Shown: positions 1-64,000 of the stretch, in pieces
How the letters are laid out: the number at the start of each line of letters is the position of its first letter
Position numbering within the stretch: the stretch's first letter is position 1
Assembly: GCA_950295325.1 (NCBI GenBank)
Contig: OX485809.1
Location: 12,896,001-12,960,000, forward strand
Direction: 5' to 3'
DNA length: 64,000 bases
Source of the DNA: Polytrichum commune
Lineage: Eukaryota; Streptophyta; Polytrichopsida; Polytrichales; Polytrichaceae
Notes under the pieces: model-generated
What the model saw: only the letters and a program-made list of their open reading frames with translations
What the model was told of the DNA's origin: nothing
Databases searched by the model: none
Translations under genes and position numbers: made by a program

Positions 1-2720
1 CCACATGTATTGACATGTGTCATAATGGTACTATTATTTCTATATATAGTTTGGGTATCTATAATGATATTTTTCATATTTTTTGGTACCACTATGGTAG
101 GGGTATTTGATATTACTTATGTTTTCATTACCAATTGGGTTTAGGTGCCATGCAAAAACCTTTGTACATAGGCCAAAGAACCCTAACATCAACATGGTTT
201 ACAATGGTATTGACCCAAGTAATAACTCATGTACACAAAGATTTCTCTCACCTTGATATACCCACCAAAACACCCATTGTGTTTGGTGTTACAATTTTGA
301 TACACATGGACATGTTCTTTGATACCACTATTGATGTTGATTATTGATACCATGCATCTACATGTAAACCATACCAACATTGGTAACAATGTGCCACTAA
401 ATACCTATAGGCATTTGATCAAGATAAGTAACCGACATGGGCCAACTTACCTTAAGCTAATTACGTTCACTAAGCTTCTTTGTGGTATTCCTCGAAAGCA
501 CAAAGGCTTTAGTCATGATCATGCTAACTTCACTTAACCCCTAAAGCACCCAAGAGGACCATATCGGGTCTCTCCAAACAAACAAAACTGTCAAAAGCGG
601 TGGCATATGTGAGATACATACTGTCAATTTGAGTCAATCATGTCAAAAGTGACCCTATCTAAACCCAACCTATTCTTTAAGTGCGTTAATCGAATAAGTC
701 AAACACTTCAACGTTACTGAAGTTTCAAGTTCAAATACACAACCCGTATGCCCTTGAATGCAGATGCATACGTTGTATTCTTATCATCGGGTGTCTAGTA
801 CGAGTATATTTTAATTATGTCCTTGACATACGACAAATGTCTATAATAAAATTCAAACACATCAATACATAAAATATGATTTATGAACTTGGTGAAGCCC
901 ATTTGGGTTGTGTATATTGGGACCCCACGTCCTTTAGGAGTTAAGGATTTAAGCTAAGCTTGCATCAGGACGTGTCAGATTTCCACAAGCACGTGGGGGG
1001 TTATTATTTACCCAATGACTTGACTGTTACTTGACTCCATCATTTAAACTACACTCGACTGCTATTACTCCTTGTCACGTTTATATCATTTTTGTTTCTT
1101 TATTGCGGACTAAGATGGTAAGTTAAAGCAAGTCTTAAATGGTTGGGTACTTTTTTCTTTTTCCGATTAGCCCACTTGTCCCAAGATGTTAGGAGCGTGA
1201 TTAGTGGATCCCAATCAAGATTATGCTAATTTCCCTCACAATTATTGGGGCTTGCAAGATTGCCTTGTTCATTGACACCCACATCAATACCCAACACATT
1301 ATTATAGGAGTTTTGACTAGGGCATTCCACGGATCCTTTTTTATATGGATACCAAAACGGGAGCACTTCTCAGAGCAAGTGATAGCACTTCTCATAGCAA
1401 GCGATAGCATTGCTCCATACTTCCTGCTCTTATACATGTTTTGAATTTACATATGAGCTCGTAGCTAGGATCAAGGTGAAGTGTCCATCATTTACACCAA
1501 CACGAGTGGTTGGTGTCATCTTTGTCACACTCTCTCTCGCTTTGTGAAAAGTATAATATCATTTTAATCATAAACAATCGTACATAAGATCAATCTTTTT
1601 TTTCAGTTGAATCAAGTATTGAAGCTACAATGGTTAACACTAATTGAGAACTTAATCTATTCTATTGTGTGTGTGTGTGTGTGTTATTTTTTTTCCTACA
1701 AATTAACTATATTTGTGCAATATTTCGATTTAAACAAATTGAGTGGTACAATTGATGAACATGTCATTTGCAAGGAACCTCAACATCGAATGACTTCGTC
1801 CCAACAACATATTGGCTTTGCAAATCTAATGTTGCAGCCAATTTCCATGAATGCAATACAACAAACAAGGGTCCCCCGCCTTATTCAAACTTAATTTATT
1901 AGCACTAGTACCCCATCTCTCCCATACCAAAAAGAAACACAAAGGATCCATGCTGCAACACAAGAAGAAACAAAACACCCCCGCCCACACAGCCCAAGTG
2001 CAAACTTGTGATTATTGGACTACTTCAAAGACAATGTCCAAAGATAATGTCACCTTGAAAGAGGTTGCTCCTTTTACACGTGCGCAATTATTAGTATTGC
2101 AACCGCCTTACAATTCTCAAGCATCTTAGTGTTATGATGACAAACCTAATTGAAAGTCATATTTTCCTACTCGACATTGACAGCTATCCACATATCTATA
2201 TAAGTTCACGTGCAACTTCCAAAGTGGTGCTAAGTCCTCCATGCTTAACATAATATTACACAACATGGTATGCCTACTTTGTAGGCCCAATCATATATTG
2301 TAAACAACGATTGAATCTAAAATCAATAATCCTAACACACAAGAGTTCCGTATTGAATTTCATGCGACGTGATCACCTTTCCAAACACTATTTACCCAAT
2401 CAATTTGAACGGAGTTGTAAATGAAGCTCAAGTTTTAGGGTGCACTGTGAGCCTACAAGGTACGATCTACATATATGAACGAAAGCTTCAAAGGCGCTTT
2501 GAATTGAATAGACAACCCAAAGAAGATTGTTTGTCATTTCTCCTCTAGGTTGGGACCCTGTGTCATCCAGATGCTTTTTAAAATGTGAATCCCACCTGAA
2601 ATTCTCGTGTGGCCCACACCAAAAGCTCGAATCAACCTTTGAAGCTATGATTTGATACGAACAATGGGACCATGCATAATTTTTTCCGAGGCAGTACTTA
2701 TTCAAATAACAACCCACCTA
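1..2720. other. Intergenic, no gene recognised
   Basis: AT-rich sequence with scattered short open frames of under 110 codons, none with recognisable domains. A partial forward Rep1 copy lies at about 370-455 and a short TG run at about 1665-1683. Nothing else was identified. Confidence 0.5.
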
Positions 2721-2849
2721 CCATAAAACAACCCACTCCCAAATGTATCAAGGGGACTTTTGAACACGATCGAGCCAACATGCTCAAATTCACGTTGGTA
2801 ACGAGACCGATGTTGATATCAATTATTTATTTTCACTCATACGACGTAC

Positions 2850-2926
2850 CTTGACATCCGGTCTTCATAAAGGGTGCCCAAATATGTCTCAAAATCCTCG
2901 AGCTCAATGTTGGAATCACATGACAT
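2850..2926 (-). pseudogene. Orphan exon-like fragment, copy 1 (one-base deletion)
   Basis: Paralogue of 3131-3211: reads MSCDSNIELEDFETYLGTL then YED, after which a one-base deletion relative to copy 2 breaks the frame before a retained donor (AAG|GTACGT). Several differences between the copies are at synonymous positions (AAC/AAT, TAT/TAC, TTG/CTC, GAC/GAT). No adjoining exon was recognised. Confidence 0.35.
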
Positions 2927-3130
2927 TGTCTTATCTTATTTGATTTTGTCTCACCACGTTTTGGTGATGCTCATAAAACAACATAACCCTAAAATGTATC
3001 AAAGAAACTCTTGAACACGATAAAGCCAACAAACTCAAATCTATGTTGCTAACGATACCGATGTTAGTGTTTTTTTTTTTCATTATTGTTTTCTTCTCTC
3101 GTATAACTTAGTTAGTTAAGATTGACGCAC

Positions 3131-3211
3131 CTTGGCATCCATATCTTCATAAAGATTGCCGAGGTATGTCTCAAAATCCTCGAGCTCGCAATTGGAATCG
3201 TGGACGAGCAT
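3131..3211 (-). pseudogene. Orphan exon-like fragment, copy 2
   Basis: On the - strand an ATG at 3211 opens 27 codons, MLVHDSNCELEDFETYLGNL then YEDMDAK, ending exactly at a strong donor (AAG|GTGCGT, - strand). An in-frame stop lies a few codons upstream of the ATG, so this would be a first coding exon or an internal exon after an acceptor. The family is not recognised. Its twin is at 2850-2926. Confidence 0.4.
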
Positions 3212-3579
3212 CTTCTCTTATCTTATTTGATCCTTCTCAAAGTTTGGTGGTGCTTTCAACTTTCCAACCGCCGTGTACTACGGAAAAAATCTTCTGCAAA
3301 TATGCATGAAGTTATTTAGGGTACGTCCTTGTGTGTGTAAGTTTCGCATGTGACTTCTTTTTTCTTTATTTTTTTTTCAAATTTCCTTGCACATCAATCC
3401 GGTGTGTTTGTGAGACCACACTTTTTTGGAATGAAAGTAAGTTAAATTAATATTTTTTGGGCCTTCTTGAAGGACGGGCGAAATCCTCGGCACATGCAAA
3501 TGGCGCTCCTCTTGTAAGGACACGTGTCTTAAGCGGTTGCGTTTTTCAACTAGCTCGCTTTTTTTGGGATACGAAACAC

Positions 3580-3965
3580 ACGATGAGTATGAGATGCTTA
3601 GCAAATCCAAATCAAAGCCACTTTCCTCATGATTCTCAACAATAAATAAATAAATAGTTCAATTTCAAAGTGAGGATTCTCGTACTTTGGTTTCCTTTGC
3701 AATTGATTTTCTCAATTTGTGCCAAAAAAAAGAAAAAAAAGTGAAGATTCTCACGCTCATTAAGTGGTTGTATAGGTCCCCTCCAATTTATGTTGACTTC
3801 TGAGTCTAGATCGATTATCGTATTTTGGGCACGTAGTCCAATTTGTGTTTAACACATGTATTTTTTGGTGTGCATTCCTGAAGCCACACTAACCACGTGC
3901 CACTCAACTACATGTGTCCAGTTTAAATAAGTAACCAAACTAGGCACATGTATCTTAACTTCCAT
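3580..3965 (+). repeat. Rep1 dispersed repeat, forward copy
   Basis: Representative forward copy of the commonest family in the window. Landmarks in order: GCAAATCCAAATC, CTCATTAAGTGG (variant of CTCATTGAATGG), a C-run then TTTATGTTGACT, TAGTCCAATTTG, CCACTCAA, and ATAAGTAACC with GGCACATGTAT. Similar forward copies, complete or partial: about 370-455, 4670-4755, 12750-12860, 13525-13585, 16020-16330, 16780-17130, 19000-19300, 19420-19640 and 59400-59600. No coding capacity. Confidence 0.75.
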
Positions 3966-5039
3966 GGCCTTCTCTTCATTGCACTTTCATCTTAAGCGTT
4001 AAATTATAGAGAGAGGTATAGATTGAGATCTTTCCTCGTTAGCAATTGAGAGGGGAGTCCAACGTGTGCAAAGCTATTAGGGTTCAATGTTTTATTGGTC
4101 GGTGGATGATCCAAATACAACACAACCACCTAATATAAAAAGGTGATGGGCGTTCTCGGAATCAACGTGTATTCAATTTGTAAGATTTAAAGTTGTTGAT
4201 TTTGGGAGGGGTATTGGTCTTAGCATTCTTTAGTTTAGGTGAGCCTAAAACGAACATTTTTGGCTCTGCATTTGCTTCTCCTAGAGATATTGCATATGTG
4301 ATTAAAGTAAGTGTATCTATTATGGACCATTTTTTGGTTTTACGCAAATGTAGATGTTTGACAACAAAACAGGAATTGCATGAACACATTACCAAATCCA
4401 ATTGAAGAACATGAAGACTCAACTTTGCAATTATTGGAGTCAAGGTCACTATCATATGAATTTTTTAAGTGAAAGCCATTGTTGACATATAATCACGGTT
4501 ATTTTGAATACATACATTTCGTGCTTGAATATGCACCTATACATTAGAATCCATTATAGGTCATGAATTATAATATGTGCCCACACCTCAGTACAAGAAG
4601 ATCAACGAATTCACAAATTTTGAGCATGTCATCCCAATCTCTTTTAAATATGTGCCTTTTTTAGTGTTCGTTCTCAAATATACACCTAACCACACACCAC
4701 TCGAATGTAGGCATTTGATAAGGTTCAGTGAACAAATTAGGCCCACCTACCTTACGGCCCAAGGCCACAACTATGAATTGTGGAGGGCCCATGAAACACG
4801 TTGAAAGATTGGAACACGGACAATAAATATTGAGTGTTGTGTGATCATGGGCCTTCAAGTGTAGTGTAAAGACATATATATTCAGCCATCATTTTTATGT
4901 CATTCCATTACCGTCCTATTCGTATGGGCCCTTCCACACAATGCCTTCTAATAAAACAAGGGTTGTGATCTTGAAGTGTTGTTGTATCCTAGTCCTAAGT
5001 TGAGTAGGCCCTTCTCTTTGAGGTGGGCTTGACAAAAAT

Positions 5040-5310
5040 CCAGTAAGGTATGCATGCTTTATTTGGACACCTATAGTTGGTTTGCGTGTGGTTTAGGTGA
5101 GGATCAAAGAATAAACACCATATGTATACATGTTCAAAAGAGGTTGCACTATGTCCTCAAATTTCATAAAGTACTCCACATATGATAATGAAGACAATCA
5201 AGAGGACCTACGTATACAATGAGTGTGTACTTCCAACAAACATAAGAAAGATTACGGGAGATTAGACTTCCAGTATGGTCAATGTTGACGTTTCATCATA
5301 AATTAGTTGA
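5040..5310 (-). repeat. Rep1 dispersed repeat, reverse copy
   Basis: Reverse complement of the same family: GGACACCTATAGTTGG, GGATCAAAGAATAAACACCA, ACATGTTCAAAAGAG, then a GGGAGATTAGACTTCCAG-type stretch and TTTCATCATA. Other reverse copies: about 16310-16690, 20040-20395, 32280-32520, 50095-50260, 50440-50580 and 61135-61260. It lies head to head with the forward copy at 4670-4755. Confidence 0.7.
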
Positions 5311-5479
5311 TTTAAAACAAATTTGAAGAAGTACATTTGATCAACAAAAGACGGAGAACAAGATTAACGAACCAAAATAACTCTCCATGCTTTAAATCAT
5401 AGCTTACTCACTTCAAGGTCTATGAATGAAGAGGCTCTTCGTTCATGCTTGCTTCCCGAAGAACTGACATTTACATATA

Positions 5480-8060
5480 TTTATCCACTACATGCTATGT
5501 AAAACTCCATGTAGATTATTCAACCATTTAGACTTCTTAAGTCCGTTAGTTAGGCCCTTTAACTCTAATGTGAAGTGAAGTAGAACGACCTCAACCTTTC
5601 CCACCAACAAAATATTTTAAATCTCAACGATCGGGACCCCTCAAACATGCCCCCAAGTACGCTAACGTAGATTGCTTCTTGCTTCAAATAACGAGTTTCC
5701 CCGACTTATGCCACATGGCACTCTTCCACTTGTTGGGACCCACCCCAATCCCACGTGGAAAGTTGAGTTGAGCATGTAAATGTTTAGAATTAGGGAAGCG
5801 CATGGTATTGCCCGAAGTTAATAAAAGCAACATGTGTTGTAGCATGCAAATAACCATGCCTCGTCGCTTGGTCAAAAAGGATACATCGATCCCCCAATTC
5901 GCAAGTGCTTGGAAATGGTGCTCGGAAACAATGTGAAAAACAAGGGGAAACTTTGGAGGCGTGGTGGGTGTACTTTGGGTGGCTTCATCATGATCATAGC
6001 TTAACAGGAGCTTCACGTGTTGTGCAGAGCTGGGCCTACCTTTTGTCTTATTGACCCCTAAATGTTGAGGGGGCATATATTTTTTTGTCCGGGCAGTCAC
6101 CTCTGCCCGATCATACCAACGGAAGGTATAAGGAGGCTTATTACACAAGTAGAGGAATCCCGGTATTGTATGACAATCATACGATTGCGAAATGGTTTCA
6201 AGATAAGGGGTTTGACAAGTAACATATGTGTCAAGGGTTGGCCATGGGGGTGTCAAAACGGTGTTGTTATGGATGCCTCCTACTCCATAGACTAGGTCCG
6301 GCCCTGCTTGTTTTTAGGGCTTTTGACATACATTGAAAGATTAATTTATGGCGAGTGTCAGAGGTCACAAGTTGCTTTGTGGTACTTGCCAACATGGTGT
6401 AGGATCGTTATCTGCACCTGGTTCAAAAAAAAAAAAAAAAAAAAACGATGCTTCAACAAATTTTACAAGGACAATTGGGTCATTGCACTTCTACTCGCTT
6501 GAGGGGTAAAATTATTTCGGGGATAACCGGTTGTAAATGTTACTTAGAGGCTACACGTGATTTTTCCGTCCTTACCCTGTAAATATGTATGTGATGGTTG
6601 GTATAAAGGGAGATATAATTTCTATGTTGTTTTTCAAGATTGTCCTCTATGTGAAATAATTTTGTTCATGCAATATTTGCTTCATTACATTATGAGATTC
6701 CACCCAAAAAGATTTCATTCTTGTCCTCTTCGTTTGTTTGGAGGAGAAAAAGTAGTCGAGCCTTCCTCATGCGTCTCCTCTACGATGTATCATGTTCTCC
6801 TTCTTGCATATGCAAGACTATCCATGGGAGGGTTGGTGCGTTGGTTGACATTGCAACAAAGGTGATTATTGCTTCTCAAAGTTCATATTATGTCTTATGC
6901 ATATATATTTTTAGGTTTAGGGTTTATGATATGGCCTCACCAATGCTCCATGATTTTGGTGTCGTGCAGTCGTTCTTTAAGTGTGTGCCACATTCATTGA
7001 GTTTCAAATTCATTTCATTCATCTCATATGCTATATTTGTATATAAGGTTGCCTAACTTAGGATTACATACTAGTAGTTCAATATGGGTTGTGTACAATA
7101 TTCGCATTACAAATAGTCTTGAGAAGACCTAATTATTTCCCATAGTTTCCAATGGCTATTGTTAGAGTACACGGATCCTTCAAAAACCCTCCAATGTATA
7201 TAATCTAGACTATTATGATGCTAAGTGTTTGAACGATTTTGCGGCAAATAAAAAATGATTGAATTTGGCTTCAATCACTACCTTTAAACTAATGTGCTCC
7301 ATTGTGTAGGCCACTCATGTGAATCCTAAAGACTATCATGTGCACCTTAAACCCCATCATTTTGACTAGAGTTGGGTCCACATATAGAAATTTGCGGTGA
7401 TTACAAAATAAAATAGTCATTACCCAAATCTCCTCAATTACTAGAGTGACTTAGTGAGTGTATGATGCTTCCATGTTTTGTTGCTCACTTGTTTGCATTT
7501 GGGACAGGTTTTTCGGACTTGGATTTGGGTGCTAGGATAGTTGAGGTTGGGGTGTGGGCATATTGGGTGCTAGTTGTTGATGATGCAAAGGTGAAGGAGG
7601 TGTGACATCAGAGGAGGAGAGAGTCCCAAAGTTGTTGCACAACGGAGGAGTAGAGGTTAATTAAACATATTCCACATGACTTGATTTACACCCTTGTCCT
7701 ACTATCCTGCTCTAGGCATGTCCATGGCATCACTTCAAAGAGCAAGTTGAGGAGCGGCTTTGAGACCTTCAATGGTCTTTTGGGGTCATGTATAATTGAA
7801 ATCTGCATCTGAGTAAGAACAAAGGATGTTCTTTACACATTTAAATGTGCAAAGAATTGTACATTTAATTGCACAATTACAACTTGTATTTAACACAACC
7901 TCTCTTTAATTGCAATGGAACCATAATTTTAATATTTGCTAGGCCCCCCAATAAACACGTTTATCAGATAACTATAAAAAGAAGAAGGTAAATGATATTT
8001 CCCCAACCCAAAGTAACACCCATAGGCAAATACCCTTTGGTCGCACGTACCGTAACACAA
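5480..8060. other. Intergenic, no gene recognised
   Basis: The longest open frame (5684-6256, - strand, 190 codons) has no recognisable domain or splice context. A poly-A run lies at about 6426-6444. Short + strand frames at 6557-7056 are also unremarkable. Low-confidence remnants of unknown elements are likely. Confidence 0.45.
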
Positions 8061-8062
8061 TA

Positions 8063-8301
8063 GCTGGTTCGTCCCCTGGCGAACGAATATTTATTTATTT
8101 TGAAAAAATAAGGTTCGCCTCTCAAAAAACTGAATTTCTCAATTTTCATTTTTAGCAAAAAAATCAGTAAAAATGACCTTAAATGGCTTAGAAACACCAA
8201 AAGATTGCAAAAATTAATTTATTCTATTTTCGTTTTTCTGTCTTCATAATTTCATAATTTTTACGTTTTTTATTTTTAGAATTATTTTTGAACGAACCAG
8301 C
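8063..8301. mobile_element. MITE, 239 bp, TA target duplication
   Basis: Inverted termini GCTGGTTCGT (8063) and ACGAACCAGC (ending 8301), each bordered by TA (8061-8062 and 8302-8303). The interior is very AT-rich and non-coding. TA duplication points to a Tc1/mariner-type (Stowaway-like) element, although the termini are not the canonical CTCCCTCC. Confidence 0.7.
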
Positions 8302-8303
8302 TA

Positions 8304-9660
8304 TGGTACTACGGTATATGTGTTTAGATATTTGTGCAAGGTGGATTACAATAGAGACAAATTCATTCAAGCTGCAACGCACACCTACGATGCAATCATG
8401 CAACTACTTGATTTTGCCAATGTTATAGAGTGTGAGTAGTGTTCCAAGTGTTGTATTCAACTGCATGTTTGAGAATGCTTAGTAATTGACATGTATTGGT
8501 GTGGATTGTTATAATAAAATTTAGCAATACACTTATGATTTTTAAAATGTATCCCTGGTAATAGGCCCACTTCCTTTGTGTTCATTTGAAGTACTTTACA
8601 ATATTTCCTTCAATTAAATGAGTGTTGAATTTAGAGTACGAACCCTAAAAATATGTGCATTTCCTAAATTTGGCTTCATTGATCACATGTTAACTCTCAT
8701 TGTTCATCACTCATTATTTACTGCTCGTCGCTCATGTCTTAGTTTCCCTCGTTTTTGTGGTCAAGAATTCCTCATCCGTGCATTCTTCTTTCAAGATTGG
8801 TATATATCTTTGAACTGCAATAATTTCATGAATTGGGTACCTGAACCACATTCAAGTGACAATTTCATGCTATGGATGGCTTACTTTGAAGTGGCATGTG
8901 CGACTTTTCATACCTTCAACGTCATTTCTTAGATTAGAGGTTGTATTCATCTACGGTCACCTTCCTTCTTTTCACGCTATGGGTGTTACACGTGTTTTCT
9001 TTTTCCGGGCTCTTGTAGGGGAAGATAGGTTGGTTACTATCCACCTAGGTGACGTTCCTTTCTTTGTTGATATTTGGAGTTTGGTTCCCGGCCATGTACT
9101 CATGAGAGGTGGAGAATTGGAGGGAACTCCGGTCATGCATGGGCAAGTGTTCTTTAAGTTGCACGTCTATGTCCACATCTTGGAGTGGTGTGTGATTTTT
9201 AGCATAGAGTTGCCCAAGCAATAAGTTGGATGTTGTGGCATTGATGGCCTCATCGAGAGGTTGTGGTCAAACTGCTTTGGTAGGCACCCCCTACATTCTC
9301 CTTCATAAGCCTTGTTTATTGTGCCTTTGTTGGCCATGTGGAGTTGTAAACGTCAGGTGTGAGTGATGTCGGATGGGAGTTGTTGCGGTTGTCACTTGTA
9401 TGCCTTGGTTGCACGCACGGGGTTGAGCTTGAACTGCTTGTGTATGATAATTTCGACTTTGGTTGTTGTAACTTAGTGATGTGGTGCCGACCTCATTGTC
9501 TTTTTTGATCTTGGTCTTCTTAACATGTTGTTTAACTTGGTGGGATTTTCTCTTCGTTTTCCTTTTGTACTATTGGAGTAAGCTCTGGGTGTGAATGTTG
9601 TGTTGGTTGGGTCCATTATTTCCTCTCAATTCCTAGTTTTTTTTTTGATGTTGTAGTTTT
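8304..9660. other. Intergenic, no gene recognised
   Basis: T/G-rich on the + strand. Overlapping short frames at 8618-8932 and 8856-9224 have no recognisable domain. Strand-biased GT richness continues to about 10.5 kb and may mark a decayed gene or element. Confidence 0.4.
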
Positions 9661-9910
9661 GGTGCGGGTAGGAGGTAAGGTGTCGGTGTGGTTTCAGTGT
9701 GTCATAGTTGGGTAGGTACCTTCTGTAGTTGGTGGTATTACTTCGGTGCAGGTAGGAGATAAAATGTCGACGTGTTTTTGGTGTGTCATAGCCCAATAGC
9801 GACATTTCTATAGTTGGTGAAATTACTTTGGTGCAAGGTGGGGCGGGTCATCGGTAGGTGGACCATTATGTCTTTGACGTTGATGTTTCAGTGTAAGTAG
9901 GAGATGGATT
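9661..9910 (+). repeat. Degenerate tandem repeat, about 85 bp, 2 full plus 1 partial unit
   Basis: Units start at 9661, 9745 and 9830 with GGTGC.GGTAGGAG or a close variant, and share TGTCATAG, TCT.TAGTTGGTG and ATTACTT. Not coding in a consistent frame. Confidence 0.75.
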
Positions 9911-10479
9911 GTTGGCAATATTTATGTGTAGCGGTCATGTTGTGTTTGTTGTTAGTTGATGTTTAGTGTGGCTTAGGAACAATGTTGCATGAAAACTTCA
10001 ATGTTGCTATCTTTTTATTGGACTCCTCGTGATCTTCGTAAACTGCTTCAAAAAAAATGTGGCTCGTTTCCTTTGTGTTGTCTTATTCATGCTTCGGTGA
10101 GCGGTGGCACTTGGGCATCTTAGATGTGGGACTCTAGCGAGAGGGATGTGAGGGCAACTTGTGCAAGACATCTACTTGAGGCAATGAGGTGAGTTTTCTC
10201 TCTTCCTATGGTGGTGGATAATGTGTATATTGTTGAGTGCGAGTATGGTGTGTTAGTTTGTGGTTTTTGTAATGTTCAATGGATCACTATGGATAGAGGA
10301 GTGGGGAGTTGTTGCTATGTGGCCATTGGTGTGTCAGTGTGGTATTTTTGGGCACATGTAAGTGTTTCATGTTGTTTTGTGATAAAGTCCAATGGAATAC
10401 ACTTTGCTACAATTATAGGAGAAGACACGTTGTTGGTGCGTATGTGTACTAATAATGCATAGAAGACAAGCATTAAGAA

Positions 10480-10690
10480 TGTCCCTAAACCCAAGGAAAG
10501 GGTTGGAAACATGAGGTTTGGGGTGGGAACTTGGGAACTCGGGCTTTGGGAACAACAATGGTGAGGTTTGGGAACGCTTAAAAGGTAGGAACATTGAAGT
10601 TGGGGCTTGATAACATGTCCAAACTATGAACATGATGTTGGGGTTTGGGAACACCATGAAGTTGGTTGGTTGCCAACAACCACTAACAAT
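10480..10690 (+). repeat. Cryptic GGTTTGGGAAC-type simple repeat
   Basis: Many imperfect iterations of GGTTTGGGAAC / GGGAACTTGGGAAC over about 200 bp, strongly purine- and G-biased on the + strand. No coding signature. Confidence 0.6.
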
Positions 10691-10699
10691 CCCCATACC

Positions 10700-13600
10700 T
10701 TTGGCGAAGTCGGCACGCTAGGCCGCGATGATATTTGTGGGACGAATGCCCCCTAAACTAGCAACCTAGTTGTTCACCTATTTGGCCCGCCTTTATTCAA
10801 CCAATTGAAATTCTAACCTTTAACGATTAGGGCAGTAACTAAGGTTAAAGGGTCAGATGTTTTGCAAAAATTTCTACTAGTTACCGGATAACTCTAGTGT
10901 ATGGGGGTCATTTTACACACATGACCAAGAGAAATCCATATTGTTGTTCAAAAATCATGGTCATGTGACATAGTGTAAAGTGGACTCAGATCGGGATGCA
11001 ATATGCTTCATGAAAAACCACACAAAAAATAAAAGTGATAAATATAAGATATACTACAATTAAGTATCATTCAAATACACATTGCTTAAAATGACATGGT
11101 CAACCCCAAATTTATGCTAAGACAACCTGTTTGGGTTCTTTCACCACAAAATTTGGGTGACCACCAAACCTTATTCATAAATGACCATATATGATTCATG
11201 TCACATTCATGTCATGATCTCATCTATTTTCTAAGATGCTCCCCCATGGTCACTTCTATCTTAGGTGACCTTGTGTACAACGAATCGGGACCACCACTCA
11301 TTTCTCGACCGATGAGAGATTTTAGAAAGCAATGGTCACGGTCACATGTCACTACGTTGATTATCCCATTTATGCCCCCTCCCCACCCGACTTTACCAAA
11401 TAACCAAAGTTTGTCCTAAAACCCGGGTAAAGCTCCCTCCGTTATAGCGGAGGCATCCGGCTATCCCAATGCACCTACAAGAACTTGCTCCGGAGATTTT
11501 TGAGTAGATTTTAGTTAAGTAGTTTTCACACATGTTCATGGTTTTATCTACCAAGCAATGAATGTTGGATAGTTTTTGTCCCATCCCCAAATGCCTTACT
11601 ACTCATTTATCTTACCATCGGTTTTTGTTAATGGAGCTCCTCGTGCCCTCATAACTAAGACTAAAAGCAACCAATCACAAGGGCGGGAGCCCACACTTTT
11701 AAAGGTCCCATTCTTGCCTCAAGTCTAGGTACCTATGGGAGGATCGGTGCTCGAGGCTTAAAACCTCCACTTTAAAACCATGCCACATCATTTGCCAACT
11801 AGGCTCGGCACTAGATAATGTCGATGGTGTGAAGGTTGTGTTTTCATAACCAACTTTAAGACTTAGCTAAAGTCAGGTGGGGAGGGGGCATTAGTGCATG
11901 TTACTATTGGAATTACGCAATGCAATAACGCCTTACCCAAGGATTCAAGTTTCTTTAACGAAATTTAAGAGGTTGTTTGGACCTTGTAGAACATAAATGA
12001 CTTTGCTTGGCAAATTATTTCATTGTCATTAAATATTTATAGCACCGTGTAACTCCCATTAGTAACACACACTAAATGGGATAATCAATGGAGCATAAAC
12101 CGGCGTAAAGAGGAATGGAAACAAGTAACACACATTGGTACTTTGTAACTTGGTCAAAACTTCCCACACCATGGTTTCACAATTTGCTTTGTAATCGTAC
12201 AACGTGGCACGCAATAAAGAGACAACAATATAGCAATATAATTATACAACATTCATTATTGTATGAGGTTATCTCAACACTCAAGCGAAGTTCTATTATT
12301 CTCACACAATGATTTTGACTCCGGCGGTTTGAAGAGTTGCACGTTGTTGCCAAAAACATTAAAATAAAATTTACATAAATGGGATTGCAGGCTCGAATGC
12401 ATGGCAAGAATCGTGCCAAGATTCCCATGAACTTATTGAATGCAAACGGAAGTAAAAAATATATATTCATCTAGATTCCACAGATTATGACCTCATTGCA
12501 TTCTTCTCCATCCTTTTGCCCTTTAAGGTATGGGAGTGCTATTCAGTTTAGTTTACAAGCTCTCCAACTACTACCAGTTAAATTTACACAATGGAACGTG
12601 TGTTGCATAAGCAAATCTATGATAAAGCATCAATGAAAATCGCATTGAAATTATATTTCCTCTTATTAAAGTTATGGTTATCATAACTATATACACTTTG
12701 TTGATTCCTCAGTTGAAAACATAAGTCATCCGAATTGTGTTTACTATTGAGTGTGGATTAATTAATAAAATCTGAAGATGTAGTCCAATTTTTCTTAGAT
12801 ATGTGTTTTTGTGATGTTGTTATTTGATCCTCGTCTAATCGTCTCACGCCATTTCAATTGTGATACATACATACCTACATATATTTCATTGCTTTAGTTA
12901 TGGAATATCTCTCACACACACATGTATGATGAATATACACTAGAATGTACATACATACATATAAAGACACTTCTACACCAAAATATTATAATTTTAGAGT
13001 AAATCACACAAAGTATATATATATTTAATCTTTTTTGTAGGGACGCATCTAAAATATCCAATAACTTGATAGTTTAAAAAATTAACAAAATGTGAGACTT
13101 AACAAAGTTTATCCACATCAAGCCTCAATAGTCAATGATCATACTCATGATGTTTAGATTGATCGAGGGTTGTTAAATCAGCCACAAATTGGTTAAAATG
13201 ACCACATAGTCTGCTCACGTTTAAACACATATTTTTTTTAGTGTCCTTTTCTAACCCCTAAATGTAGACGTTGACATTTTGTCATGGTAATCACTAATAC
13301 TTGACAACACTAACATATGCATTTATGTTATAATCATTTGATATTGGGCACATGGACAACTGAAAATTTGTGTGAGCACTGCTAACTCTACAAGGCTTCC
13401 AGTTGTACGGTTAGATCCATAATGAGAGGTTTTGATTGACTTAACTAAGCTTCTAACTCAAATTGAATTGTTTTAGGTGATTTCGCTTTGGTTTCTAGGG
13501 GTTATCTCCACGCCTAACTTTGCAACTCCCAAATATAGATGTCCATTTAAGATAAGTAGCCAAATTAGATTGGCTTACCTTAAGGTGGCTTAAATACACT

Positions 13601-16600
13601 AGGATCCAAGACCAACTAAACTATGGATTTGAGTGATCCTATAAGTTAAGAATAAAAATATGGGCCCAAGTAGTTTACACCATGATATGAGTCCAAGGTA
13701 AGAAAAAAATGGATTGTAATTAAATGTGGTAACACTTTCCTGCCAAATTTCAGTGGTCCCACTCAAGAAAGCACTCACCCTAGTTTGAGAAAGCAACTTT
13801 AAGCTTGGGTCCGATATTCACTCTAAAAGTAAGGATCATAAAAAGATGTTTTGAATCCCGAGTTTCTTGGATCCGAACACCACTATAAACCCATCCTCAT
13901 GACATCTCCAATGCCGCCATCACATTTCCCTCCAATTCCTACTCCAAAGCCGCAATAAATGAGCTTGTGTAGTTATAGTTAATATTTTGCTATCACTCAA
14001 ATCTTACCCAATGAAAACAACCATGGTATTAGGTGTCAAGGATTAATGTCACATTGGATTAAGGTTTTTAATAACCATCTATGTCTTTCATATCTTCTTA
14101 AGTAGGTTAAGTTCACACTTTTGTAGTTCATTGGTGCTCTTTGTGTCATGTGTGGGTTTGTCCTATATGTGGACTCCTATCACTCTAATTTCATCCACAA
14201 TGTCCATTGTGAAGCTCAAGAGTTTTGCAAACAGTGTTGTATTTTCCCTTTTGGGTGCAATAGTATGGTGACCCCCTTTCTAGGCCCAAGTAACCTTTTA
14301 ATATTTCATGTGGCGTTCCTTAATTAACTCATTTTTAGTTGTAAATTACCATTTTTTTATTACGAATTGCCGTGAATGGAAGCAAACTATACTTAGTTTC
14401 AACTTACATGTCTCGATTTTAGTCTCACAAATACTATAACTAGCACTTTAATATGTGGGCATAGTCTGGCAAATCAACCATGTAGTCATCACAATAACAT
14501 ATGTAGTATCGTATATACAATCAATTCCTTCCTTAGGAATATGCAAATGTAAAACATTCAATATAGCCGAGCAACAAGGTCAAGCTACTCTTACTTTGCT
14601 CTACCATTAATCTCACCCACCCCTCTAGTATGTTACATTGTGGTACAAGATGGTTCAAACTTTGTACTATTGATAATAATCTCTCCAATTGCTTTTGTCT
14701 TTCTCTAGGTTGTAGACAAACTCTATTGGTTGTGTTAGCTCGACTTAATCACTATCCAATTGTGAGACTAGTGTCTAATCCTTACCAAACTTCTCTCTAT
14801 AATTGCTACCAAAGCAACAAAGATAACTTTTCTCCACTTACAAATCAACATGACTACACTCTAGCCAAGTCTTGTTTTACTTATTGCATGCAACTTAACC
14901 CAAGTGAACTCCATAGCCATCTAAAAAACACCACGCAAGGACTATATCCAATATGTTATGAAACATTCAATTGTTCCTTAACTGTTAGTCATGATTTGTC
15001 CTAACCCTTTTCAAACATTTCATTTTTTCTATTCAGTTAGTGGCCATAATGCCCACTAACTTCAATGATTATAGTCGGAAGATACATATTCATCATTGTT
15101 TTCTCCATTTTAACACAACATCAAATTCATTGGACATCATATTGTTATCAACTCAACTCCTTCTTTTGCATAAACATTATCATGATACAAACTCGCATCT
15201 TGAAATTGTAGTTGATTTCCTCAATTTGGGAAATAACAACCATGTTATAACTTATTGTACTTATTGTCTTTTCCTATAAAGGCATTGCTCGCCTATAGCC
15301 TACACTCTCATCTTAAGAATTTGTAGCTATATACTTCCTATCATCTATGTCCTTCTTGCGCTCAACCTATCGCATGCGTTACTCATGCTAACTATCATAT
15401 GATTAGTTTATCCTAAAATGGTTTGTCCTCTTCCTCATGGGAACTTCCCTTATATCTTCGGCCTTTGATACAACCGCATGTGGACTGAAACTGTTGACAC
15501 TACTTCACATTGCCTATAGTCTACCATTCACATTGCTTTTAGATTCTACCCTTACTTTATGCATCAAAATTCAATAATCTACTTCCTATAGCTAGTGTGA
15601 ACATGCTATAGCCAATCAATTCTTACTACATTAATACTACTTGAAGAGGATTGAAGACTATAGCGGCGAAGGCACCACTACTACTACACTAATTGTTATT
15701 CTATATGTAATATTCTAATCCCAAGATGTGTAAGGCAATAGTGGGCAAATGTTAATACAAATAAAATAATTGTATAAAGTTCAATATATAAAGTGCAATG
15801 TTATGAAGAGAGCATTTTTGGTTGAGAGAGGTTTGACTCTATCGCTACAACAAATAGAGTATCCTATTCATTTTGGTGCCTCTAAATTTACATTAACTAG
15901 TGGAGAGGGAGATGCGGTGATGATCGTTATGCCTCTACTCCCTCTACCTCAAGGTATGTGGTGTTGATTTGTTAATTTTCATTCTCCATCTTCATATTGA
16001 CATACCACATAACTTAAGTGGCATTAACAAATCTACAATACACCGTCAACAAAATCCATACTGTTAAATTGGACCTTCATTTGTTAATTATGGTTATCAA
16101 ATGTTCATGTGTCATGATTCTTTGACTAACTACCTAGGTCCCTTGAAATGTGTTCATCATCGAGTCTAGAGTGGTTAATAAAATTCAAAGATGTGCTCCA
16201 AATCCTTTTTAATTAGCATGTGTCTTTATGTTGTGTCCACTCTTCGATCCATGCTTAGTCACACATCACTTTAATATAAGTGTCCTTTAAGGCACATGGG
16301 CCTGATTCAATTATATACCTTAATTGGACACCTATATACGAGTGTGTACTTGGTTAGGTTAGATCCAAGAATAGAACTCAACAAGACACGTGGTTAAAGA
16401 TATTGATCTATGTGTTCAAAATTTATCAACCATTATGGACTCAATGGTCAACACAATTTAGAGAACCCATGCATTCAATCAAAGCACGAATCAAAGAATC
16501 AGCACCCATGCACTTCCAATAATCTTAATTAAATAAAGGGAGGTCTGACTTTTGTTGATATTTCATCATACATTTGCTAACGCCACACAAGTTTCCTTGC

Positions 16601-18250
16601 ATAAAATTGATCAGTAGAAGTTGGAAAACATGAAAACATAACATAATAACACTCACGTACCTAAAATTAGGTTTGCATACCTTAGTCTAGAGTGCCCCTC
16701 ATTATGCTTGAGTGCAAATAAATCATTGAGTTTCAAATAGTGAGGACTCAACCCACTCTAAGTGGGATGGGTTTTAAATGGTTACATTTTCCAACTAGTC
16801 CATTTCTCCTAGGATACAAAGTATATGATTAGTACGAGATGGACCTTAGCAAATCCAAATGAAGATTGTAACCACTTTCTGCACAATTTTGAGAACTTTA
16901 TTGAAAATCTTTTTCATTATCAAAATGGTATTTTGTATGTTCATCAAATTGTCACCCCCCAATCGTGTATTAATCCTAGAATGGTTAACATGTTTTGAGC
17001 ACATAGTCCGGTGTATTTTGAACACATATCTTACCAGTGTTTGTGCTTAGATTAACACCTAATCACATACCACTCAAATATAGTGTGCGATTAAGATAAG
17101 TAACCGAATTAGGCATGTCTATCCCAACAAAATACTACATACGTAGGGCTCTACCCATTAGATGAAACGATGGTTGGTTGAAAGTTGTTGTCTTGTAGTG
17201 TGTTGTATAAAAGAAAAATGTGTATGTTAAAATAAAAGTTGTTATCTTGTAGTTGAACAATTGAATTTTAGTTCATGCTCCAAAATATATACATCAAAAT
17301 TCTTTAATGCGAATCTCTGAGCAAGATGCTCATTGTGTCAAACAACATATGATCGCAACAACATAAAATGAGCAAAAGCTTGCAGCAACTATGGTCCATG
17401 TAGGATTTTGGTATTCTTTTCATATCAGGATATGCTCAATCAATAATAGCTCAACACCAAGGGCCGCTTCACACTATGGCCATCCAAGCCGAGAGGCCGT
17501 GGGATTGAGTGGCCAAACTTTGTTGAGAGTCCAAAGAAATGAGCTGAAAATAGTCAATAAAATATAATAAGTGGAGCCTTTGGTTGGGTATAAGATAAGG
17601 TCGACAAACTCGCGACAACGCAACCTACCCCGCATCACATCAAAATTTGTAAAATGTCAGAGCGTATGTGACTGAACAATCGAGTCGTCCACAAACCGTA
17701 GCTTTTTAAAGTAAAATCTGGGCTCCGAAAGCTAAAGATGATCCACTAAGAAATGCATGACTGGCGACTTCTAATGAATTGAAGGTATTATGATGCACTG
17801 TTGATTTGGAAATGCATCGATGTAATGAAACACATCAACATGAAGTTGATCCTAGAGGTGTGTAGTAGTTTTTCAATTCTCCAACATTTTCGTAGGTGTT
17901 TAAAAACCTCTTCTTGTCTACAGCTCTCCTCATGCCTTATCATAAGAGTGGGAGTTAATTAGATTCCAAACAACTCTATCTAGTTCATTACATGAATTTA
18001 TAGTTATCTCACGGTAAATTATTTTCATCAACATTAGTTTCCACATTCATCCAATACATTTGTTCACAATCAAACTTATGGGTGAGAAAGAAAAGCAAAT
18101 TTAGAGCTTTGCTCTAGGTAGACGTGTGTTGTTTGGGTACTTCTCTCTTTGCACCCACTTCTCGTAGGATATGGATATGCAAATACACTCCTCCCTTTTT
18201 GATACGACACTCAATAATGATAATTTTTTTGTAAACCGAACTTTCAAGTT
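10700..18250. other. Intergenic, element-rich, no gene recognised
   Basis: Contains Rep1 copies (listed with the representative copy) and a segment at about 11096-11185 that is the inverse of 54523-54600. Open frames reach only about 124 codons (14630-15004) without domains. Several AT-rich stretches (12.9-13.2, 15.0-15.3 kb) show nothing identifiable. Confidence 0.5.
11096..11185 (-). repeat. Dispersed repeat, inverse of 54523-54600
   Basis: TTCACCACAAAATTTGGGTG and GACCACCAAAC here match, on the other strand, GTTTGGTGGTCACCC and AAATTTTGTGGTGAGAGAAC at 54523. Flanks also correspond (GACAACCTG / CAGGTTGTC type). Probably two copies of one MITE family; ends not resolved. Confidence 0.6.
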
Positions 18251-18254
18251 AAAT

Positions 18255-18994
18255 CTACCTCTATAATACAACTATGTCATTGTTAATACGACACTCCCCC
18301 AAAGTGTCACATTATAGAGGTAATAAATGCATGCATGATGGGTCCCACACAAGTACAAGTACATAATTAATATTGAATATATGTAAATTTCACATATGAA
18401 ATGTGTCTTGATGTAAAATGATGCTAAAACACAAGAACTAAGGGAACTATGTTCTCTATCTCAAACCCTGATCAAGAGACTCATTAGCTTTTGTCTCTTT
18501 CACACGAATTTTTCACCTAAATCCTAAACCAAGGTGCATAATTTATTTTTTAGCATATTGAACTCAATATTTAACATATTTCTTTGATTTGCATATTGTT
18601 AGAAAGCTCTTGAAATTTCACTTCTTTTGGTGGTAGTTTGTCCCATTTTGAGTTGTATTGGCAAAGCTATGAGCATTGGAAGGCATGTTACGTTTTTGCA
18701 CTTGATTTTTAGACAACAATATACTTTTGCATATTCTAAGGTGGCAACATCAACAAACTATTGATTATTTCTTTAAGTCCACATAGATTTCATGAGAGAA
18801 ATTTGCATATTTGTAAAGGCATGTGAAAGAATGTTCACTTTGTATAAGTGGCAAAATATCCATTGTGTGTTTTCATAGAGTACATTGTTATTATGACAAA
18901 GAGGTCCAATTTTTCATATTATTGCGTATGTGACACCTGGATAATACGACAATTTTCTCGTTTCCCAAATGTGTCATATATATTAAAGAGGTAG
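18255..18994. mobile_element. TIR element of about 740 bp (hAT/Mutator-like MITE)
   Basis: Left end CTACCTCTATAATAC, then TAATACGACAC and CCAAAGTGTCACATT. The right end is the inverse: TAATACGACAATTTTC, CCCAAATGTGTCATAT, TTAAAGAGGTAG (18994). Long imperfect TIRs of the CCTCTxTAATA...GACACxTTGGG type are known from plant DNA transposons. Non-coding interior; no clear target duplication. Confidence 0.5.
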
Positions 18995-19420
18995 GATTGT
19001 AGTACAAGACAATACGCAAATCCAAATCATGCATGTAGCCATTTGTCTCATAAAGTTCATAGCTCATATGAATATCTTATCCATTACCAAATGAAATATT
19101 CTCATGCTCATTGAATGGTCATATAGATCCCCCACTCATGTTGACTATTGAGCCTAGAATAGTTAGCGTGTTTTGAACACAAAGCCCAATTGTTTTTAAC
19201 ATGTGACTTTTTTATGTATGTTCCTAGAATCAACCTAACCATGTACCACTCAAGTATAGGTGACTACATTATACCCATGTTTGACTTAGGCACATCTAAG
19301 GTATGTGGGTGTTATTCGGATTGTTTTAAATGTTCTCCAACTTCAATTGATTCAATGAAACTTGTGTTGCATTTGCAAATGTACAAACAAGAGCAAAATA
19401 TGAATTGCAAATCAAATATC

Positions 19421-20395
19421 TCATGATACAGTCATGATTATCAAATGCACATGCTTGTTGATACATGAATTGAAGACATGTTGAATGTGAGTAGTTGATA
19501 AATTGTGAAGACATAGTCTAATCTCTTCTGAACATGTATCTCTATGGTATTTATTATTTGACTCTTGCCTACCCACACACCAATCAACACACATGCGTGC
19601 AATTAAGAAGGTAAGCAAATGAGGGCATGTTTACATGAAAGCCAATAGGTTATAGCTCTTCAGAATCCTTGCATTTTCATTGGTTGAGAGTGTCACGGCC
19701 CCCCTACTTTCGGTTTACATGAGGATAGTTTTGGACCACAACCCACAACCCACAACATTTTCAATGGATGAAAAATCTAAATGGAACCCCACATGGCTAA
19801 TATGGATAATGTTGGGCGGGATCGTATGGAGTTTTTATGGGATGGCCCTTGAAGGTAACTTGACAAAATTTGCAGTTTAGATTTGGGTTTACAATAATGA
19901 CTTTTGCCCTCCAAAAGACTTTGGGCTTTGATATAGTCCATGGACTTATCAATGGTCTCATCCAAAATCGGGGCACCATGGTCATTTAAGAGCCATGGCT
20001 AATGCTTTTGGTGTAAATGTGCCCTATCACCCACATAAGGCAAATGGGTCTTAAGTGGCTTGTTTCTTAATTGAACCCCTACATTTGTTTGATATGTGAT
20101 TCAATGAGGATCAAAGAACAACACATCATAAAGACACATGTTTAGAAGAGACTAGACTACATCTTCAAATATTAATAACTACTCTAGACACTTGGGAGAA
20201 CCTACGTATTAAGTTAAAAAAACAACAAACATGCACTTTTGATAACCACAACTAAATAAGGGGAGGTCCGATTTTCAATCCGGTTTTTGCAGATGTTTCA
20301 TCATCGATTTGCTATTGCAACTCAAGGTTTGTTGTGTCGAAGTTGGAGAACATGGAAAACGGACCATATAACACCCACCTAAGCTTAACCTTCCC
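19421..20395. repeat. Inverted Rep1 pair (foldback) abutting the VAL 5' region
   Basis: A forward Rep1 arm (about 19421-19640) faces a reverse arm (about 20040-20395), with a separate MITE in between. The reverse arm ends at the ACACCCACCTAAGC landmark (about 20370-20387), next to the polypyrimidine start of the gene's leader. Arms are diverged, so pairing would be imperfect. Confidence 0.6.
19624..20027. mobile_element. MITE of about 400 bp with GGGCATGTTTACA termini, inside the Rep1 foldback
   Basis: Left end GGGCATGTTTACATGAAAGC; right end ...TTTTGGTGTAAATGTGCCC, its imperfect inverse. Flanks are TGA and TAT, so the target duplication, if any, has decayed. A related left end (GGGCATGTTTACACTAATGA) starts at about 54334. 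PIF/Harbinger-like by terminal GGG. Confidence 0.55.
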
Positions 20396-20399
20396 TTCC

Positions 20400-20997
20400 C
20401 TTCCCTTTACCTTAGGAGCCCACAAAGCGAGCACCAGTGGCCAAGAGCCGAGTCGCGTGGCTCTCTCCTCAGGACACACAGCCTGTCGTCGTCGTCGCCG
20501 TCGTCGCCTTCTCATTGCGCCATTTTGCCATCATCATCATCATCCCATCCGCCTTGTCTGCCTGCCTGGCCTAGCCTAGCGTGGCGTGGATGTCATGTAC
20601 CCGTCACCTCCCGTCATCTCCGCTCTCCTCATTCCTAACCATCGCTAACTAAGTCTGTCTCTCGTGCTCGGGAAACAAACGACGAGTCCACTCTTCCCTG
20701 CGTCTTGCCCTTAAACTTAAGCCTCCTCCTCGTCGTGGTTGCCTGCACGAACCTCCCTCCTCGCGGTGCAACAGAAGTCAGCGGTGAAACACTCCGCCAT
20801 CGTTTTATCGAGAGCCTACTACTTGGAATCAATACTTAAACAAGTGGATGCACACGAGGGCGCAATGAGCCTGCTGTTGTAAGGGCGTATAAGAAGGAGA
20901 AGGACGAGTGGGAAAGAGGATCAACAAGGATGTGAGGGAGGGGGGGAGCATTAGGGTTTGGGCTGCCGGGGTAAACGACGGAGGAGGAGCATTAGGC
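20400..20997 (+). promoter_or_regulatory. Putative promoter-proximal region / 5' leader of the VAL gene
   Basis: Composition changes abruptly here from AT-rich repeat DNA to GC- and CpG-rich sequence. A polypyrimidine run (repeated CTTCC, about 20388-20410) follows an AT-rich CATATAAC at about 20364-20371 that could act as a TATA element. CGT and CAT trinucleotide runs lie at about 20485-20545. Upstream ATGs occur (for example near 20594), so uORFs are possible. Transcription start and any leader intron cannot be fixed from sequence alone. Confidence 0.45.
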
Positions 20998-23900
20998 ATG
21001 GCCGTAGAGAGCGCGGGTGGCAGCGGCCGGAAGGTGTGTTGGAACACCAAGTGCGGGGCGACTAGCTCCCCGACGTGGCGGCCTGGCTGGATTGTGCGTT
21101 CCGGGCGCACGGCTGAGCTTTGTGATCAGTGCGGGTGAGTGAGTGATTGGTTAGTTGGTTCATTGATTGATTGGAGGAGGAGTTGTTGTTCTTGCTATCA
21201 TTTTTGCATGTTTCTGGATGTGTTTGGATGTTAAGTGCTCGGCTAGGGCATTTACGAGGGCACTAAGGAACAGAGAATAAGGAAGAGCACTTCGAAGTTG
21301 CATGCATGGGATCTCGCATGTAGTATCCATTAGTATTAATATTAGTAGTAGTAGTATTAGTATTAGTAGTAGGAGGAGAAGTAGTACTCTTTGCGGCATT
21401 AGGTTTTAGTGATCATTGGTAAAATAAGTAGTATGTAGTGTGGCATGCATGGGAGCTAAATCAGGCAGTTCTTGATGTTGCTATAGTATTTGGATGTATT
21501 CGGATGTGTTTAGATGTTAAGTGCATGGTTAGGGCATGTTCGAGAGTACTAAGGAATACGGAATAAGGAAGAGTACTTCGAAGTGGCATGCATGAGATGA
21601 AATCCGCCGCATGTTGTTGTTGTTGTTGTTGTAGTAGTAGTAGTAGTAGTAGTAGGAGGAGGAGTACTGTTTCTGGCATTAGGTTCTAGTGATCAGCGGT
21701 CAAAAGAGTAGTTGTGTAGTGTTTTCATGCATACATGGGAGCTGAATCAGACAGGGGAGTGTGAGTTGTGTTGGTTGCAGAGTTGCGTACCAGCAGTCCC
21801 GCTATTGTGAGACGTTTCACAGAGAGGATGGAGGGTGGAGAAATTGTAATTCGTGTAAAAAGGTTAGTGCTTCTGTCACCTTGTAAATTGTCTTTGTCAC
21901 GAAATGCGTGGTTCTGAAATGTACCTTGACGTCGGGGACCTGTTCACGTTGTTGTGACTTGTAAAGTTGCACCGAAAGAGGTGCTGATTACGAAATCAGC
22001 GGAAGTGACGTGGACTGGTAAATTGATGGTCCAGGATGATGTTGTAGTGGACGGACATGGCGTTTGGACTGCACTTTTTTTCGTCCATGTGTTCTGTTGC
22101 TGGGGAGAAGTAGACTCACGCAAATTGAACATGAATACACTAAATTAGTGTATGATTTGCTATGTATTACATAATGTGATGGAATCAGAGCATTGATATA
22201 TTGGACCCTTTTTAAAAGTCTACATCAGCTAATGGGAGTTTCCCTGTTCATGAGAAGTGTTTAGTGGTAGCAAAATTGGACGCTCAGATCAAGCAGTATG
22301 CTTGTGCTTTTTGTTTACAAAATTTTAATGAAGTGAGTTTGGCGGCGGGAGGCGCAGGGTGTACACTGTGGGTGTGTAGCATCCGTTTATGAGTTTGTAC
22401 TACTGGACAAGGGTGGAGTGGAGTGCATCAGATGTGCACAAGCACATGACACTGGCGCGGTTCCCCTGGTATGAGATGTGCGCAGTTTGTTGAGTGGGTC
22501 TTGCCTGTGTTTGTGATGAGTGTCTTTATATCAGCTAGCTTTGTTGAGATTTTCTTATCAAATGTTCAGAAGGAGAAACTGAGCAGTTGCTCGTGTTGTG
22601 CATTTATTACATATACAGCTATACAGAGACTAGGTGTTGTTTGCTATTGCAACAGCAATGCCACTTAAATGCCTTCTTTATCAACTAATGTATGGGGTTA
22701 CCTTTTCCTCAGTGAAGGAAATCCATGTAGTTCATATTCTTATGGGTCTGGAAACACCATGAATTGCATGCATGGTGCAGGTTAGTAAACATGGACAGCA
22801 ACTCCTGGCGCCAGCTGGAATGGATAGTGCAAAAGTGGTAGACCCAGCTGGTAGAGGCTGGTGTGAGTATGGTGCTGCATTGGCTGGTTGTCAGGCGGAT
22901 ACTGGACAATGGCAGCCCTCATCTGCGGGACGAGTTCCGATGAGCTCCCCCAGTGGACTACCTGGGACTTGGCAGTCTCCCCAGGGAAGTGAGCAGCCAG
23001 TTAAGGTCAGGGATGCTGGAGAGCAGAGTGTTTATGAGGCACCGGATCGTGTTGTTGAGGTGGTAGACATGGAGAGAAGCGCTGCTTTAGATAGGATAAA
23101 ATTGGTTGGAATGGGAGCAAGTGGTGGTGGGAGTCCTCAGTCAGGAGGGCATATGGAAAATGCTCCGCAGTCTCCTGGTAAGTCAGGTGCAGAGACATCT
23201 ACAGGGATAAACCTGTCAAGAGGATCCAGTCCTCTAGGTTTTGATGGGGGTCCCAGGGGGGGACCTGAGGTTCCAGCAGGGGACACAGGGGAAGGCAAAT
23301 CAGGTGGTCAACATCGTCCACCTCGTATTCGGCAGTTGTTGCCCCGTCCACATGGCAGTTCAGGTGCACCACCACCTTTTGAGCCAGCCTTTGATCCTCA
23401 GGCACCATTGCGGGTTGCACGCCCACCAGGGGAGGGCAGAGGCCGCAACCAGTTACTCCCTCGATATTGGCCACGAATTACAGATCAAGAGCTCAAGCAG
23501 ATAACTTCTGGAGAGTATCCTTCTGTTGATTTTGTGCTGGTTTTATTACACCCTGTTCATGTAGCACTGAAGAATTTTTATCAGTTTGAAACTCGGTCAA
23601 CTACTTGAGGCAGCAATGCTTATCTAACATGTGTTGGTTTGGCATGAGTTGCTCCCATCTCAAGTTGTAGTCCTACTAGCCTGAAGTGTGTTGCCCTTGA
23701 CAAGATTTTGGCAGCATGCACACTGTAATTACTCCGTTGTTTGAGAAGATGCTTAGTGCCAGTGATGCTGGCCGGATCGGTCGGCTGGTACTTCCAAAGG
23801 CTTGTGCTGAGGTACGTATGGGTTTTATTCACCTCTCTTAAGTTTTAATTGCAAAATATCAAAGCACATCCCTGGAAGTGGTAAGATGTCCCAACATTAT

Positions 23901-26900
23901 CAAGTAGATGACCAGTTTTCAGTGCTGTTACTTTTCCAGTCTCAGTAGTTATTGAACGTCATATCTGAGATTTTAAGATTCTCCCCTGAAAATCAACAGA
24001 AGCTAATACCAATAGCTGCAAAGTGTTGTGATTTATGTGTATCCATGATATGAATTGAGCAACCTATTCACGAAAGAAAGGCAATTGTCAATTTGCGCCT
24101 GCTCTTGGTAAATGGAATTCTGGAATTGGAGGTGATTGCAGGCATATTTCCCACCAATACACCAGCCGGAAGGATTACCTCTGAGAATCCAGGATGTCAC
24201 AGGAAGAGATTGGGTGTTCCAGTTCCGGTTTTGGCCCAATAACAACAGCCGGATGTATGTTCTGGAGGGTGTTACACCATGCATCCAATCTATGAGGCTC
24301 CATGCAGGTGATACAGGTATTTGCTCCATCGCCTCTCAACCATGTACCAGTTAGTCGCCGAATCTCAAAGTTGCAGTCTGCTGATAATTGGTCTTCTTGC
24401 AGTCACCTTCAGCAGGCTGGAAGCTGATGGAAAGCTGGTCATGGGATATCGGAGGGCCCCAAGTTCTCTTTCTTCTCAGGTGTGTACTGGTCAAAGTCTT
24501 CTGACTGGTAATATCAGATCACTTTCCATTTGAAAAAGAAAGTGATAAATAAAAATGTGCAAGATCCTAGTATGCAGCTGGTTTTATTTATAATTTACTG
24601 GTGCTTGGTGGGTCATGCAAGAGATGATATTGATAGTGCAGTTTCCCAGAAATGTCAGGCTCTTGAAGGGTTTCAGGTTGGGTTAGTGTAACTAAGTTTG
24701 TGTCTACTCACAGTGAGGCTGGATTATAGAGTCTATCCCCATTGCAGTTGTATCTTAAGTACTCTCGATTTCAAAAGAAGAAGAAGAGCCTGGAGCATGA
24801 ATACATATACCAGGGGTTTGTGGTTTTCAGGATGCTGGTGCTAGCAGGGCTGCAGCTACTGTTAACATTGGGTTACCAACTGCAAGCAGCGTGGCCAACC
24901 AGTCAGCAGATACTTGGGGTTCCAATGTTGGAGTGTCCAAATCGAAAGATAATAGCATTATAGGTCAGTTGTGGTCTTCGCAGATGGATCGCAAACGTGG
25001 GCGCCCACTTGGCTCAAAGAGCAAGCGCCTGCGGCTTGATAGTGCAGATGCTCTGCTCCTGAAGTCCAACTGGGAAGAAGTGCAAGAGCTCCTGCGGCCC
25101 TCTCCATCGGCTATTCCTACCACCATCACTATTGATGGTCACGAATTTGAAGAATATTCAGTATGTCATTTCATGAATGAACTCTTGGCTTGCTGTTTTC
25201 TCCCTCAAATATGCGAAAGGCTCACAAGTTCTCATATTAAGTGATACACACTATCAAGCATTCCCATCCTTACTTTGTCTTCCTTGTATGAGTGGCCAAA
25301 TTTCTCTCAGGTGTCACTTGAAGTTTTCTCATTGACTTGATTTCTCTTTTTGTGAAACAATCCCCTTGCAATTCACTTCATCACATTTAAATGCATAAAA
25401 TCTCATAAACAGTTACTGATGAGACTTGTATCTTTATAGGAACCTCCAGTTTTTGCTAAACGAACCTTCATGACCAGCTCTCCATCAGGGTAAGTGAGAG
25501 GGTTTTCTCCTTGTCAGGTCTAATTTAGCACGGGGTAATCTGTTTGTGAGGTGCTCTAGCAAAGCTTTCAAGGAAATGATTTACATAATTCTCATGGTTG
25601 GTACGCTGACAAGATTCATTTGCCTCTTGTAAAAACGTTTCCAACTTTTATGGTTTTCTTGCATTAGAAGTAAATGGTTATGGTCAGGTTGGGATCCGTT
25701 TTTGATGTCGTTATGGATTGCAGGGAACAGGAACAGTGGGCGCAATGCGATGATTGTGGGACCTGGCGCCGACTACCAAACGATGCTTTTGTGCCTGCAA
25801 AATGGTCGTGCTCCCAAAATACCTGGGACCCAATGAGGTAAATTTGGCTATGGTCCCTTTTTGTCTGCTTCAATGTACTCGGACCCATAATCACATGGTT
25901 GCCAAATGCTTGCATAAGGGAGCCTGGGCCTGTTCTAGCTACTTTACTGATGAGAGTACTGAGGACTTGGCTTCAGTTTGTTATACTGTTGTCAACCTAC
26001 ATGTCAAGGAGATTAGAAGAAAAATATTTCTTATGGAGTAGAATAGGGCAGCATGGTGGATGCCCTGGTGGTGTGATGGAGAGCAGTCAGTTGTTGAGTT
26101 GGTTTATTTTCTATGTGGGGAACTTGATCGTCATAAGCAAGTTTATCACATTGGGCAGGTCATTAAAATGGACCAGTTGTGGTGTGATGTCAAAGGAATT
26201 TTTATTTTTCTTAGTAGATGTGTTACTAGCTTGTAAGTTCTAGCATTATTAAGTGGCCATACTGCTTGATCATGCGCTCCAGCTGGGCATAAAGTTACTG
26301 GTTGTGTTTCACAAAGTGGTTAGTCTGTACTGGGGTGAAGAGACTAGGGGTCCTGTTACCCACTTTGGTAGTATTTCTGTTCGCTGCAACAATGTGTCAG
26401 TGGGTACATTGCAGAGCACAGTGCAGCGCACCTCAAGAAGTGAGCATTGACAAACTTGAAGTACTACTGGGTCCTGTGCACACTCAAGGCAAGTCTTGGA
26501 CCCAGAAATAGTCTTTCATCCTGTTCAGTATATGTGTACAGAGGGCTCTGCTGTGCAAAGTGGGGTGAGGTTAGGTTGTGGATGGAGGGTGACAGAGCCT
26601 GGGTGGTGGGGTGGCTGACATGATGCAGAGGGTGGGAAGCAGGAATGTGCACCCAAGACACTTGTCAACCCTAGAGAGGAAAAGGTCCCAACCACATCAG
26701 CTGCGGCAGGCTTGGACACTTTAGCACAGGCAGCATCAACAACTTTGAGTCCAGTACGGACAACAAAGCACCCCAGGCATCGGCCAGGATGCAGCTGCAT
26801 AGTTTGTATTCAACCTCCAAGTGGAAAGGGACCTAAACACAAAGCTTCATGCATCTGCAATGTTTGCGTGACAGTGAAGCGCCGTTTCAGGACATTAATG

Positions 26901-27851
26901 CAGCGCCGCAAGAAGCGGCAATTTGAACGGGAATCTGAAATGGCCCGGAATAAGCGGGAATGGCCTCGTGATGATGTCCCTGATCTTTTGGCTCTAGATG
27001 CTACTGCTCGACCTGAGATTGTAGGGGGGATCAAGTCTGTGGAACCTTCTACGCCATTGGTGCACACTAGGGAGGGGGGGTTAGAGGAAGGTCCTACAAA
27101 GGCACCGATTGACCTTAATATTCAGCCAGAGCATGAGGAACGAATTAGTATGATGCGTCTCCTTCAGAACGCCACCTTGCCTCTTGATGCCTATCTGCAT
27201 CAGCAGCGTCTGGCCTCTCTCTATTTTGGTGATCTGGCCTCGGATCAAATCAGCAATGATGGGTCCAGTAGCCATGAGGAGGAGGTGGTATCTGAAAGTT
27301 CCAGCAAGGCTCTTGCAGAAAGTGGGGTGGAGGTGGCTGGTCCGGCTCGGTTGGAACCCCAACATGTTCAGAGTCCGTATGGTTACGGAGAGCAACCTGG
27401 CCAGTTGGAGAACTGGGACCTAAGGATAGTCAAACCTGCAGAGTTTTCAGGGGACTCAGTACATTCAAGCTCATCAAAAAAAGACTACAGCATGCTGAAT
27501 AATGTTGTTGCCTCTACCTTATCTGCAAAGAAGTATTCCACTGGAGCAGGTCGAGGTCGCCAAATTTGTGTTGGATGTGGTGAACCTATTGGTTCTGCAG
27601 CTAAGGTAATTATCCTCTGTTTCAAGTAAACCTACTTTCTAAATTGCAGAGTCATGTGGGTTCCTTGTGAAGTTGTCTGGTTATTCATGTGACAGTGTGT
27701 CAGTTACAATGCTTTGCATGTCAATTCTAGGGAGGATTGAAGTGGGAATGGATTGATATTGATGCAGTCTGGCTTTCTATGTCTCCAGGTTTGCAGAAGA
27801 TGTGGCACCTGCACTGCCTTTGGCAAGAAGAAGCGGGGTGTGCCTCTTTAG
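20998..27851 (+). CDS. VAL: VAL/HSI2-type B3 transcriptional repressor (PHD-like, B3, CW, EAR), 13 coding exons
   Basis: Nuclear repressor of the VIVIPAROUS1/ABI3-LIKE family. Known members bind RY elements through B3 and silence seed-maturation genes via Polycomb and HDAC partners. Exons read by hand: 20998-21134, 21781-21862, 22358-22468, 22781-23514, 23715-23811, 24142-24316, 24403-24479, 24831-25160, 25440-25489, 25724-25837, 26415-about 26475, 26643-27605, 27789-27851. All introns are GT-AG and phases join in frame, giving about 997 residues, a little longer than typical family members (roughly 800-900). The ATG at 20998 was chosen because it immediately precedes the conserved Cys-rich domain ([15 protein letters not shown]); the upstream in-frame opening has only a GTG. 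The least certain junction is the exon 11 donor: 26475 keeps frame, but 26469/26629 is an alternative pair. No frameshift or in-frame stop was seen. The gene is almost certainly functional. Orthology to VAL1, VAL2 or VAL3 is unresolved. Confidence 0.95.
21184..21756 (+). repeat. Tandem duplication of about 286 bp in VAL intron 1
   Basis: Two units, about 21184-21469 and 21470-21756, share colinear landmarks offset by 286 bp: TTAAGTGC (21231/21517), the segment around AATAAGGAAGAG, CATGCATG (21301/21587) and GGGAGCT (21451/21737). Each unit also contains a trinucleotide microsatellite, mainly TAG/TTG type, at the same relative place but with different repeat numbers. Together they fill nearly all of the 646-bp first intron. 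Confidence 0.9.
21301..21732 (+). promoter_or_regulatory. Cluster of four RY motifs (CATGCAT[G]) in VAL intron 1
   Basis: CATGCATG at 21301-21308, 21444-21451 and 21587-21594, and CATGCAT at 21726-21732. A fifth CATGCATG lies at 22767-22774 near the intron 3 acceptor. RY (CATGCA) is the established target of VAL/ABI3/FUS3/LEC2-class B3 domains. The motifs are seen directly; function is inferred. Confidence 0.55.
22781..23514 (+). other. VAL exon 4: variable linker ending in conserved [12 protein letters not shown]
   Basis: 244 codons of low-complexity Gly/Pro/Ser/Gln-rich sequence (residues about 111-354), followed by the conserved pre-B3 motif [19 protein letters not shown] (about 23443-23499). 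The linker is poorly conserved in the family while the end motif is diagnostic. The open frame runs past 23514 to a stop at 23606, but the donor at 23515 (GA|GTATCC) restores the conserved ...SGD junction with exon 5. An ATG at 22772 lies in the intron just before the acceptor and is not the real start. Confidence 0.9.
23715..24479 (+). other. B3 DNA-binding domain, exons 5-7
   Basis: Residues about 360-465. Exon 5: [26 protein letters not shown]. Exon 6: [19 protein letters not shown], then [34 protein letters not shown]. Exon 7: [19 protein letters not shown]. These are near-invariant VAL-class B3 blocks, including the segments R.GRLVLPK and [11 protein letters not shown] that contact RY DNA. 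All core residues are present, so RY (CATGCA) binding is expected. Introns: 23812-24141 and 24317-24402, the latter only 86 bp. Confidence 0.97.
24831..25160 (+). other. VAL exon 8: basic RGRP segment and conserved post-B3 block
   Basis: 110 codons (residues about 472-581), phase 0 at both ends. The middle carries [19 protein letters not shown] (about 24987-25043): an RGRP core flanked by basic residues like an AT-hook, which is also a likely nuclear localisation signal. It is followed by [14 protein letters not shown] and [12 protein letters not shown], a block seen in family members just before the CW domain. The family normally has a basic SKSKRL stretch here; the clean RGRP core is my observation and its DNA binding is inference. 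Confidence 0.88.
25440..26475 (+). other. CW-type zinc finger, exons 9-11
   Basis: Exon 9 reads [17 protein letters not shown], exon 10 starts [18 protein letters not shown] and continues [13 protein letters not shown], and exon 11 reads [19 protein letters not shown]. The four zinc ligands C606, C609, C627 and C639 and the signature tryptophans W603, W612 and W625 are all present (numbering on the reconstructed protein). CW domains of this class are linked to methylated H3K4/H3K27 recognition. The exon 11 donor is the weakest call in the gene; GP|GTGCAC at 26476 keeps phase with exon 12. Confidence 0.9.
26643..27605 (+). other. VAL exon 12: Cys-rich block, basic region and EAR motif
   Basis: 321 codons. 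Family-diagnostic [27 protein letters not shown] and [17 protein letters not shown] lie at about 26760-26902, followed by a Lys/Arg-rich, probably alpha-helical stretch ([11 protein letters not shown]). PIDLNIQPE at about 27105-27131 is a DLNxxP-type EAR repression motif, the route by which HSI2/VAL proteins recruit SAP18/HDAC or TOPLESS-type corepressors. It is followed by the conserved [20 protein letters not shown]. The last third is Ser/Gly-rich and not recognised. The exon ends [18 protein letters not shown] before GTAATT. Confidence 0.92.
27546..27851 (+). other. C-terminal mini zinc finger of the VAL protein (end of exon 12 plus exon 13)
   Basis: Exon 12 ends with [15 protein letters not shown] strong acceptor (CTCCAG at 27783-27788) opens exon 13, which adds [20 protein letters not shown] and a stop at 27849-27851. 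The join gives C-x2-C-x10-C-x2-C with a fifth Cys three residues on, then a basic tail, resembling a zinc-ribbon knuckle pair. I do not recall this at the C-terminus of Arabidopsis or rice VAL proteins. An unspliced read-through of exon 12 would end VIILCFK and leave only the first knuckle. Confidence 0.75.
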
Positions 27852-28440
27852 ATGTAGTTCCTAATCGTTCTGTACCCACCTTCATTGTATTTACCAAGCT
27901 TTGGTTTCTAGTCACGTGGTACCCCTCCAATGCTGTTCGTGTAGTCTGAACAAGGGATGTTCAGGTACCAAAATAATGCCTGATGAGACCTTGAATCGGT
28001 CTAGCTTTTCTTGAACAGTGTGCTGTGCCAGAAGAGCCTCTGCACTGCTGATAAAGGCAGAAATAACACATCCACTTGAATGACATCATTATGAATGATG
28101 TTGAACGGCTGTGTGCATAGTAAAGGAGAAGCATGAGAGTATTAGCTGCGATGAAACTATGCGCTTCTTGTATTGATGTTTTTGGCTGTAGGACCGTCAC
28201 TCTTTCCTCCTTGCCTCCTTGCCTCCAATGTATGACCATCTGTAATCTTAGTTCCTCAATTGGGCTCCAATACAATGTGGGCTGCAGAAGCTACAGTGTA
28301 GGATCTTCGTTTTTGTACAGTGTAGGATATTTGATTTCTCTTGTCATTGCACACTAAGAGACCTTTGAGGGTACAACTTGCCTCCCATATGTTTGTCTAC
28401 CACCTCACTCTTGTGCCTGTTTTGATGGGTGTGTGATTAT
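27852..28440 (+). other. Putative 3' UTR and downstream region of the VAL gene
   Basis: Non-repetitive T/G-rich sequence directly after the stop codon. There is no unambiguous poly(A) signal; AT-rich candidates lie near 27970 and 28050-28060. Intergenic mobile-element families seen elsewhere in the window are absent. The transcript end cannot be set from sequence. Confidence 0.35.
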
Positions 28441-29400
28441 TGGGTCCAAGGTTTGTTGGAAAATTGGAAAGGACAGTAGTGATTACAAAACTTCATTCCT
28501 AATCTGCAGTTGGACTTTGGAAGATATTGCAGGAGGTAACTAATTGTCAAGTTCATCAGATTCATTTCTTTATCAAACTGGAACATCTGTGGGATAGGAA
28601 CTCGATGCGTTTGTCTTTTCCGTGCTACTTGCTGATTTCCTTTTCTAACAAGGGATTGTTCTTGCAAATTGCACGTATTCTGGAAGAGAAACTTGAGCCT
28701 AGGAGTTTTCCAAGTCATGATTCCCATCTCGAGTGTTTGACCGTGTGTGGACTGTCGACCGAGCTGTGGCAAGGACTGCAGCAGTTGCTCTTGAGGGATG
28801 TGGTGGCTCAACAATTTTAGTACCCTACACCAGGCCTCTGTTGGTTAATTTGCTCACAAGGCTGATGGTAAGAACCCTGCCCAGCTGTTCCTGTAAGGGT
28901 TTGAAGTTTGAACAGGCTGCCCATTGGGTAATCCTCCAGACCAGCTTGTCCTCCACTTGGTTGTACAGATTACAGGTGTACTAAGTGTACCTTCCGTTTT
29001 GTGTCTGCTGCTCATGGACACACTCAAGTAAATAGGAAGGAGTGCATTGAATGGGCGGCAAATAAGGGCACCTCGTTGCAATTACAGTATTTCGAGTAGT
29101 TGTACTCCTACCCCCTTCCCACCTGCTGTATGCAATCCTTGCAAATCAGTTGCCAAAACTTTGCTTTGCAGACTCCCCAGGATTTCGACCTGTTGCTCCA
29201 CGAGTAGCCAAGACTAGTGAGATGAGCCTGGCCATATGTGTCATCATCTACCTGTAAAGGTTGTTGACTTGAAGGAATAAGTAGTGTGTTATTGCTGCAA
29301 TTGCCCTTAGTGACATAAGGGATATATGTCCATCAGGTAAGCGGGCCCCTTTGTCTATTGTTCTTAATAACTAAGATTTCCAGCAGCACAATCTGGACCT
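28440..29400 (+). other. Non-repetitive region downstream of VAL, no confident gene
   Basis: Composition resembles VAL introns and UTRs rather than the surrounding element-rich DNA. Open stretches include 28527-28820 and a short C-x2-C segment (CTKCTFRFVSAAHGHTQ, frame ending in a stop at about 29098). None matches a family I can name and their junctions do not join convincingly. It could be a long 3' UTR, a decayed neighbour gene, or unrecognised exons. Confidence 0.3.
28733..28866 (+). pseudogene. Possible exon fragment resembling a pectin-lyase-fold (GH28-like) N-terminus
   Basis: One frame reads VDRAVARTAAVALEGCGG followed by STILVPYTRPLLVNL and ends LTRLM at a good donor (ATG|GTAAGA, 28867). 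The pattern Ala-rich helix, then GG-STILVP, then a hydrophobic L-N-L resembles the start of polygalacturonase-type proteins, which have FGAVGDG...GGGT..VP. The expected FGAVGDG is missing or contracted, an in-frame stop lies just upstream at about 28715-28720, and no partner exon was found. It may be a degraded fragment or coincidence. Confidence 0.2.
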
Positions 29401-32400
29401 CTCGATGCACAAAAACGTGTATATGGATTACATGCTTCCATGTTTTAGTTACTCTTGTGTCAAAAACGACCTTTATCTAGAATCAACCCATTCTTGAAGT
29501 GGACTTTGCAAATCAGTCAAGTGTTTTAATGTTACTGAATATCTGGGTTTCAAATACACTTCTTGTGTGATAATCAATGTCACAAATGAGTATATTTTAA
29601 TTGTTTTCTTGATGAGACAATTCAGTAAGTCCCAAACCCATAAATATGTCAAAATTTGATTCGGGGACTTGGTGAGGCTGGTATGAGTTATGTATATAGG
29701 TTGAACATTGAGCTCATTGATCTTAAAATTGTGGGGGTACACTAGATAACAGTTTTCACCAATAATCAAAGATGCATTGTGAAGCATGACTTGAAGAATC
29801 CATCCTAGAATCCACATACAACAATAGAATGTTCTGAACTTTTGTTTTTGGATCACATCAGTACAGTTGGCATCATCCTACATATAACTATTTTAGTTCT
29901 CACATATGCAACGGTTTTGTAAGCATTTCGCTTACAAGCATGTCGACCCAATAAATGAACTTGTTGTGGTCTTCATAAAGGTATAGATTTCGTAACAAAG
30001 AAATGGTTACGATGTACTGTAAAGGCTAGTAGGCTTTTACAAGGCCCGTGATCGATAGTGTTGACAAAAAGAAGGGAGGATTGAATTTGCAAAGCCATGT
30101 TTGAATCTTATAGAGCGATACGAAAAACACTCGATAGGCTAACCCTTACCTAAGATTTTCTTTGGTTTTCAAGGGCCGAAGAGCAAACACCCCATGCGAT
30201 GGGGACAACTTGCATCAATTACAATAACCCCGTGTGTCGGTTGTCAAAAAGAAGAGAACACCGAAACTTTTGTTGAAGATTTGAACATGCACAAATCCAA
30301 AAGTTTCCTTGCAATTTTTGTAGGAAAGATCTGAGCAACAGTTGTGTGTGGGTTTGGTATTGCACCGTACACTTTTGCATGGGTTGGGTTGGGTTTGGAT
30401 TGATGCTTCGGAACGTGGTTCCACGCGAAGAGGGTAAAGGACTCGAAAAGGAGAGATTCCCTTCTCCGTGTTGGCATTGGTGGCCTTTGAGGTGATCCAT
30501 GCATGATGTGGAGAGGCCGTCCGTCCTTGCCACCTTTTGAAGATATAAGGGGGGGAGTGGCACCTATATATTGTGGACACTTTGCGCGTTCCAAGAGACC
30601 GTCCGGGGTTTTGACACCAAACCACAAAGTGCCATGAGCACATTAGTGAATCCAAATCGAGGAACATGAAATTTGAGCTTGTTGTATTTTGAATCCCAAG
30701 TGCATTTCTTATGAAACTCATCGATAATTTATGATAGGTTTTTTAAAGTATGTCTATTCAGTTTCAACATTCTTAAACTTCATGTATGTTACATTACATT
30801 GCAAACACTATTGTGTATTTAGACTTCAGACTTGGAAATGTACTTATTTGTCAAAAATCATTCTAGGTTGTTGTCCAACTTAGATGTATCCACTATCCAT
30901 CATCCTTGAAACGCTTATGAGGCCCGCTCTTGTGTTCATTCTTCCACTTCCAATTGAAGGTGCGAGCATCTGTTGGGCATTGCTTTTCCATGGCATACAA
31001 ATTTGTGTGTGCAACCTCCGATTGAATCTTGGTTCTTAGAATGGGGGAAAATAAATCTAGGATTAAATGTCTTATGTAAGTAGTCCCAAAATGAAGACCA
31101 CATCTAGATTTGGTATCATTGTCAATACTCACCATAGGCTTTGAAGTTTAGCTACACCTTAGAAACAAGAGGAAAGACATCAGACATTCATGTCGCACTG
31201 GCACTCACTTTGCCTTAAAGGAGGAGGGGGTGGGGGGTGGGGGACAAACGCATGGACATTGCATGGGAGAATGTAAACCGGCCTATCTCCATCTATCTTC
31301 ATCATGATATGTCTTCAATTGAAATCATTGTGTTGCCCCTCCTACATTTTGACAATGGACCCTTGTGGCTAGAACTTTCCCTCGGGGGGGGGGGGGGGGG
31401 GCAATGTGTTAAAAAGTTAAGGATATAGGTGCGAACAACCACTATTTTATAGGGGGTATTACTTTCAATTCTCTTCTTTTTTTCACATGCTATCATTATG
31501 TAAATTTCTACTTTGGGTTAATAGAAAAATGGCTTGCATTACTTATAATTCCAAATTACCTATTATTCCATACCCTATAGTACTTTAAAGATGTCCAGTG
31601 TCATTTTTGATACCCTATTTTCGCATGTATATTGCTACTCCAACCAATGACTAACGCCCCCCCCCCCCCCCCCCCGAGAACTTTCCAACAAAGTGGTATA
31701 ATTTTTCTAACCTTGTTATGCACCTAATATGGAGTTCATGTTAAGGCATGTAGGTAGATTGTATGCCATAATAATATAGAAGTGATGATACAGTGTTGCA
31801 TGCCCACAAAAAAATCTCATGTTTCCACCATGTTATGTTGGTGTGGATATAATCATCCGACTTAAGATGGCATTTTTCTTTTCTTTTTTCACTTCTATAG
31901 TTGGTGGTGGTATGTACTTGCCGAGTATATGACGTGAATGATGGGATCTACCTATCATGTAAATTTTGAAAAGGAAAAATTGCCCATATTTAATAATGCA
32001 AGTAAGGGCATGGTTTGCATGCACATTGCGAATCTAGTTCTTTGGGGTGAATCATCTAGAAGCATATGATGGTAAGCCCACTTATACACATGTCAAACAC
32101 CACTGTAAATGAGTGAAATCACTACCAACATAATTTAGCATTCAACAAAAATGTGTTCATAACAAGATATATGTCCACCTTTAATGTTGGTTTCTATCAC
32201 TTTTATCATGAGATCCGCTGACATAACAACACGTGTAAAGTCTCACCATATCCAAACTAATGCATAATTTAAGGTGGATGTGCCTAAATCAATGTTCGAT
32301 CTTAAATGAACGCCTATAGTTGAGTGGTGTATGGTTGGGTATGAATCTAAAAATGGGCCAAAACGTCATGTGTTCAACAAAGATTGGACTACAAGCTCAA

Positions 32401-33080
32401 AATTTGTTAACTATCCTAGACGCAATTTTCAACATTCGGGGGGGGGGGGGGGCACCTATATGATCGTTTACTAACTTGTAGAATCTTCACTTTGACGATG
32501 AATAAGATATTCAAACGAGCTCCAGAGATTACAAGGAAAGTGGCTGTGGGCACGATTTGAATATGTTTATGATCTCACACCAATTGCATGTTTGGTCCAT
32601 CGTAAGATATTTCTCAATACACATGTACCACCGCTCCCGAAATGATAAAAACATTCTCACAAATTCAACGCACGAGGGGAAATTTGGAAATCTCCGCAAC
32701 CCTTTGGGGGGCGGCGTCCAAGCATAGAACGGCACGTGAGGTGACATGACATGTTGAATATAATGGAGGTCCGGCGGGCGGGCGGAGGACAACGTGTGCA
32801 AATTGGGGCGATTGGTCCCCATCGTCATCAATGTCATCACCCCAACGCTCCCCTCGACACACACACCGTATGAAAGAGGCTTCCTCGCATTAATGGCGAA
32901 CCCCACCCCCGCCCCACCGTTGTGTGTGCAAATAGTTATTAGGTCTACAAATATTCCACACCCGGTAGTTATTAGGTCCTTGGCCAGCCCCCCTTTCACA
33001 AACCCCCATCAATGGCGACCCGAGGTTTGAGATGACACCCGGCTTTGCTTTGCCAAACTTATTTATTGCCGGGCTCACTT
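29400..33080. other. Intergenic, no confident gene
   Basis: Includes three overlapping - strand open frames at 30215-30721 (see findings), a poly-G tract at about 31384-31401, a poly-C tract at about 31657-31676, a reverse Rep1 copy with poly-G at about 32438-32453, and a segment at about 32487-32600 related to 47330-47450. No recognisable domain in frames up to 168 codons. Confidence 0.45.
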
Positions 33081-33083
33081 GCA

Positions 33084-33679
33084 TACTTTTCGTTGCGTTA
33101 CTAGCTATGATAGTAACTTAGGGCCGGTTCACATGGGGTCCCAAGTCCCAAGTCCCACTCATGTTAGCAAGGCCCAACGTGGAGGCAAAGCCTTCAATTT
33201 TGGAGCCTTAAGACATCATTAAAATATGGTTATTTATCATTAAAGTCGGATCTTGATTATTTTTTGTAAATTTTGTTTGCGGAACTTGTGTTGAGAATTG
33301 GCTCTAGCTTTCTGTTTAACCTAACTCTCAATACAAGTCCCAAGCCTCACCCTCAATAAGTGTTGCCATGTAGGCATCCATGTCATACATTTCGTTGCGT
33401 TACTATGATAGTAACTTAGGGCCGGTTCACATGGGATCCCAAGTCCCAAGTCCCACTCATGTTAGCAAGTCCCAACGTGGAGGCAAAGCCTTCAATTTTG
33501 GAGCCTCAAGACACCATTAAAATATGGTTATTTATCATTAAAGTCGGATCTTGATTATTTTGTGTAAATTTTGTTTGCGGGACTTGTGTTGAGAATTGGC
33601 TCTAGCGTTCTGTTCGACCTAACTCTCAATACAAGTCCCAAGCCTCACCCTCAAGAAGTGTTGCCATCCATGTCATACT
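33084..33679. repeat. Tandem duplication of about 300 bp spanning the MITE end and its flank
   Basis: The two units (about 33084-33385 and 33386-33679) are nearly identical, including the MITE left TIR at 33121 and again at about 33419, and pre-insertion flank (TTTCGTTGCGTTACT...ATGATAGTAACTTA). Because flank is included, the duplication came after insertion. Confidence 0.85.
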
Positions 33680-33802
33680 TGGGACTTAGTACTTGGGACC
33701 CCCTGTGAAGTGGTAAATCCCAACTTTCATGCTCTCAACGGCTAAGATTGCATATATTGACCTTAAGGGACTTGGGACTTGGGACCCAATGTGCACCAAC
33801 CC
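33121..33802. mobile_element. PIF/Harbinger-like MITE with internal duplication, TTA target duplication
   Basis: Left end GGGCCGGTTCACATGGGGTC then CCAAGTCCCAAGTCCC. Right end GGGACTTGGGACTTGGGACC then CAATGTGCACCAACCC. Both are bordered by TTA (33118-33120 and 33803-33805). Non-coding. Relatives: 50601-50851 (reverse) and a left end at 56199. Confidence 0.7.
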
Positions 33803-33805
33803 TTA

Positions 33806-36400
33806 TAGCAATATGGATGGGCTTGGGTGTGTGTGAGTCCAGACTAGAAAGTGGCCCAAGTAAAGTATAAGCCGGCTTTGGGTCCATGACATATTGCTTC
33901 TGTAAACTCATCCATCATGGATGAAGGAGCTCTAGTAAAAACAAGAAGGTCCATGTAGGTTGAAGGCAGTTTCATAAAAATTGGAATCCTTTCCCAAGGT
34001 ATGGACTCTTCATACCACATACAAACTAGCATGAGTATAAGAAGGGGTATTATCTGAGACATTAACGTACATAATATACATAAGGGAGAGGTATTATTTT
34101 TCTCTAGTGTGTAGATCTAAAAATGCTATTTTATTTTAAAGCAAAGGTAGATGTACAATAGGGGACCCTCAAATTTTGAATATTTTTTACAAATGATGTA
34201 TTAGTTTCATCCAATTCATGTTTTCATGCATTATTGTCATATGGTCAAAAGTCCTCAATGCCTACCATGTATATTCATGTTAGGATTTGCATTTGGGTTC
34301 TAGGATTTTGAAAACTAGAAGCTCTTGGAGCGCTCATGGGCTTCCTTGACTTATGTTGTCCGGTTTGTGGCGAAGTTATTGTGCTCTTCTCTTTTGTTTG
34401 TTTGATACAATCGTTGAGTTACATGCTATGAATGAAATGTTTTTTTCCAAAGGCAAGTGAAAGTGGATTTCATTGTAATAAAAGGTCTACTTAATTCATG
34501 ATAAATATTTTGTACATGTAGTGGAGATATTTATCACATTAAATTGAAAATCTTAATATAAATACATGAGTCCATTTCCTAGCATGCCTTTAGTACATAC
34601 ACACTTGTTTTTCTTTTTAAAATTCTTTGTATATAGGGGGTTTAATTCATAGTGACCCACGCAAGTCATTTAGGTTTTCAATGAAGAATATACCCCTGGG
34701 AATTTATTACACTTATCCTATATTTTTTATGTCATTTTTGGAGTCAAATTTCCTAGATTTACTTATTTTTTAATAAAACGATTCATTGCATTTCACCTAC
34801 CTCACGAACGAGTTTATGTAGCAGCCCAAGTAGCCTACCCTAGACTGGTCCTCACAAGAAGTTACAATTTCTATTAATAATTGTTTCATTGCCATTTTCA
34901 TCTTCTCGTTGCAACTTGGGTCTTCGCTTGTTTTAAATTTTTATTCCTTCTTTTTGTTTGATGCAAAAAATGAAATGTGTATAAATACCAACCATATGTT
35001 CATGCCCATGCCCATAGTAGTTCATGTATAAATGGAAAAAAAATCATCCCTTGTCATCCGTGAAAGTCCGGTGGTTCTTCCATTATGTTCCCATTTCCTT
35101 CCTTCCTTCCTTCCTAGCAACAGTGTAGTGCATAGCCTCAGTGACAACTTAATCAAAAAGTGATTTATGAGGATACATGTATAAAGAACATGTTTTTTTG
35201 TTTTTTTTTTCATAGCTTGCATTTGTAAAACTAAATCTTGAGTTCTAGATTACATGACAACATCACATGGTCAATAGCTTATAAGAATGGTCTTCTTTTC
35301 TATATGATGTTTTTGTATCTAAGCACTACCTCTATGTGCACCCAACCCTAGCCTTGGCAAGCGGGTCATCCAATATTGCCAAATTGGGTAGGCATGAAGG
35401 GCCTTTATCATGTGACACTTGGCCCTTTGAGATTAATAGATTGTATGAGAACTCTTACAACAATCAGATGTTTAATACTGTAGAATGCTCTTTATTTTAA
35501 GCAAAAACAAATTCGTGACTTGAGAGTATTGCCACATATCCATCCTACATTGTTGGACACCCTCTTGAATCCCACATGGAAACTCCATTATGGCATTAGT
35601 AAAGATGGAATAGAGTGCCCTCTATGTAGTGTTTCAATCTTAGACTTATAGTAAAGCACATAGGTGAAGACCCTTGTTAGATAATGATTAACAAATATAC
35701 ACATTCTCTTTTACATCAATCCTTTATGTTAAGAATATGCCACTCGGAAAAGAATGCCCATTTATGGCAAGGCGGGTGTCCTTCCCAGATGAGAGATGAA
35801 GAATTCAAACTTGCCAACTCATCCAAATGAGCAGGTTACCACCCATTGCATAATGGGGCTAGGTCCCCTTATTTCCCAGCCCACCCATATGAGGAGGGCC
35901 ATGTGCACACATGACAGTGGCCTCTAGGGGGGTTCATTTGTAGGTCATGCACACATATACCTAGTGGGCGCCTTGACATTCATACCCACAAATGTTGTAG
36001 ATCAATCTTTGCACAATTATTTAAACCCATAATATTTATGTTTTTTCAATAGGTTATCCTACTTTATTGAGTGAGAATTTCTGTTGCAATAAATAGAAAT
36101 GTGATTCTAAAATTTTCATTGCAATATTACTTTCTCCTTTGACACACCAAGCACCCAAATTAGAGTAGGTTATATATGGTGTGGGTGTCAAAAAAGTGGC
36201 TCACTATACACATTTTGTCTTTATAAAATCTCACATTCTGACTATGCTTCCTGATAATCCGTGAGTGCCACTTAAAATTTCAACCTACTATGGAAATTTC
36301 TCCCTAAATAATAGTTTATGTGCATATTTTATGACGGTTCTCTAACATGAATCAACGTAGTAATTTTAACAATGTGGTATCTCAATGTTTACAATGAGAA
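33806..36400. other. Intergenic, no gene recognised
   Basis: AT-rich with a TTCC microsatellite at about 35096-35115 and several poly-T runs. Longest frames are under 75 codons. Nothing further identified. Confidence 0.5.
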
Positions 36401-36405
36401 CACTA

Positions 36406-36617
36406 CACTAAATATTGTATTTAGTGTCACTTACTATTTGAAATTACCCAGTGATATATCTATTTATTGTTAATCTCATATTTTACCAACAAATGTCAAA
36501 TTGGTTATTTGGACATTATAGAATTTTGACAATTTTACTTGTTACAAAAATTACATCAATAATGAATTGTGTAACTCCAAATAATAAGTGACACCAAATA
36601 CCATATTCAATGTAATG
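36406..36617. mobile_element. CACTAAAT-ended MITE, about 212 bp
   Basis: Left end CACTAAATATTGTATTTAGT, then GTCACTTACTATTTGAAATTAC. The right end is the imperfect inverse (CCAAATAATAAGTGACACCA, ATTCAATGTAATG). Each terminus is itself a small hairpin (ACTAAATA...TATTTAGT). Preceded by TA. Relatives at 56106 and 57020. Confidence 0.6.
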
Positions 36618-36793
36618 TTGGTAATAATCTCATTCATTTTTGAATGAGTAGTGTGCAATGCAATAAAGATAGACAATGAGTTTTGTTTCTTCCTTCCAAG
36701 CCGGTGTCATGACACAATATTCATTTTGGTCATTTTGGACCATGTTTTTTTGGACCCGCCTTTTCTTGTAGTGATTTGAGTGCCCTTACCCAA

Positions 36794-37295
36794 GGGCCAC
36801 TTCACACACGAGATTGAGTGCCCGTGACCATTACACTTCAAGCACTCTCATTGGTGGAAAAGGTGGAGCCGGTCCAAGTTTGCTTCACACTACCCTTGAG
36901 GGACCAATGGAGTTTGTGAACGCAAGATGGATGTAAAGTCAACATGGATTCCTACATTGGCATCCAATGGATCATGTTTCATGGTCACTCAGACTATTTT
37001 CAAAAACCACTTCTTGGAGGTAGGCCTAACACAAAACCAAGAGACCATGGCACTCCAAATGTTCATAACCATTGGTTTATTTTATTTTATCATGTGTGAG
37101 GACACTCGCATGAATAGAAATTCATTGACATAGCATTTGGTTGAGGATCCGGCCACATATGACTTCACACTACACTTGAAGATCCGTGACCACACTACAT
37201 GATTTTGGAGGTGTTTTGGGACGGCCTTTGGACACTTTCTTTTGGGCTCTCACAATTTCACGGTCACGGCTCTTGGCTCGTGTGTGAAGTGGCCC
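36794..37295. mobile_element. MITE family A, copy 1 (about 502 bp)
   Basis: Left end GGGCCACTTCACACACGAG, right end CTCGTGTGTGAAGTGGCCC: a near-perfect 19-bp terminal inverted repeat. A subterminal inverse (GTGACC.. / GGTCAC) extends it. The interior (AGCACTCTCATTGGTGGAAA, GGAGCCGGTCCAAGTT) is shared with copies at 44073 and 62593. The terminal GGGCC and the TAA duplication of the 52231 relative suggest PIF/Harbinger (Tourist-like). Confidence 0.8.
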
Positions 37296-39290
37296 ACAAT
37301 CTCCTTTCCCGGTTGTACTTGCAATGGGGGAATGTTGAAGCATCTACTAACCTCCTCAAAGATGATCAAGTTTTAACCCAATGGGATTATCAACTAAATT
37401 GAGCCAATTGGGCGATCATGAGACTATCCTTTTGTCACAATTGATGAGATCTTCCATATTACAACTGATTATTTGCATGGTTTTATAAACATGTGTGGGT
37501 GTATTGGAATGATTGAGTTGTATTTTAAGAACCCTCAACGGGTATTCTCTCATACCAACTAGCCATCATTACGTTCCCATCACGTTCCCTACATTAAATT
37601 GAGCGGACCAATTGGCTCATTTTAGTTGATAAGGCCATCCCATTAAAATCATATAATACGACATTCCTCACATGAGGGGCCCCCTTGAAATTAGCCACAA
37701 TGGTGTGAGTACGTAGAGGAGTTGGAATGAACACACATAATGAAGGACGCCTTTGTCATGTAATCAATAATAAGGAGAAAAAGGCATCAAGAGCAGCCGA
37801 GGCCTCACTCACACTTGTTTGGAGGCAACAAAAGTAAGTCCAAGAACAAATAAATGTCATCGGGCATGCGACGGTATAAAAAGGGCATATTATAAACAAA
37901 TGGAACAAATTCTCCTCACATTAAAAAGTGTGTCCCCACCCACATAGGATTCCACAAGGGGAGGAGGAAGCCCGTGGCCGGAGTGTCACTTTTGGAAGGA
38001 ATCATAATTGGGAAAGGCTTATTAACTATTTACAAAATGGCTATTAACAAGAAACGTGCCCACACATTTTCAATGTTATTAGTTTTCGTGGTTGGGATGG
38101 CCCACCGTGAATGAATAATGTAGAAACTACTACTACAATTATTACTACCGCTACTATATAACGTAGGCTGCATGAATACCTGAGCCCATGTTTGTGGGAA
38201 TATCATTCTCGTAGGCCTCCATGTTAGTATGTAGGTTATCCACTTCCGGGCTTTGAGCGAAGTTATATTTACACCTTGCCGTGACTCGATGTTTGGCTAA
38301 CCCAAACAAATTAAATTAAGGACCATGCATTCGGTCGCTCCTTAAGTTACTCGGATTCCTTGTGCTTTACGGTAGAAAAATGGAAACCGGTGAATGACCA
38401 CTGTTGGTGTATTAGACTAGGAGTGTAATGATTCTCGTGTGGATCCAAAATGGCTGATTATGAAAGTGGTGGTTCTAAAAGGATGCAGTGAGTGGTCAGA
38501 TAGGTCACGTGTCACATCACTTTGGGATCGCTTTTGGGTGCCATTGAGTTAACCGATTTGTGTGCGTTCGTATGCAAAGTAGGATAAACTGATGCTCAGA
38601 TTAGGGGACTTTTATTGTACAATTAGGGTGTTTGACTTACTTGCTTCTTTGGGAGAATGTAACTAATTATACATAGGGGAATAAAAATATTAAAAAAACT
38701 TGCATTCCTTATCATTTCCTACACTTCGTCTCTGAAATATATTGCAAAAATTTCAAGTTGCTCATTATGGTTGAATGAACTTAATTTCACCGTTTTCCGT
38801 ATGTCTATCTTGACACAATCAAAGAGCCGTGACCGTGACAATCCAAGGGGCCTTGAAAACCATCCAAAGGGCATATCATAGGAAGTAGAAATCAAGTTTT
38901 GCAATTCATGGGCCCTCAAGCTTAGTGTAAAGTGAAAGTGGACCATGTTGAGGGACCGCAACATATGTTTGGGTTTGGGGCCCTACAATGGCAATTTGAT
39001 TGAAGGTCACGGCTCCTAGTTTTGCATTAGACCCGCCTCTTTTTGATGGGTCTAACGCAATATCCAATAGATCGTGAAACATTATCCACTCATATTTCTT
39101 TGGTCTTGTAGGCCTTCAAGATCTAGTGTAAAGTGAACTTGGATTGTCTCATGCTTCTTGACCAATCGCATAATTTGTATATTGTGGGGTCAAGTGCACT
39201 CAAGCTATAATGTAAAGTAACCCTTAGTTGACATAATTAATTTTGGCATGATGTACTGTATAGTATATGCCATGATGGTGTTATAACTTT
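37296..39290. other. Intergenic with decayed MITE-like fragments
   Basis: At about 38820-39230, repeated words such as GAGCCGTGACCGTGAC, CTCAAGCTTAGTGTAAAGTG and CTTCAAGATCTAGTGTAAAG are inverse versions of family A interior words, ending in GTAAAGTAACCCTTAG. They look like old reverse-oriented relatives. No genes. Confidence 0.45.
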
Positions 39291-39294
39291 ATGT

Positions 39295-39296
<2 letters not shown>

Positions 39297-39342
<46 letters not shown>
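39297..39342. repeat. GA microsatellite
   Basis: About 45 bp of (AG)n with one interruption near 39330. Confidence 0.9.
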
Positions 39343-41940
39343 CATACAAGCATACCTCTCATCCGATTAACACAAGAACTTGACCCTCTATAGGTTTGTA
39401 GTCGTAACTTGGACTAGATGATTTCATGAATCTTTAAAAGCAATTGCAATGTCCAACCAACTAAAAAAGCAATAAATGGGCTGCATATGGTAATTTTAGG
39501 TAGGTGAATGCATATCCATGAAATCAAGTGACCAATTGACTATTTTTTTTTCCAAGATTCATACTTTCTTCTTCTTCTTCTTCTTCTTGAAATTTTCCCT
39601 TCAATTATGCACAATCAGATGGCATAGAAAGAAATCCAAGAGATTAAATAACCTTGATTTAGTGTTGACTCACATCATATGGTGTTTAGAGTTGTCATAG
39701 AACACTCACAACTTTTTCTTTAAATTGGTTGGGAGGGGCTTAAATTTAGTGAAGAGGTAGGAGCACGTATTGTGATTGTTGGGAACGCCCCCCTAAACCT
39801 CCAAGGAAAATGCTTTATATAATCCAACCTAGGTCACAATCCTAGCAACAGTTGTGGGCAAGGAGGGCAGAGGGGTTGGATGGAGTGGGTGGTGACTAGC
39901 TACAATGCCATGTGCCAGTGATTTTGAAAGGACCTAGCCCGGCATTCACGGCCGATATAGGTTATGCCCGGGCTCAAGGTACGAAACTCAAAGGCTTATG
40001 CTCAAATCAATGACATGGGTGCCATGGACCCACATAATGAGTTAGTAGCTCTAAATTAATGTTATGGTTAGCTTGTATTCTTGATTTTAATTTATTATTG
40101 GCGTTGTCAATTTTTGCAATTTTTTTGAGTTTTTTTTGGGGCCACCCGCAGTGTTTGAAATTGAAGTTTAACATGCATCAAATCGCAGTAATTACGTTTT
40201 TGACCCTTTTTTCTTTTTTTCTGTTTTGTAAAGCCCTTCACAACATAAAGCTTGCCGTTTTACATCTATAATGTCAAAACTGCTATTGAAGCTTGAAAAC
40301 AACAACTTGTTCAAACTTGACATAATTTAGTTGCATAAATATGAGATGGTGTAGAGTCTATTACTAGTTTACATGTCCACAAATCTTGGTTGTTTGAAGC
40401 CACAGAAATACTAGCCCAATCCAAAGATAGTAGCCCAATTCTGGATGACCAATTTCGCAACTTAGTTTAGTGGGACATATTTGAGTTGAATTCATCACAA
40501 ACTCATAGTTTAAGACCTATATTTTCTACATATGTGGAGAAAGGTATTATCATGTGCAACAATTTCCTCTCATCGTATAATTGTGAAGGATGTTTTTGTA
40601 GGTGGGTCTTCATTGTGACACTATTGCAAAAAACCTTCCATAACATTGTGAGGAGTTCCCCCAAAAAAGGCCTTCTTTGAAAATAAAATTTGCATTTGAC
40701 ATACATTGAATACTTCAAAGTATAACACAAGGTCACCCCTACATGAGCAACCAAAAGACATTGCGAAAAATATTGAGTCATTTTTTTACGAATGAGGGTT
40801 GAATTTAGCTTAGTATGGTTTATGCTTGCCTTCAAGTTGGTAGGTTTTTCTAACATGCCTTAGGCAAAATGCTTAGCATAGCCGGGTCTTAACCATTGTT
40901 ATCTTGGCCTTTTGTCTTCAAAAACATTCTAAATAAATCAAGAAAATAAGAAGATAAATATTGACAAAGGGATTAAGAATCGTGACAACTATGATTAGGT
41001 CTGGTAAGAATGTATCCCCCATAGGTTTTATGGCTTATTCATCCCAATTGAAGCCCACTTGACTCCCTTAAACAAGATGCCTCTTGACATCTATGATAAA
41101 ACATAAGAGGATTTCTTTGGTCAAATTGACTTTTGCAATTGAAAGAAATTAAAGTGGCGCATAACTCCAAATCGTAGTCCATTTTTATTTCAATGGACAA
41201 TGTAGTGATAACAATTGCCACGGGAAAAAACCAAAACAATAATAATATTATATACATGGTTTATCATGACATTGTATTCATTGTGTGACATATTTATTGT
41301 GGCCCATATCAATATTCAAATCTCTAAAATTGATGTGATGTCTTTTTACAAAGAACTAAAGTATCTCATCTTTGTCATGTCTTGGGGCTAAATCGTTCAT
41401 GACATTTATCATCACTTATTGTTTCAGGTGACACAATGCTATAGGTTCTCACTTACAATGTAATTTTGAATAAGATTAAGTATGTTATGATTTATAATGT
41501 TTACCTGACTTATTTTTGATATATTTGGCAATAAATAATAATAAGTGTTATTATTATATTGCATAACTTTAAAGAGGAAGTGGTACTAAATACGATAAAT
41601 GATGTACTTGCCATATTGCCTACAACACTTGTTGTAGTGTAATGATCCACATTATTATATGTGCATGAAAAATCATGTGGCCCATTGGTTTAAGAATGAG
41701 AAAGATTTTGCTAGAAAAATGATTTACCCATGATAAGTAGCTCAAAGGTCAATCATGGATTTCACGTCCATGTCCATCACATCACGTGATGGCGGACATA
41801 AAAACGTCATGTAGGTGCGTGCACGCATGCACAAGAAGGGGGGGTAAATTCAAAACTTTACCTAGGGATAAATTGACATGGTCAATCCTCTGGTCAACAT
41901 TTTTGTTGACTTCTAAGTCGATTGCAAAATAGCAATTGAC
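39343..41940. other. Intergenic, no gene recognised
   Basis: AT-rich, with a CTT microsatellite at about 39567-39588 and short frames up to 117 codons lacking domains (40503-40856, - strand). A partial relative of the CACTAAAT family may lie at about 41420-41640 (AGGTGACACAATG ... GTGGTACTAAATACG). Confidence 0.4.
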
Positions 41941-41946
41941 ACATGA

Positions 41947-42315
41947 GTTGACTGCAACTAAAAAAAAACTCCCAAAAATTGGGTTGTTATATATTTTTGG
42001 CTATAAGATATATCGGTCCAATTTTTAATGAAGTCATTTTGGAAAATTGAAAATGTGATTTAATAGCCGAATACTCTAATTGACTACTCTAGGTTGATTT
42101 TTGCAATCGGCTACAATCGACCATGGGTAGTCGAGTGCTCGTTGACTACTACTAACTGGCAACTTCTAGGAAAAACAATAAAAACAATAAAAAAAACTCC
42201 AAAATTATGGATGGCGAGATCTTGCATCTAACAAGATTTATTGGTCTATATTTCTTTCTATTTCTTGTAATTTTTAAGAATTGTTTTTAGAAGTTGAGTG
42301 CTAGTTGCAGTCAAC
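41947..42315. mobile_element. MITE of about 370 bp with GTTGACTGCAACTA termini
   Basis: Perfect 14-bp terminal inverted repeat GTTGACTGCAACTA (41947-41960) and TAGTTGCAGTCAAC (42302-42315). Subterminal regions are also related (AAAAACTCCCAAAAATT / AAAAAACTCCAAAATTAT) but in direct orientation. Non-coding, poly-A rich. Target duplication not clear. Confidence 0.55.
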
Positions 42316-42349
42316 CAAAAAAATGTTGCAATAGGTCTGAGACGACCCT

Positions 42350-42540
42350 AAACTACCGGATGATGGCGGAGAGATACCCAAATCTCTCAAGGAAGAGGTT
42401 GGCGGTTTGATTCCCTGATGTGAAATCTCCTCTCTACTTGATAGAAAACTTGCCAAGTGGTCAATCGCCTCATATGCTTTGGGCGCTAGCCTGTCGGCCT
42501 TCTGTCTTTATTTATTTTTAAATGATGCAGTTAAAAGAAA
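42350..42540 (+). mobile_element. SINE-like unit with tRNA-type A and B boxes
   Basis: A-box-like TGGCGGAGAG at 42364-42373 and B-box-like GGTTTGATTCC at 42404-42414, 30 bp apart, as in RNA polymerase III promoters of tRNA-derived SINEs. It is followed by a short non-coding body and a T/A-rich end near 42510-42530. One position departs from the B-box consensus GGTTCGANNCC. Confidence 0.4.
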
Positions 42541-44070
42541 TTACCACGTCAATGGGCGTACATCACATGACGTGACAACCAAGGGCCGCATCACGTTCAT
42601 TTGCACATCCCCGAGTTCAATGTTGTGGGTCAATGATGAATAGTGCGATCTTGACTAAAATTTAATACTTAGTGTAGTGGAGGAGAGCCACTGGTAAGAC
42701 CATGCAATTTTTACAGTGAAAACCTAGAAACTGCATATTCTAATATTTTGAAAGACTATTTGGAGATAAGCATTATCATAGCTCTTTATGCAGGTCACTA
42801 TCATTTATCATATAAGTTATTTCACATTCCCTTGACACAAATACCGCCAATCCATGCTACATGTGTAAAAAACAACATTTGAGCAGTAAACATGTAACTC
42901 CATATAGTGTCCAAAACTAATAGGACATACAAGCATGTGGTGAGTACACATATAACCGATAATATAGTTTTGCATACAAAATTATCATATATGCACATTT
43001 TATTTTCTGGAAGATGAACACTACTACTTCAATGCATCGCATGGACATTGTATGCAAAATTTATAAGGATTTAAAGTCTTATTTGTAGATGACCTAAGAT
43101 CAACACATGTATGAGATGTCCAGGGAGGTATGCCTCCTCATAATCAATATGTACCTATTGTGCAAGATTTCTAGGTGTTGGGTTTAGGTTAAATATCAGT
43201 TATGATAAAACACACCTTAGCAACTAACACTAACAAGACGTAACATGTGCACTTGTAGTGAAGTGATTTGGCACCCTTTACTTGATAAGATAGGACCCAA
43301 TGAAGGTAAAGTCAACCACAACTCCATAGATTGTATCCTTATTGTTGGTAGATGTTGCGTCCCCCCCCCCCCCCCAAAAGGTGGGAGAGCTTGTTGAGGA
43401 GATGGCACGAGGAGGGCTTTGGCGTTACTTGTCATCACTTGTGAACGTGGGCGGCATCAATCATCCCCAAAATTGTGCTAACATTAGAAGTTGTGAGGTG
43501 GGCCGGGGTGGGTAATTGGGTGGCCGGGTAGCTAGCTAGGACACACTAAAGAGAGAAAGTCCCATTAAACTTGAAAGAGAATGTTGGACAACATCAATAT
43601 GCTCACATACCGAGTATAAAAGAGTTGATTGATGAGTCTCCGCATGAATGATGATGATGATATCCACCCACCATCAAAACTTATATGTAGTATCTATCTA
43701 TCTATTCTATCTATCTACCTCTCTCTCTATGTCTATATGTATATATAGATATTTATATGCTATATGTATATATAGATATTTATATGCTATATATGTTGGG
43801 GCCGATCACCCCAAATCAATTCCGAACCCCTCCCAAACTTTATTGGACATCGTAGATTCCCCATGCGCGAAAAAGCAAACATAAGTTATTCCGGGCACAA
43901 CCAAAAAATGTTCCCGGGAGACATGTCGAGGTGGGCCCAATCTAAGGGCTCCATTTAGTGCGATGCTTGGGCTAAGGAATCAAATAGGCGGCTGGGTCTC
44001 ATCCCCACCACTTGGCAATGCCTTTGGGCTTCTCGGACTCTAAAGCCATGGACGGGGAGAATTGGCTGCT
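42541..44070. other. Intergenic; poly-C tract and TATC-type microsatellites
   Basis: A poly-C run at about 43362-43375. At about 43690-43790, (TATC)n is followed by two copies of a 31-bp unit containing ATATGTATATATAGATATTT. No gene recognised. Confidence 0.6.
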
Positions 44071-44072
44071 TA

Positions 44073-44572
44073 GGGCCACTTCACACACGGGACTGAGAGC
44101 CCGTGACCATCGCACTTCAAGCACTCTCATTGGTGGAAAAGGCGGAGCCGGTCCAAGTTCGCTTCACACTACGCTTGAGGGACCAACGGATAATGTGTAT
44201 GCAAGGTGGATGTAGAAGTCTACATGGATTCCTACATGGCATCGAACGGATCGTGTTTCATGGTCACTTGGATTATTTTCAGAAGCCGCCTCTTGGAATT
44301 AGGCTTACCATAAAATCGGGAGACCATGGCACTTTGAACGCTCATAACCGTTGATTTATTCTATTATGTCATGTGTGAGGACCCGCATGAATGCAAATCC
44401 ATTGAAATAGTATTTGGTTGAGGGCCTGATCGCAGATGCCTTCACACTACACATGAGGGTTTGTGACCACACTACATGATTTTGGAGGTGTCTTGGGACA
44501 ACCTTTGAACACTTTCTTTGGGGCTCTCACAATTTCATGGTCATGGCTCTTGGCTCGTGTGTGAAGTGGCCC
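44073..44572. mobile_element. MITE family A, copy 2 (about 500 bp)
   Basis: Starts GGGCCACTTCACACACGGG, ends CTCGTGTGTGAAGTGGCCC. Preceded by TTA and followed by TCA. The interior is colinear with copies 1 and 3. It is directly followed by a segment of about 105 bp (44575-44690) that recurs upstream of copy 3 (62340-62455). Confidence 0.8.
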
Positions 44573-46290
44573 TCAGTTACAAATGAACCGGTCAAGTTTG
44601 AGAAAGAATTGGTTGAAGTTTGAGATTTCAAGGAAATCACCCATCATTTTAGACAACTCTATATAATATACCTCAAATTAAGGATAAAAAACCGAAAGAT
44701 CACAACATGTGTCAATTGGACTTCGAAACGCTAGGATCTTGACCGATTATGCCCAAAAATATCCTCATACACTGCTCTAAATTCATTTCAATGACTAAGC
44801 TGCCCACTTGGTAGAACAATTTCCTCCTCTTGTCGTGGCTTGATCGGAGAGGGGGGGGGGGGGGAGTTATTGCATACGAGCCTACTTCCTTCTCATTCGG
44901 AGAGAGGAAATTATCCCACACGAGCATTCCTCTCATCCATCCACAAAAGTTGGCTTCAACATATTACCAATGTCTTGAGTCTGCCATAAACACTCACTTT
45001 AACTGCTCATCCCTCCTCACTTTAGCACTAAAAAACAAGACACGTGTCATGACACTATTGGCTCCAACCTGATAAAAAATTAATCCCAACCGAATCAAAA
45101 TTTGATCCCGACCTAATCGAAAATCAATTCCAATCTAATCAAAATTCCAATATCTTAGAGATTACCGCTGGAATCCTGATCGAGAATAGACACCTCTACT
45201 ATACATAAACATATTACATGATGATTGTGGCATACATTAAATACAAAGGATATGGTATTAATGTCACGTACTATTCCGATTTATGCAATGCTATAACATT
45301 TTAAGTAGAATATACGTTTCTATTCTTTTGAGTTGTTTATGTTCTTATTATGTTCAATGTCCAAAAAAAGTACCATTTTATATCGTTTTGTATCGTTTTG
45401 TATTGTATGGTCTATTGTATTGTTGAGTAGTAAGTTTGATTACTGTTATAGGTCCTACCCAACTTGATACTATAGAACTACAATGGACGGTCAACCGTGA
45501 CCATCGATTCCTCCCATTTGGGAGTGATGGATTACAATCGTCCTTAACTAATAACAATAAGTTAGTAAATAAGTTGATAGATTTTTTTATGGGATTCATG
45601 TTGAATTTCTAGTGTCTCAAGAATAAAGGGTTAGGATTTGAGCATAACTTTGATTGCCTAGGGGGCACGCATACACGGGTACAAACACATGGCTCTTTTG
45701 AATGCTTGTTTCGACATTGAAAGAGTCACAAAGGGCCCATTTTACATGTGTTCAAATTTTGGTCCATGGCTCCTAAGGTGGTCCAAAGAGCATTGTTCAG
45801 GCCATGTTGCTAAGGGTTATGCCCCTTTTGACACAAACCGGTTTATTTGAGCACTAACAACTTCTTCATTTTGTCATGGTAAGTTTTTGAAATAAAAGTT
45901 ATTAGTCATTTTCAAGGGTGATTTTTGGAAATTGAATAATCATATTTATGCCATAAAAAGTATGTCTAACATGTTGGTAGGCCCTCCCACCTAAGTTGCA
46001 TGAGGTACATAGCCACCCCACAACATTGAGGCATTGTGAATGGGTCTTGTGTGGTCGCAGGGAGGGTGGATCTGCACCATCAATCCACACAAGCCCATCC
46101 AACAGGCCTTGGTTAGCTTACTTGGATTGATGAAGGTGCATCCATGTTTTAACATGGCTATCTAATCCTTAGGGCTTACACCACAAACATACTTAGAGGC
46201 CTATGAAAGTGCATGTTTATAAAAATATCGTGTGTGAGCCATAATACATGCACCAAAATAAATGATTGGGTCACTTGTGTGAGTAAGTAA
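44573..46290. other. Intergenic, no gene recognised
   Basis: A poly-G tract at about 44851-44864; a run of ATC/AAT-rich cryptic repeats at about 45065-45150 (repeated AATC.AAA words). Short frames only. Confidence 0.5.
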
Positions 46291-46299
46291 TGTTGAAGA

Positions 46300-46630
46300 G
46301 CTAATTAAGGCCATGGGTCTGTCCACTCTGACAATAGGCTAAGTTAAGTAGGCTTCACCTTTGCCTAAGTTAGGTTTGGAGGCCAGTTTCCTTATTCCCT
46401 TGAAGGTTGTGCACATGGGTCCTACAATGCCTAGTGAGTCCTTGTTGGCACCTTCCTCAAGCTAGGTAGGCTAAACTGAGGTTGTTGGATGGGCACCTTA
46501 ATGAGGAGGATAGCCCACCTACAAGGTTAGACCAAGGGTGGTGGACAAGAGATTCGAACCTTGGACCTTAATGGCCCCTACTTGAATATCTTAGCCACCA
46601 ACTTATTGCACCACACATGTGTAGGTCGCA
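46300..46630 (-). mobile_element. SINE-like unit with A and B boxes, - strand
   Basis: On the - strand, A-box-like TGGCTAAGATA (46598-46588) is followed about 28 bp later by GGTTCGAATC (46560-46551), a perfect B-box core. The body downstream is non-coding. The arrangement fits a tRNA-derived SINE or a tRNA pseudogene. No cloverleaf could be drawn, so an intact tRNA is unlikely. Confidence 0.5.
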
Positions 46631-46864
46631 TTTACATGTAAGAATCTATCAAGTAAAGCACCTCTCATTCGTTCAACATAAGAACTTGTCCCATGTAGAT
46701 TTTTTTCCTTGCAAATTCATCTCAAATGACTTGGATTGGACTAATTTGGGTCCTCAAACCGAAATCATGTGTCTAAATAACTAGAAATATTAAAATACGG
46801 GCTGCGTACTATTTTAGTGCTTCTATGTTGGATTGTGTACTACACTCTAAAATCCATGATGTCA

Positions 46865-47185
46865 AGTTCCTTAATGTCACTGCTTCTCTTATATTCTGAA
46901 ACCCTAGGGAATGAATGTTCTTAGTTTAAATCTCACTCCTTATTGCCATGCTCCCCTCCCATATGTCACGGGTTTTGACACTAAAATAAACCACCAAAGA
47001 CTCAAACCACGTGCTCATACGCATCACATTGTCATTATTGTAATTATTGTCACTTTTGCAATATTGACTTTATGTTATTCCATAATGTCACATGTTACAC
47101 TAATTCCCTTTTATCACGCATGCATGTTAACGCTATGTAACTCCTTAATATCACTTGCACTTTGGTTGCCGCAAGAGTGATATTA
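46865..47185 (+). repeat. Dispersed repeat of about 310 bp, copy 1 (pair with 53585-53885)
   Basis: Colinear, same-orientation match to 53585-53885: CTTCTCTTAT, AACCCTAGGGAATG, ATCTCACTCCTTATTG, TTGTCAT.ATTGTAATTATT, TCCATAATGTCAC, CTTTTATCAC. Open frames in both copies are short and unlike each other in conserved positions. Family unknown. Confidence 0.75.
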
Positions 47186-48125
47186 GGGAGTTTAGAGTAT
47201 ACATTATTTAAAATAATAATAATAATAATTCTAGTGATTGGGGTGGTCAACCACCATCCACTTTCAATGGCAATTCTTTGATTTGAAGTCCACCGAACAC
47301 CAACAATCTTGTGTTCAGAAACACAAGAATCTTCACTTTGATAATGAATAAGATATTCATATGAACTCCAAAAATTATGAGACAAATGGCTATAAACATA
47401 GTTTGAATTTGCTAATCCTCTTGCACCATTTACATGTTCCATACCCACCCTATTCGCATCCCAACACAAAACTCCCGTGAAAGACGATGCTACCAACTAG
47501 CCCAACTACCAAGTTGGGTTGACTATGACCAATTAACCCCCCCCCCCCCCCGGCCAAGTGACATGTGTGTAGTTTAATGGTTTCATGTATGTGTATATGC
47601 GTGTGTCTTGGTGCGTGTACCCATGTGGAAGCGAAAAACACAACCATGTTACATTTGACAATGCACCATGACTTTTCAATTTGTGCCAAAAAAAAAGAAA
47701 AAAGACAATGCACCATGACATGTGCGAGATAAATACTATCTCCACGAAAGTGTACTTGCCATGTGCATGGATTTGATGCAATTCCTCGTTGTGTCAAAAC
47801 CAAGTGCATTCCATGACTTGGTATCCTACTACACTATTTATGGCATATAGCCTCACAAAGACTATTTGTGAGAGGTCTAAACTAGGTTGCTAGAGGTCTA
47901 GAAGTGCCAAGTTTGCTCATTCTCACCATGACACTACTTGTTAGTGTAAGCAACCTTTCAATGTGAATGATTTTTTTTACAGTGTGACACATTGGAGCAC
48001 TTGAGAAGAAAGTTTTACATTCTAGTATGTATTATATACTTGAGCATACCATTGCCGTAAGGCATGGCCTAGAATGTTCTACGAACATACACTTTACTCA
48101 CTCCGGCCTCCTCCGGAGACCGGAG

Positions 48126-48158
<33 letters not shown>

Positions 48159-48280
48159 AATGCCAAGTGTCATGTGTTTCCTCAGCAACATCGTAGCTTC
48201 ATATTAAGGTAGTGGGCATTTGGGTGAAAAGCAAGGCGGATCCAGGATAATGCCATGTTGATTTTGGGTGAGAGTGGGAT
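47186..48280. other. Intergenic with AAT, poly-C and TTC repeats
   Basis: An (AAT)n run at about 47212-47228, poly-C at about 47538-47551, (TTC)n at about 48125-48157. The segment 47330-47450 is related to 32487-32600 (shared CTTCACTTTGA, ATGAATAAGATATTCA). No gene recognised. Confidence 0.55.
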
Positions 48281-48284
48281 GGGA

Positions 48285-48560
48285 TTTGGGCAAGCGTCAG
48301 GGGCCGGGGATTCGTGGCACTCACTTAAAATCATCCATGCGGATGAAAAAAACACTGGAATCATCTAAATGACTATTTTTGGTCAATTTGATTCCGGAAA
48401 TAGAGTCAAAGGCCCCGAATTAGTCTAGTGACATCACATTCGAATGAATCGGCCCTCAACCCCATAGGGGGGTTTTTTTTTTATTGGAGCCACTTCATCC
48501 ACGATATCTTGGATGGATGATTTTACTTGAGTGCCACGAATCCCCAGCCAAGCGTCGGGA
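48285..48560. mobile_element. Foldback/MITE with arms of about 45 bp
   Basis: Left arm GGGGATTCGTGGCACTCAC then TTAAAATCATCCAT; right arm ATGGATGATTTTACTTGAG then TGCCACGAATCCCC, its near-perfect inverse, separated by about 165 bp of non-coding sequence (TTTGATTCCGGAAATAGAGT interior). The interior belongs to a dispersed family also seen near 52690, 54120, 55090 and 59750. Confidence 0.65.
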
Positions 48561-51060
48561 CATAGCTACAAGTGGATTACTTATACGCATTATTCATACC
48601 CCATACGCAAAAGTTATAGAGGATTTTATTATTATGTATTTGTCATGTTGGGTGGAATTGGTTTTAGTGCACAAGTAGTTTGAATGAAACAGTGGGGACG
48701 GTTTAAGAGGAAAGCAAGGTTCATTTCGGACAATGCACGGACACAAAAACATGAACGATGGTGGGACGGTTCTAGAAGCCATTTACAATGAAAAAAGTGT
48801 GGGCCTAAGAGAACTAACTTATAGCTAGGGAGAAGTGATTCCATTTTTTTAGTAATACGTTCATACGATGTACAATTTACTTTATATTTGTTTCTCTACA
48901 TATTTCAAGCCAAAGTGCTAAGCCAAATCATGCATACAACTAATTGGAATGGACTCCAAAAATAGAATAAATTGGCAAAGGGTGGGTTTAAGCACCCTCT
49001 CTACCTATTTCGCGGGACCACCACTTTGTTAATTGTGGTACGGGGCCTGCCCGCCGGCCAATGGGAGGGAAGGCCTCGAAACGGTGGCCTGCCAACCGGG
49101 ACGCGCCACCTAGGTCAACGGAGGGGTGACCTTGCCACCTGGGTACGCGGGCCGGTCGGTCATGGGGTCAAGTAGTTGAGGTGATAAAGAGCCTCCACCA
49201 ATAGCTCGCACCACAGCTGCCACATGTGCGTTATTTTTTCAGCTGTTACAGTGTCAGCGTGATGTGCCCAACTCCCACTGCCGAGTGTTGATTGAATGTA
49301 ATGGACAATAATAATAATAATAATAATAATAGTGTGGTACGTATGGGGGCACACTAGTAGTAGTGGCACACCGTTTGCAGTGTTTAGTGTAACGTACACT
49401 ATTTGAGAAGGGGCCTAAATTACATATGCCTAGATTAGAGGTCTCTCAAAGTGTCATGTCCGCTAATTGCCAACATGATGCTTTTTGTCAACACAAGCAA
49501 TTTTCAAACGTGAGATAATGTTTACATCGTCACATTTAACATATATAGCACATCGGGGTACTTGAGATGGTCGTCTTGTGTTTTCGTATGCAAGGGGAAG
49601 ACCTTATTGAGCATATTAGTGGCAAGCATCGTGTGTTTACATTTTAGTGTGTAAGAGGAAGATGATCTTGAGAATACTAATGTCATGTGTTATTTGTGTT
49701 TACTTTGGGACCCCATGTGGTCACGCTCTTATATGTCAACTTAATAACATCAATGATGCAACACCCATGTTTGGATGTGACAAGATTGTTTGGAAGACAA
49801 GACATAACGAAACACATAACATGACATTCACGATAGAGAGAATGAGTGCTTGAGGTTAAAATGCTTAAGGTCAAGGCATTCGTAGTCAACCAGATTGATT
49901 CAACCGTTCACTAGGGTCATGTAATGTTGACACGGATGAGATCTATATTTTGTAGGTGAACGAAGTGAAGGTTTATATGATGGCTGCCTGTGATTGATTA
50001 CCCTCATAAGAGTTTTACACATATGACACGAAACATGCATCAACGCCTTTTAGAGCAAAGGCACAAGGGCTTCAAGTAAACACTAGTCTTGTGCATACCC
50101 CTATATTGAGTGGTATACGGCAAGGTGGATGATTAAGAACGGACACCAAAAAGACATGCGTCACGATGAGATTGGACCATGTGCGCAAAACAAGGACATC
50201 GTTCTAAATTCAATAGTCTACACAATTGAAAAGGCCTATGTGATTGCTTAAACATAAAGAACATTATAACATCAACCTCTTACTATAGCTTTTGCATCTA
50301 AACTTCAATTCTAACACTTCAAACAACAGTCTCCATGACCCACGATCGCTAATCAAATGAGACAATTCACGATCCCATTCAATGGCCAAAAGTGCAAGGT
50401 AGATAGCCCCAATTTGGTCATTGTAATTTCTTCAATGTAATTAAACACCTATACTTCAGTGCCATGTGGTTAGGTGTGTACTTCAGAAATGGACACCAAA
50501 AAGACACTTGTTCAAAACAAAACAAACTATGTGCTAAACTTTGTTAACCGTTCTAGATTCCATAGGCAACATAAATCGGGGAGACTTGCAAGTAATATTC
50601 GGGCACACTTTGGAGGTGAAGTGAGGCTCGGAACTTGTGTTGAGAATTAGGTCAAACAAAAAGCTAGACCCAACTCTCAACAGAAGCCCTGCGAAATGTT
50701 TTTTGCATGAAATAATCACGATCCGACTTCGATTATAATTAACCATATCTTAATGGTGTCTCGAGGCTCAAAAAGTGGGACTTCGCCTCCACGTTGGGAC
50801 TCGCTAACATGAGTGGGGACTTGGGACTTGAGATCCCATGTGAATGGGCCCTTTAGTGAGGTGAGGTGAGGTGATACCTCTCGACCGACAACTTTCATCA
50901 TTTTCCTTTAAATTTGCATACGTCTTAGGAGTAGTCCTTCCATTTCCGGCCGGCTGGCTGGCTGACGGACAACTGTGACCACATTGGCAAAAGTGGTGCT
51001 ATTACTCCCCTATAGTAGTGGACGTGTAAGTATACGAAGTAGTAGTAATGCCCACCCCTC
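48561..51060. other. Intergenic, no gene recognised
   Basis: A locally GC-rich patch at about 49010-49175 stands out from its AT-rich surroundings but is not coding. An (AAT)n run lies at about 49306-49330. Two reverse Rep1 copies (50095-50260, 50440-50580). A reverse relative of the 33121 MITE spans about 50601-50851 and ends ATCCCATGTGAATGGGCCC. Confidence 0.5.
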
Positions 51061-51080
51061 CACCATAGTAGTAGTAGTAG

Positions 51081-51790
51081 TAGTAGCCCCCAGGCCCCCA
51101 TAACTCCACCAAGCCCTTTTCATGCCCTTTCCATGTTCACCACTTTTGTTTATTGTTTTTTCGGCTGCCACGGGACCCAAACGGGGCTTCACTTGTTTCG
51201 CCACAATCAATTTCCCCGTGTTTCAAAGGACGTTAACATTCTTCAAGACACGCTCCTCATCTTAGGGTTGGTTCACACCATGGACCATGAAGTTGGACCA
51301 TGGAAGATGGCTTTTTCTCCATCGTAGTAACCCTAGTCCTTCTAACTTCACCAAGCTTTTTCATTCTCTTTTCCATGTTCATCATTTTTGTTTATGGTTT
51401 TTTTGGCTGCCACAGGACCCAAATGGGGCTTCACTTTCGCCACAATCAATTTTCCCATGTTTCAAAGGACGTTAACATTCTTCAAGACACGCTCCTCATC
51501 TAAGGGCCAGTCCACACCATGGACCATGAAGTTGGACCATGGAAGATGGTTTTTTCTCCATCGTAGTAGCCCCCGGGCACCCATAACTCCACCAAGCCCT
51601 TTTCATCCCCTTTCCTTGTTCACCACTTTTGTTTATTTATTTTTTGGTTGCCACATGACTTGGTTTGCCACAATCTATTTCCCCATGTTTCAAAGGACGT
51701 TAACATTCTTCAAGACACACTCGTCATCTAAGGGTTGGTTTACATCATGAACCATGAAGTCGGACCATGGAAGATGGCCTTTTTCCATGG
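51081..51790 (+). repeat. Tandem triplication with a period of about 240 bp
   Basis: Units about 51081-51324, 51325-51563 and 51564-51790. Each runs TAGTAGCCCCC or variant, ACTCCACCAAGCCCTTTTCA, TTTGTTTAT, TTTCAAAGGACGTTAACATT, CTTCAAGACAC, and ends with a MITE left terminus (TAGGGTTGGTTCACACCATG or variant). Unit 3 has lost about 15 bp. The third unit's terminus leads into the complete element at 51732. Confidence 0.85.
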
Positions 51791-52227
51791 TCCGACTTCA
51801 TGGTTCAACTTTCACGGTCCAAATGACGAAGATATCAATTTACGAAGCCTTTGGGCTCCTCTTTGTGTGTGAACTGAATGTGGACCAAGAGGAATGATCA
51901 TGCACCAAAAAGTGAATGTGATGACTTTTTTTAGTACATGTCCAAAAAGGGAAATTTTGAACAATATTTCTTTGCCATGGGCCTTTGTCTTTTTCAGCCA
52001 TAGCACCTCTTTTGCCTCTCCCACCGCAAAGCCAATATGGATCGTACGAGCATGTCAGTGGATAATGTAGGCCTTAAAATATGTCTTTGAGGAACCTCGA
52101 ACTCCATGGTCACTTTGACATTTTTTCCTTGGTGTAAATTGAAGTGGTTCTTGGACAAGTTCAACAACCAATCACAAATTTTATAGGGCCTTGAGACGAC
52201 TTCATGGTCCATGGTGTAAACAACCCC
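51732..52227. mobile_element. PIF/Harbinger-like MITE, 496 bp, TAA target duplication
   Basis: Left end GGGTTGGTTTACATCATGAA, right end TTCATGGTCCATGGTGTAAA followed by CAACCCC, bordered by TAA at 51729-51731 and 52228-52230. Non-coding. The right-hand TAA is also the left-hand TAA of the next element. Confidence 0.75.
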
Positions 52228-52230
52228 TAA

Positions 52231-52567
52231 GGGCCACTTTACACACGAGATTGAAGGCCTGGGACCATTGCATTCTAGGATCTTATATTGGTCATTAAAG
52301 TCACAATTGTCCAAGTTCACTTCACACTTAGGCCTAAGGGTCAAAAGATGGTATCATGGATGAAAAGTCTACACGGTTTCCTACATGTTAGACTACAAAT
52401 AATGTTTCATGGTCTACCATAATTTGTGTTGGGTCCACTTACAAAAGGTAGGTCTAATGCAAATTTTGGCAAACCATGTTAGTTAAACGTTGGTACAACC
52501 TTTGGATGAGAGTCAAGGCCCTCACAATAACATGGTTGTGGCCCTTGGCCGATGTGTGAAGTGGACC
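52231..52567. mobile_element. MITE family A, short diverged copy, TAA target duplication
   Basis: Starts GGGCCACTTTACACACGAG, ends GATGTGTGAAGTGGACC, with TAA at 52228-52230 and 52568-52570. It is about 160 bp shorter than the other family A copies and carries the same interior words in degraded form. It gives the clearest target duplication for the family. Confidence 0.75.
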
Positions 52568-52570
52568 TAA

Positions 52571-53580
52571 GGGTCACTTTACATAGAGAGATGAAATTAT
52601 CACTAACCATCGTACCTCTCATTCATCCAATAAAAAAACCTTGAAATAGTATGCAACTATGAGGTTACTTTTTAAAGGTCGTTTGAGAAAAAAATTACCT
52701 TTAAAGACCCCGAATTAGTCTAGTCCAAGTCATTTGAGATGAATCAACTACAAACTTATAGGGGGTTCAAGTTTTTATCTGGGAGGGATGCATGAGGGTT
52801 GAGGGCTTGAGGTTCACAAAAATCAAATGGATGGAAAACCTACATGGCACCCAGTGAATAATGTTTCATGATCTACTTTATATTGCGTTTGAAACATAAA
52901 AAAGAGATGGGTCTTACAAAATACCAAGGGATGTGACAAATAACTAAATTGCCATTAAATAGCAATGTTATTTGGATATTTTTCTCCTTGCACCCGCTTC
53001 TTGTAGGATAAGGGACATGCAAATTAGTGTGATATGATTAGCAAATTCAAAATTTTGCATGTACCATTTGCTCCAAAAAATTTGGGATTCATATAAATAT
53101 TGTATTCAAGGTCCCATAAAACCTTTCGCCTTTCTAGACTTTAAGCCTTTATTACCCCTAGTGACCCAAGGGGTCGTATCTTCCCAGGAGAGTGTTCTAA
53201 ATCGTCACCTTACATCATCATCTAGGTCTCCTACTTGGCATGGTGATTCTTATATACTTCGAGAAGAGATGGGCGCAAGTCCGTTAGATTTTGGTTTGAT
53301 ATGAAGGAGAACGATCCTCCAAGGTGAATATATTCTTGTAAAAGGAGGCGACTTTTCTTGCCCATGAGTGTTGCCCCGTAGAAGAATTAGCTATGTTTAG
53401 CAATTTGTGCAACAACCCAAAGCAAACATGCCTCAAAGATGGTATTCAAGTTCCATATGTGAGACACCCATCATCTGACCAATGAACTTTGACTGCCTCT
53501 AGAAGAGGCACAAGAGCTTGAAATTTGAAAATTCAAGTTCTCAGTTGTATGTTTTTCAAATTTTCAAATTTTTGTACATT
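52571..53580. other. Intergenic; begins with a further MITE-like left end
   Basis: GGGTCACTTTACATAGAGAG directly follows the TAA at 52570 and resembles a third terminus; no matching right end was found. The region at about 53030-53110 has degraded Rep1 words. No gene. Confidence 0.4.
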
Positions 53581-53584
53581 GTAA

Positions 53585-53885
53585 ACTCCGTAATGCCACT
53601 CCTTCTCTTATGTCTTGGAACCCTAGGGAATGCATGTTCTTGGTCCAAATCTCACTCCTTATTGTCAAATTTCTCTCCCATATATCACAGGTTATGACAT
53701 TAATATAAACCGCAGAAGAATTCAAACCACACTCGTGCACGCATCTCGTTGTCATCATTGTAATTATTATCATTACAGTGATGTTGACTTTGTGTTGTTC
53801 CATAATGTCACGTGCTACACTAATTCTCTTTTATCACACATCCATGTTACACATTACAAAACTCATTAATATGACATGCACTTTT
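53585..53885 (+). repeat. Dispersed repeat of about 310 bp, copy 2 (pair with 46865-47185)
   Basis: Same landmarks and orientation as copy 1. Differences are spread evenly with no sign of codon conservation. Confidence 0.75.
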
Positions 53886-55630
53886 GATTACCATATGTGT
53901 GAGACTTTGAAGTTTAGAGTGTACTTGATACCATTTTAGAAGTAAAAAACATCCATAAGATGGCTAACTATGTTTTCACTTTTCCAATGTACGAGTTTAC
54001 CTAGACATGTTAGGAATTTTGGTGTTTACATAAACTTATCCATTTGGAAGGTGAAGATGCATTGCATTATTCTACATCCTTGCAAAGACATCATTCTAAT
54101 TTTAAACAAGTTGGCTCAAAATATGACATCACATTCTCCGAATTAGCTTAATAAATAGAGATGAATTGGCCCTCAACATGTAGGGGACTTGTTTTAACTA
54201 GAGCCCCTTCATCCATAATGAACGAGTTTACATAGACGCCATTGATCCCAAGTGGATTTCATTTCCGAGCACCTACTATAAGGGATACAATAATATCATG
54301 TCCTCTATAGATTCGTTGGCTAATTCACCATGAGGGCATGTTTACACTAATGACTAATGACCATGATCGCCGCTTTCTAAAATCTCTCATTGGTTGGGAA
54401 ATAAGTGGCAATCTCACTTCATTATATACAAGGTCGGCAAAAATAAAAGTGATATTGGATGAGCAAGTCAATAAATGAATGAGTAAGTGACATATAATCC
54501 TACATGTCTAGAAATGGATAATGTTTGGTGGTCACCCAAATTTTGTGGTGAGAGAACCTGTATAGGTTGTCTCAACTAAACATTAAGGTGATCACCTTAG
54601 AGCAAACATTCTTATTTTTAATAATGAATTATGTTTATTAACCTCTAATTTAATATTTAATAGTTCAAAAGCTTTGTTTCAATTGATTTTCTATTATGTC
54701 ATCAGAATACACTACTTCCCGGTCTAATTTCAATTTAAAATTATGGCTCGTGACCTAGGCTTTTAAAGTTTGATGTGGATTTCCCTTGGTCATGGTCTTC
54801 AAACCACTAACCATGACCACAAAACTTCCCAACTCATCATTTCTCACGACCCTTGGTCACAACAATCCTAACCCTAACATTCCCTCATAAAATCAACATT
54901 TTCACTCTCCCCACCCCTTGGAATGTAGATGCGAGTGTGAAAGATCAGCCAACCCAAGCCATTCAACTTGAGTTGAGGGAGGAAAGTGTGTAAACACACA
55001 TACACACACACACACCAATGAGGGGAGGGGAGGGGAGCTTGGGATCCACCATGGACGCAGGGGCTCCAACAAAAACAAAGTCCCCTACAAAGATTGAGGG
55101 CCGATTCATTCCCATTCAACCCCGCTACACAAAATTTGAGGTCTTTGACTCTATTTCAAGAGTCAAGTCATCTTTAGAAAGACATGTACATGTTATAACA
55201 TAAACTCATTGCATTGCATGAGTTTAATTACACAATCGCAATGGATATGAGTTTACGTAGACACCACGAGTCCATAGCCCGTTTTGAGGGGGGGGGGGGT
55301 GCTTAGGATCCACCGCCATTAAGAAGGGAGAAAAGGAAAGGGGGGGGGGGGGTGACACCGTGGGGTAGTAATAAATGCTCTCCATAATCATACCATACTA
55401 TACAATACCATATGCATACGACCCCCCAATGCCCCACCTGCTGCTGCTGCTTCATGATCATCATGAGGTGGTGGTAGTGGTACTACTACTACTACTACGA
55501 CTGCCGCTGTCCGCATTCATTCATTGCCCACCCGCCCTTCCCCAAATAAGGGTTTTATGTACCCACCTAACTACCTACCTACCACTTTCCTACCTTCCTA
55601 TCTATCTACCTACTTACTTACCTTTCTTTG
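53886..55630. other. Intergenic; MITE fragments, poly-G tracts, simple repeats
   Basis: A relative of the 19624 MITE starts at about 54334. The inverse partner of 11096-11185 is at 54523-54600. Poly-G tracts lie at about 55287-55299 and 55340-55352. At 55435-55625, CTG, GTG/TAC and CTAC-type simple repeats follow one another. No gene. Confidence 0.5.
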
Positions 55631-56105
55631 TAAGGCCTACTTGACTACCTACCGGTGGCATTTGGTACCCGCCTCCTAGGTCCTTGTGTGTAGTGTTCAA
55701 GATTGAAGTTCTCGTATGAGTTTCATTTTGAAGGGCTCTCAAATTTCAGCTCTTCAGTTGAAGGGTTGGTTCAAATCTAAGAATGTAGAAATGAAATGCA
55801 AAACTCATATTGAACTTGTGCATGAATTATATGGTGCATGTTTCCAATACAGTGTGAAGAAGTAAGAATCGACCATCTAACTCCACTTCTTGTAGTCACA
55901 ATGCCCTACGCTTGTTGGTTCTTGTGGTGGGCATATTGTATTGAGGACTTCAAGTGACGTCTTCATTTTCAATTTGGGGTTGCGTTTTGAAGGGTTGTTT
56001 TGAGAGTGGTATATTTTGGAGGGCCAAATTGTGGTTGAAGGGCATTGAAGACTTCAATCTTGAACATTGCTTGCGCGCTTGTTTAGGTCGAGACCTTGTT
56101 TAGTA

Positions 56106-56767
56106 CACTAAATATTGTATCTAGTGTCATTGATTTTGTTTGTCTTTCTCAATACTAATTGTAAACCGCAGTGTGTGTAGTGTTGTCACCTACACTAAGG
56201 GCCACTTCACATGGGGGTCCCGGGTCCCGAGTCTCGAGTTGCTTGAGGTCAATCCGTGCAATCTCGACCATTGAGAGCCTGGAAGTTGGGACTCATCACT
56301 TCAAACAGGGTCGCAAGCCCTAAGTCTCAAGTATGACATGGATACACTTTCCTATCTGATGTTGTGAAGAGTTACACAAAGTTTTGTATTTAGTGTCATA
56401 TGGTATTTATGTCATTGTGGTAACTTTTCTGATGACAATTTTTTATGAAGAAGTTTACAAATAATTTCATCCCACCGTACTTTTGATTCATTGAAATGCC
56501 AAGTTTAGAAACAAAGTTTGGCATGTTTTTCAACCTAACGTTTATGTGATGAAGTATTCTCATGTATGGTTAGAATTTAGACGAAAAATCACTGAGAGTA
56601 AGTGACAGTAATTTCAACATTGTAAATCTATAACGTCCAAGTTTCTTTACAAGGACTGAGAAGTAATGTTAGGTGTAGATTTAGTGTGGGTGACACTACA
56701 CGGGGAGTTAACAATTAGTATGGAACAAAACAAATAGAATTGGTGACACTAAATACAATGTTTAGTG
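56106..56767. mobile_element. CACTAAAT-ended element, 662 bp, containing another MITE end
   Basis: Left end CACTAAATATTGTATCTAGT, right end ACTAAATACAATGTTTAGTG. Preceded by TA. Near 56199 it contains a TAA followed by GGGCCACTTCACATGGGGGT, a left end of the 33121 family, so the length excess over the 212-224 bp relatives is partly due to a nested insertion whose right end I could not find. Confidence 0.55.
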
Positions 56768-57019
56768 TGTATGTAGTTTACCTTCGTCAAGGCCTATTCG
56801 ACTACCTACCTGTCACATTTGGTACCCACCTCCTTGGCTCGCTTGTTTCAAAAACTAAATAAAATTAAAACGTAGGTGGCCTACGCTCGAGTGCGGGAAA
56901 AGATGGGCTGCCCATGAAGAAAAAAATGATGTTGACTCATGTTCTATGTTTATCATAGCTCGGGATTGGGTCCCCACTACAGCCACCCAAACACCCCCTA
57001 ATAATAATAACAAACTCTA

Positions 57020-57243
57020 CACTAAATTTGATGTTTAGTGTGAATTACTATTTGGAGTTATGTGGTGCTATATTTTTTTTTTTTTTTTATTGATGTAGGT
57101 TTTTACCAAGTGAAGTTGTTAGTGTTCTATAATGTCCAAACAACCAACTTGACATTTGTTGGTAACATACAAGATATACAGTAAATATATATAGCATTGC
57201 GTAGTTTCAAATAGTAAGTAATACTAAATACAACAAATTAGTG
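57020..57243. mobile_element. CACTAAAT-ended MITE, 224 bp, TA flanks
   Basis: Left end CACTAAATTTGATGTTTAGT, right end ACTAAATACAACAAATTAGTG, with TA on both sides (57018-57019 and 57244-57245). A poly-T run lies at about 57072-57088. Non-coding. Confidence 0.65.
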
Positions 57244-57320
57244 TAGGTTTTATGTGCCTACATCCTTACCTTCCTAAAGGCCTACCTCCATGGCACATTT
57301 GGTACCTATCTGGACTAGGC

Positions 57321-58990
57321 TCTCCTAGGCACACTAGGACCATCGATTGGTCCACACCATTGGGAGAGTTTCCATCTTGATAGGGGTTTCCATCTTGTAT
57401 GCAAATGACGAAATTGCAGTAGATTACATCTAGTGAGGGTCTATGAGTAGGACGAAAGAAATTCCTTGCTACAGTAATAGCACTTCATTTGGGAAAGAGA
57501 TGAACTTTCCGTTATCAAGAAGGACTCCTCCTACTATCAAGGAGCAATGAGTAGCCCTAGTGTGTGGCGTGGTATTCATTTGGCAAATTATTAGTAGCAA
57601 ATAGCATACCCACACTTACTGGTGTGGGCGACCAGCGAACGGCTCCTACTCGTAGGGGGCCACTTGTAGAGTTGGTTTAGTCGGTGCGGGGCTTATCACA
57701 CTGGCCACTTTTGACACCATCCGTTGGCATCTATGGCTATAATAATGTGAAAAATGATGGGCCAACATCTATTTTCCACCATCACCCCCAACAACCTCAC
57801 GGCTAGAACTGGATAAAAATGTCGATGTGATTGGGGCACAAGAGCCATTGAATGTAACCAATGCCAGTAGGAACCGTTCACTGGTGACCCGCACCAGTAA
57901 ATGTGGTGGGCTATAAACCTACACTTGAGTGTGGGAAAAGGGCGATAAGGGCTCTTTTGTTCCCGGTTCATCTTGGCCCGGAATTGGGTCTTCGCTATTT
58001 GTAGATGTTCAGATAATGATTGAGAGTAAAATAGGTGTGTGTTGGATCCAACTTCCATTGATTTCCATCAAGTTGTGGGGTGTGATGGGAGGGGGGTCTA
58101 GGTAACATGTAGTTAGCTAGACTTAGCATGGGTTATTTAGGGTTTTGGGCCAGCATATATAGTAGCTAGAGACACAATTGAGTCACTTTAATTTCCGAAT
58201 GAACGCCTTTGGGAGTAAATGTAGGGGGTTGGCCGTATGTATTAATGATGTGTCGCATTTAAACGCTTACTATACATGGAATATTTCGTAAACAACACCC
58301 GCCCTAACATATAGTGTGTGTATATTTATATATATACATGCTCACAAATTCTCCTCCTCGTGCATTGATGATCCCACACCGACTCAACTTAATTGGTGTT
58401 TGGACAAAGTGCTCCCGGGGGTGTTGATGCATGCCATGTGCTCGCCCCGTTTGCACTCGCCAAATGTGGCGGCAATCACTACATCTTAGGACATTCGACC
58501 CTTTTGGTGGGAATTGGGGGATAGTGGAGGATAGGAAAGGAATTAGGAAAGGAAAATCTATGGAGCAATAAAACGACAATCATTAGTAGTAGCATGGGGA
58601 GCCTCTCATCAACACCCGGTTTTAACATTCTCATGCATGTATTTTGTATTGACATAATAATTATAACACCGTCATCAGGTGTCAATGCATTCAGGTTAAT
58701 TAATTGTCGAATAGCTCGAAAGTTTCTCAACACACGGACATTGCAAGTGGCAGGCATGGACATCAAGATGTATCAGGGCGCCCGGAACTGAAAAACTCAA
58801 ACTCAAAATTGATATTCATTGCAGTTCAGTTTGGAAACTGTTCATGCGTCCCACCCACAGTCATTTTCAGGGCATGTTCTATGATTTGATAGGAAATCAG
58901 ATGCTTCAGATGATTTGATTCGCTTGTCTTGTTCTCCCATCGATGCAGTTCAAGGCAGCTTGTCCACTGCAAAACAACACAGTTTTGCAG
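57321..58990. other. Intergenic, no gene recognised
   Basis: The segment 57905-57995 shares words with 56875-56990 (GTGGGAAAAG, GGAATTGGGTC). Frames up to 120 codons (57696-58058, - strand) have no domain. A TATATA-rich patch lies at about 58315-58340. Confidence 0.45.
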
Positions 58991-58994
58991 GACA

Positions 58995-59097
58995 TTCACC
59001 GAAAATCGGATGTAGAGTAGTTCAGTTCATCCGTTTTGCAGATGGGTGGGGCAATTCCAGACTGAACTAAACTACTCTACAACCGATTTTTAGTGAA
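58995..59097. repeat. Strong foldback (35-bp arms, 33-bp loop)
   Basis: Left arm 58995-59029 and right arm 59063-59097 are inverse-complementary at 31 of 35 positions, with four single-base mismatches (core AGAGTAGTT / AACTACTCT). A smaller hairpin (GCAAAAC...GTTTTGC, about 58967-58989) lies just upstream. No coding potential. Confidence 0.8.
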
Positions 59098-60602
59098 GTA
59101 TGGGATGGGTGGTGGCGATGCTCTGAATGAGATTGGATTATGGATCACATGTGGAAGGGATCTAGAATGGGCACTTTTAGCTCCACACTCATTTCAACGT
59201 ATGGTTAGGTCCAGTTTAGATGAGCACCTAAACAAAAGATTGTCAAAGGTCTTTGGCTGAAATAACAACTTGTTCAATGCGTTGTTCAAACCTAGGGTTT
59301 GTCCACTTTGTCAACCCTTCATGTCACTAACCAAATGAAATTCGGAGTCATTTTCCTCATATGATTTGTAGTTCATCTCCTTGTTGAATGATCATACATG
59401 CCTGCCCCTTCAAAAATTATGTTGAGTATTGAGATTATAATATGAGGTGGTTAACAAATTGCTAGGTTGTAGTCCAAACTCTTTTGAAAACACGTTTTTG
59501 GGTGTATATACATTTTTTCCCACACTGAGCACTCGCCACTCTCGAATTTTGCGTTCCATTAAAATAAGTGACTGAAATAAGTCCACATACCTTTGCTATG
59601 ATAGGGTTATATAATGGGGCGAACTTCATGCAAGCATATTCAAAGTTGATAATGTATTATCCAGAGTGCTGCAAAATCACTCAATTTGTCCAAGCTTTCT
59701 AGGTAGGCATCACACCCTATCATGAAACAAGTCCCCTATAAAGTTGAGGACGACTCATTTAGATTACAACACGTGAGACTAATGTGGGTCTTTGATCCCA
59801 TTTCCAAAATCAAATGGTCTTAAAGTTAGGAGTAATCTTGTGTTGTAAAATACTTTATTATGTTTTTCATCTTGATAACGGATGAATTTGCATCGTCTCC
59901 ACAAATCCTTACCCCTTATGTGGTGACCCTTCTGAACCCCTCAACACAAAATATACCTTGTAGTAAAAAAAAAAGTTGTTATAAGTTTTGACTCGGAGAC
60001 CCATTTTGAAGTTCACATCATCGAAAAGATCTGTAGAGTGTATGTGTATGATAAAAAATCAACTTAAACATGAAGTAGTCTCATTAAGTCAATTCTAAAT
60101 TGCACTTCAATTGAAATTAGCGTTGTACCAAGTTTGTGATAAGAGGAAAAGTAAAGAAAATTGCTCATTAATACTTGCCAATCTTACCCTCTATTAACTT
60201 TACTTTGTAAATGCAACGCTACCTTTGAATGTATAAGTCTTGAAAATTGAAGAATAGCATTTTCCGCCCACACATTCCAATTCACCACTTTGAGTGGTGA
60301 AATGTAGTCATAATTTGGGTTTTTACTTTGACCCAACCAATGTGAAGATGACACATGAGAGGTAAGCGGTTCTTAAAAACAACACCCACCATAAAATTGC
60401 AAAAAAAACAAAGTTTACATTTGCAAATAGGTTGAAACATGCTTTATATATATATCATCCTTTATTTGCATGACCCCAACAATTTGTTTTGTGCAGTGCA
60501 TAGTTACGGTCCTTTGGCGTCATATTAGGAGGTCCACTATTGTTGGATTGCTAAAGGATAATGACCATGTAATCAACATTTTAACATATGAGAGTGTTGT
60601 AT

Positions 60603-60780
60603 TGAGCGAGGGTGTTATGCACCTTTTTGATGTACATTATTTAGTGCTTACACCATCTGGCTGAGCAAGGGTGTTTTTCACCTTTTCGTTGTACAATGTT
60701 TTTAGTACTTATACCATGTGGTTGAGTGGGGGTGTTATTCACCTTTTGTTGAACACTTTTTAATACCTACATTGTCTTGT
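60603..60780 (+). repeat. Tandem repeat, three units of about 60 bp
   Basis: Units 60603-60661, 60662-60722 and 60723-60780, each TGAGnnnGGGTGTTnTnCACC, then TTTT.GTTGTACA and a TTTAGTACTTA.ACCAT-like end. Divergence of roughly 20-25 percent implies some age. No consistent reading frame. Confidence 0.8.
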
Positions 60781-62590
60781 TCAACAAGGGGATCCTAGAT
60801 TAGTTGATGTCAGTACTCATCTTAAACCATTATTCCACCCTTATTGCACCGCCACTATGATGGCCAAAGTTGGTGATGTGTGTACTTGATGTTGAGTATG
60901 ATTGATGGCATTGAACTTTGGCTTACTTAATGCACAGCGCACTCACTTGTTGATGGTTAAAGGATGAATAACACAAGTCCCTATTAGGTTAGTGACGCTT
61001 GCCTTATGGAACAAGGTGAATGCAAGAGATACGAAATGAAATCTTAAAAAACAAAGGTTATTCTAACTTGTGATATGTAAAGGGTATAATTCGAAACATG
61101 CAAAAGGTATGTGGATCATATGTGGTTATTCTTGTTAATTGGACACCACTGTTTGAGTTGTATATGGCAAGGCATGTAGTTATGAATGGATGCCATAAAG
61201 ACGAGTCTTATGCCAAGATGAGTTTTTGTGCTCATGTTACAAACATGTTCTTCTAGGTTCGACAATAACCCTTAAATACCCAAGAGGCCCAAATGTTCCA
61301 GAATCAGGGATTTTGGCCATTTAGGTAAGCGAATTAATTTAATTTCAATTTTTACATGTTAAGTGTTGTAGTACTTGGATTTCAATGATAGGAAAAAATT
61401 GTGAATTGGACGAGTTTTGAGGCCTACGTTCTCGCTAGTTGGAGCTTCTAATGAGATTTGCTCCCCAAACCGGTTGGTGACAGTAGGGGGTTCATGGTCT
61501 TAACTATTGGGGCAATATCTCCCTTTGGTCATGGAATTTATGCACCCATGTTTTTTTAGGTTAATTTGATTTTAAATGCTTTATGACACATATACTTGTT
61601 GAGACTTAAATTTTGAGGTCCACATGTACCTCTATCAAAATATTGGGTTTGGGTTGACAATTTCCAATTTCCATTGCAAGTCTTCTCAATAATCCAAACT
61701 GCAGCCATTTGGTAATTTGAAAGGGTTTAGGGTCAGACAAATTCACTAGCTTTCAAATGGTGCATTCTTTTCTTCGTCCACATTAGTGAGTTATGGAATT
61801 CAACAAGAAAACATACCCTAAAATTTTCACAGTTGGGGATACCCGTTCCCTTATTTGTTATAATATAGAACATGGAGGCATTTGGAGGGCTCAATGTTTG
61901 CAATTTACAAGTCGACTACAAGGCCTAAAATGCTATATGGTTGGAATCGCCAATTAGCTCTTGGATGTGAAGAGACAATTCTCCAAAGTTGAATGTGCCA
62001 CAAAAAGTCTTTGGAAGTCATTTTGGGCCCTCCAACCGGTGGGCATTTAGGGGATAACACAATTGGGAGTGCGTATGTGTTCTATATGCTTATGTTGGAC
62101 ATCTTATCATTTTGGAACTTTGAAACAATGATTGCGTTAAACTTGTGTTGTCCCACCTTGTTGCAAATGTGGGTATGAGTTTTAAATCACGAAGAATGTC
62201 ATACCAAAGTTGCCCATCTTTGGAGCCCCTATTCCAAAAGCATCAACTGATAAGCATATTTTTGAACCACATGGCATATGAGTCACCCTCATAACCGTTC
62301 TCCATTTGCCACCGTTCCAATGAACGGGGAGAACCGACCGCTAGTTACAGATGAACCAGTTGAGTTTGAGAAATTACCGGTTGAAGTTGAAGACTTCAAG
62401 ATAATTACCCATCATTTTAGAGGAATCTATGGAACATACCTCAAATAAATAAAGAAAAAGTGAAGATGTCAATATCCATATAGCAACCACAATATATCAA
62501 AATTATTGTATTTTGTTATTGTGGTATTAAATATTCAAAATAGTGTGAAATGCTGGTAAATTGGTGGGGGGCAACCTAATTGCACATATC
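60781..62590. other. Intergenic, no gene recognised
   Basis: A reverse Rep1 fragment (about 61135-61260). A small palindrome at about 62299-62339 (CGTTCTCC / GGAGAACCG). The segment 62340-62455 repeats 44575-44690. No long frames. Confidence 0.5.
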
Positions 62591-62592
62591 AT

Positions 62593-63094
62593 GGCCATTT
62601 CACAAACCAAATTGAGAGCCCACGACCATTGCACTTCAAGCACTCTCGTTGGTGGAAAAGGGGGAGCCGGTCCAAGTTCACTTCACACTACGCTTGAGGG
62701 ACCACCGGAGTAAGTGAATGCAAGATGGATGTAAAGTCTCCACGGATTCCTACATGGCATCAAATGGACAAATGTTTCATGGTCACTTTGATTATTTTCA
62801 AAAACCACCTCTTGGAGGTAAGCCTAACACAACACCAGGAGACTCCATGACACTCCAAACTCTAACAACCATTGGTTTATTCTATTATGTCATGTGTGAC
62901 AACCCCGCAAGAATAAAAACTCATTGAAATAGCATTTGGTTGAGCACCGGGTCACATATGGCTTCACACTACACTTGAGGGCCCGTGACCACACGACATG
63001 ATTTTGGAGGTGTGTTGGGACGGCCTTTGGTCACTTTCTTTTGGGCTCTCACACTTTCATGGTCACGGCTCTTGGCTCGTGTGTGACGTGGCCC
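62593..63094. mobile_element. MITE family A, copy 3 (about 502 bp)
   Basis: The left end is degraded (GGCCATTTCACAAACCAA). The right end CTCGTGTGTGACGTGGCCC is followed by TAA. The interior aligns along its full length with copies 1 and 2. It is the most diverged of the three full-length copies at its 5' end. Confidence 0.75.
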
Positions 63095-64000
63095 TAATTT
63101 TTCATCCAATTCTAAGGAACACCCGGCAACATATTTTTTAAGGTGCTTTGCCGTGTCGGTCCGACCCAACCCAACCCGACCGACCCTCGAGCTTAAGAGT
63201 ACTACAGCTTTCTTGCAGATGGTTGGTCGGATGAATGGACATCCTCAGACATTAATGGGCGAAGGACGTCCTTAAGTTATGACAATGATAGGAGAGGCCA
63301 TGGCATACATGTCCTTCAATTCTTCGACGGGTGGTTCACTCCAAAACTAAAGGCAAGGCAAGGCAAGGCAAGGGAGACGGTGCTAAAAAGTAAGTGTCAC
63401 TTTAATGGCCGAGCAAAACCACTATTGTAGTTTTTCCTATTATATAATAACCAAATGATTCTCGTTAGCAATTGAGAATGGATCCTAACACATGGAAGCA
63501 TGTCTTGTTTGGGTCGTGTGTGCAAAAGTCATAGGGTTTTGAAGCTTAATTGCTAGATAATCCAAAACCGACACGTAAACACGTTGTTGAGGTGGTGGAC
63601 ATTTCATGATCGATGTTGATTCTTACATCGGGATCGGACACCTTGAATTAATATTTTAAATTTATGTTGGGATGAATCAACAACCAATGTATAGGGGGTC
63701 AGTTCTATTATTGAACCCTCAAGTAGGTGCTAGAAAAGCAACTTAGCAGTGTAAAACCCTATGCGCAAGTTAGATTACACATATATTAATTAAGTTCTAC
63801 CCCCAAATACCCCATGTTATCGTGTGATTGGTTGGATTTTTTAAAGAGGTGATGTGGAACTAGATGTGCCCAATCGGACGAGAATGTTAGAGTACCTAAT
63901 GCATAGGGTGGATTAGTGATACTACCAAATGTGTGTGTGTGTGTGTGTGTGTTGTTATTTGAATATGAAAATAAATAAATAGGAGTTTTTCTATTATTAA
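63095..64000. other. Intergenic, no gene recognised
   Basis: An (AAGGC)n run at about 63354-63373 and a (GT)n run at about 63931-63951. The segment 63460-63480 shares CTCGTTAGCAATTGAGA with 4035-4052, hinting at a dispersed repeat cut by both window ends. Confidence 0.5.

Follow-up and report, generated by a model that had tools for sequence, protein, structure and literature searches.

RY motifs in the tandemly duplicated first intron of a moss VAL gene: probably a neutral duplication of a common word

The VAL (VP1/ABI3-LIKE) gene considered here is found in the moss Polytrichum commune, within a 64,000-nucleotide stretch of contig OX485809.1 (GCA_950295325.1, forward-strand positions 12,896,001 to 12,960,000) that is referred to as the window and whose numbering is used throughout. 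From ATG to stop, the gene occupies 20998-27851 of the + strand (6,854 bp), as delimited by an exon model, by Pfam domains and by comparison of its B3 domain with that of VAL1 in the PDB. The exon model contains a zf_VAL1_N domain (PF25813; Pfam E 4.8e-19, a match in which a PHD-like exon near 22357 is joined through an approximate junction), a B3 domain (Pfam E 1.5e-14) and a zf-CW domain (PF07496; E 8.9e-8, 32.5 bits against a cut-off of 27.5). The B3 exons lie at 23715-24479 (+ strand) and are identified by the exon model together with PDB and Pfam matches. Their best PDB matches are the Arabidopsis VAL1 chains 6fas, 6j9a and 5yzy, with E values of about 1e-57 (top 5.5e-58), followed by FUS3 (1.1e-21) and then LEC2 (4e-18), and the moss B3 domain is thus closest to VAL1 among solved structures. 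The product also includes DLNIQP (27111-27128, + strand), which was noticed by eye in the translation and which we take to be an EAR repression motif of the DLNxxP type.

The N-terminal VAL zinc finger, B3 domain and CW domain are common to the moss gene and to Arabidopsis VAL1/HSI2 and VAL2/HSL1. With its VAL zinc finger, VAL-type B3 domain, CW zinc finger and EAR motif, the gene has the features of the VAL/HSI2 family, and on this domain content it is a member of that family. Its product is expected to bind RY elements, a well-supported prediction because the B3 domain matches the solved Arabidopsis VAL1 B3 chains; the initial annotation had likewise placed this B3 domain in the RY-binding class. 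The stretches of B3 that are nearly identical between the moss protein and VAL1 presumably include those that contact DNA. The moss translation also has C-terminal cysteine pairs (CVGCGEP and CRRCGTC), a possible difference from Arabidopsis VAL1 and VAL2. Between the CW exon and the large exon near 26640 (25837-26643), the reading frame is broken with the acceptor that was tried, perhaps because a small exon was missed or because the assembly contains an error.

Two short elements are located near the start of the gene. A telobox, TTAGGGTTT, is present on the - strand in the presumed 5' UTR (20951-20959) and is one of three such nonamers in the window; telobox motifs are linked to PRC2 recruitment. 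The ABRE-like word ACGTGGC, which is read as an element of the response to ABA, occurs in exon 1 (21073-21079, + strand) and is also one of three in the window.

Intron 1 (21135-21780, + strand) is a phase 2 intron of 646 bp with a GTGAGT donor and a GCAG acceptor, and its removal joins ...CDQCG to VAYQQ.... Most of it is occupied by a tandem duplication (21181-21754) with a period of 286 bp, so that the basic description in the initial annotation, a 286-bp tandem duplication within intron 1 of a gene for an RY-binding protein, agrees with the measured period, the exon model and the VAL domains. Tandem-repeat detection and alignment place copy 1 at 21181-21466 and copy 2 at 21467-21754 (both + strand). 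Of 277 aligned positions without gaps, 235 are identical between the copies; with gapped columns included the figure is 235 of 306, and the divergence (K2P) is 0.17. These values indicate that the duplication is not fresh. Intact 8-mers shared between the copies number 42 of 252 (17%).

Several other origins or properties of the intron were considered and rejected. The unit does not appear to be a mobile element; all 11 other matching rows in the genome hit GTA-rich microsatellite stretches within the two copies, and the unit is not multicopy, as a motif borne by a transposable element would be. An ancestral half unit of 143 bp, suggested by the 143-bp spacing of the RY sites, is not supported by self-comparison of the intron, in which lag 143 has a z score of 3.9 against 4.1 for the unrelated lag 183, and in which the longest lag-143 match is a run of 12 bases at the RY word. 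A strong RNA structure is not suggested either, since intron 1 has a folding z score of -1.37 and 3 of 20 shuffled sequences fold equally well. Two more tandem arrays are found in the window, one at 33082-33667 (298-bp unit, two copies, 94% matches) and one at 51080-51788 (239-bp unit, three copies, 82% matches). Both are devoid of CATGCA, and such duplications are therefore routine in this region.

The RY palindrome CATGCATG is found three times in intron 1 by exact word search and alignment: at 21301-21308 in copy 1, where it lies within the decamer TGCATGCATG at 21299; at 21444-21451, also in copy 1; and at 21587-21594 in copy 2, aligned with the site at 21301. A fourth palindrome is found at the 3' end of intron 3 (22767-22774), within a second TGCATGCATG at 22765. 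It ends six bases upstream of exon 4, when the PHD-like exon near 22357 is counted, as had been noted initially, and the flank of this site (22480-22800) is unmatched elsewhere in the genome. The first intron therefore holds two or more RY motifs, the arrangement that was looked for in an element resembling that of FLC. All of these positions, and that of CATGCAT at 21726, were exact in the initial annotation, and the other window positions that it listed are correct to within 2 bp.

The second site of copy 2 is a composite (21726-21737, + strand) in which CATGCAT at 21726 runs into CATACATG at 21730. The RY words had been described as lying at matching positions in both units. This is the case for 21301 and 21587, but in the copy alignment the partner of 21444 is the broken word CATACATG at 21730 and not CATGCAT, which is 282 bp from 21444, beside a small insertion and four bases before CATACATG. 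One of the two sites has thus survived in copy 2, a rate of retention that is unremarkable given 42 of 252 8-mers intact between the copies. Each copy also has a CATGCA hexamer that the other lacks, at 21205 and 21522 respectively. Duplication had been proposed to have doubled the number of sites; what is present now is three exact sites plus a part of a fourth, with the exact ones going back to two independent sites.

Further palindromes occur upstream of the gene, at 18330 and 19028. A copy of a high-copy dispersed repeat (18180-19289; at least 95 match rows, with 40 scored of 6006 candidates) precedes the VAL start codon by about 2 kb. The palindrome at 18330 is well inside this repeat, and that at 19028 is in a repeat end matched by two rows only, among the matches listed. 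The pair was accordingly rejected as an independent promoter cluster. If the upstream sites are included, the cluster comprises six palindromes in 4.4 kb, with a scan P of 0.001, or 0.009 if the duplication is counted once. The CATGCA hexamer is not in excess in the 3 kb upstream of the gene (3 against 3.4 expected). All three copies of TGCATGCATG in the window (18328, 21299 and 22765) are at the VAL locus, the first of them inside the repeat. At the empirical rate of this decamer, drawn from 7.3 Mb of one contig, the chance of finding three in 4.4 kb is 0.0002; for two in a stretch as long as the gene it is 0.003.

The significance of the cluster depends on how common the word is. The initial annotation had used a baseline of one CATGCATG per 65 kb, which is too low: the genome contains 21,947 in 408 Mb, or 1 per 18.6 kb, making the word 11 times commoner than its reversed control (1,993 in 408 Mb). 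The window contains 10 exact palindromes, against 2.2 in dinucleotide shuffles (100 shuffles, largest 6) and 3.4 expected at the genome rate, and 2% of 64-kb windows in a 2.07-Mb sample reach 10. Within the gene there are four sites, or three independent sites if the duplication is counted once, against 0.37 expected at the genome rate or 0.72 at the rate of the rest of the window. For three independent sites, the Poisson P is 0.006 (genome rate), 0.011 (empirical) or 0.037 (rest of window), and for all four it is 0.0006, 0.0017 or 0.006, respectively; the empirical rate in these comparisons is taken from the first 100 listed places, which cover the first 2.07 Mb of contig C1.

The shorter word CATGCA gives a similar picture, with 6 distinct sites in intron 1 against 0.7 expected, 3 in each tandem unit by itself against 0.3 (P 0.004) and 13 in the whole gene against 7.2 (P 0.03). 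The genome contains 78 pairs of CATGCATG at a spacing of 128-158 bp, where 37 are expected. Triples with this spacing occupy 8 forward rows in 408 Mb, which correspond to 6 loci by our count, the VAL intron among them; of the remaining five, three or more look like tandem arrays, as judged from their start positions. All of these density figures overstate the case because they were chosen after the cluster had been seen. Once the duplication is counted once, the excess of RY words at the VAL gene is mild and probably neutral.

Other loci in the genome provide a comparison. Among 19 loci, the VAL gene is the richest in exact palindromes, with four in an 8-kb piece centred on the B3 domain, and the 18 others have 0 to 3. 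Nine loci with ABI3-type B3 exons were examined, one of them (L023) a partial match resembling another (L016), and their combined 72 kb holds four exact palindromes where 3.9 would be expected. The control set, nine gene loci picked by hand from B3 and LFY search lists and not at random, holds two. Three of the four palindromes at ABI3-type loci are at L024 (C2:61518260-61526260), where they occur at 3880, 4843 and 6559, within 2.7 kb; among the 18 loci compared with VAL, L024 alone has more than one. Three other fetched clusters of CATGCATG have no B3 match in the genome B3 search list. One ABI3-type gene, L016 (C7:12809400-12817400), shares its contig with the VAL gene, from which it is separated by about 100 kb; L023, also on that contig, matches part of L016.

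The genome has at least one full VAL gene and one diverged VAL-like locus; five VAL members are reported in moss (PMC6599366). The diverged paralogue (C4:15309500-15319400, reverse strand) has a well-kept CW domain and a B3 domain that is about one-third identical and possibly degenerate. CATGCATG is absent from the 9.9-kb piece that covers this locus, in which there are four CATGCA/TGCATG hexamers. The same searches revealed an unusual RAV-like architecture in a 982-codon open frame (positions 2465-5410 of C5:6719000-6726000), with an AP2-like domain, a B3 domain and a PB1-like C-terminus of AUX/IAA type; its B3 domain was found by search, and AP2 and PB1 were recognized by eye in the translation. 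LFY-type exons are present at three loci. For an LFY-type protein the nearest PDB entry is 4bhk (328 bits, against 281 for Arabidopsis LEAFY), an entry (FLORICAULA/LEAFY HOMOLOG 1) that we take to be from Physcomitrella, and the match is in keeping with a moss genome.

The best explanation is probably a neutral tandem duplication that carried a common word. An ordinary 286-bp duplication in intron 1 would have happened to contain two CATGCATG palindromes. Both would have been copied, and one would since have been broken in copy 2, leaving a partial word alongside, adjacent to a small insertion. In vitro, VAL or ABI3 proteins should be able to bind the sites, but the sequence carries no sign of having been kept for a purpose; the absence of function at the intron sites, like the order of these changes, is something that we infer. 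The tests lean toward neutrality because CATGCATG is abundant in the genome, little excess remains when the duplication is counted once, a copy 2 site has been lost and the paralogue lacks the word. Against a neutral origin, triples of this spacing are rare, and one of them lies in a gene for an RY-binding protein. The top rank of the gene among the 19 loci, the CATGCA counts of its first intron and of the gene as a whole, and the grouping at this locus of all window copies of TGCATGCATG, one of them in the repeat, also speak against neutrality.

A possible but doubtful alternative is negative autoregulation, which had been thought plausible at the outset and which remains so by analogy with VAL1 at FLC, although the tests lean neutral. 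The VAL protein might bind its own RY sites in introns 1 and 3, recruit histone deacetylase and Polycomb, and so limit its own level, much as VAL1 silences FLC from intron 1. Were the sites functional, a loop of this kind would be the natural interpretation. The presence of zf_VAL1_N, B3, CW and the DLNxxP motif in the product, the excess of RY sites in the gene and intron, and the telobox in the presumed 5' UTR are consistent with such a loop. So are precedents at FLC, DOG1, BOP1/BOP2 and AtSDR4L. VAL1 is described as recognizing RY motifs in FLC intron 1, and changing one base of the first of these motifs blocks vernalization; VAL1 also interacts with components of the deacetylase and PRC1 machinery (PMC9492735). 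DOG1 is repressed additively through RY1, which is TGCATGCATG, and RY2, with the PHD-like domain mediating VAL dimerization (PMC7383879). VAL1-B3 also binds sequences of BOP1 and BOP2 in which the RY motifs are intronic (PMC12152480), and AtSDR4L, a corepressor gene, is among its own targets, perhaps by way of G-box and RY motifs (PMC11333834).

The likeness to these systems has limits. As in the FLC nucleation region, the moss RY motifs lie in the first intron, within a few hundred bases of the start of the gene. However, FLC is a target of VAL1, whereas moss VAL would regulate itself, and the FLC motifs are described as conserved, with one base change blocking silencing (PMC9492735), whereas those of moss VAL are candidate sites. 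The DOG1 RY1 decamer is the same as the moss decamers at 21299 and 22765, but the DOG1 sites are in a promoter and are backed by reporter assays and EMSA (PMC7383879), whereas the moss sites are intronic candidates. The VAL-like paralogue with no CATGCATG in 9.9 kb, and the breakage of one of two duplicated sites, also argue against autoregulation. Among the matches listed for VAL1 with autoregulation or feedback, titles and abstract openings do not mention VAL autoregulation, and neither "autoregul" nor "feedback" occurs in the full text of PMC11333834. It is unlikely that moss VAL silences or buffers itself via a duplicated RY array placed like the FLC nucleation region.

Control by activators had also been proposed. 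Proteins of the ABI3 type, acting in the response to ABA and desiccation, could bind the intronic RY words and raise VAL expression. The genome has ABI3-type B3 exons at nine loci; the ABRE-like word in exon 1 is 228 bp before the first intronic palindrome. However, the ABI3-type loci show no excess of RY sites of their own, with 4 in 72 kb and 3 of these confined to a single locus, and the gene contains no G-box CACGTG, the nearest being at 16387 and 27913, so this reading is quite improbable. The LEC2 part of the proposal is not supported, since LEC2 and FUS3 are known as seed-plant genes and the genome is that of a moss. It is highly improbable that the RY words belong to an intronic enhancer or splicing element unrelated to B3 proteins, with the duplication altering intron length or splicing efficiency: the site at 22767 does end six bases before an exon, and first introns often affect expression, but strong RNA structure is lacking in intron 1 (z -1.37).

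As the evidence stands, the locus illustrates that motif counts need the genome's own word rate, with duplications and repeats counted once. If moss VAL did regulate itself, a VAL repressor would stand in direct feedback with its own gene, and the loop could be tested in moss through an intron that is easy to mutate. Intragenic, RY-directed nucleation of Polycomb would then predate the flowering plants, and in this moss it would have been strengthened by tandem duplication.
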